DNA of 64,000 nucleotides from Geitlerinema sp. PCC 7407 (GTDB lineage: Bacteria > Cyanobacteriota > Cyanobacteriia > PCC-7407), in NCBI RefSeq assembly GCF_000317045.1, contig NC_019703.1:1-64000 (forward strand), given 5' to 3'. Under the pieces are notes generated by a model that was given only the letters and a program-made list of their open reading frames with translations, had not been told where the DNA came from and ran no database searches. Below, piece by piece: positions 1-64,000 of this stretch; the stretch's first letter is position 1, and every line of letters starts with the position of its first letter. Both the position numbers and the translations under genes were made by a program.

Positions 1-12
1 TAGAGGTCAGCA

Positions 13-1425
13 GTGTCCATTTCCCTCGAGCTTCTTTGGAATCAGGTCTTGGAGCGGCTACAGCTACAGCTCAGCCGCCCGACCTTTGAGACCTGGATCA
101 AAACCGCCAGCGCCGAGGGCTTTGACGAGCATTCCCTCGTTATTTCGACGCCCAATCCCTTCGCGCGCAACTGGCTCCAAAAATACTATGCCAAGGCGAT
201 CGCCGACGCCGTCAAAGACATCATCGGCCACGAAGTCGAGCTGCACATCACCGTTGCCCAAGGGGAAAACGCCAGCGCCAGCGACGACACCGAAGTCGTT
301 TGGCCGCCCACCCCGACAGCGAACCCCATCGAGCCACCGCCGCCGCCCGTCACGGCCCTGCGCTCTGCTCGGCCCACCGAGCTCAACCCCAAATACGTCT
401 TTTCGCGCTTCGTCGTCGGCCCCAACAATCGCATGGCCCACGCCGCTTCCCTCGCCGTGGCCGAGTCCCCCGGGCGGGAGTTCAACCCGCTGTTTCTCTG
501 CGGCGGCGTAGGCCTGGGCAAAACCCACTTGATGCAGGCGATCGGCCATTATCGTCTCGAAATTCACGCCGACGCCAAGATTTTCTATGTCTCGACGGAG
601 CAGTTCACCAATGACCTGATCGCCGCCATCCGCCGCGACAGCATGCAGAGTTTCCGGGAGCACTACCGCGCAGCGGACGTCCTGCTGGTCGACGACATCC
701 AGTTCATCGAAGGCAAGGAATACACCCAGGAAGAGTTTTTCCACACCTTCAACACCCTCCACGAAGCCGGGAAACAAGTAGTCCTGGCATCGGACCGACC
801 ACCGGATCAAATTCCCCGTCTTCAGGAGCGGCTGTGCTCTCGCTTCTCCATGGGCCTGATCGCCGACATCCAGCCTCCCGACTTTGAGACGCGCATGGCC
901 ATCTTGCAGAAGAAGGCCGAATACGAAAACATGCGCCTGCCTCGCGAGGCGATCGAGTACATCGCCTCCCACTACACCTCCAATATTCGTGAGCTCGAAG
1001 GAGCGCTGATCCGCGCTGTCGCCTACATCTCGATTTCGGGGCTGCCCATGACGGTGGACAACATCGCCCCCGTCCTCAACTCCCCCAAGAAGAAGGTCGC
1101 AGCTTCCCCAGAGTCGGTATTTAACGCCGTGGCCGCCGTCTTTGACGTGTCCATCGAAGATCTCAAGGGCAACTCGCGACGTCGGGAAATCAGCCTAGCG
1201 CGCCAAGTGGGCATGTACCTGATGCGCCAACACACCGAGCTGAGCTTGCCCAAAATTGGCGAAGAATTTGGCGGCAAAGACCACACGACGGTGATGTACA
1301 GCTGCGACAAAATCAACCAATTACAGAACAATGACCCAACTCTTGCCCAGACGATCCGCCAGCTGAGCGATCGCATCAACCTGGCCAGTCAGGCCCAAAG
1401 CCAAAACAACCCCCAAACCTCATGA
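13..1425 (+). CDS. dnaA: Chromosomal replication initiator protein DnaA
   Basis: Initiates chromosome replication by binding DnaA boxes and melting the origin in an ATP-dependent way. The 470-residue protein has the four-domain layout of the family: an N-terminal domain I (about 1-85), a Pro-rich linker (about 98-115), an AAA+ core with Walker A GGVGLGKT near 164-171 and Walker B LLVDDIQF, and a C-terminal DNA-binding domain with the signature [15 protein letters not shown]. The start is GTG at 13; only 12 bases precede it, so the promoter and any upstream gene lie outside the window. The 3' side is followed directly by a cluster of perfect DnaA boxes, which fits autoregulation and an adjacent origin. 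No dnaN follows, as is common in cyanobacteria. Confidence 0.98.
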
Positions 1426-1534
1426 AAACCAGTTGTGGAAGCCGTTTTTGGAGCAGCGACGAAAGGCGATCGCTGCTTTTGCTGCTTTCTGGGTCAGGCG
1501 ATCGTTTAGGGCCATTCTCAGAAATCAGGGTAAG

Positions 1535-1876
1535 TTTTCCACAGGCTGTAAAAACTCATCAAAGACTTATTGAAGCTGGAGTCAAGAGACTTTTCTATGC
1601 TCTAAGAGCTCTATTTTTATGAGAATTTGTTTACAGAACTTAGCAAAAATAATTTATTTATGTAAAGTACATTTGAACCTGTGGAAAAACCCCTATTTTC
1701 TGTGGAAAACTCTGTGGAAAACCTGTGGAAAACTCGACCCAAATTGTGGAAAAACTAGCCTAGGTATAAATACTCTGTGGAAAACTAGCCACTTTTTCCA
1801 CAGGTTTTCCACAGGCACTAGATCGCTCAAATCTTTACTGGAAAAGGGTTCCAGAACTTTTTCCACATTTTCCACA
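1535..1876. other. Probable replication origin (oriC): DnaA-box cluster
   Basis: Eleven perfect copies of the 9-mer TTTTCCACA or its complement lie within 342 bases just downstream of dnaA. Copies reading TGTGGAAAA start at 1680, 1701, 1713, 1724, 1745 and 1776; copies reading TTTTCCACA start at 1535, 1794, 1805, 1859 and 1868. The two orientations are grouped, forward boxes first and reverse boxes after about 1790. An AT-rich stretch at about 1610-1675 sits beside the dense cluster and is a candidate unwinding element. This density beside dnaA is the classic bacterial origin layout; origin activity itself is inferred. Confidence 0.85.
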
Positions 1877-1978
1877 GCCCCTACTACTACTGTTTAAATT
1901 TAAAGTTTTAAAAGTAGTAGAAGTATTAGACACGCACACGGGGGACTGAAGCGGTTGGCTTTGCAAGCAGGAGTCATT

Positions 1979-2231
1979 GCAAAAACCAAAAGACCCCGAA
2001 CGGAAGTTTCCGATCCGAAAGCAGCCAGAACTTTGAAAAAAGCAAAGACCCCGATCGATCCGGAAAAAGCACAAATCCCCGATTCGGAAGTTGAAAAGCT
2101 CTTTGCAAAAAACCAAAGGCTTCGATCCGGAAAAAGCAAGCGCTTTGCAAAAAACCAAAGGCTTCGATCCGGAAAAAGCAAGCGCTTTGCAAAAAACCAA
2201 AAGACCCCGAACGGAAATTTCCGATCCGAAA
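1979..2231. repeat. Purine-rich direct repeats next to the origin
   Basis: Two exact tandem copies of a 42-base unit occupy 2101-2142 and 2143-2184, beginning CTTTGCAAAAAACCAAAGG, with a third partial copy from 2185. A second repeat of about 42 bases, nearly identical, occurs at 1979-2020 and 2189-2231 (containing AAAAGACCCCGAACGGAA and then TTTCCGATCCGAAA), so it flanks the tandem units. Degenerate relatives continue to about 2350 and share CGATCCGG or CGATCCGA cores. The plus strand is rich in A and G. Several reading frames stay open on both strands because the unit length is a multiple of three and stop codons are rare in it; none has a recognisable protein or a convincing ribosome-binding site, so I treat the block as non-coding. 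Confidence 0.75.
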
Positions 2232-2390
2232 TCCGATCCGGAAGCAGCGATCGCTTCGAAAAAAAACAAAAACCTCGGATCCGGAACGTGCAACGAAGTT
2301 TTTGCAAAAAAAACAAAAACCTCGATCGGCACGCGCAAAAATTTTGATCCGCGCCCCAAAATCGCCGGTTAAACGCAGTAGCCACTGCAT

Positions 2391-2921
2391 CCCTAAGCAG
2401 ACTTTCGTCTGATTGGCTGTTTCCTGGCCTACAGAAGCCCCTCTACCTAGTTAGATAGGGCTATACCCGTTTAGACTTTTTTAGGGGCCTTCTAGAGCCT
2501 CTGAAAGGCCAGTTTGTTTTTTCAAAAAACAGGCCCCAATCGGCGAAGTCTTCGCCGAAAAATGCAGAATCCAAAAATTTAAAAACTTTGGGTTTGAAGG
2601 CGTTTTTTTAAATTGCCGATTTTTGCGTTGTTGAAGCTTCGGCCTGAGCTGAAGAAATTTTTTAAAGCACCCTTTCGATGCCAAAACTTGCGTCGCCTTT
2701 TGGCAAATCTGCAGCAGCTTGCGATGGTGCGTGTTTTCTCGGAAGGCTTTCTCCAGAAAGCGTTTGCAGACGTTCGGGGGTTCGTCTAAGAGCGATCGCC
2801 CTAAATCCGTGGTCTGTAGAGCTGGCTTTCGGAAAAACACGCGATCGCTTGTAGCAGCGTGATGCTCTGTGACTCCGAAATTTCTCGGAAAAGATTAATA
2901 TGTTTCTGTAGAAAATTTTAT
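2391..2921. other. Spacer between origin repeats and rpsF, no gene supported
   Basis: About 530 bases without a convincing gene. It holds a perfect inverted repeat, TCGGCGAAG and CTTCGCCGA around one central T, at 2540-2558, and a small CAGAC/GTCTG hairpin near 2398-2410. A minus-strand frame at 2481-2840 is open but its translation is basic, low in hydrophobic periodicity and unlike any family I know. Base composition is more AT-rich than in the neighbouring genes. Confidence 0.5.
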
Positions 2922-2951
2922 AAAAAAAGCGGTGAGCAAAGTTCTCACCGC
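2922..2951 (-). terminator. Rho-independent terminator of rpsF
   Basis: Stem GCGGTGAG / CTCACCGC (2929-2936 with 2944-2951) with a 7-base loop, followed on the minus strand by seven T residues (A run at 2922-2928). It sits 54 bases past the rpsF stop. Confidence 0.85.
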
Positions 2952-3004
2952 CTACAGGTATTGTGTTCAAAAACTGGCTACAAATCGCTCGTATTTTGAA
3001 GCTT

Positions 3005-3325
3005 TTAGCCTTCTTGCTCAGCTTCAGCCGCGACGACTTCTTGCTTCACCGTCAGGTAGCGAATGACGTCTTCGTTCAGGCGCATTGCGCGCTCCATGAT
3101 GGCGATCGCGTTGCCGGGAGCATTGTAGTTCATTTGTACGTAAATGCCTTCCCGGTGACGGTTGATTTCGTAGGCCAGACGGCGCTTGCCGCGGTGCTGA
3201 GTTTCAACGATCTCGGCACCTTGGTCCCGCAAAATGCTTTGGTACTTTTCGATCGCCTGATCGACCTGCTCTTCACCCATGTCGGGGCGCAGGATGTACA
3301 TGGTTTCGTACAGAAAATTTTTCAT
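3005..3325 (-). CDS. rpsF: 30S ribosomal protein S6
   Basis: Small-subunit ribosomal protein that binds 16S rRNA together with S18. The 106-residue product begins [20 protein letters not shown], the usual S6 N-terminus, and carries the family core with [16 protein letters not shown] and an IRYLTVK segment near the C-terminus, followed by the short Glu/Ala-rich tail typical of cyanobacterial S6. A longer open frame extends upstream to 3424, but family length and the AAGGA before ATG 3325 support this start. It is monocistronic here, ending in a strong terminator, and no rpsR or rplI neighbour is visible. Confidence 0.97.
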
Positions 3326-3548
3326 GATTACCCAGGATTCCTTGTGGGCTGAATGGCTTCTTGGGGAATACGGCGCGCTTTTGGCAGAAAATCTGCCAAG
3401 ATACACGCCCGTATCAAGAAGCAAGGAATTACAATCTTATACCAGTTTTCGATCGCACTTGAGGGGTGATCGGTAATTCACTGCTGGCTCAACTTGAAAA
3501 TCATTTTGAGCTCGGGGTGGGGCGAACTTCAGCACTTTGAAAAACGGT

Positions 3549-4367
3549 ATGGCGCAACGTTACGTCCGAGTCCAAACCACTGAGGGGCAAGTACACTATG
3601 GCTTGTTGCAGCTCAACCAAGAAGTCCAAGTGCTCGATGCCCCGCCTTGGTTGAAGGGGCAGTTAACGGGACTGGTTCTCGCACCGGAGAGCTACCGCTT
3701 GCTGGCTCCCTGCTCCCCGTCCAAAATTGTGGCGGTCGGCAAAAATTATGCGGCCCACGCCGCAGAAATGGGAACGCCGGTTCCGGCTGAGCCGCTGATA
3801 TTTCTCAAGCCTTCGACGGCGGTCATCCCCACAGAAGAGGCGATCGCCTATCCGAGCCAATCCCAGCGAGTCGACTACGAGGGAGAACTGGCCCTGGTGA
3901 TCGGCGATCGCTGCAAAGACTGCACGCCCGAGGAAGCCCAAGCCAAGATCTGGGGCTACACCATTGCCAACGACGTCACCGCTCGTGACCTCCAGCGCCA
4001 AGACGGCCCCTGGGCTCGCGCCAAGGGCTTCGATACCTTCTGCCCCCTGGGTCCCTGGCTAGTGCGAGAGCTGAGCCCTGCAGCCCGTCTCCAGACCTTT
4101 CTCAACGACGCTCCGGAGCCCGTTCAGTCTGCCTGCATCGACCAGATGGTTTTCTCGCCCGACGTCCTGGTGGCTTTCATCAGCCGCATCATGACGCTGC
4201 TGCCGGGAGACGTCGTTTTGACCGGGACGCCAGAGGGCGTTGGGCCAGTGTCCGTGGGCGATCGCGTTCGGGTCGAGATCGAGGGCATCGGCACCCTCGA
4301 AAATCCCGTTATCAAGCGTTTACAGCCCGTTGCTCCGCCTCCCGAAACCGAAGACGACAGCGTCTAG
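3549..4367 (+). CDS. Fumarylacetoacetate hydrolase (FAH) family protein
   Basis: Predicted metal-dependent hydrolase or decarboxylase acting on a beta-diketo or 2-keto acid. The 272-residue protein shows the FAH catalytic fold signatures: [16 protein letters not shown], the metal-binding acidic motif [11 protein letters not shown], the [14 protein letters not shown] segment with [12 protein letters not shown], and the C-terminal [20 protein letters not shown]. These match the single-domain YcgM-type FAH group. The exact substrate cannot be told from sequence. An in-frame TTG at 3537 could extend it by four residues; ATG 3549 matches the family better. Its end overlaps the convergent Tic20-like gene by four bases. 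Confidence 0.9.
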
Positions 4368-4840
4368 CGAACCTGCATATGGACCGCTTCCGACAGGGTT
4401 GGGATCTCGGCGTATCGGCCCAAGAGCGACTGCACGATGCTATAAGCACAGGCTGCAAAAACGCCCAAGAAAATCACGTTGAACAGCGTTTCAGCAAGGA
4501 AGCCACTGCTCAGCGCAGACCCCGAAAGCTGCACAATCAGGCGAGTAATTGACAGCAAAATGTCAATCAAAATTGCCTGCATGGTGTTGAAGCGGATGAA
4601 GTGACTGATGTTTTCGTTGCGCACCACCAGGAAAAAGAGCGCAAAGAAAATAATCAGTCCCGCCAGAGGAATACTGGCGTACAGCTGTAGCAAGGGAAAC
4701 AGCGGCAAGAAAATAAGCGCCAGCTGGGGAAACTGAGCGAACAAAAACTGCCCGAAGATCAACCCCTCAATCAAGGGAAGCAAATAGGGCAAAGCCGCAA
4801 AAATCCTGTCTGCGGGAGTGGCTGATCCGCGCCATGTCAT
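4364..4840 (-). CDS. Tic20 family membrane protein
   Basis: Small integral membrane protein related to the chloroplast import channel component Tic20 (Ycf60); its role in cyanobacteria is not established. The 158-residue product begins [20 protein letters not shown] and has four hydrophobic segments, including [20 protein letters not shown], an [20 protein letters not shown] segment, and the conserved [17 protein letters not shown] good AGGAG lies before ATG 4840, so the longer upstream open frame is rejected. Convergent with the FAH gene. Confidence 0.88.
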
Positions 4841-4977
4841 GGTGGGCTCTCCTAGAAATTTGCGTAGAGGACGTGCGTTGGCAATACGCTCAGGATAGCG
4901 CAGCTCCCGCAGGGCTTGGCTGCAGCGCGGTGGGGAGAGACCTTGGCAGAACAGTTTGCTGCTGGAGTGGCGCAGCG

Positions 4978-5175
4978 CTATTCGATGTTGGCAACTCGAA
5001 AGCCCATGACGCATTCGAACTGCTCAGGCTGGTTGGCGTTCAGTTTGCGTAGCGCGTGACCACATCGCAGCTGCCCCTGCTGCCAGCGGGGCTGACCTTT
5101 TTGGTCGGCGAGCAAGCAGCCTTGGCAAACTTGGTGTGCGGAAAGGAGTTGGTTGTCCATCATGATGACGAGCAT
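4978..5175 (-). CDS. Small Cys-rich protein, possible zinc ribbon
   Basis: A 65-residue protein with a C-x2-C pair (C17, C20) and a later C38-G-H40, plus C55, which could form a small metal site. The start at 5175 is chosen because GGAGGT lies about 6 bases upstream; an internal ATG at 5160 would give MDNQLLSAHQ. I recall similar short unknowns in cyanobacteria but cannot name a family. It lies about 140 bases upstream of the Tic20-like gene in the same orientation and may share its transcript. Confidence 0.65.
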   Translation of the reverse strand: MLVIMMDNQLLSAHQVCQGCLLADQKGQPRWQQGQLRCGHALRKLNANQPEQFECVMGFRVANIE

Positions 5176-5502
5176 TCAGCACCTCCGTCAGGCCCCAGTG
5201 TCCCTGAACCCATTGTATGTTAGGGGTTTGGCGCGATCGGACAAATTCTCATACAGCTTAATGTGCGGCCAAAAGCGCTGGGGTATCTGGCAACACCTTT
5301 GAGCCAAAACAGAATGCTCAGGAGCAGCGATCGTCTGTGGAACTTGTCGAGGAGACCAGGGAGAAAGGGGGTTATGATGATTAATTCAGGATTGTTTGAC
5401 TAAAGCAAAGGAACCGAAATTGGCGTTGCTCTTGTGGCAGGGTGGCGCTGTCTCCTTTGCGCTTGTGGTTGTAATTCGCACGTTTCTCTGGGGGTTCGCT
5501 CT
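5176..5502. other. Divergent promoter region between small Cys protein and glyA
   Basis: About 330 bases between two divergent genes. I see no riboswitch-like structure; in particular the tandem aptamer pattern of a glycine riboswitch is not evident upstream of glyA. One HIP1-like site and several AT-rich patches that could hold promoters are present, but no hexamer pair stands out. Confidence 0.4.
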
Positions 5503-6786
5503 GTGACGGAGACAAATTTAGACTTTCTGGCCAAAACAGACCCGGCGATCGCCGAAATCATTCAGCACGAGCTGCAGCGTCAGCGGGATCACCTAGAGCT
5601 GATTGCCAGCGAAAACTTCACCTCGGCGGCAGTCATGGCGGCCCAGGGCTCGGTCCTCACCAACAAGTACGCTGAAGGCCTGCCCAAGAAGCGCTACTAC
5701 GGCGGCTGCGAATTTGTAGACGAGGCAGAACAGCTGGCCATCGATCGGGCCAAGCAGCTCTTTGGGGCAGCCCACGCCAATGTCCAGCCCCACTCGGGTG
5801 CCCAGGCAAACTTTGCCGTTTTCCTGTCGCTGCTCCAGCCCGGAGACACGATCATGGGCATGGACTTGTCCCATGGCGGTCACCTGACCCACGGTTCGCC
5901 GGTGAACGTGTCCGGCAAGTGGTTCAAGGCTTGCCACTATGGCGTTAGCCCCGAGACTGAGCAGCTCGACTACGACTTGATTCGTGATCTGGCGCTGCAG
6001 CATCGTCCCAAGCTGCTGGTGTGCGGCTATTCGGCCTATCCCCGGACGATCCACTTCGACAAGTTCCGGGCGATCGCCGATGAGGTGGGCGCCTACCTGC
6101 TGGCGGACATCGCTCACATCGCGGGCCTGGTCGCCACCGGCCTGCACCCCAGCCCGCTGCCCTACTGCGACGTCGTCACCACCACTACCCACAAGACCCT
6201 GCGCGGTCCTCGGGGCGGCCTGATCCTGACTCGGGATGCCGATCTGGGCAAGCAGCTCGATAAGGCTGTCTTCCCCGGCACCCAGGGCGGACCCCTGGAG
6301 CACGTCATCGCCGGTAAGGCCGTGGCCTTTGGCGAAGCTCTCAAGCCCGAGTTCAAGACCTACTCGGCTCAGGTCATCGCCAATGCCCAAGCCATGGCGG
6401 CGCGCCTGCAAGAGCGGGGTCTCAAGATTGTCTCCGGCGGCACGGACAACCACCTGATGCTGGTGGATCTGCGCTCCATCGGCATGACGGGCAAAGTGGC
6501 AGACCAGCTGGTGAGCGGCATCAACATTACTGCCAACAAGAACACCGTTCCCTTTGATCCGGAGTCGCCGTTTGTGACCAGCGGTCTGCGCCTGGGTTCG
6601 CCAGCGATGACCACCCGGGGCCTGGGGACGACGGAGTTCCAGGAGATTGCCAACATCATCAGCGATCGCCTGCTGAACCCCGAGGACGAAGCCGTCGCCC
6701 AAGACTGCCGCCAGCGTGTGGCCGCTCTGTGCGATCGCTTCCCCCTCTATCCTCACCTCACCATTCCGGTGCCTGCCCTCGCTTAG
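5503..6786 (+). CDS. glyA: Serine hydroxymethyltransferase
   Basis: Pyridoxal-phosphate enzyme that interconverts serine and glycine while loading one-carbon units onto tetrahydrofolate; in cyanobacteria it also serves photorespiratory glycine metabolism. The 427-residue protein has [11 protein letters not shown] (30-40), [15 protein letters not shown], the substrate-site SHGGHLTHG, and the PLP lysine K231 within [14 protein letters not shown]. The frame is open for 23 codons upstream; GTG 5503 gives the family start MTETNLDFL and has a G-rich site upstream. A strong terminator follows 28 bases after the stop, so it is probably monocistronic. Confidence 0.97.
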
Positions 6787-6814
6787 TTTCTTTGAGCAAG
6801 GCGCCTTTCAGTCA

Positions 6815-6858
6815 CCCCAAGATTTTTGAGCAAACTCAAAAATCTTGGGGGCTTTTTC
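6815..6858 (+). terminator. Terminator of glyA
   Basis: Perfect 16-base stem CCCCAAGATTTTTGAG with its complement (6815-6830 and 6835-6850), 4-base loop, then GCTTTTTCTT. The long stem makes it a strong rho-independent terminator. Confidence 0.92.
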
Positions 6859-7072
6859 TTAAGCACTGATTGTCCCTTTGCGCAAAAAGTTGTGCGGAAA
6901 TGTACAGCCTCTGACCGTACAGTGCGAGGACGTGGCTACTCAGAAAATTGCCGATTCTCTCAAGCTTTGGGAGATTGTCAGCAGCAACCAAGATTCAGTT
7001 GTTCTTAATCCTCTGAAATGTAGTAGACTCTGCCTGACACCGCCTTCATTCAGTCCTCCACCTACTCTTCAA

Positions 7073-8116
7073 ATGCCCTACCAGCTCTATCATCTGGTTG
7101 CATTCGTCGTTGCATCGCTTGTGGTCCTTTGGAGCACGCCGATCGTCAAGCGAATCGGCCTCAAAAGCGGACGCGTCGACTTGCCAGGAGGGCGCAAAGT
7201 ACACCAACGCCCCATGGTTCGTCTGGGGGGCGTCTCAATTTTTTTGGGGACCGTTATTGCCCTTCTCATTGTTTGGTGGCTGGGGGGATTTGGTGTTTTG
7301 CCTCCAACCAAAGAATACGAAATTTGGGGCGTCACAATTGGCGGATTAGCGTTCTTTTTGATTGGTTTAACCGATGATTTGGTAGGCCTATCGCCCTTGA
7401 GCCGATTGCTGATGCAGTCCATTGTGGCGGCGATCGCCTGGAAAGTCGGTGTCCAAATTGAGTTTTTGACTGTCCCATTAGCGGGCCTGTTGTCATTGCC
7501 GGACTGGGTTAGCCTGCCGATTACGGTCATTTGGCTGGTGGGGATGGCCAACGCCATCAACTGGATCGACGGCCTCGATGGTTTGGCGGCGGGAGTTTGC
7601 GGCATTGCAGCCCTAGTCATGCTGATGGTGTGTCTGTCCATGAGCCAGCCCGCCGCTGCGCTGGTGGCTGCGGCTCTAGCCGGCGGTGCCCTCAGCTTTT
7701 TGCGCTACAACTTCAATCCAGCCCAGATCTTTATGGGGGATGGCGGGGCGTATTTCATGGGCTTTGTGCTGGCAGGGGTTGGCGTCGTTGGCCTCGTCAA
7801 GAGCGTGACGACTGTGGCCGTGCTGCTGCCCTACCTGATTTTGGCGGTTCCCATCCTGGATATGTCAGCGGTAATTTTGAACCGGCTTCTCAGCGGCAAA
7901 TCTCCCTTCACCGCAGACAAGCGCCATTTGCACCATCGCCTGCTCCAGGCAGGGCTATCCCATCGTTTGACGGTGCTGTTTATCTATTCCCTGACGCTTT
8001 GGGTAGGGACTTTGGCACTGGCTTTTTCGGGGGTTCCGAGCGGTTTGGGCTATGCTATCGGAGCGACCGTTTTGCTGAGCTACACGGGCTGGAAAGCGAG
8101 TAAGCATGCTCGCTAG
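7073..8116 (+). CDS. Undecaprenyl-phosphate glycosyl-1-phosphate transferase (WecA/MraY family)
   Basis: Polytopic membrane enzyme transferring a sugar-1-phosphate from a UDP-sugar to undecaprenyl phosphate, the first step of cell-surface glycan assembly. The 347-residue protein has about ten hydrophobic segments and the family motifs KVHQRPMVRLGGVSIF, the Mg-binding LTDDLVGLSP, the nucleophilic NAINWIDGLDGLAAG, FMGDGGAYFMG and the cytoplasmic HLHHRLL loop. The HxHHRL form points to the WecA/TagO/RgpG group rather than MraY itself. ATG 7073 is chosen for the family N-terminus; the upstream extension is not membrane-like. The next gene, cinA, starts 78 bases downstream in the same direction. 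Confidence 0.92.
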   Translation: MPYQLYHLVAFVVASLVVLWSTPIVKRIGLKSGRVDLPGGRKVHQRPMVRLGGVSIFLGTVIALLIVWWLGGFGVLPPTKEYEIWGVTIGGLAFFLIGLTDDLVGLSPLSRLLMQSIVAAIAWKVGVQIEFLTVPLAGLLSLPDWVSLPITVIWLVGMANAINWIDGLDGLAAGVCGIAALVMLMVCLSMSQPAAALVAAALAGGALSFLRYNFNPAQIFMGDGGAYFMGFVLAGVGVVGLVKSVTTVAVLLPYLILAVPILDMSAVILNRLLSGKSPFTADKRHLHHRLLQAGLSHRLTVLFIYSLTLWVGTLALAFSGVPSGLGYAIGATVLLSYTGWKASKHAR

Positions 8117-8194
8117 TTGAAACTGCAAGGTTTTGGCCCTGGTGCTAGTCGGCAACTTGGGTCTATTTCCCCTTCAACGAAGCCTGACAAATCA

Positions 8195-9466
8195 ATGAAT
8201 GTAAGCGCTGAAGTGATCTGTGTTGGGACGGAACTGCTGCTCGGCAGCATTTTGAACACCAACGCGCAGTTTTTGGCGCAGCAGCTTGCAGAAATCGGGG
8301 TCCCGCACTACTACCAGACGGTGGTGGGTGACAATCCAGAGCGGCTCAAAAAGGTGCTGGCGATCGCCTGTGAGCGATCGCGTTTGCTTATCTTTACCGG
8401 TGGCCTCGGACCGACCCCCGACGATCTGACCACTAAAACGCTGGCCGACTTTTTTGAAGCGCCCCTCGTAGAGCACCCCGAAGTTCTCGCCGATATCGAG
8501 CAAAAATATGCTCGGCGGGGCCGCACGATGACCGACAGCAACCGCAAGCAAGCCCTCTTGCCGGAAGGATCCGCAGTCTTGCCAAACCCCTCGGGCACGG
8601 CCCCCGGCATGATCTGGCAGCCCCGCACCGGCCTGACGATCTTGACCTTTCCGGGCGTGCCCCAGGAGCTGCAAATGATGTGGCGCGAGACCGCGCTGCC
8701 CTACCTGCGCAGCCAGGGCTGGGGACGCGAAATTCTCTACAGCCGGATGCTGCGCTTCTGGGGCGTCGCCGAATCGGCCCTGGCCGAAAAAGTCGCTCCC
8801 TTCCTCACGGCCGCCAACCCGACGGTGGCCCCCTATGCCGGGAAAGGAGAAGTGCGTCTGCGGGTTTCGGCCTGGGCAGACTCGGAGGCAGCGGCGCTGC
8901 AGCTGATCGAGCCGGTGGAGCACCAGCTGCGCCAAATTGCTGGCCTGGACTACTACGGCAGGGATGATGACACCCTGGCGGCGGTGGTGGGTCGCCTGCT
9001 GCAAGGGCATCAGCACACCCTAGGCGTGGCAGAGTCTTGTACGGGCGGCGGACTGGGCGCGATGCTGACCCAGGTGCCCGGCAGCTCGGCGTACTTTATG
9101 GGCGGCCTGATCTCCTATGACAACCAGGCCAAGGTGAACTTGCTGGGGGTGAATGGGGAGGACCTAGAGACCCACGGCGCTGTGAGTGAGGCGATCGCCC
9201 AGCAGATGGCGGTGGGCGCGCGATCGCGCCTAGGCACCACGTGGGGCCTCAGCATCACCGGCATCGCAGGTCCGGGTGGCGGGACGGTCCAGAAACCCGT
9301 CGGCTTGGTGTACATCGGTCTGGCCGGCCCGGATGGCTTTGTGACCAGCGTGGAGCACCGCTTTGGGGAGCTGCGCGGCCGAGACTGGATCCGCCAAGTG
9401 AGCGCCAGCGCGGCCCTCGATTTGCTGCGCCGAAAATTATTGGCCCTATCACAATCCTCTGACTAG
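8195..9466 (+). CDS. cinA: CinA family protein, nicotinamide-nucleotide amidase
   Basis: Deamidates nicotinamide mononucleotide to recycle NAD, and in some forms hydrolyses ADP-ribose. The 423-residue product joins an N-terminal MoaB/MogA-like domain (AEVICVGTELLLGSILNTN and FTGGLGPTPDDLTT) to a C-terminal PncC amidase domain with VAESCTGGGLGAML and SITGIAGPGGG. ATG 8195 gives the standard MNVSAEVICVG start. It follows the WecA-like gene and may share its transcript. No competence or recA neighbour is seen. Confidence 0.95.
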   Translation: MNVSAEVICVGTELLLGSILNTNAQFLAQQLAEIGVPHYYQTVVGDNPERLKKVLAIACERSRLLIFTGGLGPTPDDLTTKTLADFFEAPLVEHPEVLADIEQKYARRGRTMTDSNRKQALLPEGSAVLPNPSGTAPGMIWQPRTGLTILTFPGVPQELQMMWRETALPYLRSQGWGREILYSRMLRFWGVAESALAEKVAPFLTAANPTVAPYAGKGEVRLRVSAWADSEAAALQLIEPVEHQLRQIAGLDYYGRDDDTLAAVVGRLLQGHQHTLGVAESCTGGGLGAMLTQVPGSSAYFMGGLISYDNQAKVNLLGVNGEDLETHGAVSEAIAQQMAVGARSRLGTTWGLSITGIAGPGGGTVQKPVGLVYIGLAGPDGFVTSVEHRFGELRGRDWIRQVSASAALDLLRRKLLALSQSSD

Positions 9467-9594
9467 GAGAGGTTGTCCCTTGGGGATCATTCGTTATGAT
9501 GTTGATTGAGGATTAGACCTCTCACTAAAGCCTTCAGCCCCGCTCCAGGGAACCTTAAAAACAAGGCATGCAGCGTTAAGGAGCTTTCGGTCGA

Positions 9595-9732
9595 ATGGAC
9601 TATATCGAAAAGGTGCTAGAAAAGCTCAGGGAATTGGCCCGGAGGCTGATTGAGGCCCTGCTAGGTCCAGAGGCTCAGCCCGAGCCTGAGCCCATTCCGA
9701 TTCCGGTGGATGACCGACGGCGGCGACGCTAG
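9595..9732 (+). CDS. 45-residue conserved-looking protein upstream of aroQ
   Basis: A short reading frame encoding MDYIEKVLEKLRELARRLIE, then a Pro/Glu-rich linker with repeated PEPEPIPIPV and a terminal run of five Arg residues. The N-terminal 22 residues form an amphipathic helix; the tail is disordered and basic. AAGGAG at 9578-9583 lies 11 bases before the ATG. I believe similar short proteins occur in other cyanobacteria but no function is known to me. It ends 33 bases before aroQ and is probably co-transcribed with it. Confidence 0.7.
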   Translation: MDYIEKVLEKLRELARRLIEALLGPEAQPEPEPIPIPVDDRRRRR

Positions 9733-9765
9733 GTTCGATTGTTGTTGGACACTGGATGGTGACAC

Positions 9766-10215
9766 TTGCTGAGTGTTCTTGTTTTGCATGGCCCTAATCT
9801 CAATTTGCTGGGGTTGCGAGAGCCCGAAGTTTATGGGCGATCGACGCTGGACGATGTCAATCGCTTGCTGGAAGAAGAGGCGCGATCGCTCCAAGCTGAG
9901 ATTACGGCTTTGCAGTCCAATCATGAAGGCGTGCTGATCGATGCGATTCAGGCAGCCCGGGGCAAGCATCATGGATTGCTGATCAACCCCGGGGCTTACA
10001 CCCACACGAGCGTAGCGATTCGAGATGCGATCGCCGGTGTGGCGATTCCGACTGTAGAAGTCCACCTGAGCAATATTCATCGCCGGGAAGCGTTTCGGCA
10101 CCATTCCTACATTGCCCCTGTCGCCATTGGTCAAATCAGCGGCTTTGGGGTCGAAAGCTATCGCCTTGGCCTGCGGGCTTTGGTCGCTCACCTGCAATCT
10201 CTGGACCCAGCGTAA
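9766..10215 (+). CDS. aroQ: 3-dehydroquinate dehydratase, type II
   Basis: Third step of the shikimate pathway: dehydration of 3-dehydroquinate. The 149-residue length and motifs fit the small dodecameric type II enzymes: [17 protein letters not shown] with the catalytic Tyr loop, [22 protein letters not shown] and [17 protein letters not shown]. The start is TTG 9766; an in-frame stop lies at 9760-9762, so no upstream start is possible, and a later one would remove the beta-strand before the substrate loop. Confidence 0.96.
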
Positions 10216-10272
10216 TGCAAGCTGGGAAAGCACCCAGAGCGATTTGCTCGAAAGTTTTTTTAACCCATACAA

Positions 10273-10311
10273 CGTCAACGCCAGCGCTCCCCGGAAGCGC
10301 TGGCGTTGACG
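10273..10311. terminator. Strong hairpin between aroQ and miaE-like gene
   Basis: Perfect 16-base inverted repeat CGTCAACGCCAGCGCT with its complement (10273-10288 and 10296-10311), 7-base loop. No T run follows on the plus strand; seven T residues precede it at 10253-10260. It could be a terminator lacking a U tract or a transcript-stabilising hairpin. Confidence 0.5.
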
Positions 10312-10363
10312 CAACGCCGCTCTGGGCCTGAGAGTGGAAAGGCAAGGTTCGGAGTTTCAGGCC

Positions 10364-10969
10364 ATGGTTACTGCATCGTCTTCGGCACCGACGATCAAGT
10401 TTTTGCAGAGCGCGACGTCTCCCGCGTGGGTGGAGCAGGCGATCGCCCATCTAGACGTGATTTTGCTCGATCATTCCCACTGTGAACGCAAGGCGGCAGG
10501 GGTGGCGCTGAACTTGATGTTTCGCTATCCCTCCAACGCCAAGCTGGTGCGCACCTTGACGGCGATCGCCCAAGAAGAACTGGAGCACTTCGAGCAGGTC
10601 AACCAAATCCTGGAGCGGCGCGGCATTGCCCTGGGGCCACTATCTGCACCGCCCTACGGCGCCACCCTCAGCGCCCAGGTCCGGCGAGCAGAGCCGCAGC
10701 GTCTTCTGGATTCGCTGCTGGTGTCGGGGCTGATCGAGGCCCGCAGCCACGAGCGTCTGGGCCTGCTGGCCGAGCACTGCCCGGAGCCGGATTTAGCACG
10801 CTTTTATCGGGCGCTGATGGCGTCGGAGGCGCGGCACTACGGTGCGTACTGGGTTCTGGCCACGACGTACTTCGATCGCAGTGACGTGAATGCTCGCCTA
10901 GAGGAACTGGCCGCCGTCGAAAGCGAGGTCCTCGCGACCCTGCATCCCGAACCGCGAGTTCATAGCTAG
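10364..10969 (+). CDS. miaE: tRNA-(ms2io6A)-hydroxylase, MiaE-like
   Basis: Predicted non-haem diiron monooxygenase that hydroxylates the isopentenyl group of ms2i6A37 in tRNAs reading U-starting codons. The 201-residue helical-bundle protein has diiron ligand motifs: DHSHCERKAAG with its Glu, EELEHF giving ExxH, IEARSHERL, and EARHYG. The start ATG 10364 is preferred over GTG 10334. Its stop overlaps the convergent DUF2949 gene by four bases. Confidence 0.88.
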   Translation: MVTASSSAPTIKFLQSATSPAWVEQAIAHLDVILLDHSHCERKAAGVALNLMFRYPSNAKLVRTLTAIAQEELEHFEQVNQILERRGIALGPLSAPPYGATLSAQVRRAEPQRLLDSLLVSGLIEARSHERLGLLAEHCPEPDLARFYRALMASEARHYGAYWVLATTYFDRSDVNARLEELAAVESEVLATLHPEPRVHS

Positions 10970-11181
10970 AGGACGGGCTGGCAGGTCTCGAGCCAGTCAA
11001 GGGTGGCTTCGAGCTGGTCGAGGGAGACCAAGCCATACTGCCACAGCACAAAAGGCAGTAGATGGGGACTCCGCTCAGCTTGGCGCAGGGCCATGGCGAT
11101 CGACGCTTCTGGCAGGGCTAGCTCGTACCGGAGAAAGCCAATCAGCAAATTCAGTTGATCGCGGGATTGGAGATCAATCAT
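10966..11181 (-). CDS. DUF2949 family protein
   Basis: A 71-residue helical protein beginning MIDLQSRDQLNLLIGFLRYE and ending LDQLEATLDWLE, matching the short cyanobacterial DUF2949 family as I remember it. Its middle part (LRQAERSPHLLPFVLWQYGL) is the conserved core. No biochemical role is known. Convergent with the miaE-like gene. Confidence 0.75.
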   Translation of the reverse strand: MIDLQSRDQLNLLIGFLRYELALPEASIAMALRQAERSPHLLPFVLWQYGLVSLDQLEATLDWLETCQPVL

Positions 11182-11362
11182 TGCGGGCGCATCTCGGTTG
11201 AAGAGGAATCAAAGCCGCAGCGAGTCTCAGATGATGGCTCCCAATATGCTGGTTTTTCTACCGCGACACGGTGATTTTGCCAGGATGAAGGGGTGATCGC
11301 AAGCAGCAACCTTCGTGATCGTTGCTTGATAAAACTGTGCTTTAAATTACATCAAAACGGGA

Positions 11363-11875
11363 ATGAAAGCGCGCTATCAAGATTTTATTGTGCGGGACTG
11401 GCAGCCGGGCGATCGCGCAGCGGCAGCGGCGGTGATCGGAGACGTGCTGGCGGAGTATGGCCTCGGCTGGGAGCCGGAGGGCGCAGACCGCGACGTGCTG
11501 GAGGTAGAGGCAAGCTACCAGCAGAGGGGGGGCGAGTTTTGGGTTGTGGAGCGGGGCGGCGAAGTCGTGGGAACGGCGGCCTACTATCCGGTGGCTCGGG
11601 GAGAAGGAGCGGTCGAAATTCGCAAAATGTACCTGCGATCGCCGGTGCGGGGGCTCGGGCTCGGGCGCTACTTGCTAGAAGCCCTTGAGGATGCGATCGC
11701 CCGGCGAGGATTTCGGATGATCTGGATCGAAACGGCCAGCGTGCTCCAGGAGGCGATCGCCCTCTACGAAGGGAGCGGCTACCAGCCCAGCAGCGGCGTC
11801 GAAACCCAGCGGTGCGATCGCGTCTACGTGAAGGTGCTGCCCGCTCCTAGCCCCCAAAGCCCCGCTTCGCCGTAG
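11363..11875 (+). CDS. GNAT family N-acetyltransferase
   Basis: Predicted acetyl-CoA-dependent N-acetyltransferase of unknown substrate. The 170-residue protein shows the acetyl-CoA motif A as RSPVRGLGLGRYLLEALEDA, preceded by the beta-strand AVEIRKMYL, and a motif B Tyr in ALYEGSGYQPSS. The short Pro/Ser tail overlaps the end of the convergent 439-residue gene by 29 bases. ATG 11363 gives MKARYQDFIVRDWQPGD, a typical GNAT start. Confidence 0.88.
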   Translation: MKARYQDFIVRDWQPGDRAAAAAVIGDVLAEYGLGWEPEGADRDVLEVEASYQQRGGEFWVVERGGEVVGTAAYYPVARGEGAVEIRKMYLRSPVRGLGLGRYLLEALEDAIARRGFRMIWIETASVLQEAIALYEGSGYQPSSGVETQRCDRVYVKVLPAPSPQSPASP

Positions 11876-13166
11876 CAGCGCCCTTTTTGCGCTTCGAGTC
11901 CTTGTTGGCACCCTGGACCTCCTTGAGCGCCGCCTCAAACAGCTCGTGCAGATGCACAGGCACGCTGGCAATGTCTGGCAGCTCCGGCTCCAGGGGCTTG
12001 CCGTGGGCCTTCAGCAGCTCATCGAGATCGCGATCGAGGCGAAACTCCGGGTTGGCCAGCGTCGTTTGCAGCAGCCCTTCGAGGGCCTGGGGAAACTCCG
12101 CGGCCAGCTGGTGCCAGACATAGACCGAGATCGTCGGCTCCTCAAGGTAGTGGCGCACTAGCCGCTCAGTGCCCTCTTCCGGCGTTGTCAGCAGCCTGCG
12201 AAAGCGCTGATAGGTGGGCAGCAGTGCCTGACCCCAGCGCGGATGGGTCAGCACCGTCACCTGTTCGGCTTTTTTGAGTTCGTCGGGCAGCTGAATTTTG
12301 GGCATGCGCATGGCGGGCTTGCCCTGGGTGCCGAGGGCCTCGGCCACGGCCTGGGGGTCAATGCCCTCAGCCTCGGCCGTGGCCACGAGCTCCGCCTCGG
12401 ACAGGCCGGCTTCTGCCGCCAGTTCATCTAGGGACTTGGAGGGGTCAAGCCCGGCTGCGGCGAGGGTGCGCTGGGTCAAGCGGGTGCTGAACTCGTCCAT
12501 CTTTTGGTTGAGCTCGTAGCCGGACATCGTCACTTCCTCAGCCCCAAAAAAGTCGACAAAGACCTCGTGGTAGACCTCGACGGATTTCCAGGCCTCGGCC
12601 TCCAGTTCGGGGGCGTCGCCGTACAGGTCGGGACGGTGGTTGTCGCGGAAGTTGCCAATGGCGACGGCCAGTTTGGGCTTGCCCAGGTTGCCCAGGAGCT
12701 TCTGGGGACCCGAAAACATCCAGGTGGTCTCGTCGAGGGGGGCAATGCGCGTACTCAAGATCTCCCCAGGCTTGACGCGGCTGAGGGTGGAGCGGGTTGT
12801 CGGGGCGAGAGCGCGCACGGTGTAGCGCTGGGTGGTCAGCCAGTTGCGCAGCTCAAAGCGATCGCCCTCCAGGGCCTCGACGGCAAATAAGCCCGCAAAG
12901 GCCCGCTGCCAGCCCCGCACCAAAGCGCGATCGCTTTCCGAGAGCTCAGGCTGCTCCGCCAAAAAGACCTCAATGGGCGTGCGGTCGCCCACCTGCCCCT
13001 CAGTCAAAAAGCAGTCCAACAGCAAATCGGGGTCCAGCTTGCGCCGTTTGAGCTGCTCTGCTGCGTAGGTCTCGAGAGCCTCGGCGACTGCCCCCTCAGC
13101 GTCATAGACAAAATTCACTAAATCCTGCTTGAGAGAATGAGCACGTTCTAGAACCGCGTTTGTCAT
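11847..13166 (-). CDS. Conserved-looking protein of unknown function, 439 aa
   Basis: I do not recognise this protein. It is acidic, soluble-looking and without a signal peptide or membrane segment. Residues about 1-120 are helical and lead into a region (about 120-230) with beta character: ERFELRNWLTTQRY-like and SRVKPGEILSTRIAPL. A second helical part contains an acidic EAELVATAEAEGIDPQ linker, and the C-terminus ends in a Lys-rich tail, KDSKRKKGAATAKRG, which could bind nucleic acid. ATG 13166 is chosen; a TTG at 13193 would add nine residues. Good codon use across its length argues for a real gene. Confidence 0.7.
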   Translation of the reverse strand: MTNAVLERAHSLKQDLVNFVYDAEGAVAEALETYAAEQLKRRKLDPDLLLDCFLTEGQVGDRTPIEVFLAEQPELSESDRALVRGWQRAFAGLFAVEALEGDRFELRNWLTTQRYTVRALAPTTRSTLSRVKPGEILSTRIAPLDETTWMFSGPQKLLGNLGKPKLAVAIGNFRDNHRPDLYGDAPELEAEAWKSVEVYHEVFVDFFGAEEVTMSGYELNQKMDEFSTRLTQRTLAAAGLDPSKSLDELAAEAGLSEAELVATAEAEGIDPQAVAEALGTQGKPAMRMPKIQLPDELKKAEQVTVLTHPRWGQALLPTYQRFRRLLTTPEEGTERLVRHYLEEPTISVYVWHQLAAEFPQALEGLLQTTLANPEFRLDRDLDELLKAHGKPLEPELPDIASVPVHLHELFEAALKEVQGANKDSKRKKGAATAKRGFGG

Positions 13167-13732
13167 GGAGTCTTGGTCATCAAAAACAATCAATCAAAAA
13201 GCAATCGCCCTAGCCGCGATCGCTCTCAAGATAGACACGACGCTAGCGGCATTCTGTCTTGCGTAATAGCTCAGCGTCTTCATCATCCTTTCTCGAGTTC
13301 GAAAGCTTGATGAAAGCCCTTTGAAACGATCGGCAAAAGCGACAAAAATCTGAAACTTATCAAGCGATCACTTGCTGAACACTCAGGGTATCAAAAACCC
13401 CTGTCCGCCGGAATCCCTCCATTGGCGTAGCTCAATGACCCCAGACTCCGGAGGTGAAATTTATATCAATCAAAAACAATCTAAAATTAGTATAGGAAAA
13501 CACAAGAATCGCCTAAAAATAGGCAAGAAAATTTATTAAATAATTGTTTACAAAGACCAAAAATAATTGCCTGAAAAAATGTTCACAAGACTTTGAAAAG
13601 AAAGCCTTTTACTCCTTCCTTTGATAGAAGAAAACCGAGATTCAACATTGATAACTTAGGAACGTCAGTTGGAACTAATTGACTGCAATCGAATTGGAAC
13701 CAAGCTGAGCGAAACTTCAAGGAGAAACTCCC
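13167..13732. other. AT-rich spacer upstream of the YeaQ-like gene
   Basis: About 565 bases with no supported gene. The part from about 13460 to 13660 is distinctly AT-rich and probably holds the promoter and leader of the GlsB/YeaQ-like gene. An imperfect inverted repeat around CATCATCCTTTC and GAAAGCTTGATG lies at about 13280-13317. Nothing else stands out. Confidence 0.4.
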
Positions 13733-14005
13733 ATGGCAGGCATTATTTCTTGGATCGTGCTGGGTCTAATCGCCGGTGCCCTTGCAAAACTGATCTATCC
13801 CGGCCAGCAGGGCGGCGGCATCATTGCCACGATCGTTCTGGGCATTTTGGGTGCGCTGGTCGGCGGATATTTGGGGCAGCTCCTGCTAGGAACGAGTGCC
13901 GGGGCCGCAGCGGGTGCAATTAGCATCCCGAGCATTATCTTTGCGATCGTCGGCGCGATGATTTTGATTTTCCTGTGGGGTCTGCTGACACGTCGCACTG
14001 CTTAG
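13733..14005 (+). CDS. GlsB/YeaQ/YmgE family stress-response membrane protein
   Basis: A 90-residue, very hydrophobic protein with three membrane segments: IISWIVLGLIAGALAKLIYP, a Gly-rich GGGIIATIVLGILGALVGGY, and IIFAIVGAMILIFLWGLL. This pattern is the transglycosylase-associated family linked in other bacteria to general stress response; its molecular role is unknown. AAGGAG lies 8 bases before ATG 13733, and a clear terminator follows. Confidence 0.92.
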   Translation: MAGIISWIVLGLIAGALAKLIYPGQQGGGIIATIVLGILGALVGGYLGQLLLGTSAGAAAGAISIPSIIFAIVGAMILIFLWGLLTRRTA

Positions 14006-14080
14006 CGAGATGTTCGGTGGGAGCGCCCAGAATGCTGACTTCCCCGTTCACTGCTAGCCGCTGGCTACTGATCTCACAAC

Positions 14081-14134
14081 AAAGCCTTGGAACCCTGCCA
14101 AACGTTTCGTAGAGGCAGGTTCCAAGGCTTTTTG
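14081..14134 (+). terminator. Terminator between convergent genes
   Basis: Long stem AAAGCCTTGGAACC(C)TGCC with its complement GGCAGGTTCCAAGGCTTT around a loop at 14100-14113, then a run of five T residues. On the minus strand the stem is followed by only TTTGTT, so it acts mainly for the plus-strand YeaQ-like gene. Confidence 0.88.
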
Positions 14135-14165
14135 TTTGGGAAAAGCTCAGCGCGTGGGGCTTGGC

Positions 14166-14411
14166 TTAGCGATCGCTCCCCTCTCGGATCTTCCAGGTCG
14201 CGCCCACGGCGGCCCCTGCCCCCGCCAGCAGCCCAAAGGCCATGCCTTCGAGGGTTTTTTGGGTGGGGTGGGTGGTCAGGCATTCGAGGGAGGGAGTCGC
14301 AGCGCTCTGGCACTGGGCCAGCTCGGCTCGGCTTGCGGTGCCGCCTAGGATGACGCCAGCAACGCTACAAGCGGCAATGTAAAGGTAGAAGCGATTGAAA
14401 GTGCGAGCCAT
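14166..14411 (-). CDS. Small membrane protein of unknown function
   Basis: An 81-residue protein with two hydrophobic segments: an N-terminal one (FYLYIAACSVAGVILGGTA) and a second near the C-terminus (GMAFGLLAGAGAAVGATW). Between them is a short loop with two Cys residues (QCQSAATPSLECL), which may be periplasmic or lumenal and could form a disulfide. No family recognised. It is divergent from coaD and convergent with the YeaQ-like gene. Confidence 0.6.
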   Translation of the reverse strand: MARTFNRFYLYIAACSVAGVILGGTASRAELAQCQSAATPSLECLTTHPTQKTLEGMAFGLLAGAGAAVGATWKIREGSDR

Positions 14412-14635
14412 AGCAAACCAAGCGTTAGGGTGGAAACAGAGAGGTTAAAGCAAGCAGGCGCAGCGGAATATTTCTACCTATCGATTCTCGGAAGCGATCG
14501 CGGGTTTCACAGCAGTGCTACCACCGATCCTCGGATGGGGGGCGATCGCCCTTTGCGTGGCAATGCGGCTGCCAGGGTTGAGAGCGAGGCGAGGCCAGTA
14601 TAATCACTTCAGTTCAGTCATTTTCGGCCATTGCT

Positions 14636-15190
14636 GTGATCGCAATCTATCCGGGCAGCTTCGACCCCATAACCTTCGGACACCTTGATATCATTCAGCG
14701 GGGCAGCCGTCTGTTCGAAAAAGTCATTGTGGCCGTTGTGCGCAATCCCAACAAGAGCCCGATGTTTGCGATCGCCGAGCGGGTGGCCCAAATTCGCCAA
14801 GCAACCGCCCATCTCAACGGCATCGAGGTGGATAGCTTTGATGGGCTAACGGTTGAGTACGCTCGCCTGCGGGGCGCAACGGTGCTGCTGCGGGGACTGC
14901 GGGTGCTGTCGGACTTCGAAATGGAGCTCCAGATGGCCCACACCAACAAAACCCTCTCTCAGCAGATTGAAACAGTTTTCCTCGCCACTTCGAACGAGTA
15001 CAGTTTCTTAAGTAGTAGTGTGGTGAAAGAGATCGCCCGTTTTGGCGGCTCTGTCGATCACCTTGTGCCCCAGCATGTTGCCCTAGATATCTACAGCCGA
15101 TGTTGCGCCAAGACCAGTCCAGAACCGAACCTGAACGGAATGGAGCCAGCTCAAACGCCGGAGCAGCCGCCAGCGGAGCAGGGGGCATAG
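14636..15190 (+). CDS. coaD: Pantetheine-phosphate adenylyltransferase
   Basis: Fourth step of coenzyme A synthesis, adenylating 4'-phosphopantetheine. The protein begins at GTG 14636 with [20 protein letters not shown], containing the nucleotidyltransferase T/HxGH-type motif (TFGH), and later shows [19 protein letters not shown] and the ISSSxVKE-type motif ([11 protein letters not shown]). At 184 residues it is longer than the usual 160 or so because of a Pro/Glu-rich tail after residue 160, and that tail is read through the 5' end of the next gene (91-base overlap). Confidence 0.95.
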
Positions 15191-15855
15191 ACATTCAGCA
15201 GGAACTCAATCACCTCGAGGAAATGATTCTGGATAGTCCGCGCATCTGGCTGACGCGGCGGACGATGGTGGACGAAGAGCAGGTGCTCGACCAGCTGGAC
15301 TTGGTGCGGGTGAGTTTGCCGCCAGCGTTCCATCAGGCAGAAGAGATTCTGCGGCAAAAAGAAGAAATTTTGGCGGAGGCGGAGCAGTACGCCCAGGAGC
15401 TGATCGAGGCGGCGGAGCAGCGCGCGGCTCAGATCCTCGATGAGCTGGGGATTATTCGGCAGGCGGAGCTGGAGGCGCAGCAAATCCGCCAGCAGGTGCA
15501 AGAGGAGTGCGACATCGCCCTTGAGCAGACGATGAATGAGGTGGAGCGTCTGCGCCGACAGGCCCAGCAGGAGCTGGAGGAGCTGCGGCAGCGGGCGATC
15601 GCCGAGTGCGAAGACATTCAGGAAGGTGCGGATGAGTACGCTGACGGCCTGCTGGGCAGCCTAGAGCAGCAGCTCAACGAAATGCTGCGCATCGTGCGCA
15701 ATGGGCGGCAGCAGCTAGACGTAGAGCCGCCGCCCCCGCGACCAGCGGCCCCTGCGCCGAGCGCGCGGCCTGCACCGCGATCGCCGTCGACCGAGGGAGC
15801 GGCGCGCCGAGAGCCGCCCAGTCAGGGACGCAGCGGCGATCGCCCCAAAGCCTAG
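15100..15855 (+). CDS. Coiled-coil protein, DivIVA-like
   Basis: A 251-residue protein with a disordered Ser/Ala-rich N-terminus (1-30), a long Glu/Gln-rich coiled coil (about 75-205, with repeated [20 protein letters not shown]-like heptads) and a Pro/Ala/Arg-rich tail. It resembles cyanobacterial DivIVA-like proteins, a group that includes the division factor Cdv3, but I am not certain of that assignment. Its start overlaps coaD by 91 bases, so the N-terminus is uncertain; the region conserved with the family probably begins near [19 protein letters not shown] (residue 31). Confidence 0.65.
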
Positions 15856-16132
15856 ACTGGGGCCGAATTGGACCCAGGGCGGCGGTGAAATTTTTGGAGA
15901 AGCGGGGGTGTGCGCTGCGGCTTGGTGGCACAGTGCCAGATTCGATCGCGGCGATCAGTGCCAAATTAGCGATGTGGCAGTAATGGCTGCGAAGGCTGGC
16001 GAATTTCTCAAAATTGGGAGATTGTTCGCGATCGCACCAGGACAAAGAGCTTAGCTCTCAGGGCTGATTTTGGATCCCTGACTGCCCCAATAATCGCCTT
16101 TATTGATCGATGGATCGAAGGATGAAGTGGCG

Positions 16133-17635
16133 ATGGCTTCTGAGAAATTTCGCCGTCAACTGCGCCAAGAAGCCGAGCGCTGGCAAACAGAGGGGTTGAT
16201 TGACCCATCGCTGTTGCAGCGACTGGCTGAGCGCTATCGTTTTGAAGAGCTAGAAACGGCGGCCCGCAATCGCTTTGTGGCGGTGCTGCTGGGGCTGGGC
16301 TGCATTCTGCTGGGGCTGGGCGTCATTAGCTTTGTGGCGGCCAACTGGCAGACCTACTCCCGACTGACCAAGGTCATCATGCTGTTGACGCTCTTTGTCA
16401 GCGTCAATAGCGCGGGCTTTTATCTGTGGCGATCGCCCGATCCAGCTCGCTGGCAGCGGCGCTTGGGCCACGGCCTGCTGATCTTGGGGACGCTGGTGCT
16501 GGGCGCCAACTTGGCCCTGATGGCCCAGATTTATCACCTGACCGGCCCGGCCCACGATCTCTACATCGTCTGGGCCTTGGGCGTGTTAGCGATGGCCTAC
16601 TGCCTGCGGCTGACGTCCCTGGGCGTGATTTCGCTCCTGCTGATGGGAATTGGCTACTGGTGGCGCTTCTTTGATGGCTATATGGGGCCGGGGGCGCTGT
16701 GGATCGAGGCGCTGCTGCGCTACATGCCCGTTGCGGCGCTGCTGATGTTTTGGCCCTTGGCCCACGGGTGCCGATCGCGGGTGATTTTTGGTTTGGGGGC
16801 GATCGCGGCGGTCTCGTCCTTCGAAGGCAACCTGTTTTGGCTGATTCCCGGTCCGTGGTGGGTGGCTGAGTTCTGGCGCAATGCCCTGCTGCCCTTTGGC
16901 GCAGCGCTGCCCGCAGCCCTTCTGTGGGGCTACGATGACACGCTGTGGCGCTGGGCTGGCCGGCCCCGACCGACCTCCGCCGTGCGGCCCTTCCGGCCCA
17001 TCGCGCGGATTTTGGCGGTGATCTTTTTGGGCATGATGCTCTACTTTTTCTCCTTCCACTGGATCTGGATCGCGCCGACGGAGCCGCTCTACGACAACTA
17101 CTACGGCAACTTGGTAGAAGTGAGCAGTGACTGGGGCCGGACCTTGGCGCTGTGGGTGAATGTGAGTGGCTTTGGGCTGCTGGCGCTGCTGGAATGGTTC
17201 CATCTGGCGCGGCAGCCGGATCAGCGATCGCTGCGATCGGAGGCGGGGCTGACCAGCAGCGTCATCTCCTACATCACCGTGCTGGCCGGTTTGCTCCTGC
17301 TGTGGCACTTTGCTCTGGGGCCGCTGCCCATGCTGGGACCCTTCTTGCTAAATGTGCTGCTGTTCTTGCTGGCGGTCGGGCTGATGCGAGAGGGCTTGGC
17401 CAATGAAGACCGCAAAACCTTCTGGTCGGGCCTGCTGCTGCTGACCCTGCAAATTATCAGTCGCGTGCTGGAGTACGACACGGGGCTGCTGCTCAAGTCC
17501 CTGGTGTTTGTGCTGTGCGGCATTGGCATCATAGCCGTGGGGCTCTGGTTTGAGCGCTACGTCCGCACCCTGCGATCGCCCCAGCTCGCCTCCCTACCTT
17601 CTGCCCCTTCCACGAATGAGGAGCCCCCCCGATGA
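16133..17635 (+). CDS. DUF2157 domain membrane protein
   Basis: A 500-residue polytopic membrane protein. The N-terminal soluble part (about 1-45, FRRQLRQEAERWQTEGLIDP) is the hallmark of DUF2157, followed by about twelve hydrophobic segments starting with FVAVLLGLGCILLGLGVISF. ATG 16133 has AAGGA about 9 bases upstream; a TTG at 16103 would add ten residues. Function unknown. The stop overlaps the next start (ATGA), and pairing of DUF2157 with a GDYXXLXY protein is a recurrent arrangement. Confidence 0.88.
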   Translation: MASEKFRRQLRQEAERWQTEGLIDPSLLQRLAERYRFEELETAARNRFVAVLLGLGCILLGLGVISFVAANWQTYSRLTKVIMLLTLFVSVNSAGFYLWRSPDPARWQRRLGHGLLILGTLVLGANLALMAQIYHLTGPAHDLYIVWALGVLAMAYCLRLTSLGVISLLLMGIGYWWRFFDGYMGPGALWIEALLRYMPVAALLMFWPLAHGCRSRVIFGLGAIAAVSSFEGNLFWLIPGPWWVAEFWRNALLPFGAALPAALLWGYDDTLWRWAGRPRPTSAVRPFRPIARILAVIFLGMMLYFFSFHWIWIAPTEPLYDNYYGNLVEVSSDWGRTLALWVNVSGFGLLALLEWFHLARQPDQRSLRSEAGLTSSVISYITVLAGLLLLWHFALGPLPMLGPFLLNVLLFLLAVGLMREGLANEDRKTFWSGLLLLTLQIISRVLEYDTGLLLKSLVFVLCGIGIIAVGLWFERYVRTLRSPQLASLPSAPSTNEEPPR

Positions 17636-18282
17636 CGACCACTCCTTCTCCCGCCGAAACAACTGCTCCCTTGCCGCTGCGCCCAGTGCCGTCCTGGCGA
17701 TTTTGGGTGCCGCTGCTGCTCCAGGCAGCCCTGATTGTGGCGATTCCGGCCAAGAGCATTTACACCCAGCTGTCGGGGCGCGATGTGGTGATCCAGACAG
17801 CGCCGGTGGATCCCTACGATTTGCTGCGAGGCTACTCGGTGACCCTCAACTACGAGATCTCCCAATCCGGTCCTCTAGACGATCTGCCGGGTTGGAAGGA
17901 GCTGTCTCCCAGCCAAGGTGGCCCTGTGGGGGTGCAGCCACTCTATGTGGTGCTCAAAGCGCCGCCTGGCTCCCCTGAGCGCCCCCCCAAGGCTTGGAAG
18001 CCGGTGCGGGTGAGTGGCGATCGCCCCACGGATTTGGCGGCAGACGAGGTCGCTCTTCAGGGTACCTACAACAACGGCTGGATTCAGTACGGCCTCGAAA
18101 CCTACTACATTCCCGAGGACGAGCGCGATCGCATCAACAACGACATTAACCAAAGCAGCTGGGGTCGCGGTCGGCAGCCGATCGTGGTTGAGGCTAAGGT
18201 AGATAAACAAGGCAACGCGGTCTTGACCCGCCTGTGGGTGGGCGATCGCGACTATGGGTATGGTTTCGGCAACGGAAAATGA
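17632..18282 (+). CDS. GDYXXLXY domain protein
   Basis: A 216-residue protein with one N-terminal membrane anchor (about 24-42, FWVPLLLQAALIVAIPA) and an extracytoplasmic domain. The defining motif appears as RGYSVTLNY at 66-74, with the Asp of GDY replaced by Gly and the Gly by Arg, right after DPYDLL. A second conserved part is GLETYYIPEDERDRI. Function unknown; it is translationally coupled to the DUF2157 gene and, by another ATGA overlap, to the SufR-like regulator. Confidence 0.85.
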   Translation: MTTTPSPAETTAPLPLRPVPSWRFWVPLLLQAALIVAIPAKSIYTQLSGRDVVIQTAPVDPYDLLRGYSVTLNYEISQSGPLDDLPGWKELSPSQGGPVGVQPLYVVLKAPPGSPERPPKAWKPVRVSGDRPTDLAADEVALQGTYNNGWIQYGLETYYIPEDERDRINNDINQSSWGRGRQPIVVEAKVDKQGNAVLTRLWVGDRDYGYGFGNGK

Positions 18283-18935
18283 CCGACCGCGTCGAGGATA
18301 AACAGAAAGCCAAGGAGCAGATCTTGCATCTGCTGAAAATGGAAGGTCCCCAGACTGCTGCCCAGCTTGCAGAAGGGCTGGGGCTCTCTCCCATGGCAAT
18401 TCGGCAACACCTCCAAGGTCTCCGGGGCGATCGCTGGGTCACCTACCAAGAAGAGCGTCGCCCCCTCGGTCGTCCGGTCAAGCTGTGGCAGCTCACCGAC
18501 CAAGCCCGCGTTCACTTTCCCAACAGCCACGCCGATCTGGTGGTCGATCTGCTCAAAGGCGTCGAGGCGCTGTTTGGGGAGGCGGGCCTGACGCAGCTGA
18601 TTGCAGAGCGGACCCAGCGCCAAATCCAGTACTACAGCGCCCCCCTTCCGCCGGAGCCCGGCCTAGAAGACTGGCGATCGCGGGTGGGAGCGATCGCCCG
18701 CTGGCGCAGCCAAGAAGGCTACATGGCCGAAGTCATTGACCAAGGCGAGACCCTGCTCCTGGTCGAAAACCACTGCCCCATTTGCGCCGCTGCCCAAACC
18801 TGCTCCAAGCTGTGTGCCTCGGAGCTAGACGTGTTTCGGACGGTGCTCGGCCCCGAGGTGGCCGTCGAGCGGGTCGAGCACCTCTTGCAGGGCGATCGCC
18901 GCTGCGCCTACCGCATCACTCGCCGCTCAGCCTAG
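18279..18935 (+). CDS. SufR-like Fe-S transcriptional regulator
   Basis: DNA-binding regulator with a winged helix-turn-helix (about 5-65, ILHLLKMEGPQTAAQLAEGL) and a C-terminal cysteine cluster in NHCPICAAAQTCSKLCASEL, spacing C-x2-C-x6-C-x3-C, followed by FRTVLGPEVAVERVEHLL. That tail matches the family of SufR, the cyanobacterial repressor of sufBCDS that senses its own Fe-S cluster. However SufR normally sits divergent from sufBCDS, which is absent here; this copy is the third gene of a DUF2157 operon, so it may be a paralogue. It is convergent with egtD, overlapping by four bases. Confidence 0.8.
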   Translation: MTDRVEDKQKAKEQILHLLKMEGPQTAAQLAEGLGLSPMAIRQHLQGLRGDRWVTYQEERRPLGRPVKLWQLTDQARVHFPNSHADLVVDLLKGVEALFGEAGLTQLIAERTQRQIQYYSAPLPPEPGLEDWRSRVGAIARWRSQEGYMAEVIDQGETLLLVENHCPICAAAQTCSKLCASELDVFRTVLGPEVAVERVEHLLQGDRRCAYRITRRSA

Positions 18936-19975
18936 CGCTGGGCCAGCACCAGCCCAAACCAGCTCTGCGGGTCCGTCCAGGTATGCAGCGTTTGCAGGCC
19001 GTGGCTCGCGAGGTTCTGCTGCATCGCCGCTAGATCAAACTTGCGCGAGATCTCGGTGCGCACCGTTTCGCCCGCCTCGAACGCCACCGTCAGGTCGAGA
19101 GCCTCTAGGCGAACGCTTTGGGCCTGGCGGCTGCGCAAATGCATTTCGATCTGGTGGGCTGTCTCGTTGTAGAACGCCCAGTGCTCGAACTGCGCCACCT
19201 CAAAATTGCCCACAAAGCGCCGGTTGAGATGGCTCAGCATGTTCAAGTTGAAGGCCGCCGTCACTCCCTGAGCGTCGTTGTAGGCCGTTTCCAAAATGGC
19301 CTTGGGCTTTTGCAGATCGATGCCCAGCAGGAAATAATCCCCCGGCTGGAGGGCCGCAGTGATTTGGTCAAAGAACTGGTCAGCGGTCTCGGGGTCGAGG
19401 TTGCCCAGCGAGCTCCCGATAAAGCAAATCATCCGCGCCGCCAAGGGGGTAGGCGCGAGCTGGGCGATCGCCTGCTCGTAGGTGCCAATGAGGCCCTGGA
19501 CCTGGAGGGTCGGGTAGGCCTGGAGCAGAGCCTGGGCGCTGCTCTGGAGGATGCCTGCGCTCACGTCGATGGGCACATAGCGCAGCGGATGGCCTAGGGA
19601 CTGGTAGGCGTCGAGGAGCAGACGGGTTTTGGTGGAGCTGCCGCTGCCCAGTTCGACGATTTCGCAGGGGCCAGTCAGGTGGGCGATCGCCTCGGCAAAG
19701 TCCTGCAAAATCAGGGTCTCGGTGCGGGTCAGATAGTACTCGGGCAGCTCACAGATCGCCTCAAAAAGCTGGGAGCCCTGATCGTCGTAGAAGTAGCGCG
19801 GCGAGAGGGTCTTGGGGGTGGCGCTGAGGCCCTGCACCACATCGCTGCCGGGGGAAAGCTCTTCCTCGGAGGGGGTGTGGGCGCAAATGAGGTGCTGGAG
19901 CTGAAGGCGGGGTGAGAGCGTGACCACTTCACCGACGGGACTCGATTGACGGCTGACGGATTGGAAAGGGGACAT
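18932..19975 (-). CDS. egtD: L-histidine N-alpha-methyltransferase
   Basis: First committed step of ergothioneine synthesis: three SAM-dependent methylations of histidine to hercynine. The 347-residue protein has YFYDDQGSQLFEAICELPEY (61-80), the SAM-binding VELGSGSSTKTRLLL (107-120), FIGSSLGNLDPE and the C-terminal histidine-site segment MLSHLNRRFVGNF, all typical of EgtD. Its family length is 320-350. It lies 217 bases downstream of egtB in the same direction; the gap contains TAGAATATTC, so a separate promoter is possible. Confidence 0.95.
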   Translation of the reverse strand: MSPFQSVSRQSSPVGEVVTLSPRLQLQHLICAHTPSEEELSPGSDVVQGLSATPKTLSPRYFYDDQGSQLFEAICELPEYYLTRTETLILQDFAEAIAHLTGPCEIVELGSGSSTKTRLLLDAYQSLGHPLRYVPIDVSAGILQSSAQALLQAYPTLQVQGLIGTYEQAIAQLAPTPLAARMICFIGSSLGNLDPETADQFFDQITAALQPGDYFLLGIDLQKPKAILETAYNDAQGVTAAFNLNMLSHLNRRFVGNFEVAQFEHWAFYNETAHQIEMHLRSRQAQSVRLEALDLTVAFEAGETVRTEISRKFDLAAMQQNLASHGLQTLHTWTDPQSWFGLVLAQR

Positions 19976-20192
19976 TCTACCTCCGTGAGATGCAGATCGA
20001 TGCAGACGGGCGATCGCCGAGGCTGAAGCGCAGACCTCATAGAAGAGCGTTGAGGGGCGTTGTACAGGATGCAGTCACCCCAGAACGAGCGATCGCTCAA
20101 AATCCGGCGAACGTGGGCTGAATATTCTAATTTTTGCAAAATTCCTTTCGTATTCTCGCACCCCTCTGTGGGCTTCTGGTCTTTCTCAAGAC

Positions 20193-21515
20193 TTATTTCC
20201 GTTGAGGAGATGGATCCCGGGCGCAGCGAAATCCCGCAAAAATCTCCCGCACCGAGGGGTGGTACCAGTTCCGGAAGGAGCTCCGCAGGGTCCACCGAGG
20301 GGTCGCCCAGCTCCCGCCCCGCAGCACCCGATGCTGCTGATCAAAGTAGGCCTGGGAGTAGCCCCGGTAGGGATAGGCCTCGAAGCCCGCATAGGGTGCA
20401 AACCACGTGTTGGTCCACTCCCAGACGTTGCCCAGGAGGTCGTGGCAGCCAGCGCCGCTGGCGGGATAGGTGCCCACGGGCGTGGTTTGGCCCTGATATC
20501 CCTGAAAGTTCGCGTGCTGGGGTGCTGGCTGTGCCTCTCCCCAGGGATAGAGCGGCCCCGCTTCGCCCGATTGAGAGAACGCTTGCCAGCGGGCGGCCCT
20601 TTCCCATTCGGCCTCGGTGGGCAGCCGCTTGTGGGCGAAGCGGGCGTAGGCGTCGGCCTCGTACCAGCTCACGCCGCAGACTGGGTGGTCGTCCCAGCAC
20701 GGGTCATTGCTCCAGTAGCGAGGACGGCGAATTTGGGCGGCTTGGCGCCAGGCCCAGCCCTCCGGATGCCACCAGCGCTCGGTTTCGTAGCCTCCCGCCG
20801 CGATGAAGTGGCGATACTGGGCCACGGTGACCGGCGCGCGATCGAGCCAGTAGGGCTCCACCTGGACCCGATGGCTGGGCCGCTCGTTGTCGATGGCGGC
20901 GATCGCCCCAGAGCCCATCTCGAAGCTGCCGCCGGGAATGGCCACCATGTCCTCGGACGGCGGCACCGTGCGATCGCCCTTTGCCACCGTGGGCGCGCCC
21001 TCCGGCCAGCGCTGAATTTGCAGCACAATGCGAATGGTCTCGCTGTGCTGGGCCTCGTGCTGCAACAGCCAGCGCCACAGCCGTTCTTCGCTCTCCAGGG
21101 AGACTTGCTCTAGGGTTTCGAGGGTCGCCTGCCGGACCGCTTCTAGAAAGTCCACCGTCTGGGCCAGCGTCGGCAACTGAGCCCGCGCAGCCTTGGGCAG
21201 GCCGTCGGCGGCGTACAGCCGCCGCCTCTCCGGCGTCAAAAAGTCCCCGACGCCCCGGGGCTCCAGCAGCCACAGCGCCTCGGTGAAGCCGATGTGGCCC
21301 AGATGCCAGCCCACGGGGCTAAAGTCCGGATGGGCGTGGTAGCAAAAGGTCGCGGCGTCAATGCCTTCAAAAATGGCCAGGGTGGCGCGGCGAGCGTCGA
21401 TCAAGTCTTGGCGCAGGGCGTCCCGTCGATGGGCGAGGGGGGCGATCGCCGTCGCGCTGCCAGAGGTTGCGCTGCCAGAGGTTGCGCTGTTAGATGGAGT
21501 GATATTGAATTTCAC
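20193..21515 (-). CDS. egtB: Ergothioneine synthesis sulfoxide synthase EgtB
   Basis: Non-haem iron enzyme joining hercynine to gamma-glutamylcysteine (or cysteine) with O2 to form a sulfoxide. The 440-residue protein has an N-terminal DinB-like bundle with the three-His iron site, by alignment to known EgtB: H74 in GWHLGHIGF, and H153 and H157 in [10 protein letters not shown], then a C-type-lectin/FGE domain (about 190-440) with the VLRGGSW and [19 protein letters not shown] motifs. The first 22 residues carry a SATSG repeat from a 15-base tandem repeat at 21454-21483. The start overlaps egtC by 26 bases. Confidence 0.95.
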
Positions 21516-22278
21516 AGTCCCGTCCTACGCTGAGAATGCTGTTTTCGGGCAGAGCCTGCCAGTCCCCGGGGATGATGGGCTCTGACGCAATCACGATCCC
21601 GTCGGGAAAGGCCGCCTCATCGCGCAGCCAGTAGAGGGACGGCGCGGGGGAGCGGTTGGCGTAGCGGGAGGCCACCAGGCGATCGCCATCGCTGAAAATC
21701 AGGTTGGCGGCAAACCGCGTGTCGTGCTGGGCCGCCAGGTCGGTCACCGTTGCCAGGCAGCTCGCCAAGGCCCCGGCCCAGGACATCCCCGGCTCCGTTT
21801 GCAGCGTGTTGAGAAACAGCGCGAAGAAGTGCTCAGAGTCGGTGCTGCCGCCGATCGCCTGGTACAGCTCGTCCTTGAGCAAGCTGCGCAGGGGCCGATA
21901 CAGCGTCGCCCGAAACCGCTCAACGAAGCCGTTGTGGATGCCCAGAATCCGGCCCCGCTGGAACGGCTGACAGTTGCTCAGGTCCACGGCCTGGCCGGTC
22001 GTGGCGCTGCGGATACTCGCCAACACGCAGCCCGACTCGATGTAGCGACTGAGGGGTGCAAGATTGATGTCGCTCCAGATGGGCAGCAGATTCTTGTAGG
22101 TAAAGGGTTCTGGGTGGCGCTGGGGGTCGTACCAGCCGATGCCAAAGCCATCGGCATTCAGCAAACCGGCGGTCATTTCTTGGGGCTGGTAGCTCTGGAC
22201 TACCAGGGAATGCTGGGGCTCAGTCAGCAAGGTTTCGAGGCGGCGGGGCGGTCCCAGATAGCCCAGAAGTCGGCACAT
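21490..22278 (-). CDS. egtC: Gamma-glutamyl-hercynylcysteine sulfoxide hydrolase EgtC
   Basis: Class II glutamine amidotransferase-fold hydrolase that removes glutamate from the EgtB product. The protein starts [11 protein letters not shown], placing the N-terminal nucleophile at Cys2 after Met removal; ATG 22278 is therefore chosen over the longer open frame. Other family marks are [18 protein letters not shown] and [11 protein letters not shown]. 262 residues. Its 3' end overlaps egtB by 26 bases, so the two are coupled. Neither egtA nor egtE is visible in the window. Confidence 0.94.
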
Positions 22279-22395
22279 AGGCAGCGAAGGGGCAAAAATG
22301 AATAGACAGCAAAACGCCCATGATGGGGCGCTGTGCTGATTGTGCCAGAGACTGACTAGGGGAACCCCCCACAAAAGGCGGAAATGTGCTGATTT

Positions 22396-22773
22396 CTAGG
22401 GGAAACGGAAGGCGGCGATCGCCAGGCAGAGCCAGCCAGCAATGAGGGTCAGGCCCCCCAGCGGCGCGATCGCCCCTAGGCTTTTGAGGCCGCTCAGGCT
22501 CAGAACGTACAGGCTGCCCGAAAACAGCACGGTGCCAGCGATGAAGCAGTAGCCCGCTCCGTTCAGCAGTCCCTGGGGCGCTTCGGGACGGCCCAGGAGC
22601 AGCGCCACGGCCAGCAGGGCGATCGCGTGATACATCTGATAGCGCGCCCCCGTTTCAAAAACCGTCAGCATCCGCTCGGTGAGCCGATTTTCTAGGGCGT
22701 GGGCCGCGAAGGCGCCACCGGCTACGGATAGGCCTCCCAGAACTGCGGCGATCGCCAAAAAAGCATTCATCAT
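22396..22773 (-). CDS. DUF423 family membrane protein
   Basis: A 125-residue protein with four membrane segments and the conserved opening AVLGGLSVAGGAFAAHALENRL, then YQMYHAIALLAVAL, matching DUF423 (YgdD-like). Function unknown in all hosts. The start may be ATG 22773 or 22770. It is divergent from the 123-residue gene at 22992, and a near-LexA box lies between them. Confidence 0.9.
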   Translation of the reverse strand: MMNAFLAIAAVLGGLSVAGGAFAAHALENRLTERMLTVFETGARYQMYHAIALLAVALLLGRPEAPQGLLNGAGYCFIAGTVLFSGSLYVLSLSGLKSLGAIAPLGGLTLIAGWLCLAIAAFRFP

Positions 22774-22865
22774 CGAAAAGTCTCCTGGTGTTTAGAAATC
22801 CGATCTTTTAGACCTTGCTTTGGTTGTACCGCTTAAACTTCAGGAGTTTCCCAGGAGCAAGGCAC

Positions 22866-22877
22866 TACATTTGTACT
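22866..22877. promoter_or_regulatory. Near-LexA box
   Basis: TACATTTGTACT, preceded by CAC, in the divergent spacer between the DUF423 gene and the gene at 22992. Read on the minus strand it is AGTACAAATGTA followed by GT, differing at one position from the cyanobacterial LexA consensus RGTACNNNDGTWCB. It shares 12 bases exactly with the perfect site at 23458. Confidence 0.4.
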
Positions 22878-22991
22878 GAGGAGCCAAAAAACTAGGCAGA
22901 CTGCGGCGAAGGCCGCTAAACACGACATTCCACCCACTTTGCTTTGTAAAACCGTCTTAGAAGAACGGGGTTTCAACCGCAGGAGTTTTCG

Positions 22992-23363
22992 ATGATTCAA
23001 GTGACCGCAGACCAAATCGAGCAGTACCGAGCGCAGTTGGCGGATTACCCGGAGGCCCTCAAGGGTCTGGACCTGTTGGCGGATTGTGAGGGGGAGCTGG
23101 AGGATGCCGCGATCTCCCTGGCGCTGCGGGCCGGAATGCAGCCGGACACCTCGGATCGCTGGCTGGATGGTTTGTCGAAGCGGTTTCGGGCGGTGGTCTG
23201 CCAGGTGCGACTGCGGGAGTTGGTGGGCCAAGACCTGAAGGCGGCGGTGGAGGCGCTGGCGGCGATCGCAGCGATTCCGCCTGCCCTAGCGCTGATTGTG
23301 ATTCTCTATGTGCAGATGATGGGCGTGGAGCCTTTTTGCAAGCCGCTCGAGGAGAAGCTCTGA
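22992..23363 (+). CDS. Small protein of unknown function, 123 aa
   Basis: Not recognised. Residues 1-80 are acidic and helical (MIQVTADQIEQYRAQLADYP), and the last third contains a hydrophobic stretch (IAAIPPALALIVILYVQMMG) that could be a membrane or packing helix. CAGGAG lies about 8 bases before ATG 22992. It is flanked by LexA-like sites (22866 and 23458) and followed by its own terminator. It opens a run of four small plus-strand genes, all unfamiliar. Confidence 0.65.
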   Translation: MIQVTADQIEQYRAQLADYPEALKGLDLLADCEGELEDAAISLALRAGMQPDTSDRWLDGLSKRFRAVVCQVRLRELVGQDLKAAVEALAAIAAIPPALALIVILYVQMMGVEPFCKPLEEKL

Positions 23364-23408
23364 CCCCTGGGCGATCGCTCAGCGAGGGACGCCAAGCTGC
23401 TGGATTTC

Positions 23409-23444
23409 AAGGCCTCACCTGGGCTCGAGCCGGCGGCCTTTTTT
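23409..23444 (+). terminator. Terminator after the 123-aa gene
   Basis: Outer stem AAGGCC/GGCCTT (23409-23414 and 23435-23440) enclosing the palindrome GGCTCGAGCC, followed by six T residues at 23439-23444. It is 45 bases past the stop at 23363. Confidence 0.75.
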
Positions 23445-23457
23445 AGATTCACATATT

Positions 23458-23471
23458 AGTACAAATGTACT
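23458..23471 (+). promoter_or_regulatory. LexA-type operator in a promoter spacer
   Basis: AGTACAAATGTACT, with perfect AGTAC/GTACT arms, fits every position of the cyanobacterial LexA consensus RGTACNNNDGTWCB. It sits between a TTCACA at 23448-23453 and a TAAAAT at 23472-23477 (18-base spacer), a plausible promoter that LexA binding would block. The first gene downstream is at 23615. Confidence 0.6.
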
Positions 23472-23566
23472 TAAAATAGAAGAGCGGGGCGATCGCCGCC
23501 GGAGGCAAAAAAGCCCGGAAATCTGGCCCGAAATTGCTCGCAAACCGTCCAAAAATCGCCCCTAAC

Positions 23567-23586
23567 TGTAGTGAAAAAACACTACA
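23567..23586 (+). promoter_or_regulatory. Dyad operator, copy 1
   Basis: TGTAGTG, six A residues, CACTACA: 7-base perfect arms. The right arm runs into TACAAT (23583-23588), a good -10 hexamer, 27 bases before ATG 23615. A second copy with the same spacing lies at 24039, upstream of the next gene, so this looks like a shared operator. Confidence 0.6.
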
Positions 23587-23614
23587 ATAGAGATAACGAG
23601 TTTTCTACTATCTT

Positions 23615-23977
23615 ATGCAGATCGGTCGCTTCTTTTCGTTGGGAGGAGGGCGAGTCGGTCAGTACCTCTCAGAGCGGGTTTTGGTGGTGCGGATGCCCTT
23701 CCGCTCGCTTTCGAGAGATCTGCGCCAGCAAGAAGGCTGCTGTTTTGGGTTTAGAGACCTAAAGCAGGCCCAGCGCTTCGTCCAATTCCTGTCGCGATCC
23801 GGCTACCCCTGCCGGATGCGATCGCCCGAGTGGTTGCACCACTACCCCTACGAGGTGGTGCTTTGGGGCCTGACAGACCCGGCCCGGACCCTGGCTCGAA
23901 CTCTGGCCTACTGGGAGCGCCACGAGCCCCATCCTGCTCCTAGCGATCGCCCAGTCAAGGGCGCGATCGCGGCCTAA
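23615..23977 (+). CDS. Small protein of unknown function, 120 aa
   Basis: Not recognised. It is basic and rich in Arg and aromatic residues, with FGFRDLKQAQRFVQFLSRSG followed by YPCRMRSPEWLHHYPYEVVL. The alternation of beta strands and a helix (strand near LVVRMPF, helix DLKQAQRFVQFLSR, strand YEVVLWG) suggests a small alpha/beta domain. It has no good Shine-Dalgarno, and ATG 23615 is the first start after the dyad operator at 23567. Controlled, on sequence grounds, by the dyad and possibly the LexA-like box at 23458. Confidence 0.6.
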   Translation: MQIGRFFSLGGGRVGQYLSERVLVVRMPFRSLSRDLRQQEGCCFGFRDLKQAQRFVQFLSRSGYPCRMRSPEWLHHYPYEVVLWGLTDPARTLARTLAYWERHEPHPAPSDRPVKGAIAA

Positions 23978-24038
23978 AAAGCGCTTCCCAGCCCCCTCGG
24001 GCAGAGGGCTAAAAATTGTCTCAAAACCCTTGGCAGTC

Positions 24039-24056
24039 GTAGTGGAAAAACACTAC
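24039..24056 (+). promoter_or_regulatory. Dyad operator, copy 2
   Basis: GTAGTG, GAAAAA, CACTAC, again followed by AATAGA, so a block of about 23 bases matches copy 1 at one mismatch. TACAAT (24054-24059) overlaps the right arm, 28 bases before ATG 24088. The repeat of arms, spacer length and overlapping -10 in front of consecutive genes supports a real operator. Confidence 0.6.
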
Positions 24057-24087
24057 AATAGAACAAGCGAACTAAATCGTGAATCCC

Positions 24088-24348
24088 ATGACGAAGCACT
24101 ACGTTTTCAGCCTCAATCCGTCTGCTGAATATGAGTGGGAGCGATGCACTCTGCGTGATCCGATCACGACAGAACGTCCAGATTTGGCGAGCCTGGTGGC
24201 TGAGGCTGTCGGAAATCAGCCCGGAGCCTATCTCGTAGAAGTCAAAGTCGAGGTCAAAGTGCTAGAGCAGGCTCCTTTGGCCCAAGCGATGCCGGTGATG
24301 AAGCCGCGAGCGGCCATGGTGCCTCCGGCTGCCGAAAGAGTCGCCTAG
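24088..24348 (+). CDS. Small protein of unknown function, 86 aa
   Basis: Not recognised. MTKHYVFSLNPSAEYEWERC opens a short strand-rich domain, then ASLVAEAVGNQPGAYLVEVK and a duplicated VEVKVEVKV strand, ending in a Pro/Ala/Met-rich disordered tail. A GTG at 24079 could add three residues. It sits 31 bases after the second dyad operator and 61 bases before the next gene, likely co-transcribed with it. Confidence 0.6.
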   Translation: MTKHYVFSLNPSAEYEWERCTLRDPITTERPDLASLVAEAVGNQPGAYLVEVKVEVKVLEQAPLAQAMPVMKPRAAMVPPAAERVA

Positions 24349-24409
24349 TCTAGCGATCGCCCTGCGGGTCTACTGCTTGCTGAGAATCGTTTGCTGAGAA
24401 AGGAGTTTT

Positions 24410-24775
24410 ATGAAACTGCACCAATATCCAGCGGCGATCGCCGCTGCCACCGAGGCGGTCAACCAGCTCGATCAAGACCTTGGCGAGCTGCGCCAGCTGC
24501 TGGCTGCTCGGGAAGGCCAAGCGGATCTCATCGTGGCCTTCGAAGAACTCAAAAATGATGCCCAGCGCAAAGCCCGCCGCTTCGAAATCTTGCAGCTCGA
24601 CGAGCAATATCTCGTCTGTCAATCCAAGCTGCTGGAATTGACCACGGCCAAGGCCAACGCCTTCGCCTACCTGGAGCAGCTGCGCAACCAGTTCAGCGTG
24701 GCCAAGCTCGAGGCGCGCTGGGCGATCGCCGAAAAGCTGATGGGCCTAGAGGCCCGCGAACTCGTCGGCCTCTAA
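24410..24775 (+). CDS. Coiled-coil protein of unknown function, 121 aa
   Basis: Almost entirely helical: QLDQDLGELRQLLAAREGQA, a central NDAQRKARRFEILQ basic patch, and a C-terminal helix LRNQFSVAKLEARWAIAEKL. AAAGGAG lies about 5 bases before ATG 24410, a strong ribosome-binding site. I have an impression of similar short helical proteins in phage-like or plasmid-borne cyanobacterial gene sets, but cannot name one. Last gene of the four-gene patch; a HIP1-containing hairpin follows. Confidence 0.65.
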   Translation: MKLHQYPAAIAAATEAVNQLDQDLGELRQLLAAREGQADLIVAFEELKNDAQRKARRFEILQLDEQYLVCQSKLLELTTAKANAFAYLEQLRNQFSVAKLEARWAIAEKLMGLEARELVGL

Positions 24776-24784
24776 GGTGAAAAT

Positions 24785-24824
24785 GCGGCGATCGCCCCTT
24801 TTGGGAATCAAGGGCGATCGCCGC
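24785..24824. terminator. HIP1-containing hairpin between convergent genes
   Basis: Stem GCGGCGATCGCCC(C)TT with its complement AAGGGCGATCGCCGC (24785-24800 and 24810-24824), both arms containing GCGATCGC. An outer AAATGC/GCATTT pairing at 24781-24786 and 24831-24836 lengthens it. It lies between a plus-strand stop at 24775 and a minus-strand stop at 24857. Confidence 0.6.
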
Positions 24825-24856
24825 CAACCGGCATTTTGGGGCTCCTTTGCAGCGCC

Positions 24857-25210
24857 CTAGCCGAACGTGCTGCCGTTCCAGCCCCACATCGCGCCGCGCG
24901 CATCCGCGAACTCGATGTAGATGCGGTTGGCCGGCACACCCAGCGCGCTGCTGAGGGCCTGACAAAAGTCCTGGCTCATCGCCCGCGTCTTGTCCGGCGC
25001 CATGGTGCCAATGCTCTTGATTTCCACGTAGCAAACCGGCTCCGTGGTGCCGCCAAAGGTCATGCTGACCTCTGGTTCTAGGGCGGTCATTACATAGGAC
25101 TCGGGCTTGCCCAAGTGCTGGGCGAGGCTGGCCGACAGGGATTTTAAGAGGGCCTCGGCGGCTGCGGGGGCTGGCCGCAAGGCAGAGGTCTGAACTTTGA
25201 TCAGGGGCAT
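24857..25210 (-). CDS. MIF-like tautomerase family protein
   Basis: A 117-residue protein with the N-terminal Pro2 (after Met removal) required by tautomerases: MPLIKVQTSA. The later segments EVSMTFGGTTEPVCYVEIKS and ALGVPANRIYIEFADARGAM WGWNG (written with a break) are diagnostic of the MIF/D-dopachrome tautomerase family rather than the 4-oxalocrotonate type. Probable keto-enol tautomerase of unknown substrate. Confidence 0.9.
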   Translation of the reverse strand: MPLIKVQTSALRPAPAAAEALLKSLSASLAQHLGKPESYVMTALEPEVSMTFGGTTEPVCYVEIKSIGTMAPDKTRAMSQDFCQALSSALGVPANRIYIEFADARGAMWGWNGSTFG

Positions 25211-25258
25211 GGTGAAGGATTTTCGAAAAGATTTGGGGAAAAGTTGGGGGCGATCGCC

Positions 25259-25741
25259 CTAGCCACCGTAGTTCCAGCCGGTGCTTTCCAGGAGCAGAGG
25301 TGCGCCCTCCCGATGGACCCCGGCCCCGATCACTTCACCCACATAGACTGTGTGATCGCCCTGGTCGACCTGGCCGACGACGCGACATTCCACGTAGCCC
25401 AGAGAGTCCTGAATAATCGGGCAGCCCGTTTCTGCGCCCAGATAAAAATCTACGTCCTCAAACTTGTTGCCCACGCGGCGCAGCGGCTTGAAGAATTTGG
25501 CTGCCAAATCTTTTTGGCCTTCTTCCAAAAAGCTCATGGCAAACACCCCGCTGGCCTGAATCATGGCGTGGGAGCGGGAGTCCTGCTTGACGCAGTTGAC
25601 GACCAGCGGCGGATTGAAGGATGCCTGCATGACCCAGCTGGCGGTGAAGCCGTTGACTTCCTCACCCTCTTTCACGCCGCAAACGTAGATGCCGTGGGGG
25701 ATTTTGCGCAGCATCGTTTTCTTGGCTTGTTCGTCTAGCAA
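25259..25741 (-). CDS. Flavin reductase family protein
   Basis: FMN-binding split-barrel protein of 160 residues. The motifs GVKEGEEVNGFTASWVMQAS, then SFNPPLVVNCVKQDSRSH and GVFAMSFLEEGQ form the flavin site of the flavin-reductase domain; it ends in HREGAPLLLESTGWNYGG. The likely start is TTG 25741, with GGGAG about 9 bases before it; ATG 25714 would drop nine residues. It lies 48 bases upstream of the tautomerase gene in the same direction, so the two may form an operon. Confidence 0.88.
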   Translation of the reverse strand: MLDEQAKKTMLRKIPHGIYVCGVKEGEEVNGFTASWVMQASFNPPLVVNCVKQDSRSHAMIQASGVFAMSFLEEGQKDLAAKFFKPLRRVGNKFEDVDFYLGAETGCPIIQDSLGYVECRVVGQVDQGDHTVYVGEVIGAGVHREGAPLLLESTGWNYGG

Positions 25742-25766
25742 GGTGCCAGTCTCCCTGGAGGATCAC

Positions 25767-25781
25767 TACACTGCCAGTGTA
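25767..25781 (-). promoter_or_regulatory. Palindrome upstream of the flavin reductase gene
   Basis: TACACTG, C, CAGTGTA: perfect 7-base arms around one base, 26 bases upstream of TTG 25741. Its position in the presumed promoter makes it a candidate operator. The regulator is unknown. Confidence 0.4.
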
Positions 25782-25826
25782 CCAAGGGCTTCTGGAGCGG
25801 CATCGGTGGGCGCTGAGATACCAAGT

Positions 25827-25866
25827 AGCCCTGCCACCGATGCCTAAAGGCTGGGGTGGCAGGGCT
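25827..25866. terminator. Hairpin between flavin reductase promoter and ndh end
   Basis: Stem AGCCCTGCCACC with GGTGGCAGGGCT (25827-25838 and 25855-25866). No T run follows on the minus strand where it would end the NDH-2 transcript; GCTCTTT follows on the plus strand. Probable weak terminator of the NDH-2 gene. Confidence 0.45.
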
Positions 25867-25916
25867 GCTCTTTAAAAAATACGCGGACCGGAAGCGCCCA
25901 GAAATAGTGCCGAGGG

Positions 25917-27296
25917 CTAGGCGACGGCTTCAGGTGGGTTGACCTTGGGCTCGACTCGGGCTGCCTCAGCGCGCGATCGCTGGAACGGCTGGAAGCCGCC
26001 CTCCTTGCCGGTGATCAGGCGAGCGCCCCGCTTGCGGGTGAAGTAGTTCCAGCCCCACTGGAGCATCACCAGCAGCTTGTTGTCAAACTCGATCAGGAAG
26101 TAGATGTGGACGATCACCCAGGTCAGCCAGGCCGGGAAGCCAGCGAAGCGGGCAAAGCCCAGGTCTACCACGGCGGCGTTGCGGCCAATCACGGCTAGGC
26201 TGCCGCGATCGACGTATTCAAAGGGCGATCGCTCATGGTTGCCCCGCACCTGCCGCTTGATCACGTTGGCGACGTAGCGGCCTTCCTGCATGGCCACCGG
26301 GGCGACGCCGGGCAGCGGGCGATCGCCCTGGTGAGAGAAGTTGGACAGGTCCCCGATCACAAAGATATTCGGGTAGTTGGGCAGGCTCAGGTCCGGCTCC
26401 ACCATCACCCGGCCCACGCGATCGAGCTCAGCGCCAGTGCGCAGCGCGATTTCTTTGCCCATGGGCGAAGCCTTGATACCTGCTGCCCAGAGGATGGTTT
26501 GCGAGGGGAGGTACTCGATCTTCTCGCCGTTGCGGACGGTGACCACGCCATCTTCGATGTGGGTGACCAGGGTCTTGGTGCGGACGGTGACCCCCAGATT
26601 GGTCAGGGACTCTTCGGCCTTGGCCGACAGCTCGGGGGCGTAGGGCGGCAGGACGCGATCGGTGCCCTCCAGCAGGATGATCTGGGCTTCCGTCGGGTCA
26701 ATGGTCTGGAAGTCGTTCTTGAGGGTGGTGTGGGCCAGCTCCGCCAGGGCTCCGGCCAGCTCGACGCCGGTCGGACCCGCGCCCACCACCACGAAGGTCA
26801 ACCAGGCCTTGTGCTTTTCGGGGTCGGTTTCTTTCTCGGCGGCTTCGAAGGCCAGGAAAATGCGGCGACGCATTTCGAGGGCGTCTTCGACGGTCTTGAG
26901 GCCGGGGGCGTCATCGGACCAGTGGTCGTTGCCAAAGTAGTGGTGGCTGACGCCGGTGGCGATGATCAGCGAGTCGTAGGAAATTTTGCCGTCGGGCAGG
27001 GTCACGGTCTGGCCAGCGGGGTCAATTTCTTTGACCTCAGCCATCAGGACCTGGGTATTCTTGTTGCGGCCCAGGACGGCGCGCAGCGGCGAAGAAATGT
27101 CTCCCGGAGACAATCCGCCGGTGGCGACTTGGTACAGCAGGGGCTGGAAAAGATGGAAGTTGCGCTTGTCGATGAGCGTGACTTTCACATTGGGATCTTT
27201 GCCCAGTTCTTTAGCGGCGTATAGACCGCCAAAACCCCCGCCGACAATAACGGCGTGGTGAGGTGCCTTCGTTTCTGTTTGAGCTGCGTTTGACAT
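25917..27296 (-). CDS. Type II NADH dehydrogenase (NDH-2)
   Basis: Single-subunit, non-proton-pumping NAD(P)H:quinone oxidoreductase on the membrane face. The 459-residue flavoprotein has an N-terminal FAD fold AVIVGGGFGGLYAAKELG (15-32), a second dinucleotide fold FVVVGAGPTGVELAGAL, the quinone-side motif NIFVIGDLSNF with APVAMQEGRYVA, and a hydrophobic C-terminal membrane-binding segment (LTWVIVHIYFLIEFDNKLLV). Similar to the cyanobacterial Ndb proteins; which of NdbA/B/C cannot be told. Monocistronic, followed by a weak hairpin. Confidence 0.93.
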   Translation of the reverse strand: MSNAAQTETKAPHHAVIVGGGFGGLYAAKELGKDPNVKVTLIDKRNFHLFQPLLYQVATGGLSPGDISSPLRAVLGRNKNTQVLMAEVKEIDPAGQTVTLPDGKISYDSLIIATGVSHHYFGNDHWSDDAPGLKTVEDALEMRRRIFLAFEAAEKETDPEKHKAWLTFVVVGAGPTGVELAGALAELAHTTLKNDFQTIDPTEAQIILLEGTDRVLPPYAPELSAKAEESLTNLGVTVRTKTLVTHIEDGVVTVRNGEKIEYLPSQTILWAAGIKASPMGKEIALRTGAELDRVGRVMVEPDLSLPNYPNIFVIGDLSNFSHQGDRPLPGVAPVAMQEGRYVANVIKRQVRGNHERSPFEYVDRGSLAVIGRNAAVVDLGFARFAGFPAWLTWVIVHIYFLIEFDNKLLVMLQWGWNYFTRKRGARLITGKEGGFQPFQRSRAEAARVEPKVNPPEAVA

Positions 27297-27832
27297 GGAT
27301 GAACCTACCTGCGATCGCCTACTGGGTTCCTACAACAATTTCCACAGACGCACACCACCGGCGATCGCCGGTAATGCTTTTGGGGGAAGGTTTCCACGGT
27401 TCGACTTGTGGTGCATTTACGAGTGAGAAATTGCTGTATGGAAATCGGTGCTTGAAACGCTGAATAAGAAAAAATACTTAATTAGTATTGAATTTACATC
27501 TTTTAACCTAAGTTATCAAAAATTATTTCCAAGACAATCCGTTATCTTGCGTATCAGTTGAGGGGCCAGCCTGCCAAAAGACACTGGTAGGAAAATCAGT
27601 GTAGAAGGGGCCTGTTTCCTAAATGGTGGCCAATACTACGAAGCCTTTTGGAATCAGGTTTCGCGTGAGTGTCTGCTGACAAAGTCAAAGATTCTGGAAA
27701 AGAGCCAGTAGGAGGGGAGAGCTGCCAAAGGGCGATCGCCTTGGGTCAAGGGCGATCGCTTCTGAATTGGTTCTGAGTTGGGATTTGGGCGGCATTCGCG
27801 GCAAAATTGGGGGTATGTTACAGGACGTTTCC
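27297..27832. other. Divergent spacer between NDH-2 gene and lgt
   Basis: About 535 bases without a supported gene. An AT-rich part at about 27460-27530 may hold promoters. Two GCGATCGC sites at 27731-27740 and 27750-27759 lie in a GGGCGATCGC direct repeat close to the lgt start. Nothing else identifiable. Confidence 0.4.
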
Positions 27833-28699
27833 ATGCTGCTTGCCTTTCAGTTCACCTCGCCAGGACCGATCCTGTTTGAGCTGGGGCCGATCGCAATTCG
27901 CTGGTATGGCTTGCTGATCGCCTCAGCGGTCTTGATTGGGGTGACTCTTTCCATGGCGCTGGCCAAGCGTCGGCATCTCGACCCCGATTTGGTGGCAGAC
28001 TTAGCGGTTTGGCTGGTGATTGGGGCGATTCCTGCGGCTCGCCTTTACTATGTTCTCTTCGAGTGGGAAAACTACGCCCGCAACCCAGGACAGATCATTG
28101 CGATCTGGAATGGTGGAATTGCGATTCACGGGGCGGTGCTAGGGGGAACGCTGGCTGCCTGGATTTTTGCGCGCCTCAAGCGGGTGTCGTTTTGGCAGCT
28201 GGCGGATGTGGTGGCCCCGTCACTCATCTTGGGACAGGCCATTGGCCGCTGGGGCAACTTCTTCAACTCGGAGGCTTTTGGTGCGCCGACGGACCTGCCC
28301 TGGAAGCTCTACATTCCACCAGCCCGCCGGCCGCCGGGACTGATGAATTTTGAGTATTTCCATCCGACGTTTCTGTACGAGTCGCTGTGGAATCTGGCGG
28401 TCTTTGGGCTGCTGATGGTGCTGTTTTTCCGGGGGCTGCGGCGCTGGCGCCTGAAGCCTGGCACGCTGCTGCTGGTGTATCTGGTGGCCTACAGCCTCGG
28501 TCGGGTCTGGATCGAGGGGCTGCGGACCGATAGCTTGATGCTGGGGCCGCTGCGGATTGCCCAGGTGGTCAGCTTGGTGGGGGTGGCGATCGGGGCGCTG
28601 GGACTCTACTGGCTGTACGGCCTGAGGCGATCGCTCCCGGACGTTGTCTCTGAGGCGGAGGCGTCACCGGAGTCTGCCCCCTCTCGGGCCGATCGCTAG
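27833..28699 (+). CDS. lgt: Prolipoprotein diacylglyceryl transferase
   Basis: Membrane enzyme that moves a diacylglyceryl group from phosphatidylglycerol to the lipobox Cys of prolipoproteins. The 288-residue product has seven membrane segments, the [16 protein letters not shown]-terminal region, and the Lgt signature [31 protein letters not shown] is the second conserved part. Two in-frame ATGs (27815, 27833) are possible; the second gives the usual short N-terminus. The window holds two lipoprotein substrates, the ABC binding proteins at 40032 and 59732. Confidence 0.94.
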
Positions 28700-28714
28700 A
28701 CCGGGTATTTGGCC

Positions 28715-28745
28715 AAAAAAAAGCCCCGAAGGTCTCCCTCCGGGG
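28715..28745 (-). terminator. Terminator-like hairpin facing against lgt
   Basis: Stem of GCCCCG and CGGGGT regions (28723-28732 and 28737-28745) preceded on the plus strand by eight A residues at 28715-28722. Read on the minus strand it is a stem followed by eight Ts, a classical terminator, yet no minus-strand gene lies upstream of it. It may stop antisense transcription or serve as a 3' end for lgt without a U run. Confidence 0.5.
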
Positions 28746-28927
28746 TGGATTCAGGGTGCATCTACCATCTATTTCTTCGCAGTGGCACTCCGGAGTCCGG
28801 AAAGTTGGCCCCAATTTGCGTCGGTGTGGGCCGTTGCGATCGCCCCTAGCCACGACTCCGGGACCCTTGACCCTTTTGCTGATTCGACCTTTGCTGCTGT
28901 CCTCCAACCATTAACTGTGACTCGACT

Positions 28928-29737
28928 GTGACCCAAACTTCCCCTGCTGCTCCCGACGCGTTGCCTTTGACCCCTGCGGTGTACATCGTGGGGGCTGGCC
29001 CTGGTGACCCTGACTTGCTGACGGTCAAGGCGCAAAAGATTTTGGCCCAGGCAGATGTGATTTTGTTTGCAGATTCCTTGGTGCCGACCCAGGTGCTCAA
29101 CGGGGTGCGGCCCGATGCAGAGCTGATCCGCACGGCTAACAAGACCCTCGAAGACATTTTGCCCATCATGATTGACCGGGTGCGATCGCAGCGATCGGTG
29201 GTGCGCCTCCACTCCGGCGATCCAAGCCTCTACAGCGCTATCCACGAGCAGATCCTGGCCCTGACGGAGGCCGAGGTACCGGTGGAGGTGGTGCCCGGCA
29301 TTAGCGCCTTCCAGGCAGCAGCGGCCAAGCTCAAGGCCGAGCTGACCATTCCGGACTTGGTGCAGACGATCATCCTGACGCGCATCAGCGGCCAAGCCTC
29401 CGCCGTGCCCGAGAGAGAAGAGCTGGCGTCCCTGGCGGCCCACCAGGCGAGCCTGTGCCTGTACCTGGCGGCGCGCCACGTGGAGTCGGCCCAGGAAAAG
29501 CTCCTGGCCCACTACGACCCCGAAACGCCGGTGGCCATTTGCTTCCGGCTGGGGTGGCCTGACGAGCGGATCCGGGTGGTGCCCCTGCACCAGATGGCCC
29601 AGGTGACGCGGGACGAGGACCTGATTCGGACGACGCTGTACGTGATCAGTCCGGCCCTAGCGGCGGGCGAAACGCGATCGCGCCTGTACCACCCCGAGCA
29701 CACCCATTTATTCCGCCCCAAATCGGCAAAACGCTAG
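28928..29737 (+). CDS. cobM: Precorrin-4 C11-methyltransferase
   Basis: SAM-dependent step of cobalamin corrin-ring synthesis (CobM/CbiF). The 269-residue protein shows the tetrapyrrole methylase motifs [65 protein letters not shown] and a GWPDERI segment. GTG 28928 is the start; no good Shine-Dalgarno is visible. No other cobalamin genes or cobalamin riboswitch are in the window. Confidence 0.93.
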
Positions 29738-29777
29738 AATCCCCTCTGTAGCCCACTCAAACGCCCACACAAATTCC

Positions 29778-30614
29778 ATGAACGAACTCACGCGCCGCAA
29801 GTTTTTGATCACATCGACGCTGGCTGCGGGCTTTGCCCTGGCTGCTCGCCCCCTCATGGCCCAGGTGATCCAGACCAGTCCCCAAGGCCTGACGGCGGGC
29901 GAAGTCAAAATTCCCGTGGCGGATGGCGAAATTCCGGCTTACCGGGCCATGCCAGCCACCGGGTCCAATTTCCCGGTGGTGCTGGTGATTCAGGAGATTT
30001 TTGGCGTCCACGAGCACATTCAGGACGTGTGCCGCCGGTTCGCGCAGCTGGGATACCTGGCGATCGCCCCCGAGATGTTTGTGCGTCAGGGCGACGTGTC
30101 TCAGCTCAGCGATGTGCAGCAGATCATTTCCCAGGTGGTCTCCAAGGTGCCCGACGAGCAGGTGATGTCGGACCTAGATGCCACCGTGGCCTGGGCCGAA
30201 AGCACCGGCAAGGCCAACACCAACAAGCTGGCGATCACCGGTTTCTGCTGGGGAGGCCGAATCACCTGGCTGTACTCGGCTCACAACCCCAAGGTGGGGG
30301 CCGGGGTGGCTTGGTATGGCCGCCTAGTGGGGAATGAAACCGAACTGACGCCCCAGCACCCAGTGGACATCGCAGCTTCTCTCGATGTGCCGGTGCTGGG
30401 CCTGTATGGCGGCCAGGACGACGGGATCCCGGTGTCGACGGTGGACCAAATGCGGGAGGCCCTCAAGCAGGGCGACAGCGGCTCGGACATCATTGTCTAT
30501 CCCGACGCTCCCCACGCGTTCTTTGCGGACTATCGCCCGTCCTATCGTCAGGCGGACGCTGAAGATGCGTGGCGCCGTCTCCAGGGCTGGTTCAAGTGGC
30601 ACGGCGTGGCCTAG
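29778..30614 (+). CDS. Dienelactone hydrolase family protein, Tat-exported
   Basis: Alpha/beta hydrolase of 278 residues. The N-terminus [20 protein letters not shown] carries a twin-arginine motif and a hydrophobic core ending near AQ, so export by the Tat route is likely. The triad is visible: C157 in GFCWGG, D214 or D215 in YGGQDDG, H246 in DAPHAFF. Family substrates are small esters or lactones; the native one is not predictable. It starts 41 bases after cobM, possibly in the same transcript. Confidence 0.9.
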
Positions 30615-30634
30615 GGTTTCGCCGCGAATCAGCT

Positions 30635-30654
30635 AGAGGGGCGATCGCCCCTCT
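30635..30654. terminator. HIP1-centred palindromic terminator
   Basis: Perfect 20-base palindrome, AGAGGGGCGATC with its complement, centred on GCGATCGC, followed by GGCGGTG and five T residues on the plus strand. It lies between the convergent ends of the dienelactone hydrolase and P450 genes. Confidence 0.65.
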
Positions 30655-30673
30655 GGCGGTGTTTTTCTCGGAG

Positions 30674-32059
30674 CTAGCGGACTGCAACGGCCTCGGGATT
30701 GGCTTGGGGCGATCGCGCCTGGGTCACCACCATACGCAGCTGGGCCGGCGGGGCCGCCGTGACGCCGCGCCGGGTCGGTCGCAGGTCGCGATCGCTCGTC
30801 AGCTTCAGGTCATAGCGCTGGAGCAGCGTTGCTAGCACCAGCTTTAGCTCGAACATGGCAAAGGCCGCGCCGATGCAGAGCCGGTTGCTGCCGCCAAAGG
30901 GCAAATATTCGTAGGGCGAGAACTGCCGCTCCAGGAAGCGCTCGGGCCGGAACCGCTTGGGCTCTGGGTAGAGGTCCTCGCGGTGGTGGGTCAGATAGAT
31001 GCACGGCGCTAGGGGCGTCTCGGCTCGGAACTGGTAGGGGCCGAGGGTGTAGGGCTCCTTGGTGACGCGGGGCGAGACGATCATGGCGATCGGATAGAGG
31101 CGCAGGGTTTCCTGGCACACCGCCGTCAGGTAAGGCAGGCGGGCGATCGCCATGGGATCGGTCGTTCCGGCCACCGACGCCAGCTCTGCCAGCAGGCGAT
31201 CGCGCACCGCCGGGTCCCGATGAATCCAGTACAGCGCCCAGCCCAGGGCCGACGCCGTGGTTTCGTGGCCCGCCAGCAGCAGGGTCATCAGCTCGTCGCG
31301 CACTTCTTGCTGGGTCATGGGCTCACCGGCTTCGTCCCGCGCCGCCAGCAGCAGCGACAAGATATCCACGCGATCGCTCTCGCCCTCGGCCTGACGCTCA
31401 GCGATTTCGGCGTAGAGCATCTCCGTGATGCGCTGCTGCTGGCGCAGCAAGCGGCCCCAGGGACTCCAAGGCCCCCAGTCTTTTTGCAAAAACTTGAAAA
31501 ATAGCAGCGTCGAGCTGAGGGGTGAACCAATGCTGTCGAGGACGGCGCTCAGCTCCCGCTGGATGGCCTCGGCGCGATCGCCCTCCTCCAGCCCAAAGAC
31601 CGCGTGCAAAATCACTTGCAGCGCGATCTTTTGCATCTCCAGCCGCACCTCAAAGGGCTTGCCCACCTGCCAGCGATCGCTCACCGACTGGGCGATATTC
31701 ACCATGATCTGCCCGTAGGCCTTCATGCGCTCGCCGTGAAATGGCGGCATCAGCAGCTTGCGGTGGCGCTGGTGGCGATCGCCATCGAGGAGCAGCAGCG
31801 AGTAGTCGCCCACCAAAATCCGCAGCAAATGGTTGGCCTTGCCAGCATTAAAGCGATTGGTATCATCGCTCAGCAGCTCCTGGATGAGCTTGGGATCGCC
31901 AATGAAAGTCAGCTGATCATAGTTGCGGCCGATGCGGGCCTGGAACGTGTCGCCGCACTCTTGCCGACTGGATTCCATATAGCCCAGCGGATCAAAAATC
32001 CAGCGGACGAGCTGCACCAGCGTGGGGGCTTTGGGGCTTGGGGGCAAAGTTGAAACCAT
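30674..32059 (-). CDS. Cytochrome P450
   Basis: Haem monooxygenase of 461 residues. Visible motifs are the I-helix oxygen site AGHETTASALGW, the K-helix ETLRLYP, the meander FRPERFLE and the haem loop FGGSNRLCIG with C395 as the thiolate ligand. The lack of an N-terminal anchor fits a soluble bacterial form. Overall features resemble the CYP110 group common in cyanobacteria, but subfamily was not checked. Substrate unknown; the only close neighbour is the convergent hydrolase gene. Confidence 0.95.
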   Translation of the reverse strand: MVSTLPPSPKAPTLVQLVRWIFDPLGYMESSRQECGDTFQARIGRNYDQLTFIGDPKLIQELLSDDTNRFNAGKANHLLRILVGDYSLLLLDGDRHQRHRKLLMPPFHGERMKAYGQIMVNIAQSVSDRWQVGKPFEVRLEMQKIALQVILHAVFGLEEGDRAEAIQRELSAVLDSIGSPLSSTLLFFKFLQKDWGPWSPWGRLLRQQQRITEMLYAEIAERQAEGESDRVDILSLLLAARDEAGEPMTQQEVRDELMTLLLAGHETTASALGWALYWIHRDPAVRDRLLAELASVAGTTDPMAIARLPYLTAVCQETLRLYPIAMIVSPRVTKEPYTLGPYQFRAETPLAPCIYLTHHREDLYPEPKRFRPERFLERQFSPYEYLPFGGSNRLCIGAAFAMFELKLVLATLLQRYDLKLTSDRDLRPTRRGVTAAPPAQLRMVVTQARSPQANPEAVAVR

Positions 32060-32427
32060 GGCACTAGCAATCCTTAGAATGCAATCCTGTGATGGACAGC
32101 GAACAGCGAAAACTTCAGCATGACCTCTTTTCTGAGGCCCATTTTAAAGCCACTTTTTAGGTCTCTAACCTTAAAAATCTCTGAACAAAAGATTTTTAAA
32201 GCCCAAACAAAGACCAGAATTTTTGATGGGCGACTTTTGCAACACTAAAGTTGTTCAAATGGGAAAAAATTGTAAAATCGATTCAACTTACAGCGATTTT
32301 GCGGTGACGAATGCTCGGCAAACCGTCAGTCCTTGAAAAAAGCAGGCTTGCCGGTTTTTTGGCGTTTGTTCTTCCGCCCTGTCTGTAAGTCCTCCAACCA
32401 TGACGCCGTTCGGATAGGTATCTCAGC
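32060..32427. other. Divergent spacer between P450 and phosphoketolase-like gene
   Basis: About 370 bases, AT-rich in its middle (32150-32290), with likely promoters for both genes; a TTGTTC-like and a GTAAAATCG hexamer region lies near 32250-32280. No ORF or RNA motif seen. Confidence 0.4.
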
Positions 32428-34644
32428 ATGACAACCACCCCCGCCCAGGGCGCTGCGCGCTCGGCCCCAGCCTTTTGCGAAGGGATTTTGCATTTTGGCG
32501 AGTCGCTACCGGGCTTTGAGGCCCACGGGCAGGCTCCGGCGATCGCCCAGGGTCAAACGGCGATCGCCCAACCGAGCGATCCTGCCGCCGTCTTCCAAAC
32601 CCTGCTAGCTGCCGACGCCCTGCGATACCTGACCCTCCAGGTCACCGCCAGCAAGGCCTCGGGTCACCCCGGCGGCTTCGCCAGCGTCGCAGAGGCGATC
32701 GCCGCCCTCGTCATGCTGGGCTACAAAAACATCATCACCGAAGTCGGCCACCACGCCCCCGGCTTCTACAGCACCATGTTCCTCGATCGCTCCCTCGAGG
32801 CCATGGGCATCAGCACCGTCCAGCAGATGGGCGAGCGCTTCCGGGAAATGCACGGCCTGCTGGGCCACCTCTCGGGCCAGATCCCCGGCCTGCTGAACCC
32901 CGCCGGTCCCCTCGGCCAAGGCCAGCACTTCGCCATGGCCGGCGCCCTGCTCCACCCGGGCACCCTCTTCCCCGTCACCATCGGCGACGGCGGCCTCGGG
33001 GAGCCCTACATCATGAGCAGCATGGCCCACTTCCACACGGCCTACCCCCACGCCACCAACTTCCTGCCCATCCTGGTGTGGAACGGCTACAGCCAGGAGC
33101 ACCACAGCATGGTCTCCACCAAGCCCAACGAGGAAATGATCGCCTACTGGAAAGGCAACGGCTTCCAGAACGTCATCCTCGTCAACGCCAAAGACTTCGA
33201 CGATGCCGACCAGCCCGGCGACTACGTCGACAGCACCGCCTTCTCGATCCAGCAGCGGCTGGCCTTCACCCAGGCGGTCCTCGAAGCCACCCAAAAAGCC
33301 GCCCAGGCCGCCCTCAGCGGCGAGCTGACGGTCTTGATTATCAAGCAGCTTAAGGGCGCTGGGGTCCACGCGCGCGGCGCCAAGTCCCACAACCTCTATC
33401 CCCAGCACACCCTTGACAACCCTGAGATCGTGAGCGCCCTCCAGGAGCGATCGCTCTCTGCCGAGGCCTGGCAGCTCGTGCGCACCAACTTCGAGCGCGC
33501 TGCTGGCGGTCCCGCATCCACCCACGTCGTCACCGAAAAAGAGCTGCCCCTGCCCGATCTAGGCACCCTGCCCCTGACGGAGTTCCCGGTCAAGGGTGAC
33601 AAGCAGGTGGCCACCACGGCCATGGGCGAACTGGTGGTCCACGTGGGCCAAAAAGACCCCAACTTTGTGGTTACCAACGCGGACGGCAACGCCGCCTCGG
33701 GCATCAACAACATCAACGTGGGCCTGAAAATCATTCACCCCACCCTCGATGACACCTACTTCCAAGCGCCCAAGGGCCAAGTGTATGAGCCCCTGAGCGA
33801 AGATGCCTGCGCCGGTCTGGCGGTGGGTCTGGCCCTCTTTGGCGCGCGATCGCTCTGGTGCTCCTACGAGTCCTTCGCTATCAACGGCCTGCCGATTTGG
33901 CAAACGGTGACCCAGGCCATGACGGAGCTGCGGCGTCCGACGCCCTCCACCATCACCCTGTTCACCGCTGGAGCCCTCGAGCAGGGCCGCAACGGCTGGA
34001 CCCACCAGCGCCCCGAGATCGAGAACTACTTCGCCGCCATGATGCGGAACGGCAACATCTTCCCGCTGTTTCCCTGCGACGCCAACAGCATCCAGGCCTG
34101 CTACGAGTGGGCTCTGGGCACGAAAAACAAAGGCATCACCATCACCGCCAGCAAGTCCCCGCTGCCGGTGCGCACCACCCTCGAGCAGACCCGCCAGGGC
34201 CTCAAGGACGGTGGCATTGTCCTCCACGACAGCGAAGGCTCCCGCAAAGTCGTCTTCGCGGTGGTTGGGGATATGACCTTGCTGCCGGTGCTGGATGCGG
34301 CGACCCACCTAGAAGCCGAGGGTATCGGCGTGCGCGTGGTGTCGGTGATCAACCCGCGCCGACTCTACCGGCCCACGGACGTCGCCTGGGAGACCTGCAC
34401 CGAGCCGGACAGCCACTTCCTCGAGGACGCTGAGTTTGAGCGGTTCTTTGGGGGGGATGCGGTGATCGGGGTGACGGGGGGCAGCAGCGCCATGCTGGAG
34501 CCGCTCATGCTGCGCAGCACCGCCAAGCGAGACATCTTCGCCTGGAAGCGCGGCGAAACGACGGCCACCGCAGGCGACCTGATGAGCTTCAATGGCCTGA
34601 CGGCTGAAGCCTTGTCTCAGCGCGCTACGGAGCTGCTGGGCTAG
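32428..34644 (+). CDS. Phosphoketolase/transketolase-like ThDP enzyme
   Basis: Thiamine-diphosphate enzyme of central carbon metabolism. The 738-residue protein has a transketolase-like N-terminus with SGHPGGF (78-84), GHHAPGFYSTMF, the ThDP/Mg loop IGDGGLGEPY (185-193), EEHHSM-like NGYSQEHHSMVSTKPNEEM and a phosphoketolase-like middle domain (NADGNAASGINN) and C-terminal part (GNIFPLFPCDANSIQ). Length is shorter than the usual 790-820 of Xfp. It resembles the second, divergent phosphoketolase-like gene of some cyanobacteria; whether it cleaves xylulose-5-phosphate is not shown by the sequence. No partner enzymes are adjacent. Confidence 0.82.
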   Translation: MTTTPAQGAARSAPAFCEGILHFGESLPGFEAHGQAPAIAQGQTAIAQPSDPAAVFQTLLAADALRYLTLQVTASKASGHPGGFASVAEAIAALVMLGYKNIITEVGHHAPGFYSTMFLDRSLEAMGISTVQQMGERFREMHGLLGHLSGQIPGLLNPAGPLGQGQHFAMAGALLHPGTLFPVTIGDGGLGEPYIMSSMAHFHTAYPHATNFLPILVWNGYSQEHHSMVSTKPNEEMIAYWKGNGFQNVILVNAKDFDDADQPGDYVDSTAFSIQQRLAFTQAVLEATQKAAQAALSGELTVLIIKQLKGAGVHARGAKSHNLYPQHTLDNPEIVSALQERSLSAEAWQLVRTNFERAAGGPASTHVVTEKELPLPDLGTLPLTEFPVKGDKQVATTAMGELVVHVGQKDPNFVVTNADGNAASGINNINVGLKIIHPTLDDTYFQAPKGQVYEPLSEDACAGLAVGLALFGARSLWCSYESFAINGLPIWQTVTQAMTELRRPTPSTITLFTAGALEQGRNGWTHQRPEIENYFAAMMRNGNIFPLFPCDANSIQACYEWALGTKNKGITITASKSPLPVRTTLEQTRQGLKDGGIVLHDSEGSRKVVFAVVGDMTLLPVLDAATHLEAEGIGVRVVSVINPRRLYRPTDVAWETCTEPDSHFLEDAEFERFFGGDAVIGVTGGSSAMLEPLMLRSTAKRDIFAWKRGETTATAGDLMSFNGLTAEALSQRATELLG

Positions 34645-34666
34645 GTGAGGGGCCTTTGATTCCCCG

Positions 34667-34699
34667 GGGCAAAAGGCCTGTGAACCAGACCTTTTGCCC
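34667..34699 (+). terminator. Hairpin after the phosphoketolase-like gene
   Basis: Stem GGGCAAAAGG with CCTTTTGCCC (34667-34676 and 34690-34699), 13-base loop, between convergent genes. No immediate T run, so termination strength is uncertain. Confidence 0.5.
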
Positions 34700-34726
34700 G
34701 CCCGCAATCTGCTTTTGTTAACCGGT

Positions 34727-35467
34727 TTATTGGGCGCGGCGACGCCAGCGATCGCCCAATCCCCAGAGACCCAGAGCGGCCAAAGCGGCGATCGCCCCCG
34801 GCTCCGGTACAGTCTGGTTATCCCCGATGGCGTCGAAGCCCCGCAGCTTGAAGGTCACCGCGCCCCGCGCGTCATTCGCGTTGGGGTTTGGTGCGCCCAG
34901 ATCCCAGCTCAGTCTGGCCAGTCCTGCCAGGGAGCTGATGGGAGTGTCGCTGCGGAAAAAGAACTGATCCAAGTCTTGGCCCGCTGCTGGGGCCGTGCTC
35001 ACGCTGGACACTGGCGTGATGCCCGCCCCGTTAACGCTAGAAACTGACAGCGCCATGCGGGTGCCGGGGGCCACAGACGCGTCGCGGGTCAAAGACCTCG
35101 TCAGCAAGTAGAACCCGTCGAAGACATTGGACGCAGCGCCGACGGGAGCATAGGAAATGGTTTGTGAGCCAAGGGTAAAAGCGGCGGTGCTGCCATTCCA
35201 GGTCAGGCTCCAGGGCACATCTTCACCATTGGTCCAGTCGCGGTAGATCTGGCCTGTGTTACCTGCCTGAGCGCCATCCGGCCCGATGGCGTACTCATAG
35301 TCACGAAACCCGGTCGCTCCGGCCCGCCCTTCTACGGCCCAGCCGAGATCGGTCCAGTCAGTGGGATCCGAGGCGGGGGTCAAGGTGACGGCCTGAGCGG
35401 GCAGGCTAGCCAACAGCACAGAGCTTCCCGCAAGGGCGGAAAGCGACAGGAGAAAAAGCTTCGCCAT
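34727..35467 (-). CDS. PEP-CTERM sorting domain protein
   Basis: A 246-residue secreted protein with an N-terminal signal peptide (AKLFLLSLSALAGSSVLLAS, cleavage near AQA-V) and a classic C-terminal PEP-CTERM region: VPEPG at about 220, a hydrophobic helix AIAALAALGLWGLG, and a basic end RWRRRAQ. Such tails are recognised by exosortase for cell-surface release. The body is beta-rich (TDWTDLGWAVEGRAGATGF) with no enzyme motifs. ATG 35467 is preferred over 35488. Confidence 0.9.
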   Translation of the reverse strand: MAKLFLLSLSALAGSSVLLASLPAQAVTLTPASDPTDWTDLGWAVEGRAGATGFRDYEYAIGPDGAQAGNTGQIYRDWTNGEDVPWSLTWNGSTAAFTLGSQTISYAPVGAASNVFDGFYLLTRSLTRDASVAPGTRMALSVSSVNGAGITPVSSVSTAPAAGQDLDQFFFRSDTPISSLAGLARLSWDLGAPNPNANDARGAVTFKLRGFDAIGDNQTVPEPGAIAALAALGLWGLGDRWRRRAQ

Positions 35468-35571
35468 AATACGAAACCCCAGGGGCAATGGGACACCACC
35501 AGATTGGCACAGTGTCGAGGCCCCGGAGGTCGGAGTTCGCGATTTGTCACAGAGCCCGTAGGCTGGCGCTC

Positions 35572-36861
35572 TTAGGCGCTGGGAGAGACCGAAGCGGTGC
35601 GCACGCGGTGACCGATATCGCGGCGGCAGTAGGCACCGTCAAAGCGGATTTTGTCGACGGCGGCGTAGGCGTTGGCGAAGGCCTCGTCGAAGGAGTCGCC
35701 AAGGGCCGTGACGTTCAGGACGCGGCCGCCGTTGGTGAGGACGTCCTTTTGCATGCGGGTGCCAGCGTGGAAGACGACGGCACCGGTGGCTTCGGCATCA
35801 GCGATGCCGCTGATGACTTTGCCTTTTTCGTAGGAGCCAGGATAGCCGCCAGCGGCCATGACGACGCAGGCTGCGGCGCCGGATTTCCAGGCGATCGCGG
35901 TGTCGGCGAGGCGCTGGTTGACGCAGGCCAGGAGCAGCTCGTCGAGGGGCGTATCGAGCAAGGGCAAGATGACCTGGGTTTCGGGATCGCCAAAGCGGCA
36001 GTTAAACTCGACGACCTTGGGATCGCCCTCGGGGGTGATCATCAGGCCCGCATAGAGGACGCCGCGATAGTCGATGCCCCGGTTGCGCAGGGCGGCGATC
36101 GCCGGTTCGAGGACTTCTGCCTGGATGCGGGCCATCAGCTCGGGCGTCACGAGGGGAGCCGGGGCGTAGGCGCCCATGCCGCCGGTGTTGGCGCCGGTGT
36201 CCCCTTCGCCAATGCGCTTGTGGTCCTGGGCGGGGACAAGAGGACGAATGGTCAGGCCGTCGGTGAGGGCAAGAACGGAGACCTCTTGGCCCACCATGCA
36301 CTCTTCGATCACCAGGCGGCTGCCCGCGTCGCCAAACTGGCCCCGGAAGGCTTGGCGAATGGCGTCTTCTGCTTCGGCAACGGTGGCGGCGACAGTGACT
36401 CCTTTACCGGCGGCGAGGCCGTCTGCTTTGACGACGATGGGCGCGCCTTCGGCCTGGACGTAGGCGATCGCCTCGGCCTCTTGGGTAAAGACGGCGGCTT
36501 TGGCCGTGGGAATATTCGCTTCCTCCATCAGGGCTTTGGCCCAGGCCTTGCTGGCCTCGATTTGGGCGCCGGCCTGAGTGGGACCAAAGACAGGAATGCC
36601 CAGCTTTTGCAGATAGTCGGTGATGCCTTCGGCGAGGGGAGCCTCGGGACCGATCACGGCGAGCTGGACGCCGCTGGTGCTGACGAAGCGGCGAATGCCT
36701 TCAAAATCGTTGACCTGGAGGGGAAGGTTTTGGCAGCGCTCCAAGGTTGCCGTGCCGCCGTTGCCTGGGACGCAGATGACCTGCTTGACACGCGGGGATT
36801 GCAGCAGTTTCCAGGCCAGGGCGTGTTCCCGCCCGCCATTACCGACGACTAGAACCTTCAC
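35572..36861 (-). CDS. purD: Phosphoribosylamine--glycine ligase
   Basis: Second step of purine synthesis, an ATP-grasp ligase joining glycine to phosphoribosylamine. The 429-residue protein starts at GTG 36861 with MKVLVVGNGGREHALAWKLL; AAGG lies upstream. Motifs include GPEAPLAEGITD, APIVVKADGLAAGKGVTVA, QDHKRIGEGDTGANTGGMGA and EFNCRFGDPETQ. The open frame extends 160 codons upstream but without family similarity. Divergent from the TPR gene. Confidence 0.96.
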   Translation of the reverse strand: MKVLVVGNGGREHALAWKLLQSPRVKQVICVPGNGGTATLERCQNLPLQVNDFEGIRRFVSTSGVQLAVIGPEAPLAEGITDYLQKLGIPVFGPTQAGAQIEASKAWAKALMEEANIPTAKAAVFTQEAEAIAYVQAEGAPIVVKADGLAAGKGVTVAATVAEAEDAIRQAFRGQFGDAGSRLVIEECMVGQEVSVLALTDGLTIRPLVPAQDHKRIGEGDTGANTGGMGAYAPAPLVTPELMARIQAEVLEPAIAALRNRGIDYRGVLYAGLMITPEGDPKVVEFNCRFGDPETQVILPLLDTPLDELLLACVNQRLADTAIAWKSGAAACVVMAAGGYPGSYEKGKVISGIADAEATGAVVFHAGTRMQKDVLTNGGRVLNVTALGDSFDEAFANAYAAVDKIRFDGAYCRRDIGHRVRTASVSPSA

Positions 36862-37154
36862 AGTAGCTACCTTCTCAAAATTCGAGACAAAAGACTGGTG
36901 GGCGGCGATCGCCCGATGGCACTTCAAACGCCGCTCAGGAATTTCCACAGAGCGTATTATAGAGCGCTGAGAGACCGGCGTGTGTCTTGACCCTGGCGAT
37001 CGCCCAGCGCCGTCGGAACTTTCCCCGACAGCTGAGCTTCTTGGGGAATAAGAGAAAGGCAGCGCGCGATGGAGCAGAGCATTGAGCCGCTGCTGGGAGC
37101 GCGGTAGTCTGGGAGAGTTTCTAGGGCGAGGGTGCCAAGGAGCGATCGCGCCTG

Positions 37155-38870
37155 ATGCCTGCGAATCTCCAGGCGATCGCCGATTTCTCGCAAATTCACC
37201 AGAAGGCTGTGGACAAAGCAATGGGGCGGCGAAAGGGTCAAAAGCTGGGATATTTTGCGCTGATGCTGGGATGGCGATCGCTGATGGGTGCGCTCGTCCT
37301 GGGTTTGGGTTGGCTGCCGGAGGTCCAGGCCGCTGAGCCGACACCGGGCGATCGCCCCGATGTGATCATCGAGCCGCGCTTGGGCAATCCGGCGGAGCCA
37401 ACGGAGCCGAGCCCCGCCCCGGCGCCGCCGACCCCGAGTCCAGCCGTGCGATCCCTGGCGGACGTGCTGCCCCTATGTCCGGGCTATTCCCTGGCGGACC
37501 TGACGCCGGAGCCCGCCGAGGTCGCCGACGAGGAAGATGAAGACGAGGACGAAGAAGAAGAATATGCAGAGGAAATTAATCCTCTCGACATCGAAAAGAA
37601 TCCGCCGGACCCCCTGCTGCCCAATCCCAAGGTGACCGGACCCTTGAGTCCCCAGGCTCAGCAGCGACTGCGATCGGACCTCGACGCCCTCAACACCTGC
37701 GCCTCGGCCCTCTATCGCTTGGGGAACCTGCCGACGGCCTTTGAGGTGTGGTTCCGGGAGCTGCGGCTGCGGCGGGCTTTGGGACCCTTCGAAGAAATCA
37801 TTGCCCTTAGCCGCGTCGGCGAGGTGGCCTGGCTCGAGGGAGAAACCAAAGAGCTGCGCTACATCACAGCCCGCCTGCAAGAAATCGAAACAGAGGCCCG
37901 CACGGCCAACACCCTCGATGATGCTCTTCTGCGGACCCTGGGCGCTGCCTACCAGCAGGTGCGCAAGCCAGACGCCGCGATCGCCGTTTACCGGCAAATC
38001 CTGGAGCGATCGCGCCAAACCGGCGATCGCCTCTCCGAAGAAGCCGCCCTCAACACCATTGGTCAGCTCCAGCAGGGCTGGTTTCAGTACACCGCCGCCG
38101 CCGAGACCTACCAAGAGCTGCTCCAGTTTGTCCGGGCCAAGGCCGATCGCCCGCCCCAAAAAGCTGACGAAGTGATCGTCCTGCGCAAGCTGGCCTACAT
38201 CTACGAGCAGGACAAGCAGTTTCTTCAGGCCATCGAGATTTCAGAGCAGCTCGCGGCGCTCTACCAAACCGAAGCCAACCTGACGGACCTGCCCACCCTG
38301 CGGCTGAAGATCGCCCAGTACCACGAAGCCGCGGGCCAACTGGCCGAAGCAGAGCGAAACTACCAAGAAGCCTACGCCCTAGGCCAGTCCCTCCAGCAGT
38401 ACGCCCGCGCGGGCGACGCCCTGGCCGGATTGGGCAAGTTGTATCGCACCCACAACGCCCTAGATACGGCCCTCCAGTCCTATCAGGTTCTGCTCGGCGT
38501 CACCCGCCAGACCTACGATGCCTACGGCACCATGGAGGCCTACGACCAGATCGGCCAGATCTACCGCGAGCAGAAAAAATACGACCAGGCGATCGCCGCT
38601 TTCCAGAGCGGTCTCACCCTCGCCCAGCAGCTCAAGCACCAGGTTGATTACTTCAACCAGCAAATCCAGCGGACCACCACCGCCGCCACCGGTACCCCGG
38701 CCACCCCCACGCCCAAGCCTGCGACACCCCCGGCCCAGCCCGCTCAGCCCGAGCCTCGCCAGACGCCGCCTGCACGCCCTCCAGCCTCCCCTTCCATTGA
38801 GGTGCCGACGCGCACGCTGCCGACGGGTCTACCCGGCACCGTCGTTGACCCGCTCCTTTCACCTCCCTAG
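37155..38870 (+). CDS. Tetratricopeptide repeat protein, secreted
   Basis: A 571-residue protein with a hydrophobic segment at about 33-60 ending EVQAAEP that looks like a signal peptide, then a Pro-rich linker, a strongly acidic stretch at 121-140 (Asp/Glu run), several TPR-like helical repeats (about 165-505, for example AAYQQVRKPDAAIAVYRQIL and AYIYEQDKQFLQAIEISEQL) and a Pro/Thr-rich tail. The start may instead be ATG 37221 (MGRRKGQK), which places the signal peptide nearer the N-terminus. Likely a periplasmic protein-interaction scaffold; partner unknown. Confidence 0.85.
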   Translation: MPANLQAIADFSQIHQKAVDKAMGRRKGQKLGYFALMLGWRSLMGALVLGLGWLPEVQAAEPTPGDRPDVIIEPRLGNPAEPTEPSPAPAPPTPSPAVRSLADVLPLCPGYSLADLTPEPAEVADEEDEDEDEEEEYAEEINPLDIEKNPPDPLLPNPKVTGPLSPQAQQRLRSDLDALNTCASALYRLGNLPTAFEVWFRELRLRRALGPFEEIIALSRVGEVAWLEGETKELRYITARLQEIETEARTANTLDDALLRTLGAAYQQVRKPDAAIAVYRQILERSRQTGDRLSEEAALNTIGQLQQGWFQYTAAAETYQELLQFVRAKADRPPQKADEVIVLRKLAYIYEQDKQFLQAIEISEQLAALYQTEANLTDLPTLRLKIAQYHEAAGQLAEAERNYQEAYALGQSLQQYARAGDALAGLGKLYRTHNALDTALQSYQVLLGVTRQTYDAYGTMEAYDQIGQIYREQKKYDQAIAAFQSGLTLAQQLKHQVDYFNQQIQRTTTAATGTPATPTPKPATPPAQPAQPEPRQTPPARPPASPSIEVPTRTLPTGLPGTVVDPLLSPP

Positions 38871-38975
38871 GGCTGGATCACCTGACTTCCAGCACGCTGG
38901 AAGTTTGGCTAGAATCTGGCCGAAAATTGGATAACTGGGAAAAGCCAGCTCTTGGGTGAGGGGCTGGCGACGGGC

Positions 38976-40001
38976 CTAATAGCGAATTCGGGGGTCCACC
39001 AAGGCATTGAGAATGTCGATCAAGATGCTGGCAAACACCACGATCGCCGCAAAAAACACCACAATTCCCTGGACGGTCGGATAGTCCCGCAGCGAAATCG
39101 CTTCGTAGAGGCGATTGGCCAAGCCGGGCCACGAGAAGGTAACCTCGGTCAAAATCGCGCCCCCCAGGAGCGCCGCCAGGGTCAGGCCCAGCACCGTGAT
39201 CACCGGAATCATGGCGTTTTTCAGGGCGTGGGCAAACAAAATGCGGCCTTCGGGGATTCCCCGCGCGCGGGCCGCCTCCACGTAGTCAGACTTCAGGGTT
39301 TGACGAAGATTGACCCGCACAATTCGCTCAAAAATGCCGCTCAGCAAAATCCCCAAGGTCAGACTAGGCAGCGCCAAGTAGTGCAGCGCGGTGAAAAACT
39401 GCCCGAGATTGGCGCTCAGCAGGCTATCTAGGGTATAGAGGCCCGTGGGACCCACGGGGGCCGGCGTCGTGATGGGAAAGCGAGTCCCCAGGGGAAACCA
39501 CTGGAGCTGCACCGCAAAAACCAGCTGCAACAGCATCCCCACCCAAAAGGCGGGCACCGAATAGGTCAAAATGCCGAACAGTCGGCCCCCCGCGTCCCAA
39601 GGCGTGTCGGGGCGGGAGGCCGAGAGCGCCCCGACGCCAATACCGACCACGAAGGCGATCGCCATGCTGATCACCGCCAGCTCCACCGTCGCCGGAAAAA
39701 ACGCCTGAATGATGTCCCACACCGACTGGCCGCGGCTGGTCAGCGAGGTTCCCAAGTCAAAGCGCAGCAGGTCCCCCATGTAGATCAGGTACTGCTTCCA
39801 GAGGGGGCCGCCCAAGCCCAGCTCCTCCCGCAGTGCGGCCTTGACGGCCTCCGGGGCCCGGGGTCCCAAGATGGCGTCAATGGGGTCGCCGGGCGTCGCC
39901 CGCAGCAGCAGAAACACCACCGTTGTGATGGTCCACAGCATGAGCGGGGCGAGGAGCAGCCGGACCGTGATGTAGGACTGGAGAGCGCGAGAGCGGGACA
40001 T
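38976..40001 (-). CDS. ABC transporter permease, DppB/OppB type
   Basis: Inner-membrane permease of a peptide/nickel-type importer. The 341-residue protein has six membrane segments, the DppB N-terminus (TVVFLLLRATPGDPIDAILG) and the EAA loop, DYVEAARARGIPEGRILFAH, which docks the ATPase. It starts 30 bases after the binding-protein gene and is translated with it. The second permease (DppC) and the ATPases (DppD/F) are not in the window. Confidence 0.93.
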   Translation of the reverse strand: MSRSRALQSYITVRLLLAPLMLWTITTVVFLLLRATPGDPIDAILGPRAPEAVKAALREELGLGGPLWKQYLIYMGDLLRFDLGTSLTSRGQSVWDIIQAFFPATVELAVISMAIAFVVGIGVGALSASRPDTPWDAGGRLFGILTYSVPAFWVGMLLQLVFAVQLQWFPLGTRFPITTPAPVGPTGLYTLDSLLSANLGQFFTALHYLALPSLTLGILLSGIFERIVRVNLRQTLKSDYVEAARARGIPEGRILFAHALKNAMIPVITVLGLTLAALLGGAILTEVTFSWPGLANRLYEAISLRDYPTVQGIVVFFAAIVVFASILIDILNALVDPRIRY

Positions 40002-40031
40002 GGGGAAGCGGGGCCAAGGGCTGAGACGACG

Positions 40032-41720
40032 TTAGGCGGGTGACTTGCGAATGGCCCAAAGGGCGACCCGCTGGGTGGGATCGAGGCCAGCGCCGCTGAC
40101 CCCCTGCTGCACAAACAGGAACTCTTTGTTCTGCCACAGCGGAATAAAGGGCACGTCCTGGGCGGTGATGGTCTGAATTTCTGCGAGCAGCTTTTGGCGA
40201 TCGCCGTCATCCTGAGTTTGGCGCTGCTGATCGATCAGCTCATTCATCCGCGCATTGTAGTAAAAGGAGCCCTGGCTCTTGGTGGAGCCTTCTTGGCAAC
40301 CTTGCTCCGCTGATCCTTGGGCGCAGGCCAGGAACGGCTGAATGTAGTTGTCCGCGTCAAAAAAGTCCGGTGCCCAGTCCAGCAGGAAGGTCGGATAGAT
40401 GCCCTTGTCGAGGTTCTGGTAAGCGGTGGCGGCTTCCACGCTCTTGAGGTCGAAAATCAGCGCCCCTTCTAGGGACTGCTCCACGGCGGCCTTGAGGGTG
40501 GTGGCGGCCAGGGCGTTGCTGGTCAGGTTGGCGCGATACCAAAACTCGATGGTGAGGGGATTTTCCTTGGAATAGCCCGCCTTTTGCAGTAGCTCCAGGG
40601 CCTTGGCCTTGTTGGCGTCTCCGTAGGCGGTTTGGAAGGTGGGCTCGCTGGCGTCGAGGGTGTTGGGCAGCAGGCTGTAGAGGGGCTCCACCTGGCCCTG
40701 GAAAACGCGATCGCGCAGCAGAGGCCGGTCAATGGCGGCGGCGATCGCCTGACGCACTTCCAGCTTGTCGAGGGGCTCGCTCAGCACATTCAAGCTGACG
40801 TAATGAATGCCGTTACCATTGCCCTCGATCACCTGCCAGCCGCCCTGCTGAGCTCCCTGCTGGAGGGTCCGAATCTGGTCTAGGTCCAGGTTTTGGTAGG
40901 CGACATCCACCCCCCGCGTCCGGAAGGTATTAAACAAGTTGGCGGGGCTGGAGAAAATCTGGATGTCCACCCCGTCGTTGCTGGGTTTTTCGCCCCAGTA
41001 ACCCTCGAAGGCGTCGAAGCGCAGCGAGTCCGTGTTGTACTGGGCCAGCTTGTAGGGGCCGGTGCCGATGAAGGTGTCCGGCTTGAACTGGCCCGCGCCG
41101 ATGGCGTAGGCCTTGGGGGAGACGGCGCAGGTGCCGGAGATGGTCAATAGATTGGGGAAGGCTGCGAAGGGCTTTTGCAGCTTGATGGTCAGCTCGTAGT
41201 CGCCCGTTGCCTCGACGGACTCGACGATGTCAGCGAGCAAAAAGGCAGGCTGGCCGCCGTTCTCGATGAAGCGCCGCAGGGAAAAGGCCATCGCTTCGGC
41301 ATTGAAGGGCTCGCCGTCGTGAAACGTGACGCCTTCGCGGACAGGAATGGTGTAGGTGAGGCCGTCGTCGCTGACGGTGGGGAGCGCCGTAGCGAGCTGG
41401 GGCTGTAGCTCATTGGTGCCGGACTTGTAGGCGTAGAGGCGATCGCCCAGGTTGTAGAGCAGATTGCTAGCCAAAATCTCGGTGGCGTCCGCCGGGTCGA
41501 GGGTGCGCACCTTGGCGGTGGTGCCCAGCACGATGCGGTTGCTGTCCGTGGCGGCGGGACTGGAAGCCGAGGGAGAAGGGCGATCGCTGGAGCAGCCCAC
41601 CACCAGCAGGCAGCAGCCCAAGAAGAGACCCAGATACTGCCAGAGCGATCGCCGCGATCGCCGCCAAACTCCCCAAAACGAACGCAATTGGTGCGGCTGG
41701 CCCATAAAACTTTTCCCCAT
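40032..41720 (-). CDS. ABC transporter substrate-binding lipoprotein, family 5
   Basis: Extracytoplasmic peptide/nickel-type solute-binding protein (SBP_bac_5). From ATG 41720 it is 562 residues, with a basic N-region (WGVWRRSRRS), hydrophobic core and lipobox LLVVGC (Cys43) followed by a Ser/Pro-rich linker. Family motifs are KVRTLDPADATEIL, TYTIPVREGVTFHDGEPFNAEAM (given in two parts: TYTIPVREGVTFHDG and EPFNAEAM), GTGPYKL and VRQAIAAAIDR. Other possible starts are GTG 41744 and ATG 41705. Forms an operon with the permease downstream. Confidence 0.92.
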   Translation of the reverse strand: MGKSFMGQPHQLRSFWGVWRRSRRSLWQYLGLFLGCCLLVVGCSSDRPSPSASSPAATDSNRIVLGTTAKVRTLDPADATEILASNLLYNLGDRLYAYKSGTNELQPQLATALPTVSDDGLTYTIPVREGVTFHDGEPFNAEAMAFSLRRFIENGGQPAFLLADIVESVEATGDYELTIKLQKPFAAFPNLLTISGTCAVSPKAYAIGAGQFKPDTFIGTGPYKLAQYNTDSLRFDAFEGYWGEKPSNDGVDIQIFSSPANLFNTFRTRGVDVAYQNLDLDQIRTLQQGAQQGGWQVIEGNGNGIHYVSLNVLSEPLDKLEVRQAIAAAIDRPLLRDRVFQGQVEPLYSLLPNTLDASEPTFQTAYGDANKAKALELLQKAGYSKENPLTIEFWYRANLTSNALAATTLKAAVEQSLEGALIFDLKSVEAATAYQNLDKGIYPTFLLDWAPDFFDADNYIQPFLACAQGSAEQGCQEGSTKSQGSFYYNARMNELIDQQRQTQDDGDRQKLLAEIQTITAQDVPFIPLWQNKEFLFVQQGVSGAGLDPTQRVALWAIRKSPA

Positions 41721-41939
41721 TGGATATTGGCTCAGGAAACCCACGGCAGAACGGCGATCGCTCTAGGCCCGACCCGAAAAAAGTCCGCCTTCGGAGCGTT
41801 CCCGACATTCAATCATACCGATATGCCAGACGCAATTCTGCCGCCGCATCACTGCATCAGGAAGCCCCAAGCACAAAAATTTGGGAGCGATCGCCTCAGT
41901 GCCCGTTCACCTATCCTGAGTCAACCTAGGGAAAAACAG

Positions 41940-42956
41940 CTAGATCGAGTAGTACAGCGGAAACGCCTTCGCCTCTCGGGGCTTCACATACACGCGCTGC
42001 TGAGGCTCAAGCTGCAGCTCATCAAAGCGCTCGCGCGTGAGGTGAGCCGTCACCACCTGACCATCATCGAGGGTCAGCTCCGCCTGAATCTCCCAGCCCA
42101 GGTGAATGATTCGGTGGACCCGCGCCGGCGCGCTGACGCTGTCCGCCTCCATCTCGATCACCACATCCCGCGGCCGCACAAAAATCTCTGGATGGGGCGA
42201 ATCAAAGCCATTTCCCTGGAAAATGCGCGACGTACTGGGCAGCACGTTCACCGGCCCGATGAAGCTCATCACGAAGGCAGACGCTGGATGATCGTAGATC
42301 TCAGCGGGCGTGCCCACCTGCTCTACTTTTCCTTTATTCATCACCACGATGCGGTCCGAGACCTCCATCGCTTCTTCTTGGTCGTGAGTGACAAACACCG
42401 TCGTCACATGCACTTCGTCATGCAGGTGGCGCAGCCAGGCCCGCAAATCCTTGCGCACCTTGGCATCGAGCGCCCCAAAGGGCTCATCCAGCAGCAGCAC
42501 CTTGGGCTGGACCGCCAAGGCCCGCGCCAGCGCCACCCGCTGCCGCTGACCCCCGGAGAGCTGGGATGGATAGCGATCGCCCAGTCCGCTCAGCTGCACC
42601 AGATCCAGCAGCTCCTCCACCCGATTTTTGATCCGGTTGCGGGGGACCTTGCGCAGCTCCAGCCCAAAGGCAATATTGCGGCGCACCGTCATGTGCTTGA
42701 ACAAGGCATAGTGCTGAAACACAAAGCCAATGTTGCGCTCTTGGACGCTCTGATAGGTGGCATCCTTACCCGTCAGCAAGATTCGCCCCGAATCCGGCAT
42801 CTCCAGACCCGAGATCAGCCGCAGCAGCGTTGACTTCCCCGAGCCAGAAGGCCCCAGCAACGCCACGAGGGAGCCCGATTCGATTTCAAGATCCACTTGG
42901 TCGACAGCCTGAAAACTGCCGAAGCGCTTGGAGACTTTCTCAACGACAATGCCCAC
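41940..42956 (-). CDS. cysA: Sulfate/thiosulfate-type ABC transporter ATPase
   Basis: ATPase subunit of a CysA-type importer. The 338-residue protein has Walker [11 protein letters not shown]-loop FVFQHYALF, signature [16 protein letters not shown], Walker [13 protein letters not shown] and switch His in VTHD, then a TOBE-like C-terminal domain ([11 protein letters not shown] to [12 protein letters not shown]). The N-terminus [20 protein letters not shown] and [10 protein letters not shown]-type loop are those of CysA. GTG 42956 is the start with GAGGT upstream. No cysT, cysW or sbp lies next to it, so it is an orphan in this window. Confidence 0.9.
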
Positions 42957-43175
42957 AGTCAGCGACCTCTGGTCTGGTGATATGAAAACAGCGGTCCCAT
43001 CGCTTGAACCTAGAAAAATTCTCGCGCGCCTAGCCCTTCCCACCACAAATGATCCACATCAATTGCGCCTGGGAAGGCAAAATAAATCCACGGTTAGTCG
43101 ATGGGGTTACTGTAGTTTTATATCATGAATGACCGGCCCCTGCGGCAAGATTCTTGAGAGATCGCCTGCGAGGAA

Positions 43176-43649
43176 TCAGCCGAAACTACAGCAGTCCACG
43201 CTGCCCACATCGCACCCGCTACAGTCGCCGCAGTCTCCGCAATCCGGACTCTCGCAGCCATCAAAAGCGCAGCCCTCGATCTCAAGGCAGCCATCAAAAG
43301 CGTCGCAGCACTCGACCCCGTCACAGCTAAGGTCTGCGCAGTCTTGGGCTCTGCGCTGGCAAGGGTGCGGGCGATTTGTACTATGGGTGGTTTGGGAGCA
43401 GAGGGGGCGCGCCTTGATCTGAGTGTTGGCGGCGCTGCACGCGTCAAAGCGCTCCCGAGCAGCGGCGATCGCCCCCTGCCAGCCCTGCTCAGCGATCATG
43501 CGCTTGACGTACTGGGAGCAGGACTCCCCGCCGTGCAGCACGCGGTAGGCACAGGAAAAGCCCTTATGGGGCGAAAGATGGCGCTGATAGCCACTAATCG
43601 AGGCGATCGCAGCTCGGTCGAGCGCTTGATGGACCCAAGGAACCTGCAT
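43176..43649 (-). CDS. YidD-like protein with cysteine-rich tail
   Basis: N-terminal 75 residues contain the YidD (membrane protein insertion efficiency factor) signature in a diverged form: ISGYQRHLSPHKGFSCAYRV and GESCSQYVKRMI. After residue 100 comes a tail with 13 Cys in 51 residues (104-154) in closely spaced DC, GC and CC units, with Asp and Gly between them, which suggests metal binding or multiple disulfides. The tail is partly built from a repeated GCAGCCATCAAAAGCG at 43254 and 43288. ATG 43649 is chosen; a longer frame starts at 43667. Confidence 0.8.
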   Translation of the reverse strand: MQVPWVHQALDRAAIASISGYQRHLSPHKGFSCAYRVLHGGESCSQYVKRMIAEQGWQGAIAAARERFDACSAANTQIKARPLCSQTTHSTNRPHPCQRRAQDCADLSCDGVECCDAFDGCLEIEGCAFDGCESPDCGDCGDCSGCDVGSVDCCSFG

Positions 43650-43871
43650 CACGGCGAAAACCCACAAAGTTGTCGAAAAAAGTTGTCAAAAGATGACATC
43701 CCCTTGGAGCGATCGCGTTCCGCACAGCGCTAAAATGCGCAACAAAACCGTTTTGTGTCGAAATATTACGCTGTGTTTCAATTCGGTGATGTCCCTGAAA
43801 CGCAGCGCCAGCGGGCAAAAGCTCCGTGATACCATCACAACTTGTAGCCGTACGAGATTGGGAGAAGACCT

Positions 43872-45092
43872 TTGGCACTACGGGTTGCAGTTGTTGGTTC
43901 CGGTCCGGCAGGCTCCTCCGCTGCCGAGACGCTCGCGAAAGCTGGTATTGAAACCTATCTTTTTGAGCGCAAGTTAGACAACGCGAAACCCTGCGGTGGT
44001 GCAATTCCCCTCTGCATGGTGAGCGAATTCGATTTGCCCCCCGAAATTATCGATCGGCGGGTGAGACGCATGAAAATGATCTCCCCCTCTAATGTCGAAG
44101 TTGATATTAACCTGGACAATCAAGACGAATATATTGGCATGTGCCGCCGGGAAGTCCTCGATGGCTTCCTGCGCGATCGGGCTGCCAAACTGGGTGCAAA
44201 ACTCATTAATGGAACCGTTCATAAACTGGATCTGCCCACCAATAGCACAGATCCCTATACCCTTCACTACGCCGATCACTCTGACGGCAGCATTGAAGGT
44301 ACGGCTAAAACCCTCCAAGTCGATCTCGTCATCGGCGCTGACGGAGCAAACTCTCGCGTTGCCAAGGCCATGGACGCCGGGGACTACAACTACGCGATCG
44401 CCTTCCAAGAGCGCATCCGTCTCCCCGAAGACAAAATGGCTTACTACCAAGACTTGGCGGAGATGTACGTCGGTAACGACGTCTCGCCCGACTTCTACGC
44501 TTGGGTCTTCCCCAAGTATGACCACGTCGCTGTCGGCACCGGCACGATGAAGGTCAACAAGGCCATGATCAAGAGCCTGCAAGCAGGGATTCGCGCCCGG
44601 GCTGCCAAGCGCCTCGAAGGCGGCAAGATCATCAAGGTCGAAGCTCACCCCATTCCTGAGCATCCCCGTCCTCGCCGGGTGGTGGGTCGCGCAGCCCTCG
44701 TCGGCGACGCTGCGGGCTACGTCACCAAGTCCTCGGGTGAAGGGATCTACTTCGCGGCCAAGTCCGGTCGCATGTGCGCAGAAACCATTGTGGAAGTTTC
44801 CAACAATGGCGCGCGCATTCCCACCGAGGCAGACCTGAAGCTCTACCTCCAGCGCTGGGATAAGAAGTACGGCCTCACCTACAAGGTGCTGGATCTGCTG
44901 CAAAACGTCTTCTATCGCTCTGACGCGACCCGCGAAGCGTTTGTGGAGATGTGCGCCGATCGCGATGTGCAGCGCCTCACCTTCGACAGCTACCTCTACA
45001 AGACCGTGGTCCCCGCCAATCCTCTGGTGCAGCTCAAGATCACGGCCAAGACGATCGGTAGCCTCCTGCGCGGCAATGCTCTCGCACCCTAG
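43872..45092 (+). CDS. chlP: Geranylgeranyl diphosphate/geranylgeranyl-bacteriochlorophyll reductase
   Basis: Flavin-dependent reductase that saturates the geranylgeranyl chain to phytyl for chlorophyll a, tocopherol and phylloquinone. The 406-residue protein has the FAD fold LRVAVVGSGPAGSSAAETLA, the KPCGGAIPLCMV segment, CRREVLDGFLRDRAA, and the GDAAGYVTKSSGEGIYFAAK loop, all as in ChlP. The start is TTG 43872, with GGAGAAG about 7 bases upstream. A strong terminator follows. A photosynthetic marker for the organism. Confidence 0.96.
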   Translation: MALRVAVVGSGPAGSSAAETLAKAGIETYLFERKLDNAKPCGGAIPLCMVSEFDLPPEIIDRRVRRMKMISPSNVEVDINLDNQDEYIGMCRREVLDGFLRDRAAKLGAKLINGTVHKLDLPTNSTDPYTLHYADHSDGSIEGTAKTLQVDLVIGADGANSRVAKAMDAGDYNYAIAFQERIRLPEDKMAYYQDLAEMYVGNDVSPDFYAWVFPKYDHVAVGTGTMKVNKAMIKSLQAGIRARAAKRLEGGKIIKVEAHPIPEHPRPRRVVGRAALVGDAAGYVTKSSGEGIYFAAKSGRMCAETIVEVSNNGARIPTEADLKLYLQRWDKKYGLTYKVLDLLQNVFYRSDATREAFVEMCADRDVQRLTFDSYLYKTVVPANPLVQLKITAKTIGSLLRGNALAP

Positions 45093-45158
45093 GGAGTTCC
45101 CTAGCCGATAGATTTCTCGGTTTCCATCGAGAAGCTTTCAGTTTCCTAGACCTCTGTA

Positions 45159-45187
45159 AGCCAGCACTCAAAAAGTGCTGGCTTTTT
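45159..45187 (+). terminator. Terminator of chlP
   Basis: Perfect 10-base stem AGCCAGCACT / AGTGCTGGCT (45159-45168 and 45174-45183) with a 5-base loop and a T run to 45187, 67 bases past the chlP stop. Confidence 0.92.
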
Positions 45188-45284
45188 GTTCTGCGGTTGG
45201 CGGCTGCCTTTCTAGAATGAAATCAGGCTGCGATCGCCTTTTTCGCGTCTTGCGGGCATCGCAGGTTTGCAAAGGAGGTCAAGT

Positions 45285-45767
45285 ATGGAGCTCAAGGTTG
45301 TTCCGGTTGAGATTCCGGAGGGCTGCAACGTCATCCTCGGCCACAGCCACTTCATCAAGACGGTGGAGGATTTGCACGAGATCTTGGTCGGAATTTCGGG
45401 GCAGGTAAAGTTTGGGCTGGCCTTTTGTGAGGCGTCTGGGCCGTGCTTGATTCGGGTGTCGGGCAATGACGACGGGCTGCAGCAGGCCGCAGTGGGCAAT
45501 GCCCAGGCGATCGCGGCGGGCCACAGCTTTGTGATCTTGCTGCGCGAGGCCTTCCCGGTGAATTTCCTCAATGCCATCAAGCAGTGCTCGGAAGTCTGCA
45601 CGATTTATTGCGCGACGGCCAATCCGGTGCAGGCGATCGTGGCGGAAACGGAGCAGGGGCGCGGTATTCTGGGGGTCATCGATGGCTTCTCGCCCAAAGG
45701 GGTGGAGGGGCCGGCGGAGCAGCAGGTGCGCCGGGATTTCTTGCGCCAGATTGGCTACAAGCTTTAG
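45285..45767 (+). CDS. Adenosine-specific kinase (DUF355 family)
   Basis: A 160-residue protein matching the family typified by an archaeal adenosine-specific kinase: MELKVVPVEIPEGCNVILGH, a GPCLIRVSGND segment, GHSFVILLREAFPVNFLNAI and RGILGVIDGFSPKGVEG. The reported activity in that family is adenosine phosphorylation, but its physiological role is not settled. A near-perfect ribosome-binding site AAAGGAGGT lies 6 bases before ATG 45285, so it may be well expressed. Coupled to the methyltransferase gene 8 bases downstream. Confidence 0.88.
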   Translation: MELKVVPVEIPEGCNVILGHSHFIKTVEDLHEILVGISGQVKFGLAFCEASGPCLIRVSGNDDGLQQAAVGNAQAIAAGHSFVILLREAFPVNFLNAIKQCSEVCTIYCATANPVQAIVAETEQGRGILGVIDGFSPKGVEGPAEQQVRRDFLRQIGYKL

Positions 45768-45775
45768 GAGGGACC

Positions 45776-46405
45776 GTGGCGACGATTTTACGGGATTTGA
45801 GCTATCGCTATCAGTGGCTCTATGACGCGATCGCGCGCCTGTCGGCTCTGAGCGTGGGCGGAGAGGCGCGCTTTCGGCAGCTCGCGCTGCAAGGGCTGCC
45901 CTTGCAGGAAGACACTCAGGTGTTGGATCTGTGCTGCGGCAGTGGTCAAACGACGCAGTTTCTGGTCCAGCGATCGCGCCACGTGACCGGACTGGACGCC
46001 TCGCCGCGATCGCTCCAGCGAGCCCAGCGCAACGTCCCCCAGGCCGCCTATGTCCAGGCCTTCGCCGAAAAAATGCCCTTCCCGGAGGCGCAGTTTGACC
46101 TGGTGCACACCAGCGCCGCCCTCCACGAGATGGCCCCGGACCAGCTGCGGCAGATTGTGGCGGAGGTCTACCGAGTGCTCAAGCCCGGTGGTTACTTTGC
46201 CCTAATTGACCTGCACCAGCCGACAAATCCCGTTTTCTGGCCCGGCGTGGCGGCTTTTCTGTGGCTCTTTGAGACAGAGACTGCATGGCAACTGCTGGCC
46301 ACGGACCTGGCCCAGGTGCTAGAGCAGGCGGGCTTTCGAGTCAGCGGGCGATCGCTCCACGCGGGCGGCAGCCTGCAAGTCCTCCAGGCCCAAAAACCGG
46401 CCTAG
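45776..46405 (+). CDS. Class I SAM-dependent methyltransferase
   Basis: A 209-residue protein starting at GTG 45776 with GGAGGG just upstream, overlapping the end of the previous stop codon region. Motif I is VLDLCCGSGQTTQFL, motif II-like VTGLDASPRSLQRAQ, and FDLVHTSAALHEM is the post-I region; VYRVLKPGGYFALIDLH is the usual Rossmann strand 5 signature. Similar to UbiE/COQ5-like small-molecule methyltransferases; the substrate is unknown. Co-transcribed with the adenosine-specific kinase. Confidence 0.9.
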   Translation: MATILRDLSYRYQWLYDAIARLSALSVGGEARFRQLALQGLPLQEDTQVLDLCCGSGQTTQFLVQRSRHVTGLDASPRSLQRAQRNVPQAAYVQAFAEKMPFPEAQFDLVHTSAALHEMAPDQLRQIVAEVYRVLKPGGYFALIDLHQPTNPVFWPGVAAFLWLFETETAWQLLATDLAQVLEQAGFRVSGRSLHAGGSLQVLQAQKPA

Positions 46406-46439
46406 GGCGCTTGCTTGGCAAGACGAATGCGTTCGACCG

Positions 46440-47363
46440 CTAGTTGAGGCGGTGGTTGTTGTTGTAGCGGATGCGCGCCCCGGCCCACAGCAGCTTTTCG
46501 CGCAGCGTCCCGTAGTAGGAATAGTTTTCTCGCAAAATAATGAACTGGGCCTGACAGTTGGCCATGCGGATGTCCACGCGCTGGCCGGGCCAAATCGCCG
46601 TTGCTAGCACTCCGTCCATCCACAGCTTGGTGCTCAGATCGGGGTCTGCCAGGGGCCAAACGCTCACCACCGAGCCCGCTGGCAGGATAATCGGGCGGCT
46701 CGACAGGCTCAGGGGACAGATGGGCGTGACGGCGATCGCCTCCATGCCGGGATGCATGATCGGCCCGTTCGCTGAGGCTGTGTAGCAGGTCGAGCCCGTT
46801 GGCGTGGCCACGATCAGTCCGTCTCCCTGATACTGATCCACCACCTCACCGTCCACCTCCATCTCAAGAATCGAGGTGGGCATCCGATCGACCGAGGCAG
46901 GCTTGACGCACATTTCATTCAGGCACAAGTAGCGATCGCTCACCGGCTCCTGGTTACTGCGATCGCCCTCATAGAGCCGCGCTTGCAGCATCATCCGCCG
47001 CTGCACCGCAAAGCGATCCTCCAGCAGCCGCTGCCACACCTGCTCCGTATCCTGAAACAGATCCGCGGGCTCCGTGAGAAAGCCCAAGTGGCCGCCCACA
47101 TTCACTGCCAAAATCGGCACCTCATCCTCCGACAGGTGCCGCGCTGCCGCCAGCGCCGTCCCGTCGCCCCCCAGCACCACCGCCAAGTCAATCCTCTTGC
47201 TGGTAGACGCCAAAAAGACGGGGTAGGGGTTGTCCTTAGGGCCACTCGGGCCGAGCAGCACTTTACACCCAAGAGCTTCTAGCTCTTGGGTACAGCGCTC
47301 AGCACTCCGGCGGCTCAAGCTATCTCCCGCCTTGTATGCAACGATGACCTGATCTAAATTCAC
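46440..47363 (-). CDS. nadK: NAD(+) kinase
   Basis: Phosphorylates NAD to NADP. The 307-residue protein has VVLGGDGTALAAARH (63-77) with the GGDGT motif at 65-69, AVNVGGHLGFLTE, LNEMCVKP, and the substrate-site ATPTGSTCYTASANGP. GTG 47363 is the start. It lies 80 bases after ndhE in the same direction, so NADP supply is genetically linked to the NDH-1 operon. Confidence 0.95.
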   Translation of the reverse strand: MNLDQVIVAYKAGDSLSRRSAERCTQELEALGCKVLLGPSGPKDNPYPVFLASTSKRIDLAVVLGGDGTALAAARHLSEDEVPILAVNVGGHLGFLTEPADLFQDTEQVWQRLLEDRFAVQRRMMLQARLYEGDRSNQEPVSDRYLCLNEMCVKPASVDRMPTSILEMEVDGEVVDQYQGDGLIVATPTGSTCYTASANGPIMHPGMEAIAVTPICPLSLSSRPIILPAGSVVSVWPLADPDLSTKLWMDGVLATAIWPGQRVDIRMANCQAQFIILRENYSYYGTLREKLLWAGARIRYNNNHRLN

Positions 47364-47443
47364 CGCCCGGTCAGCAAAAAACGACAGACCTCGCGCCCGC
47401 TCCCAGAGCGCCGCAAGGCCTGCTTCACGTTAACACCAAAGGT

Positions 47444-47749
47444 CTACCACTTCAGCAGGTTAAACTGCTCCATGTCGACGGTGTCGCGGTTCCGGTAGAT
47501 CGACAGAATAATCGCCAGACCGACCGCCGACTCGGCCGCCGCAATGGTAATCACAAACACCGAGAAAACCTGACCCTTGATGCCCTGGGGATCCAGATAG
47601 TTGGAAAACGCCATCAGGTTGAGGTTGACTGAGTTGAGCAAAAGCTCAATGGACATCAGCACACGCACCGCGTTGCGGCTCGTCACCAAGCCGTAGATGC
47701 CGATGCAAAAAAGTGCGGCTGCCAGCAGCAAGAAATATTCCAGATGCAT
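47444..47749 (-). CDS. ndhE: NDH-1 subunit NdhE (NuoK)
   Basis: Small membrane subunit of the NDH-1 complex in thylakoid membranes. The 101-residue protein starts [20 protein letters not shown], has three hydrophobic segments and the conserved [15 protein letters not shown] carrying the membrane Glu. Last ndh gene of the ndhA-I-G-E operon. Confidence 0.96.
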
Positions 47750-47788
47750 AACCGTGGATTGCCCTTAGCCCAACGAATGACACAACGC

Positions 47789-47822
47789 GCGATCGCCCCC
47801 GAACCGTGTCAGGGGCGATCGC
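47789..47822 (-). repeat. HIP1-armed hairpin between ndhG and ndhE
   Basis: Stem of GCGATCGCCCC with GGGGCGATCGC (47789-47799 and 47812-47822) in the 82-base ndhG-ndhE gap. It has no T run, so it is more likely an RNA processing or stability element inside the operon than a terminator. Confidence 0.5.
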
Positions 47823-47831
47823 CCAAAATCT

Positions 47832-48449
47832 CTAAACCGAGCCTGACGGCGGCAGTTGACCGCTCGTCGCCGTTTCCCGAGGCCGCTCCGGCAGCGTAAA
47901 CTCCGGTGCCGTCGTCGCGTCGAGCTCCTCATCCGGCAAGAACTCTCGCCGAGCCAGCATGATGGCACCCACCAGCGCCACCAGCAGCAGCACTGAGGCC
48001 AGCTCAAACGGCAGCAGGAAGTCACTAAAGAAGTGCTCACCAATCACCACCGTCGCCGCGTCTCCGGCTGGCACCTCTCCCGAGAGGTTCCAGGGACCGG
48101 ACAGCACCATGGCGCCGAGCAGCACAAACAGGCCGATGCACACCAGCGCCGTTGCGCCCCGGCGGATCCAGGCTCGCGGCATCACCGGAAACTCTTCGCG
48201 CTTGTTCACCAGCATGATGGCGAACAAGATCAGAACGTTCACCGCGCCGACATAAACGAGGACCTGGGCCGCTGCCACAAAGCCCGCATTCAACAGAATG
48301 TAGAGTCCAGCAATGCTCGTGAAAACCATCCCGAGCAGAAACGCCGAATAAACAATGTTGCTGAGCAGCACAACCCCCAGCGCGCTGCCGATCATCATCA
48401 GCGCGAGCAGCGCAAAGGCAACAATCTGGACCCCTTCAGCTAAATTCAC
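47832..48449 (-). CDS. ndhG: NDH-1 subunit NdhG (NuoJ)
   Basis: Membrane subunit of NDH-1, 205 residues. Conserved NuoJ features: VLLSNIVYSAFLLGMVFTSI and YVGAVNVLILFAIMLVNKRE, with five membrane segments, and a hydrophilic C-terminal tail (about 165-205) that is typical of cyanobacterial NdhG. It lies between ndhI and ndhE. Confidence 0.95.
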   Translation of the reverse strand: MNLAEGVQIVAFALLALMMIGSALGVVLLSNIVYSAFLLGMVFTSIAGLYILLNAGFVAAAQVLVYVGAVNVLILFAIMLVNKREEFPVMPRAWIRRGATALVCIGLFVLLGAMVLSGPWNLSGEVPAGDAATVVIGEHFFSDFLLPFELASVLLLVALVGAIMLARREFLPDEELDATTAPEFTLPERPRETATSGQLPPSGSV

Positions 48450-48493
48450 AGCAGTGTTGTCTCCCTACAATGGCTACGAATGAATCGGCGGAA

Positions 48494-49108
48494 CTACTTG
48501 GCCTCTTCGGGCTGCTTGCCCTGGGCCGCTTCCGCTTGAGCAATGATTTCCTCGGGACGCAGACCAGCCCGCTGGACATCCGCAGGCAGATCGTGGGGAT
48601 CGAGAGCCCCCTTGGGCAAGTACGCCAGTTCTCGTAACGGCGTCACCATTGCGTCATCCGTGACCTTATAGGGCAGACGTCCCAGAGCCACATTATCAAA
48701 GTTCAGCTCGTGGCGATCGTAGGCCGCCAGCTCATACTCCTCTGTCATCGAGAGGCAGTTGGTGGGGCAGTACTCCACGCAGTTGCCGCAGAAGATGCAC
48801 ACGCCAAAGTCAATGCTGTAGCTGTTGAGCTTCTTCTTCTTGGTCTCTTTGTTGAATTCCCAGTCCACCACCGGCAGGTTGATCGGACAAACCCGAACGC
48901 ACACCTCGCAGGAAATGCACTTGTCAAACTCAAAGTGAATACGGCCCCGGAAACGCTCGGAGGGAATGAGCTTTTCGTAGGGATACTGCACCGTCACCGG
49001 TCGCCGCTGCATGTGGTCAAAGGTGACCGAGAGGCCCTGACCAATGTAGCGAGCTGCCTGAACAGTTTCCTTGGCGTAGTCGCCGACCTGTTTAAGGAAT
49101 TTCAGCAT
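48494..49108 (-). CDS. ndhI: NDH-1 subunit NdhI (NuoI)
   Basis: Carries two [4Fe-4S] clusters passing electrons toward plastoquinone. The 204-residue protein has two ferredoxin motifs, [12 protein letters not shown] and [12 protein letters not shown], with the flanking prolines. The N-terminus contains the membrane-associated [20 protein letters not shown] segment; the C-terminus is a charged tail. Second gene of the ndh operon. Confidence 0.97.
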
Positions 49109-49192
49109 GGTTCTTCTCTCGCGTTTGCAATCGGCTACGAAGGGGCAAAGGGAGGGGATAGTCTCGTTGTCTGTGGGGCGATCGCCCGAGAC

Positions 49193-50311
49193 CTAGCCCC
49201 CAAAGGCGACCGGAAACGCCAGCTTCAGCCCCGCCGTCAGCAACAGGTTCACCAGCGACACCGGCAGCAAGAACTTCCAGCCCAAATCCAGCAGCTGGTC
49301 AATGCGCACCCGAGGCACCGTCCAGCGCAGGAGCACCGCCAGGAAGATCAGGAAATAGGCCTTCAGCAGGGTCATGGTAATGCCCAAAGAGGCCGTCACC
49401 ACCTGCAAAATTGCGTTCGACTCCTCGATACCCAGCCAGCCAGCCACCAGATTCAGCGGAATCGGAAAATCCCAGCCGCCCAGATACAGAATCGAAAACA
49501 GCAGCGCCGACAGCACCAGGTTGACGTAGGAGCCCAAGTAGAACAGGGCAAACTTCATGCCGCCGTACTCGGTCTGGTAGCCAGCGACCAGCTCTTCCTC
49601 AGCCTCTGGCAAGTCAAAGGGTAGACGCTCACACTCCGCCAGGGCCGAGATCCAGAAAATCAAGAAGCCCACGGGCTGACGCCAAACGTTCCAGCCCAAA
49701 ATGCCGTAGCCCGACTGCTGATTGACGATGTCAATGGTGCTGAGGCTGTTGGACATCATGACGATGGCCAGGACCGACAGCGCCAGGGGAATTTCGTAGC
49801 TGATGGACTGAGCAGCGGCGCGCAGTCCTCCCAGCAGCGAGTACTTGTTGTTGGAGGCGTACCCAGACATCAACAGGCCGATGGGGACAACACTGGAGAG
49901 GGCAATCCACAAAAAGATGCCGATGTTGATGTCTGTGATGAGCATGTTCTGCCCGAAGGGCACGATCAAGTAAGACAAAAAGACCGGAATTACGACAATG
50001 ACAGGCCCCAAGGTGAAGAGGAGGGGGTCTGCCTTGGCGGGAATTACGTCTTCTTTGAAAATCAGCTTGAGGCCGTCAGCAACGGGCTGGAGCGTGCCCA
50101 GGGGGCCCGCGAATTCGGGGCCAATTCGCTGCTGAGCGGCGGCGGAAATTTTGCGCTCAAGCCATACAACGACGAGGACGCCTACCGTTGCGCCGATGAT
50201 CATAAGCAGCATCGGCAGGGGCATCCAGATGGCTTTTGCCGCTCCGGGCGAAAGCCCCAGGTCGATGAGGGTCTTAATAAAACTTTCTTGCAGGTCAATT
50301 CCCGAGTTCAT
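49193..50311 (-). CDS. ndhA: NDH-1 subunit NdhA (NuoH)
   Basis: Membrane subunit at the quinone-binding interface, 372 residues, about eight membrane segments. Diagnostic stretches are [20 protein letters not shown], the acidic loop [20 protein letters not shown], and [20 protein letters not shown]. First gene of the operon; the upstream 364-base gap to gltA would hold the promoter. Confidence 0.97.
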
Positions 50312-50529
50312 GTTTCCTGTACCAGCGCATTGCGGTCAACGAGATGCCTGGAAACCACTGTGATGAATGGACTCCGGCAGCAACGGTGGAGCAGCTTTGG
50401 TCTCGTATAAAGATTCTTTGCCTTGCCACTGCCTAGTATATCGTCCGATGGCTGGCAAGTCGGTTGAGCCGTAGCAAATTATGCCTATGGCAATGATTAG
50501 TTTAGAACCAGGCAAGCCGAAAAATGGGC
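50312..50529. other. Promoter region of the ndhA operon
   Basis: Spacer between the gltA terminator and ndhA. It is AT-rich around 50430-50510 and holds likely promoter hexamers for the minus-strand ndh operon, such as a TATACT-like sequence (read on the minus strand) near 50440. No small gene is evident. Confidence 0.45.
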
Positions 50530-50564
50530 AAAAAAAACCCCTCAGACGTTGATGGGTCTGAGGG
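50530..50564 (-). terminator. Terminator of gltA
   Basis: Stem CCCTCAGAC / GTCTGAGGG (50539-50547 and 50556-50564) with an 8-base loop; on the minus strand it is followed by eight T residues (50530-50537). About 110 bases past the gltA stop. Confidence 0.9.
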
Positions 50565-50675
50565 CTGGAGTTCCTGAAAATCGTCACTGCCCAGATCCTG
50601 GCAATGCTTGGGACGATCCGCAAGAGGGGGCTGACCCTCCAGGGGGGCAAAAATGGGCGATCGCGCTCTGAAACT

Positions 50676-51848
50676 CTAGACTTTGCTGGCGATCAGGTCG
50701 CTGCTCGAAGGCTGGCGATCGCCGATCGGGATATAGGGCATGTCGTGGGAGCCGGTGTAGATCTGGGTGGGACGATAGATCCGGTTTTCGCCGAGCTGCT
50801 CCTTCCAGTGGGCGAGCCAGCCAGCGACGCGGGCGATCGCAAAGACCGGCGTAAACAAGTCGGTGGGGATCCCCAGCTTGCGGTAGACCAAGCCAGAGTA
50901 AAAGTCCACATTGGGATAAACCCCTTTGTGGCCCAGCTTCTCTTCGACGACGCGCTCCATGGTGACCGCGATGTCGTAGTACTTGTCCTGGCCAAATTTC
51001 TCAAAAAGCTGCTCGGCCAAATCTTGAAGAATAATGGCCCGGGGGTCTTTGACCTTGTACACCCGGTGCCCAAAGCCCATGATCTTGAGCCGCTTCTCGA
51101 CGCAGTGGTCGACGTAGCTGCGCACATTGTCCACGCTGCCGATGGTCTCCAGCATGTCGATCACCTCCTCGTTGGCGCCGCCGTGCAGGGGACCGGCGAG
51201 GGTGCCCACCGCTGAGGCCACGACCGCGTAGGGGTCGGTGAGGGTGGAGGCCGTCACCATTGCGGAAAACGTAGAAGCGTTGATGGTGTGCTCGGCGTGC
51301 AGGGTCAGGCAGATATCAAAAATGTGAGCGGCGAGGGAGTCTGGCTCGCGCTCGCTGAGCATGTAGAGGAAGTTGGCGGAGTAGTCGAGATCGTCGCGGG
51401 GCTGGACGGGGTCGTTGCCCTTGCGCATGAGCTGAAAGGCCGCCACCATGGTGGGGATTTTGGCCAGCAGCCGCACGACAGCCGCGCGAATGTAGGCGGG
51501 ATCGTCGAGGGCCCGTCGGGAGTAAAAGAGGCCCAGAGCGGCGGCACAAGCCTGCAAGGCGTCCATGGGGTGACCGCTTTCGGGGAAGCATTTCATCATG
51601 TCCCGAATGCGATATTTGAGCCGCCGGTGGTAGCGAATCTCGTGTTCGAAAGCTTCAAGCTCATCCTGGGTGGGTAATTCGCCCCAGATCAAGAGATAGG
51701 CGGTTTCGAGGAAGCTGCTTTTTTGAGCGAGCTCTTCGATTCGAATACCACGGTATTCGAGAATGCCCCGCTGTCCATCTACATAGCTGATGCTGGACAG
51801 GGTTGCGGGGACGCCCTCCAGACCTGGCTTAAATTCGCCGACAGACAT
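50676..51848 (-). CDS. gltA: Citrate synthase
   Basis: Condenses oxaloacetate and acetyl-CoA, opening the TCA branch that supplies 2-oxoglutarate for nitrogen assimilation. The 390-residue protein shows ISYVDGQRGILEYRGI, HAEHTINASTFSAMV, GPLHGGANEEVIDML, the active-site GFGHRVYKVKDPRA and NVDFYSGLVYRKLGIP. Same direction as sixA and the DHH gene upstream; its own terminator follows. Confidence 0.97.
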   Translation of the reverse strand: MSVGEFKPGLEGVPATLSSISYVDGQRGILEYRGIRIEELAQKSSFLETAYLLIWGELPTQDELEAFEHEIRYHRRLKYRIRDMMKCFPESGHPMDALQACAAALGLFYSRRALDDPAYIRAAVVRLLAKIPTMVAAFQLMRKGNDPVQPRDDLDYSANFLYMLSEREPDSLAAHIFDICLTLHAEHTINASTFSAMVTASTLTDPYAVVASAVGTLAGPLHGGANEEVIDMLETIGSVDNVRSYVDHCVEKRLKIMGFGHRVYKVKDPRAIILQDLAEQLFEKFGQDKYYDIAVTMERVVEEKLGHKGVYPNVDFYSGLVYRKLGIPTDLFTPVFAIARVAGWLAHWKEQLGENRIYRPTQIYTGSHDMPYIPIGDRQPSSSDLIASKV

Positions 51849-51950
51849 GGCTTTCCTGCTTTGTTTGAAGAATCTTCAGGTTAAGTTATCAGAAAGGGTG
51901 CGGTGAGTGAGCCCTTGGGGGTGAATTGTTGGGGCGGGTGAGGCGATCGC

Positions 51951-52442
51951 CTACAGGCAGAAGCGGGGCGGCGTCAGCCAAAAGAGGCTGCTGTGGCCGA
52001 GGGGCGATGCGTGCTCGGGCAGAGCGAGGCCAATAATGCCAGCTTTTTTGAGGACGAGCTTGTCCTGGGCCTGGCCCCAGAGGAGCTGCTCGGCCCAGCG
52101 GCTGAGGTCGGGCTCGTGGCCGACGAGGGCGAGGGTGGTGAACTGGGAGCGGTGCTGCTCAAACCAGGTGAGCCAGTCCTGGAGGCTGCCGTCGGGGGCG
52201 AGGGTGGGGCTGACCTCCAGGCGATCGCCCAATCCCTCGGCCTGGAGCAGGTGAGCAGTTTGCTGGGCGCGGACCAGGGGGCTGGTGAGGATCAGGTCAA
52301 ACTCGAGGTTGAGGCTGCGCAACCGCTTGGCGATCGCCCGGGTCTTGTGGATGCCGACCTCGGTGAGGGGGCGATCGCCGTCTTGGTCGTAAGTCCCTCG
52401 CTCAGCGGCGATGCCGTGCCGGATCAGATACAGTTCGGTCAT
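51951..52442 (-). CDS. sixA: Phosphohistidine phosphatase SixA
   Basis: Histidine-phosphatase-fold enzyme of 163 residues. The catalytic RHG motif is at 8-10 (LYLIRHGIAAERG), with SPLVRAQQTA and the second His in LVGHEPDLSRW. Family members remove phosphate from phosphohistidine on phosphotransfer proteins. It lies 59 bases after the DHH gene and about 100 before gltA, in one direction. Confidence 0.92.
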   Translation of the reverse strand: MTELYLIRHGIAAERGTYDQDGDRPLTEVGIHKTRAIAKRLRSLNLEFDLILTSPLVRAQQTAHLLQAEGLGDRLEVSPTLAPDGSLQDWLTWFEQHRSQFTTLALVGHEPDLSRWAEQLLWGQAQDKLVLKKAGIIGLALPEHASPLGHSSLFWLTPPRFCL

Positions 52443-52501
52443 GGTTGGGAGCCCTCCCGGCGCGCAAATTCCAGGATTTTAGGGTGTTTGGGGGCGATCG
52501 C

Positions 52502-53773
52502 CTAGCTAGCCTGGATCAAATTGTCTTTGGGGTTCACCAGCTCTTGCAGCTTTTGCTTGATCTGCATGTCAAAGACTTCCCACTTCAGGCGGGCGTACTC
52601 GGTGTCTTCGTAGCCGCCAGACAAAAAGCCAATGGGCACCTCGAAGCCGCCCGCCTGCGATCGCCCACCGCCAAAGAAGCGCCCGTGGGAGTCACGGCCA
52701 AAGGCTTCCTTGATAAACTCGTCCGGGTCCAGGGTGATCTTGTTGGTGCGCAGAGAGCCCACCACCAGCTCTAGCTCCTCGTCTTCGTCGTGGACAATGC
52801 CGTAGACCACGGCGGTGTGGACGTTCTCTTCGGTCACCAAAAAGTCTGCGGCCTGGGGAATGGCGTCGCGATCGTCGTAGCGCAGATACCCAACCCCCGC
52901 AATGGAAAAGCTATTTTGGACGATGCGGTTGCGCAGCGATCGCTCGATCACGTCCATCACCCGCTTGGAGCGCGACGCCTGGAGCACCGCCGTCAGCAGC
53001 TGGGTGTCATAGAACCGGCTGAGATAGCCCGCCGCCAAAAAATCCTCTTCGCGGGCCTGCATCAGGCGATCGGTGTCCGATCGCAGTCCGTGCATCAGGG
53101 CCGTGGCGCATTTCACGTGCTTGCCGATGCTGCTGTCGAGGCGCAGCAGCCCCGCTTGCAGATACTGGGTGAAAATCGTCGCCGTGGCGCGGGTGCTGGG
53201 GCGGATGTCCGTAAACTCCGCCCGCAGCTCGTCCTGGGTGCTGTGGTGATCCACGATGACCAAAATGGGCAGCTCAGCCTGGCGGATCAGGGGCATCAGC
53301 TGCGTCGTGGTGCCCTGGTTGTCCACGAGCACCACGCCGCTGTAGATTGATAGGTCCTTTTCCCGGGCCACTTGCAGCGGCCAGCGGCTGACCGGCAGAT
53401 TGGTCAGCTTCACCAGCGCGATATTTTCTTGGTGGCTGAGATTGCCCGCGTAGACGATGTCGCACTGGATGTCGTACTGCTGGGCGATCAGCTGGTAGGT
53501 CCAGCCGCTCGAGAGCGCATCTGGGTCTGGAAAGTCTTGCAGCACCACCAGGTGTCGCTCGCCTCGATGGCGCTCCAGGGTCTGCTGAAGCGCCTCGATC
53601 TTGGAAGGCGTGCGGCGGGGAGGGGTGCCGTTGGGTTTGGACGCGATCGCCGTTTCTGAGAATCCCTCAGATGCGCGATCGCCCTCTGTTCCTGGGAGCT
53701 TATGACCATCATCGTTGAGTGCCATGAGCGCTGTAATGGAAGCGTCAGGCCCATGGAGCACGTCAGAGTTCAT
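52502..53773 (-). CDS. DHH family phosphoesterase
   Basis: Predicted nano-RNase or phosphoesterase of the DHH/DHHA1 superfamily. The 423-residue protein has VVLQDFPDPDALSSGW, VVLVDNQGT, the namesake motif IVDHHSTQDE, and a C-terminal RNA-binding-like GRSQAGGFEVPIGFLSGG. This architecture is that of NrnA-like proteins found in many cyanobacteria, with a longer disordered N-terminus here (about 1-50). ATG 53773 is chosen; a TTG at 53824 gives no better site. Upstream of sixA in the same direction. Confidence 0.9.
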   Translation of the reverse strand: MNSDVLHGPDASITALMALNDDGHKLPGTEGDRASEGFSETAIASKPNGTPPRRTPSKIEALQQTLERHRGERHLVVLQDFPDPDALSSGWTYQLIAQQYDIQCDIVYAGNLSHQENIALVKLTNLPVSRWPLQVAREKDLSIYSGVVLVDNQGTTTQLMPLIRQAELPILVIVDHHSTQDELRAEFTDIRPSTRATATIFTQYLQAGLLRLDSSIGKHVKCATALMHGLRSDTDRLMQAREEDFLAAGYLSRFYDTQLLTAVLQASRSKRVMDVIERSLRNRIVQNSFSIAGVGYLRYDDRDAIPQAADFLVTEENVHTAVVYGIVHDEDEELELVVGSLRTNKITLDPDEFIKEAFGRDSHGRFFGGGRSQAGGFEVPIGFLSGGYEDTEYARLKWEVFDMQIKQKLQELVNPKDNLIQAS

Positions 53774-53976
53774 AAAAAGTTCTGGAGGCAAGGTACTCGA
53801 AAGTCCGGTGGTGCTAACCCCCAAGGAAATTTCAGGGCATTAGCAAGGGTACTTCCTAGATCTTTGCAAAAAACTCCCCAATTGACACGGGTCTCTCAGG
53901 GAGAGAAAAGCGGCCTTGACCCCCTCGAAAGACAGATTTTGAACGCGAGTCTAGGCGTTCCCGGTCTGAAACGCGA

Positions 53977-54009
53977 AACCCCCTGCCCATCGTTCAGTGG
54001 CAGGGGGTT
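53977..54009 (-). terminator. Hairpin at the HNH gene end
   Basis: Stem AACCCCCTGCC / GGCAGGGGGTT (53977-53987 and 53999-54009) directly abuts the HNH stop codon. After the stem the minus strand reads TCGCGTTTC, a poor U run, so it may be a weak terminator or a 3' stabiliser. Confidence 0.55.
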
Positions 54010-54506
54010 CAAATTCCGATGACATACTTTTTCCACTCTTGGTGCACGCCGCTTTTGAGATGCTTGGCCACTTCGAAGTAGAGACCGCTGTAAGGTTTGC
54101 GGGGGGTGGTCCTCAACAGGAGGTTGGCTTCTTTGGGGGTGCGGTTTCCTTTCTTGACGTTGCAGCGGACGCAGGCAGTGACCATGTTTTCCCAGGAGTC
54201 GTCGCCGCCGCGCGATCGCGGTAAGACGTGATCTAGGGTCAGCTCGTCACCGGTGTAGCCGCAATATTGACAAGAGTGGCCGTCTCGGTGGAGGATATTC
54301 CGGCGAGTGAGCGGAATCTCCTTGTAAGGAACTCGGATGTAGTGGCGGAGCCGAATAACGGTCGGAAGCGGCAGCCCGGTGTAAAGAACCTTACCATTGT
54401 GCTCAACTTGTTCTGCCTTGCCCTTCAATAGCAGAACAACCGCCCTTCGCCAGCTCGTAATATTGAGCGGCTCGTAGGAGGCATTCAGGACTAAGACCTT
54501 GCCCAT
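54009..54506 (-). CDS. HNH endonuclease domain protein
   Basis: A 165-residue protein with a complete HNH nuclease fold: CQYCGYTGDELTLDHVLPRS supplies the first Cys pair and His, GGDDSWENMVTACVRCN the second, then KKGNRTPKEA. The N-terminal MGKVLVLNASYEPLNITSWR is typical of a widespread cyanobacterial group of short HNH proteins of unclear role. No inteins, introns or restriction genes are nearby, so it is probably a housekeeping-type member. Confidence 0.9.
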   Translation of the reverse strand: MGKVLVLNASYEPLNITSWRRAVVLLLKGKAEQVEHNGKVLYTGLPLPTVIRLRHYIRVPYKEIPLTRRNILHRDGHSCQYCGYTGDELTLDHVLPRSRGGDDSWENMVTACVRCNVKKGNRTPKEANLLLRTTPRKPYSGLYFEVAKHLKSGVHQEWKKYVIGI

Positions 54507-54834
54507 CGAGTCTACAGGTTATTGAGTTAAAGAATTTTTCACAGATGTTAGCACAGCTGGTTTGGGTTCTGGGGATCGGCCCGGGGGATCTGCCAAGAAA
54601 TTTTGGCGTGGCGCTGGTGGCTGGGGCCGACTCGGGGCGATCGCAAGACACTTGAGGCCCGAAAACCTGCCAACTGTCCCTTGTGCGAACGGGAGGCCCT
54701 GGCTAGACTGCCTCTCAAGGGAAGCGCCCAGAAACCCAGTTTGCAGCTTGGCCGAGAGGCGCTGTGGATACGGATGCAGGCGGGCTCTAGGTGTAATGCT
54801 TCCTGTGGTGTGACAAAGCAAGGAGTGAGCGGAC
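54507..54834. other. Divergent spacer between HNH gene and alr
   Basis: About 330 bases with promoters presumably for both genes. Several open frames run through it on both strands but none has conserved features. No hairpin or regulatory motif stands out. Confidence 0.4.
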
Positions 54835-56037
54835 GTGCTAGAGCGTTTAGGTTCGCTAGGTGAGCTGCAAGATCAGATGCAGTGCGATCGCGCCTGGGTC
54901 GAAATCAATCTGGAAGCGCTGACCCACAACGTGCGCCAGCTAAAGCAGTGGCTGGCCCCCAAGACGGATTTGATGGCGGTGGTGAAGGCGGACGCCTACG
55001 GTCACGGCGCGATCGCAGTGGCCCGCACGGCCCTAGCGGCAGGGGCGACCTGGCTGGGGGTGGCGACGGTTTCCGAGGGCATTCAGCTGCGGCGGGCCGG
55101 GATCGAAGCGCCGATTTTGATCTTGGGGGCGACCCATACGCCGGACCAAATTCGGGCGATCGCCTACTGGCGGCTGGATCCGACCCTGTGCACGCCCCAG
55201 CAGGCCCAAACATTTTCCGAAACTCTGGCGTCCCTCGATCGGCACCTGCCGGTCCACCTGAAGATCGACACAGGGATGTCCCGCCTGGGCATGCCCTGGC
55301 AGGAGGCAGTGAAATTTGTCCAGGCGGTGCAGGACCTGCCCCATCTGAGGATTGCTAGCGTCTACTCCCATCTGGCGACGGCGGACGATCCCGATCCGAC
55401 CATCCTGTACCAGCAGCACCAGCGCTTTGAGGTGGCGATCGCCCAAGTGCGGGCCGCCAATCTTCCCCTGCCGCGCCTGCACCTGGCAAACTCCGCCGCC
55501 ACGCTGGCCGATCGCTCCCTGCACTACGACATGGTGCGCGTTGGTCTTGCGACCTACGGGCTCTACCCTGCGCCCCACCTGCGGTCGGTGCTGCCCCTGC
55601 GCCCCGTCATGCAGGTCAAGGCCCGCATCACCCAGGTCAAGCACATCCAGCCCGGGACGGGGGTCAGCTATGGTCACCGGTTCGTGGCCGATCGGCCCAT
55701 GGATATCGCCACAGTCGGGATCGGCTACGCCGACGGCGTGCCCCGCAACCTGTCGAACCGGATGACGGCGCTGCTGCGGGGGCAGCCTGTGGCCCAGCTG
55801 GGCTCGGTGACCATGGACCAGCTGATGCTGGACATGACTTCTATCGACCAGCCGCAGGTGGGCGAAATCGTGACTTTGCTGGGGCGCGATGGTGCCCAGG
55901 CCATCACCGCCGACGACTGGGCGGAGCTGCTGGGCACGATCTCTTGGGAAATCCTGTGCGGCTTCAAGCATCGCCTGCCCCGAGTGGCTGTCGGCCAGCC
56001 TCAAACTTCTCGGGAAGCGTCGATTCTCCGGATCTAG
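54835..56037 (+). CDS. alr: Alanine racemase
   Basis: PLP enzyme making D-alanine for peptidoglycan. The 400-residue protein has the PLP lysine K51 in AVVKADAYGHGA, the catalytic Tyr Y279 in GTGVSYGHRF, HLKIDTGMSRLG, and GIGYADGVPR. It starts at GTG 54835 with AAGGAG about 10 bases upstream. Convergent with the glycosyltransferase gene. Confidence 0.96.
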   Translation: MLERLGSLGELQDQMQCDRAWVEINLEALTHNVRQLKQWLAPKTDLMAVVKADAYGHGAIAVARTALAAGATWLGVATVSEGIQLRRAGIEAPILILGATHTPDQIRAIAYWRLDPTLCTPQQAQTFSETLASLDRHLPVHLKIDTGMSRLGMPWQEAVKFVQAVQDLPHLRIASVYSHLATADDPDPTILYQQHQRFEVAIAQVRAANLPLPRLHLANSAATLADRSLHYDMVRVGLATYGLYPAPHLRSVLPLRPVMQVKARITQVKHIQPGTGVSYGHRFVADRPMDIATVGIGYADGVPRNLSNRMTALLRGQPVAQLGSVTMDQLMLDMTSIDQPQVGEIVTLLGRDGAQAITADDWAELLGTISWEILCGFKHRLPRVAVGQPQTSREASILRI

Positions 56038-56053
56038 GGCGCTGACGCCTGCC

Positions 56054-56112
56054 AAAAGCGCCTGGAATCAAGAACGCTGGGCGATCGCCGCCCTGTTCCC
56101 ATTCCAGGCGCT
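56054..56112 (-). terminator. Terminator between alr and glycosyltransferase gene
   Basis: Perfect 12-base stem AGCGCCTGGAAT / ATTCCAGGCGCT (56057-56068 and 56101-56112), with a HIP1 site in the loop. The minus strand continues with TTTT, so it fits the end of the glycosyltransferase transcript. Confidence 0.75.
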
Positions 56113-56133
56113 AAGGGAAAAACTGAGTCACCG

Positions 56134-57405
56134 CTACGCAGTTGCGTCTAGGGTGTCAGGGGCGATCGCCGTGTCGCCCAAGCGGGTGTACAGATTCCCG
56201 AGCTGACTGGCCACACCCTGCCAGCTAAAGTTTTCTTCCACGCGTCGGCGAGCCGCTTGACCCAGCTGATCGCGCCACTGGGGATTGGCCAGCAGGCGGT
56301 CGATCGCCGCCCCAAAGGCCGCCGCATCCTTGGCCGGAGCCAGCAGGCCCGTCTCTTCGTGGACCACCGTGAACTGCAAGCCACCCACGGCGCTAGCGAC
56401 GACCGGCGTCCCGCAGGCCATCGCCTCGATCGCCACCAGGCCAAAGGGCTCATAGTGACTCGGCACCACGCACACATCCGCCGCCGCGTAGTGCAGCGGC
56501 AAGTCTTCATCGCCCAGGCGTCCGGGGAACGTCGTAAACGCGCCCATCCCCAGCTCATCGACAATGCTCTCGATGCGATCGCGCTCTCGCCCATCGCTCG
56601 CCCCCGGACGACTGCCCCCGCCAATAATCAACCGCAGTTCGGGATCGTTGCGGAACTGCGACGCGTGCACCGCTCGAACCAGCGTCTCAATGCCTTTGCG
56701 CGGATCAAAGCGGCCTACATAAAACACCACCTTGGCATCTGGCTCTAGGCCCAGCTTCTGTCGCGCCTCTTGGGAGTCAATGTGGCCAAAGCGCTCAATA
56801 TCGGTCCCGCAGGGAATCACCTCGATCCTGCCGCGCTGGGACACCAGCGATCGCATGTGCTCTTCTTCCTGGGGACTGGTTGCCACCACGCAGTCCGCCT
56901 TCTCCAAGCAGTCTTTTTCCACCGCTAGGCGCGTCTTGGCAATGATCGGCACCGTTGGGATCGACTTATACTTCACGGCTCCCAGCGAGTGGTAGGTGTG
57001 CACCTGGCGAATGTCTTGGCGCTTTTGCCACTCTAGGCCGACCCAGCCCGAGAGCCAATAGTTGGTGTGCACCAACGGATACTCAGCGCCGCTTTGGGCC
57101 TGGAACGCCAGCAGCGCCTCCAAAAAGTCCGGCAGATACTCAAAGATTTCGTCGCGCGGCACAAACGCCTGGGGACCTGCCACCAGGCGAATCGTGCGGC
57201 AGCGCGGGCCGTGCTCCACGATCGCCGGCTGAGCGCTGTCGGTCTGCCGCGTAAACATATCTACGTCCCAGCCCTGTTGAGCGAGGGCTTCACCGACTTG
57301 GCGAACATAAACGTTTTGTCCCCCCGCTTCTTCCTTCCCAATTTCAATGGCGGGGTCACCATGAACGGAGATTAACGCAACACGTTTTTGATGAAGAGAA
57401 CTCAT
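56134..57405 (-). CDS. GT4 family glycosyltransferase
   Basis: Retaining glycosyltransferase of 423 residues. The N-domain motif GGQNVYVRQVGEALAQQGWD and the C-domain VEVIPCGTD-like IEVIPCGTDIERFG, VFYVGRFDPRKGIETLV and the nucleotide-sugar EX7E motif within PSHYEPFGLVAIEAMACGTP are all present. The GGQNVYV opening is shared with sucrose-phosphate synthase and sucrose synthase groups, so sucrose-related activity is possible but not shown. ATG 57405 is the start; no Shine-Dalgarno seen. Confidence 0.9.
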   Translation of the reverse strand: MSSLHQKRVALISVHGDPAIEIGKEEAGGQNVYVRQVGEALAQQGWDVDMFTRQTDSAQPAIVEHGPRCRTIRLVAGPQAFVPRDEIFEYLPDFLEALLAFQAQSGAEYPLVHTNYWLSGWVGLEWQKRQDIRQVHTYHSLGAVKYKSIPTVPIIAKTRLAVEKDCLEKADCVVATSPQEEEHMRSLVSQRGRIEVIPCGTDIERFGHIDSQEARQKLGLEPDAKVVFYVGRFDPRKGIETLVRAVHASQFRNDPELRLIIGGGSRPGASDGRERDRIESIVDELGMGAFTTFPGRLGDEDLPLHYAAADVCVVPSHYEPFGLVAIEAMACGTPVVASAVGGLQFTVVHEETGLLAPAKDAAAFGAAIDRLLANPQWRDQLGQAARRRVEENFSWQGVASQLGNLYTRLGDTAIAPDTLDATA

Positions 57406-58209
57406 GGCTTGATATACCAAAATTCGACACGCTCTGAGGCACGTCCAAACTCAAAAGAACATCCAGAGCTTTAGCGATGTAATAAAAAACGATGATTTGG
57501 CGGTGAGATTTGCCTATAACTTAAAAGCTCTGGGCCTCTGGGAGCATCAGTCAGCAGAAATAATTTCTGCTCTGTTGATTCAATCGCGAGGCATAAAAGT
57601 TAAGAAATGATGTGGGGAATAGCATGAGGGTTGCGATTCCACCTACTGATTTCCAAGAACTCAGTCAGGCGACAAACGTCTCACACCTCCTGTTGCACCG
57701 TGGTTTGGTGTTATGGAGGGGATTCTAGCATGATTAATTTAATTTCCTGCTGTTCTTAAAGAAACAAGAATCGAAGGGGCTTCAAAGGCAGGTGAAAAGT
57801 AACTTGATAGGGCTGTTGACCCCCCTGATCGAGTCAATTAATCAGTAGTATACTACCGGTGTCTAATTCCTCCATCGGTATCCCTTTTGGCATTCCGGCA
57901 GAGCATTAGGTCAGACGTAAAGTACCCTTATTGGCCATTAGTTCAAAGAGTTTTCCAAAAGTCTAATGAGTCTGTTTGGGGATCGCTTATCGGTGCTGAA
58001 CTGCTGGAACATTGGGCCGAAAGCTGCGGAATTGGGGCCGGTTTGTCGGCTGTTTGATACGCGAAAACCAGCCTAAAGAATGAGGGATTTGTGGGGATCA
58101 ATCGGGAATCTCAAATCTTTAGGTTGTGGGAGAAGGATGAAAGGTGGTCAAAGGCGATCGCCTTTGATAAATCTGACAACGTTGCTGCAAACACGAGGGG
58201 CATTTTGCC
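57406..58209. other. Long spacer with palindromes, no gene supported
   Basis: About 800 bases between divergent genes, AT-richer than its neighbours and without a supported coding frame. It contains three perfect palindromes: AGCAGAAAT, A, ATTTCTGCT at 57553-57571; GTAGTATACTAC at 57845-57856; and the 20-base HIP1 palindrome starting TCAAAGGCGATC at 58148-58167, 42 bases before the patatin gene start. A small RNA or long leader could lie here; none is identified. Confidence 0.5.
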
Positions 58210-59343
58210 ATGGGTCTCTGGAATCCCGGGAAAGTCTTGGCGGAGCCAGGGCTACGGCTGACGGAAGAAGAAAAGCAGTTCATCTGGAGCAAAATGCCTC
58301 CCCCCGTGGATGGGTACTACAACGCGGATGCGGTCTTCGAGGGGGGTGGCGTCCGGGGCTTGGCCTTTTTGGGGGCGCTGCGCTGCTGCCATGACCTCAA
58401 TATTCGCTGGTGCAAGCTGGCGGGCACCTCGGCGGGAGCAGTGACGGCGGCCCTGCTGGCGGCGGAGTTTCCCATGGATCGCCTGGAGGAGATCTTGGGG
58501 GAGCTGGACTACATGAAGTTCCTCTCGCGCAAGATGAGCCCGCTGATCTGGAATGGGGATCCGGCCAATGATTTGCAGATGCCGGTGTTGATGGTGCTGT
58601 CGCTGCTGCTGGCTCGGCAGCTGGGGGAGTATTCTTCGGACCCGTTTCGCGATTGGCTGGCCCAGACGCTGGCTATTCAGGGGATCCAGGAGTTTGCGGA
58701 TCTCGAAAAGCAGCGGGAGTCCCATAACCTCAAGGTGGTGGTGTCGGATATTAGCCGGGGCCAGATGCTGGTGCTGCCGGATGATCTTGACTGTCTGGAT
58801 GCGGCGACAACCCAGAAGCTGCGCGAGCAGGGGCTGATGAGCGGAAAAGAGTTTTCGGTGGCGGAGGCGGTGCGCTTGTCAATGAGCATTCCGTTTTTCT
58901 TTGCGCCGGGGAAGCTGGGCGATCGCCTGATTGTCGATGGCGGCATTCTCAGCAACTTCCCGCTGTGGATTTATGACGTGAGGCCCAATGGTCCTGGGCG
59001 CGTGCCCCGCTGGCCGACCTTTGGTCTGCGCCTGGTGGAGGAGCACGGCCACGCGACCGCGGCCAAGGTCGGCGGCCCGCTGTCTCTGCTGGGGGCGATG
59101 TTCCGCACGATGATGGTGGCGCGCGATCGCTATCACTTGACCCACACCGATCAGGGCCGAGTGATCAACATCAACGTGGCCACTGCCAATGTGACGGCAA
59201 CCCAGTTCAATCTCTCCAATGGCATCAAGGACGACCTGTACCGCGTGGGGTATGAAAGCACCAAGCGGTTCTTTTTGGATACCTGGAGCTGGGAGAAACA
59301 CCTGGTAGCGAGAGGATTCGAGCCTTCGACGGCGACGGCCTGA
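58210..59343 (+). CDS. Patatin-like phospholipase
   Basis: Predicted lipid acyl hydrolase of 377 residues. The patatin signatures are complete: oxyanion GGGVRG at 45-50, nucleophile S74 in GTSAG at 72-76, and catalytic Asp D243 in VDGG. A hydrophobic stretch around 124-137 (PVLMVLSLLLARQL) may associate with membranes. ATG 58210 begins MGLWNPGKVL. Substrate and role unknown. It is upstream of the tRNA-Ser gene. Confidence 0.92.
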   Translation: MGLWNPGKVLAEPGLRLTEEEKQFIWSKMPPPVDGYYNADAVFEGGGVRGLAFLGALRCCHDLNIRWCKLAGTSAGAVTAALLAAEFPMDRLEEILGELDYMKFLSRKMSPLIWNGDPANDLQMPVLMVLSLLLARQLGEYSSDPFRDWLAQTLAIQGIQEFADLEKQRESHNLKVVVSDISRGQMLVLPDDLDCLDAATTQKLREQGLMSGKEFSVAEAVRLSMSIPFFFAPGKLGDRLIVDGGILSNFPLWIYDVRPNGPGRVPRWPTFGLRLVEEHGHATAAKVGGPLSLLGAMFRTMMVARDRYHLTHTDQGRVININVATANVTATQFNLSNGIKDDLYRVGYESTKRFFLDTWSWEKHLVARGFEPSTATA

Positions 59344-59455
59344 GGCTGCCTTAGGCAAAATGGGGTGTAGGAATGTCTAGAGAAATTTCAATTTCCTTAA
59401 GGTTTTGTGGCAGCGTGCTGGACAAGATCTGCTATTATGGTTTCCTACACCGCTT

Positions 59456-59547
59456 GGAGAGGTGGCTGAGCGGTTGAAAGCGGCAGATTGCTAATCTGTT
59501 GTACGGCAGGTAACTCCGTACCGAGGGTTCGAATCCCTCCCTCTCCG
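59456..59547 (+). tRNA. tRNA-Ser, anticodon GCU
   Basis: Cloverleaf with acceptor GGAGAGG / CCTCTCC, discriminator G at 59547, D-arm TGGCTGAGCGGTTGAAAGC, anticodon loop TTGCTAA (GCT at 59490-59492), a long variable arm as required for class II serine tRNAs, and a T-arm with GGTTCGAATCC. No CCA is encoded. Decodes AGC and AGU. Confidence 0.97.
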
Positions 59548-59731
59548 TTCCAAAATCAAGTTTTCGCAGCTAGTCGCCCTTGTTTCTCGATTCCTGGAAC
59601 AAGGGCGATCGCTTTTTGGGCCAAAGACGCTCTCGAAGTTTGCCGTAAAATCAAGCTCAATATCTAGAGCGGGTGTTCAACGCCTCGGGCGATCGCCCCC
59701 GCCGTGCAATGTTGAGGAGTCAAACTTGGTC

Positions 59732-61063
59732 ATGAAACGCGTAGTCGACCCTGTGGGATCTTGGTTCCCCATCCCTTTCTTCTCGCGAGGCGCGGCGATC
59801 GCCCTTGCTGCTGGCCTGCTGACCACCGCCTGCCAAAATCCTCCCTCTGAAGGCGGCGCGTCTTCCCCCAATGGCGCTAGCGGCTCCAGCAGCAACGGCC
59901 TCAAAATCGGCTCCCTGCTGCCAGCGACGGGCGATCTGTCCCCCATTGGCCAAGAAATGATTCAGGCGGTGCCCCTGCTGGTGGAAACCGTGAACCAGTG
60001 CGGCGGCGTCAACGGCCAGCCCGTCACCCTGGTGGCCGAAGATGACCAAACCGATCCCCGCGCCGGTACCCAGGCCATGGCCAAGCTGGCGGAAGTCGAT
60101 CGCGTCGGCGGTGTCGTTGGCTCCTTTGCCAGCAGCGTCTCCAGCGCCGCCGTCGACGTGGCTGTGCGCAACAAAGTCCCCATGGTTTCTCCCGGCAGCA
60201 CCAGCCCCGTCTTCACAGAGCGGGCCGCCAAAGGTGACTTCGGCGGCTACTGGGCCCGGACTGCACCCCCCGACGACTACCAGGCAGCTGCCCTCGCTCA
60301 GCTCGCCAAAGATCGCGGCTTCACGCGGGTCTCGACCGTCGTAATCAATAACGACTACGGCGTTGGCTTTGAGAAGCAGTTTGTGGCGGCCTTCAAGAAG
60401 CTGGGCGGCACGGTGATCAACGAAAGCAACCCCACCCGCTACGACCCCAACGCCACCACCTTTGACACAGAAGCCGCAGCGGCCTTCGCCAACAAGCCAG
60501 AAGCCGTGGCAGCGGTCCTCTACGCCGAAACCGGTAGCCTGCTGCTGAAGTCGGCCTACCAGCAGGGCTTGATGGATGGAGTGCAGGTGATGCTCACGGA
60601 CGGCGTCCAGAGCGAAGAATTCCCCAAACAGGTGGGCCAGACCAGCGACGGCAAATTTATTTTGCAAAACGCGATCGGGACGGTGCCGGGGGCCAGCGGC
60701 GCGGCCCTAGCAGACTTTACTAAGCTGTGGCAGGAGAAGAAGGGCAAGGCTCCCGGGGCCTATGTGCCCCATACCTGGGACGCGACGGCGCTGATCGCCC
60801 TGGCAGCCCAAGCAGCCCAATCCAATGACGGGGAGGCGATCGCGGCCAAGCTGCGCGACGTGGCCAACGCGCCCGGCCAGGAAGTGACGGACGTCTGCGA
60901 AGGACTCAAGCTCCTCGCCAGCGGCCAAGACATCAACTACCAGGGCGCCAGCGGCAACGTTGACCTTGACGCCAACGGGGACGTGGTGGGCGCCTACGAC
61001 GTCTGGACCGTCCAGGAAAATGGCGGCATTGGCGTCGTCGGTAAGGTGAACCCTGCCCTGTGA
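59732..61063 (+). CDS. ABC transporter substrate-binding lipoprotein, LivK-like
   Basis: Extracytoplasmic binding protein for branched-chain or other amino acids (periplasmic binding fold type I, 443 residues). The signal peptide ends in lipobox LLTTAC with Cys34, then a Ser/Gly linker. Family motifs are LKIGSLLPATGDLSPIGQEM, GGVNGQPVTLVAEDDQTDP, GVVGSFASSVSSAA and VVINNDYGVGF. GAGGAG at 59714-59719 is 12 bases before ATG 59732 and 6 before an in-frame TTG 59726, so the latter start cannot be excluded. The stop codon is the first base of an IS-like remnant; no permease or ATPase genes follow. Confidence 0.92.
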   Translation: MKRVVDPVGSWFPIPFFSRGAAIALAAGLLTTACQNPPSEGGASSPNGASGSSSNGLKIGSLLPATGDLSPIGQEMIQAVPLLVETVNQCGGVNGQPVTLVAEDDQTDPRAGTQAMAKLAEVDRVGGVVGSFASSVSSAAVDVAVRNKVPMVSPGSTSPVFTERAAKGDFGGYWARTAPPDDYQAAALAQLAKDRGFTRVSTVVINNDYGVGFEKQFVAAFKKLGGTVINESNPTRYDPNATTFDTEAAAAFANKPEAVAAVLYAETGSLLLKSAYQQGLMDGVQVMLTDGVQSEEFPKQVGQTSDGKFILQNAIGTVPGASGAALADFTKLWQEKKGKAPGAYVPHTWDATALIALAAQAAQSNDGEAIAAKLRDVANAPGQEVTDVCEGLKLLASGQDINYQGASGNVDLDANGDVVGAYDVWTVQENGGIGVVGKVNPAL

Positions 61064-61470
61064 CATACTCCTACGCTGATACTGACGTATGCAGCGTAGG
61101 CTTCTCAGTGACCCCTGGTATCCCATCGGGCGTTTCCTGAGCTTTATTGACGATACGGGATGCCCCACCGCACCGGAACAATACAAAGAGTGTTGTTCTC
61201 TCCTTTGTACTGCTGGAATTTTACCTGCCCACAGATGGGACGACGAATCGTATGTTTCTAGGCAGAACCCCATATTCCAGGTTGTCAAGGTTCAAGTTTC
61301 AGGGCGGCGATTAGCTCAAACCCTTAGCCTGATTATCACACCCGTTTTGCATCATGAGAGATTTGCTCGTTTCCTCCATCTCCCCTTCTCGCGCCTGTGG
61401 CATAGGTCAGAGGAGTGTCGTTCGCTCGCTCGCATTCATCTCAACGCCAAATCAAAGATGATGGCGTGAG
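61063..61470 (-). mobile_element. Probable IS200/IS605-derived remnant or miniature element
   Basis: At one end, right at the preceding stop codon, lies a hairpin CCTACGCTG / CAGCGTAGG (61070-61078 and 61092-61100) with inner ATAC/GTAT pairing, flanked by TGACATACT and CTTCTCAG. This arrangement, read on the minus strand as AGAAGCC-stem-GGAGTATGTCA, is what I remember for right ends of cyanobacterial IS200/IS605-type elements with tnpB. The other end has hairpin CTCA(A)CGCCA / TGGCGTGAG at 61440-61470. The interior (about 340 bases) shows no TnpA or TnpB motifs, so it is a decayed copy or a non-autonomous derivative. Confidence 0.55.
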
Positions 61471-61522
61471 GCTTCTGCTGCTTTAGCTAAGAGGACGTCT
61501 GAAAAGGGCCGCAGGCCTTGGT

Positions 61523-61626
61523 ATTGCCCTCATCCCCAAGCCCCTTCTCCCAGGTTTGGGAGAAGGGGAGCTGACATTCTGTTTCCCTCTTCCAAGTTTG
61601 GGAGAGGGGAAAGGGGTGAGGGCAAT
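61523..61626. repeat. Dispersed hairpin repeat element
   Basis: A 104-base element with perfect 10-base outer inverted repeats ATTGCCCTCA / TGAGGGCAAT (61523-61532 and 61617-61626). Inside are two hairpins: CCCCTTCTCCCA with TGGGAGAAGGGG, and TTTCCCTCTTCCAA with TTGGGAGAGGGGAAA. Similar CCCTCAxCCCC...GGGAGAAGGGG elements are common in cyanobacterial intergenic DNA, as I recall. No coding content. Confidence 0.7.
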
Positions 61627-61657
61627 TCTGGCAGAGCGATCGCCCCTCAAAAGAGCC

Positions 61658-62593
61658 CTATAAAGTGGCGATCGCCTCTGCAATCTGGCGAGACACAAAG
61701 GGCAAGATCTCCTCGCTCTTGCTTTGGGCCTTGCCCTCGGTGAAGACCACCAAGACGTAGGGCCGCTGGCCGGGCAGTTCGATGTAGGCCGCGTCGTGGC
61801 GCACGGTGCTCATCAGGCCAGCCTTGGACCAAACCTTGGCGTCGGTCGGCACCCCCGCCCCCAAAAAGCCCGTGACCTGGTTTTCGGGATCGGCAGCAAG
61901 CGCTGCGGGGTCTAGGGAGCGGGCCATCAGGTCCATCATGGCCTGGGACGCCGGGGCCGAGACCGCGACCCCGCCCACGATGCTGTGGAGCAGGCGGGCC
62001 GTGGCGTTGGTGGTCAGCATGTTGCGGTTTTCCATCAGGGTGCCCAGGAAAGCACGCTCGCGGCCGTAGGCCCCGTCACACCAAGTTTTTTGGTTGACGT
62101 TGATGCTGTCGAGGTCGGGCCAGCCCAGGGACTGAAAGTAGCGATTGACCAGATTTCGCTGGTGCTGCCAGGTCTCAAAGGGGCCGGGGGGCAGCTCCGG
62201 GCCGCTGGTGGTGCCGGTGAGCACGTCGACGACCAGGCTGGTGGCGTCGTTGCCCGAGTCCACGATCATGTCTCGCACGGCCCGCTCCAGCTCGGCAGAG
62301 GACTGGATCATCCCCTTGGTCAGCCACTCGTGGACGGCGACCAGATAAAACAGCTTGACGACACTGGCCGGGTAGATGCGCTCGACCCCGCGATACTGGA
62401 ACCCCCGGACCGGATACTGCCAGAAGGCGTCCGGGCTGAGAGCGCCGCCGGTGTTGACCGGGGCGGGAGGGTCATAGACCAGCCAGGTGAGGGCGATCTG
62501 GTTGCGGGCAAGGGAGGAAAATTGATTCCAGGTGGCTTCGAGGACGCGATCGCCCAGGGTTTCGAGTGCGTCGTCCTTGGAGAAAAAAGTCAT
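61658..62593 (-). CDS. Serine beta-lactamase-fold hydrolase
   Basis: A 311-residue protein with class A beta-lactamase/PBP-type active-site motifs: S77-V-V-K80 in IYPASVVKLFYL, SGN at 113-115 in VDSGNDATS (in place of SDN), and K257-A-G259 (in place of KTG) in WSKAGLMSTVRHDAAY. The start MTFFSKDDALETLGDRVLEA has no signal peptide, so it is not an ordinary secreted beta-lactamase; a cytoplasmic or unconventional esterase/peptidase role is possible. Divergent from the NlpC/P60 gene. Confidence 0.85.
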   Translation of the reverse strand: MTFFSKDDALETLGDRVLEATWNQFSSLARNQIALTWLVYDPPAPVNTGGALSPDAFWQYPVRGFQYRGVERIYPASVVKLFYLVAVHEWLTKGMIQSSAELERAVRDMIVDSGNDATSLVVDVLTGTTSGPELPPGPFETWQHQRNLVNRYFQSLGWPDLDSINVNQKTWCDGAYGRERAFLGTLMENRNMLTTNATARLLHSIVGGVAVSAPASQAMMDLMARSLDPAALAADPENQVTGFLGAGVPTDAKVWSKAGLMSTVRHDAAYIELPGQRPYVLVVFTEGKAQSKSEEILPFVSRQIAEAIATL

Positions 62594-62652
62594 TGCGCGA
62601 TGTCTGCGAGATGCTTGAAAATAGCAGGCTGAACTGCACGAGCGATCGCCGA

Positions 62653-63381
62653 ATGGTATCTCTGCAACAGTTACGAACCGCCCTATCTTCTGAACGATCT
62701 TACTCTGCGGAGTATCGATGCCAGCGCGACCTCAATCTTTATAAAACGCCGCAGCAAGAGAGCTTGGTCACCCAGGCCGCAGCGGGGCGCCATCTGCGAG
62801 TGACGGCGATCCCCGACGAAGAAGACCTGCGAGCAGTGTGGGTGAGCCTGTGCGAGGACGACTACCCGGGCTGGCTGGCGATCGCCGACCTAGACGCGCT
62901 GGTCCTGGCCTCCGAGCCCTACCAGGCTCCCGTGCTTGCGCGATCGCAGATCGAAGCGCGCCTGCCGGGGGCGATCGCCTTTGCGGAGGCCGCCATGGCC
63001 CAGCCCCACGAATACCTGTGGGGAGGGACCGTGGGGCCGAGCTACGACTGCTCTGGCCTGATGCAGGCGGCCTTTCGGTCGGTGGGGGTGCAGCTGCCCC
63101 GCGACGCCTACCAGCAGGAAGCCTTTACCCAAGCGATCGCCCTCGAAGCGGTGCAGCCCGGGGATCTGGTGTTTTTTGGTCCGCCCGAGAAGGCGACCCA
63201 CGTGGGCCTGTGCCTCGGGGACGGGCGCTACCTCCACAGCTCCGGCAAAGATCTGGGGCGCAACGGGATCGGCATTGATCCCTTGGGTCAGACCGGGGAG
63301 CCCGTGGGCGATCGCTACTGGGAGCAGCTGCGGGGCTTTGGCCGAGTGATGGCCAGCTATCAGCCCCGGGCCATGTGCTGA
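62653..63381 (+). CDS. C40 (NlpC/P60) peptidase with SH3b domain
   Basis: Predicted gamma-D-glutamyl-L-diamino acid endopeptidase that trims cell-wall peptides. The 242-residue protein has an N-terminal SH3b-like domain (about 20-95, DLNLYKTPQQESLVTQAAAG) and an NlpC/P60 domain with C133 in YDCSGLM, H183 in THVGLCLG and H195 in YLHSSG as the probable triad. This is the architecture of the structurally known Anabaena/Nostoc enzymes of about 234 residues. ATG 62653 is chosen over a longer frame; no signal peptide is seen, consistent with recycling in the cytoplasm. Ends inside convergent coaE (22-base overlap). Confidence 0.93.
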   Translation: MVSLQQLRTALSSERSYSAEYRCQRDLNLYKTPQQESLVTQAAAGRHLRVTAIPDEEDLRAVWVSLCEDDYPGWLAIADLDALVLASEPYQAPVLARSQIEARLPGAIAFAEAAMAQPHEYLWGGTVGPSYDCSGLMQAAFRSVGVQLPRDAYQQEAFTQAIALEAVQPGDLVFFGPPEKATHVGLCLGDGRYLHSSGKDLGRNGIGIDPLGQTGEPVGDRYWEQLRGFGRVMASYQPRAMC

Positions 63382-63953
63382 TCGACCTGGGCGTACAGGG
63401 CCTCTGGGGTTTGGGAATTGTCCAACACCACGTCAGCCTGGGCGACTTTTTGCTCGAGGTCCATCTGGCTGGCAATGCGGGCGACAATCTGGCTGTCGCT
63501 GAGGCGATCGCGCGCCTTTAGCCGCGCCACCTGCTCCGCCAGCGGGCAGGCGACCACCCAGATTTCGCTCACTAGGCCCGTCAGCCCCGCCTCAAACAGC
63601 AGCGGAATCGCCAGCACCACGGTGGCGGCATCCTCGGGCAGGGTCTCTAGGGCCTGGTGAAATCGCTGGCGCACGTAGGGGTGGATTTGCTGCTCGAGCC
63701 AGCGCCGCTCAGCCGGGTCGTGAAACACGATTTCGCCGATGCGCCGCCGGTCGAGGGACCCGTCCGCTAGCTGCGCCCCCGGGCCGTAGCGCGCGGCGAT
63801 CGCCCCCAAAATGGGCGATCCAATGGCCACCGCCTCCCGCGCATAGATATCGGCGTCCAGGACCGGCAGCCCGTAGCGCTCCGCCAGATAGCGGGCCACG
63901 GTGCTCTTGCCGGTGCCGATGCCGCCGGTCAAGCCGATGCGTCGCTGCTTCAC
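63360..63953 (-). CDS. coaE: Dephospho-CoA kinase
   Basis: Last step of coenzyme A synthesis. The 197-residue protein has the P-loop LTGGIGTGKSTVARYL, the VLDADIYAREAV motif with the catalytic Asp, and the late VVLDNSQTPEALYAQV typical of CoaE. GTG 63953 overlaps the stop of the preceding gene by four bases (GTGA). Together with coaD at 14636, two CoA enzymes are in the window, far apart. Confidence 0.95.
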   Translation of the reverse strand: MKQRRIGLTGGIGTGKSTVARYLAERYGLPVLDADIYAREAVAIGSPILGAIAARYGPGAQLADGSLDRRRIGEIVFHDPAERRWLEQQIHPYVRQRFHQALETLPEDAATVVLAIPLLFEAGLTGLVSEIWVVACPLAEQVARLKARDRLSDSQIVARIASQMDLEQKVAQADVVLDNSQTPEALYAQVDQHMARG

Positions 63954-64000
63954 GGGGCCGCCCAGGCCGCGATCGCCGCCGTCAGCCCCTCCAGGGTGTA
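63950..64000 (-). CDS. Partial gene, C-terminus only, unknown
   Basis: The last 51 bases of the window, read on the minus strand, give the 16-residue C-terminus YTLEGLTAAIAAWAAP and a TGA that overlaps the coaE start by four bases. The rest lies outside the window, so no identification is possible. Translational coupling with coaE is likely. Confidence 0.5.
   Translation of the reverse strand, partial: YTLEGLTAAIAAWAAP

Follow-up and report, generated by a model that had tools for sequence, protein, structure and literature searches.

The 3′ end of livK in Geitlerinema sp. PCC 7407 adjoins a 427-bp non-autonomous IS200/IS605 element, located at 61060-61486 of the window (the whole 64,000-nucleotide stretch of DNA analysed here) with the minus strand as element sense, and over its last ~235 nt this element represents an RNA whose covariation is very strong. 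The best explanation, and one that we consider rather probable, is that the element is a mobile guide-RNA gene which uses TnpA and TnpB in trans, with the antisense of livK as its guide.

Anatomy of the element and its parents in the same genome

With respect to its limits, an alignment of about 40 ends from the same genome shows that the flanks differ between copies both beyond position 61490 and beyond position 61060 (...GGAGTATGTCAC| on the minus strand). The range of 61063-61470 proposed in an earlier sequence-only reading of this DNA has accordingly to be corrected to 61060-61486, adjoined by the target motif and presumed TAM TTAG at 61487-61490 (minus strand; CTAA on the plus strand). 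TTAG adjoins the left end (LE) in nearly all copies, one copy having TTAA. The LE with its subterminal hairpin (61431-61486, minus strand) matches the LE of 1.45-kb elements carrying tnpB at 82-87%, and the right end (RE; 61060-61171, minus strand, ending ...GTATGTCAC) matches the RE of these elements at 87%. The hairpin flanked by TGACATACT and CTTCTCAG, on which the sequence-only reading was based in part, is indeed found at 61070-61100 (minus strand) as the terminal hairpin of the RE, CCTACGCTGATACTGACGTATGCAGCGTAGG; it is backed by the end alignment, by compensatory changes in the covariation analysis (helix 7), and by its folding as DNA, which is better than that of shuffles (z = -3.5). 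The second subterminal hairpin of that reading is likewise present, at ~61440-61470 (CTCAACGCCA...TGGCGTGAG); its energy alone is no better than chance (z = -0.24), and it owes its standing to being conserved in the LE of all copies. Such subterminal palindromes are common to the element and to IS605-type elements, and long terminal inverted repeats are absent. As had also been claimed, no transposase gene lies between the ends of the element; an ORF of 126 aa on its plus strand has no Pfam match and is a chance ORF.

A blastn comparison of 61040-61520 with the whole 4.68-Mb genome yielded 41 matches, and the notion that no other element might have these ends clearly fails. Eighteen of the matches are full-length short copies, 13 at 96% or more (96-98% or better, the window copy included) and five older ones at 74-85%, and the remainder are partial or comprise ends only. 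About 17 of these further matches cover only the 112-bp RE and, where covered, ~60 bp of the LE, and most of them are the ends of the 1.45-kb elements, whose tnpB genes code for 403-453 aa and have their stop codon inside the shared RE. Thirteen tnpB elements of the genome share both ends with the short copies, which bears out the suspected IS200/IS605 origin of the short element as well as the idea that a TnpB guide-RNA scaffold overlaps its hairpin end. Their ORFs are long and uninterrupted, and 11 of the 13 match all three strings of the catalytic motifs (GIDxGL, HEKLN and DRDHN; D/E/D). In addition, the genome codes for five Y1 transposases, three of which adjoin tnpB genes of this same-ended family.

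In comparison with the tnpB copies of the same genome, homology is limited to the 112-bp RE and ~60 bp of the LE, and a homology of the interior to tnpB or tnpA was rejected; on its LE side, the interior is similar to the LE regions that some tnpB elements have in other genomes. As read from the sequence, the RE of the short copies is out of the tnpB frame, and its conservation is therefore not coding. Among the 13 young copies, which are not independent of each other, the RE has the fewest variable sites (4/112 vs. 40/319 elsewhere, p = 0.006). Since DNA transposition also needs the RE, however, this conservation has partly another cause, and the deeper covariation is stronger evidence for an RNA function than the low variation among young copies.

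Insertion at the livK stop codon and at other sites

When the flanks of the element are joined with TTAG, livK reads GCC CT|C TAA, i.e., the empty gene would end in CTC TAA, its original TAA stop codon having been included in the target motif. The RE tip changes this end to CTG TGA and thereby replaces the stop codon TAA by TGA (61061-61063, plus strand), leaving the protein unchanged. The element had been read as starting inside the livK stop codon; it does sit at the stop, but rather than merely starting there it supplies the whole TGA. Since LivK homologues stop at the same residue (GKVNPAQ*, GKVQPE*, GKVTPQ*-like), nothing is truncated in livK. With an in-frame TGA provided by the RE tip, an insertion at a CTAA stop codon does no harm. 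In sister strains, the empty site is expected to read CCCT|CTAAGAGG. The position of the hairpin directly at the stop codon could also be taken to indicate a host structure linked to livK, either a terminator or a 3′ UTR element; however, the same block is found in many unrelated places of the genome and LivK homologues carry other sequence past the stop, by which this explanation is already contradicted and hardly credible at all.

Besides the window copy, at least five others are located at stop codons, and at 6 of 28 reconstructed sites (L001, L003, L005, L008, L029 and L030) a long ORF ends exactly in this frame. Of the TTAG sites in the window, 2 of 117 are of this kind (binomial P ~7e-6, or 8e-5 when compared with non-genic sites only), a P value that is rough since the census covers the window only and is small and ORF-based. 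The excess most likely reflects the survival of harmless insertions and not targeting, and the stop-codon insertions show how the combination of a TTAG target with a GTGA tip spares genes.

As to empty sites in relatives, for which the searches at family and order level cover this genome only, a clean one is available for a related subfamily in genome G177, where ...CCATATTAC|[element]|TAAGAGG compares with an empty ...CCATATCAC|TAAGAGG in the congeneric genome G135: the insertion is clean after TTAC, the TTAC-type motif is kept once, and a target duplication is absent. This evidence comes from a congeneric pair of another subfamily. For the window copy itself, the empty site is a reconstruction, with the TTAG target being read from the flanks and by analogy with TTAC. 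IS608 (ISHp608), which encodes tnpA and tnpB, has a TTAC target and a TCAA tip; the same pair is found in the G177 relatives, whereas the window family combines TTAG with TCAC. A second G177/G135 site has six bases extra, and at a third (L231 on G135 C133 vs. L188 of G177) the orthologous position is occupied by a 160-bp derivative that has both transposon ends and has lost the RNA. The persistence of this derivative without the RNA has to be counted against the guide-RNA explanation. At the G135 locus L230 (C54, 250-1649), the place where G177 has an RNA element is taken by a different insertion of ~1.4 kb without any ORF of at least 150 aa.

The structured RNA and its distribution in cyanobacteria

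In G190, G115, G287 and G199, matches run past the 112-nt RE to ~235 nt or more, and the elements concerned are without tnpB. From an alignment of 18 sequences of such elements a consensus structure of 54 pairs was obtained, 25 of them doubly changed, with pairing in 98.1% of cells; shuffles never reach the values for pairing, double changes or covariation, and a shift of the 3′ strand by 1-3 columns brings pairing down to 35-47%. The measure of 'further pair types' lies below its shuffles and by itself lends no support to the structure. G-U pairs in several helices agree with an RNA of minus-strand sense. Adjoining the RE, the RNA comprises a 5′ domain of ~120 nt, P1-P4 (61172-61294, minus strand, from covariation), which the sequence-only reading had missed. 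A covariance model of this domain only, R1, matches the window at 61161-61291. Among 26 diverse R1 matches aligned with MAFFT, 11 of 12 P1/P2 pairs are doubly changed and 94% are paired as compared to 67% in shuffles, a pairing value biased somewhat upward because the model used to find the matches already contains P1 and P2.

Rfam 15 contains nothing that matches over the RNA at gathering score, nor any credible family match. Low-scoring matches near it (miRNA families, Moco) were rejected; they fall mostly on the nested palindromes ATTGCCCTCATCCCC...CCCCTTCTCCCAGGTTTGGGAGAAGGGG...GGGGTGAGGGCAAT at 61523-61626 just past the element, which give spurious miRNA matches and are probably another repeat family. 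IStrons join IS605 elements with group I introns, and a long and structured RNA as found here might likewise be a self-splicing intron removing the element from transcripts. Yet the Rfam scans are without a group I or group II intron match, and the window copy lies past the end of the livK reading frame, in the orientation opposite to that of the gene, all of which renders an IStron-like function very improbable.

Of 24 related loci, 16 have -10-like boxes 29-69 nt ahead of the 5′ domain, as compared to 4.8 ± 1.8 in shuffles, which suggests a promoter region for the RNA, in the window at 61324-61365 (minus strand). Strict promoter scans were negative, the window copy included, where the -10 box (GATAAT) is weak.

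Using the R1 model at E <= 1e-5, the 5′ domain is found in 20 of 281 cyanobacterial genomes belonging to 18 genera, with twelve scored copies in one genome. A tnpB gene beside the RNA was encountered at none of the 24 loci inspected, and a TnpB-type RE (hairpin, then GTCA-type tip) lies downstream of the RNA in 18 of 21 loci, the other three (L127, L139 and L126) appearing truncated. Conversely, in a set of 37 loci, most of them with tnpB, R1 produced only three weak matches (L084, L121 and L107), and tnpB was found in none of these three. All of the 12 RNA-bearing genomes that were checked have tnpB genes, which in several of these genomes have right ends of the same type, a co-occurrence that is weak evidence because cyanobacteria carry many tnpB genes. 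The suggestion that the window copy might be an 'RNA fossil' undersold what is a multi-copy, recently active RNA-only family, the RNA of which is kept by compensatory change across genera.

Among the papers considered, the nearest described elements are the palindrome-associated transposable elements (PATEs) of Haloquadratum, which resemble the present element in being transposase-free and multi-copy, in having subterminal palindromes related to IS605-type elements, and in not duplicating their target; the passages considered contain no description of a conserved structured RNA, whereas the element here has a covarying RNA of ~235 nt with its own 5′ domain (PMC3119063). With transposase-free PATEs being known (PMC3119063), the window element might be just another PATE, in which the DNA ends alone matter, for TnpA, and the RNA-like region is an inherited passenger with no guide role today. 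The two end hairpins alone explain mobility, and the 160-bp G135 derivative keeps both ends without the RNA. However, 120 nt of the 235-nt RNA should be unneeded for DNA transposition and the RNA is nevertheless kept by compensatory changes across genera, and the -10-like boxes lie upstream of it in related loci, so that an RNA without a role in the guidance of TnpB as passenger of a PATE appears unlikely.

In some of the tnpB-less RNA elements (L125, L145, L143 and L123, from G190 and G115), small ORFs of the CopG/ribbon-helix-helix (RHH) type are found on the opposite strand up to ~250 bp upstream of the RNA; they match RHH_1 at E ~1e-7, the L123 ORF matching DUF6290 only, below the cut-off. 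Self-regulation of the RNA by these ORFs is possible. In the G190 and G115 elements such a gene would also allow for other regulation, and the 5′ domain is without counterpart in the scanned tnpB copies. The RNA might hence act against TnpB or together with another partner, as a decoy, an inhibitor or the RNA of an unknown protein, and the flank would then not be a guide. However, the scaffold matches the tnpB RE to the last base with the flank at guide position, and a recurrent partner gene beside the RNA was found in none of the loci inspected, which makes a decoy or an RNA of another partner distinctly unlikely.

Scaffold, presumed guide and proposed mode of action

In ISDra2, the TnpB RNA has an ordered scaffold of 116 nt which ends at the RE tip and is followed by ~16 nt of flank as guide, and a pseudoknot is formed between positions -5/-3 and -105/-103 (PMC10097598, PMC8612924). 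The 112-nt RE of the window element, as a TnpB omega-RNA (reRNA) scaffold, has the size of that of ISDra2, and the two systems agree in a scaffold of ~112-116 nt running to the RE tip and a flank-derived 3′ guide, presumed here, past the RE (PMC8612924, PMC10097598). Homology between the scaffold and the tnpB RE extends to the last base, which puts the flank where guides lie; this position on the minus strand is, as the sequence-only reading had it, the 3′ end of livK. The presumed guide just past the RE tip, AGGGCAGGGTTCACCT (61044-61059, minus strand), is thus antisense to livK, and a search of the genome with TTAG and the first 12 guide bases finds its own junction and one site with two mismatches, fewer than with a reversed-pattern control, i.e., no other good TTAG target. 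A terminal pseudoknot would be possible at the same distance as in ISDra2, as the hexamer GGGCAT, which is invariant and located at -106 (down to -109 in other copies), could set GGC facing the terminal GUC. The spacing at which GGC could face this GUC as in ISDra2 is found in about half of the copies aligned, the rest being 1-3 bases off, and the bases are invariant and show no covariation. Unlike ISDra2, the element has no tnpB in cis, and in place of the region 5′ of the scaffold, which is dispensable and disordered in ISDra2, it has a covarying domain (PMC8612924, PMC10097598).

Under the preferred explanation of a mobile guide-RNA gene, TnpA (a Y1 transposase) from related elements would move the element in single-stranded form and insert it 3′ of TTAG, a step that is supported by its anatomy. 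The putative internal promoter would give rise to a minus-strand RNA of ~270 nt, which would be composed, in this order, of the 5′ domain P1-P4, the 112-nt scaffold, and the ~16-nt guide from the flank. By analogy with the known biology of TnpB, the protein, supplied by any of the 13 intact tnpB copies related to the element, would bind the scaffold, TnpB and RNA would cut the healed TTAG+livK site left by TnpA excision, and repair of the cut would copy the element back. For the 5′ domain, a probable though speculative role is to stabilise or process the RNA, or to adapt it to being used when there is no linked tnpB mRNA. Should the RNA act in trans, the RNA-guided retention by TnpB would be exploited by non-autonomous elements as well, and these would not be just passengers of TnpA, which could help to explain why, in this genome, the short copies equal their tnpB parents in frequency. 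There would then also be natural TnpB guide RNAs without coding-sequence overlap, and their structure could therefore be read from covariation free of protein constraint.

Standalone omega-RNAs of IscB and protein-less elements of the TnpB family have reportedly been found by Altae-Tran in 2021 and by Meers in 2023. They are like the RNA here in that a guide RNA is encoded away from its nuclease, for use in trans. Known kin are the PATEs and the standalone omega-RNAs, and what is new here is the 5′ domain and its breadth. No description of the RNA or the element was found in the literature searched, a scope that limits the claim of novelty, and to our knowledge neither the 5′ domain nor this cyanobacterial family has been reported. 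The chances seem about even that these elements form a widespread undescribed class of RNA-only IS200/IS605 elements in cyanobacteria, mobile guide-RNA genes which own a promoter and a dedicated 5′ domain and borrow TnpA and TnpB, each copy homing to its own empty site.

Two further loci of the same genome deserve mention. L030 (genome positions 406275-407042) is an internally deleted tnpB element of 768 bp with both ends intact, located at a stop codon, and is an intermediate between the tnpB and the short elements. An RNA-like stretch with a weak score of 24 bits and an intact RE (L036 1764-1852, the same location as L003 3151-3239), ~1.7 kb away from a strong copy, is possibly a diverged member of the family.
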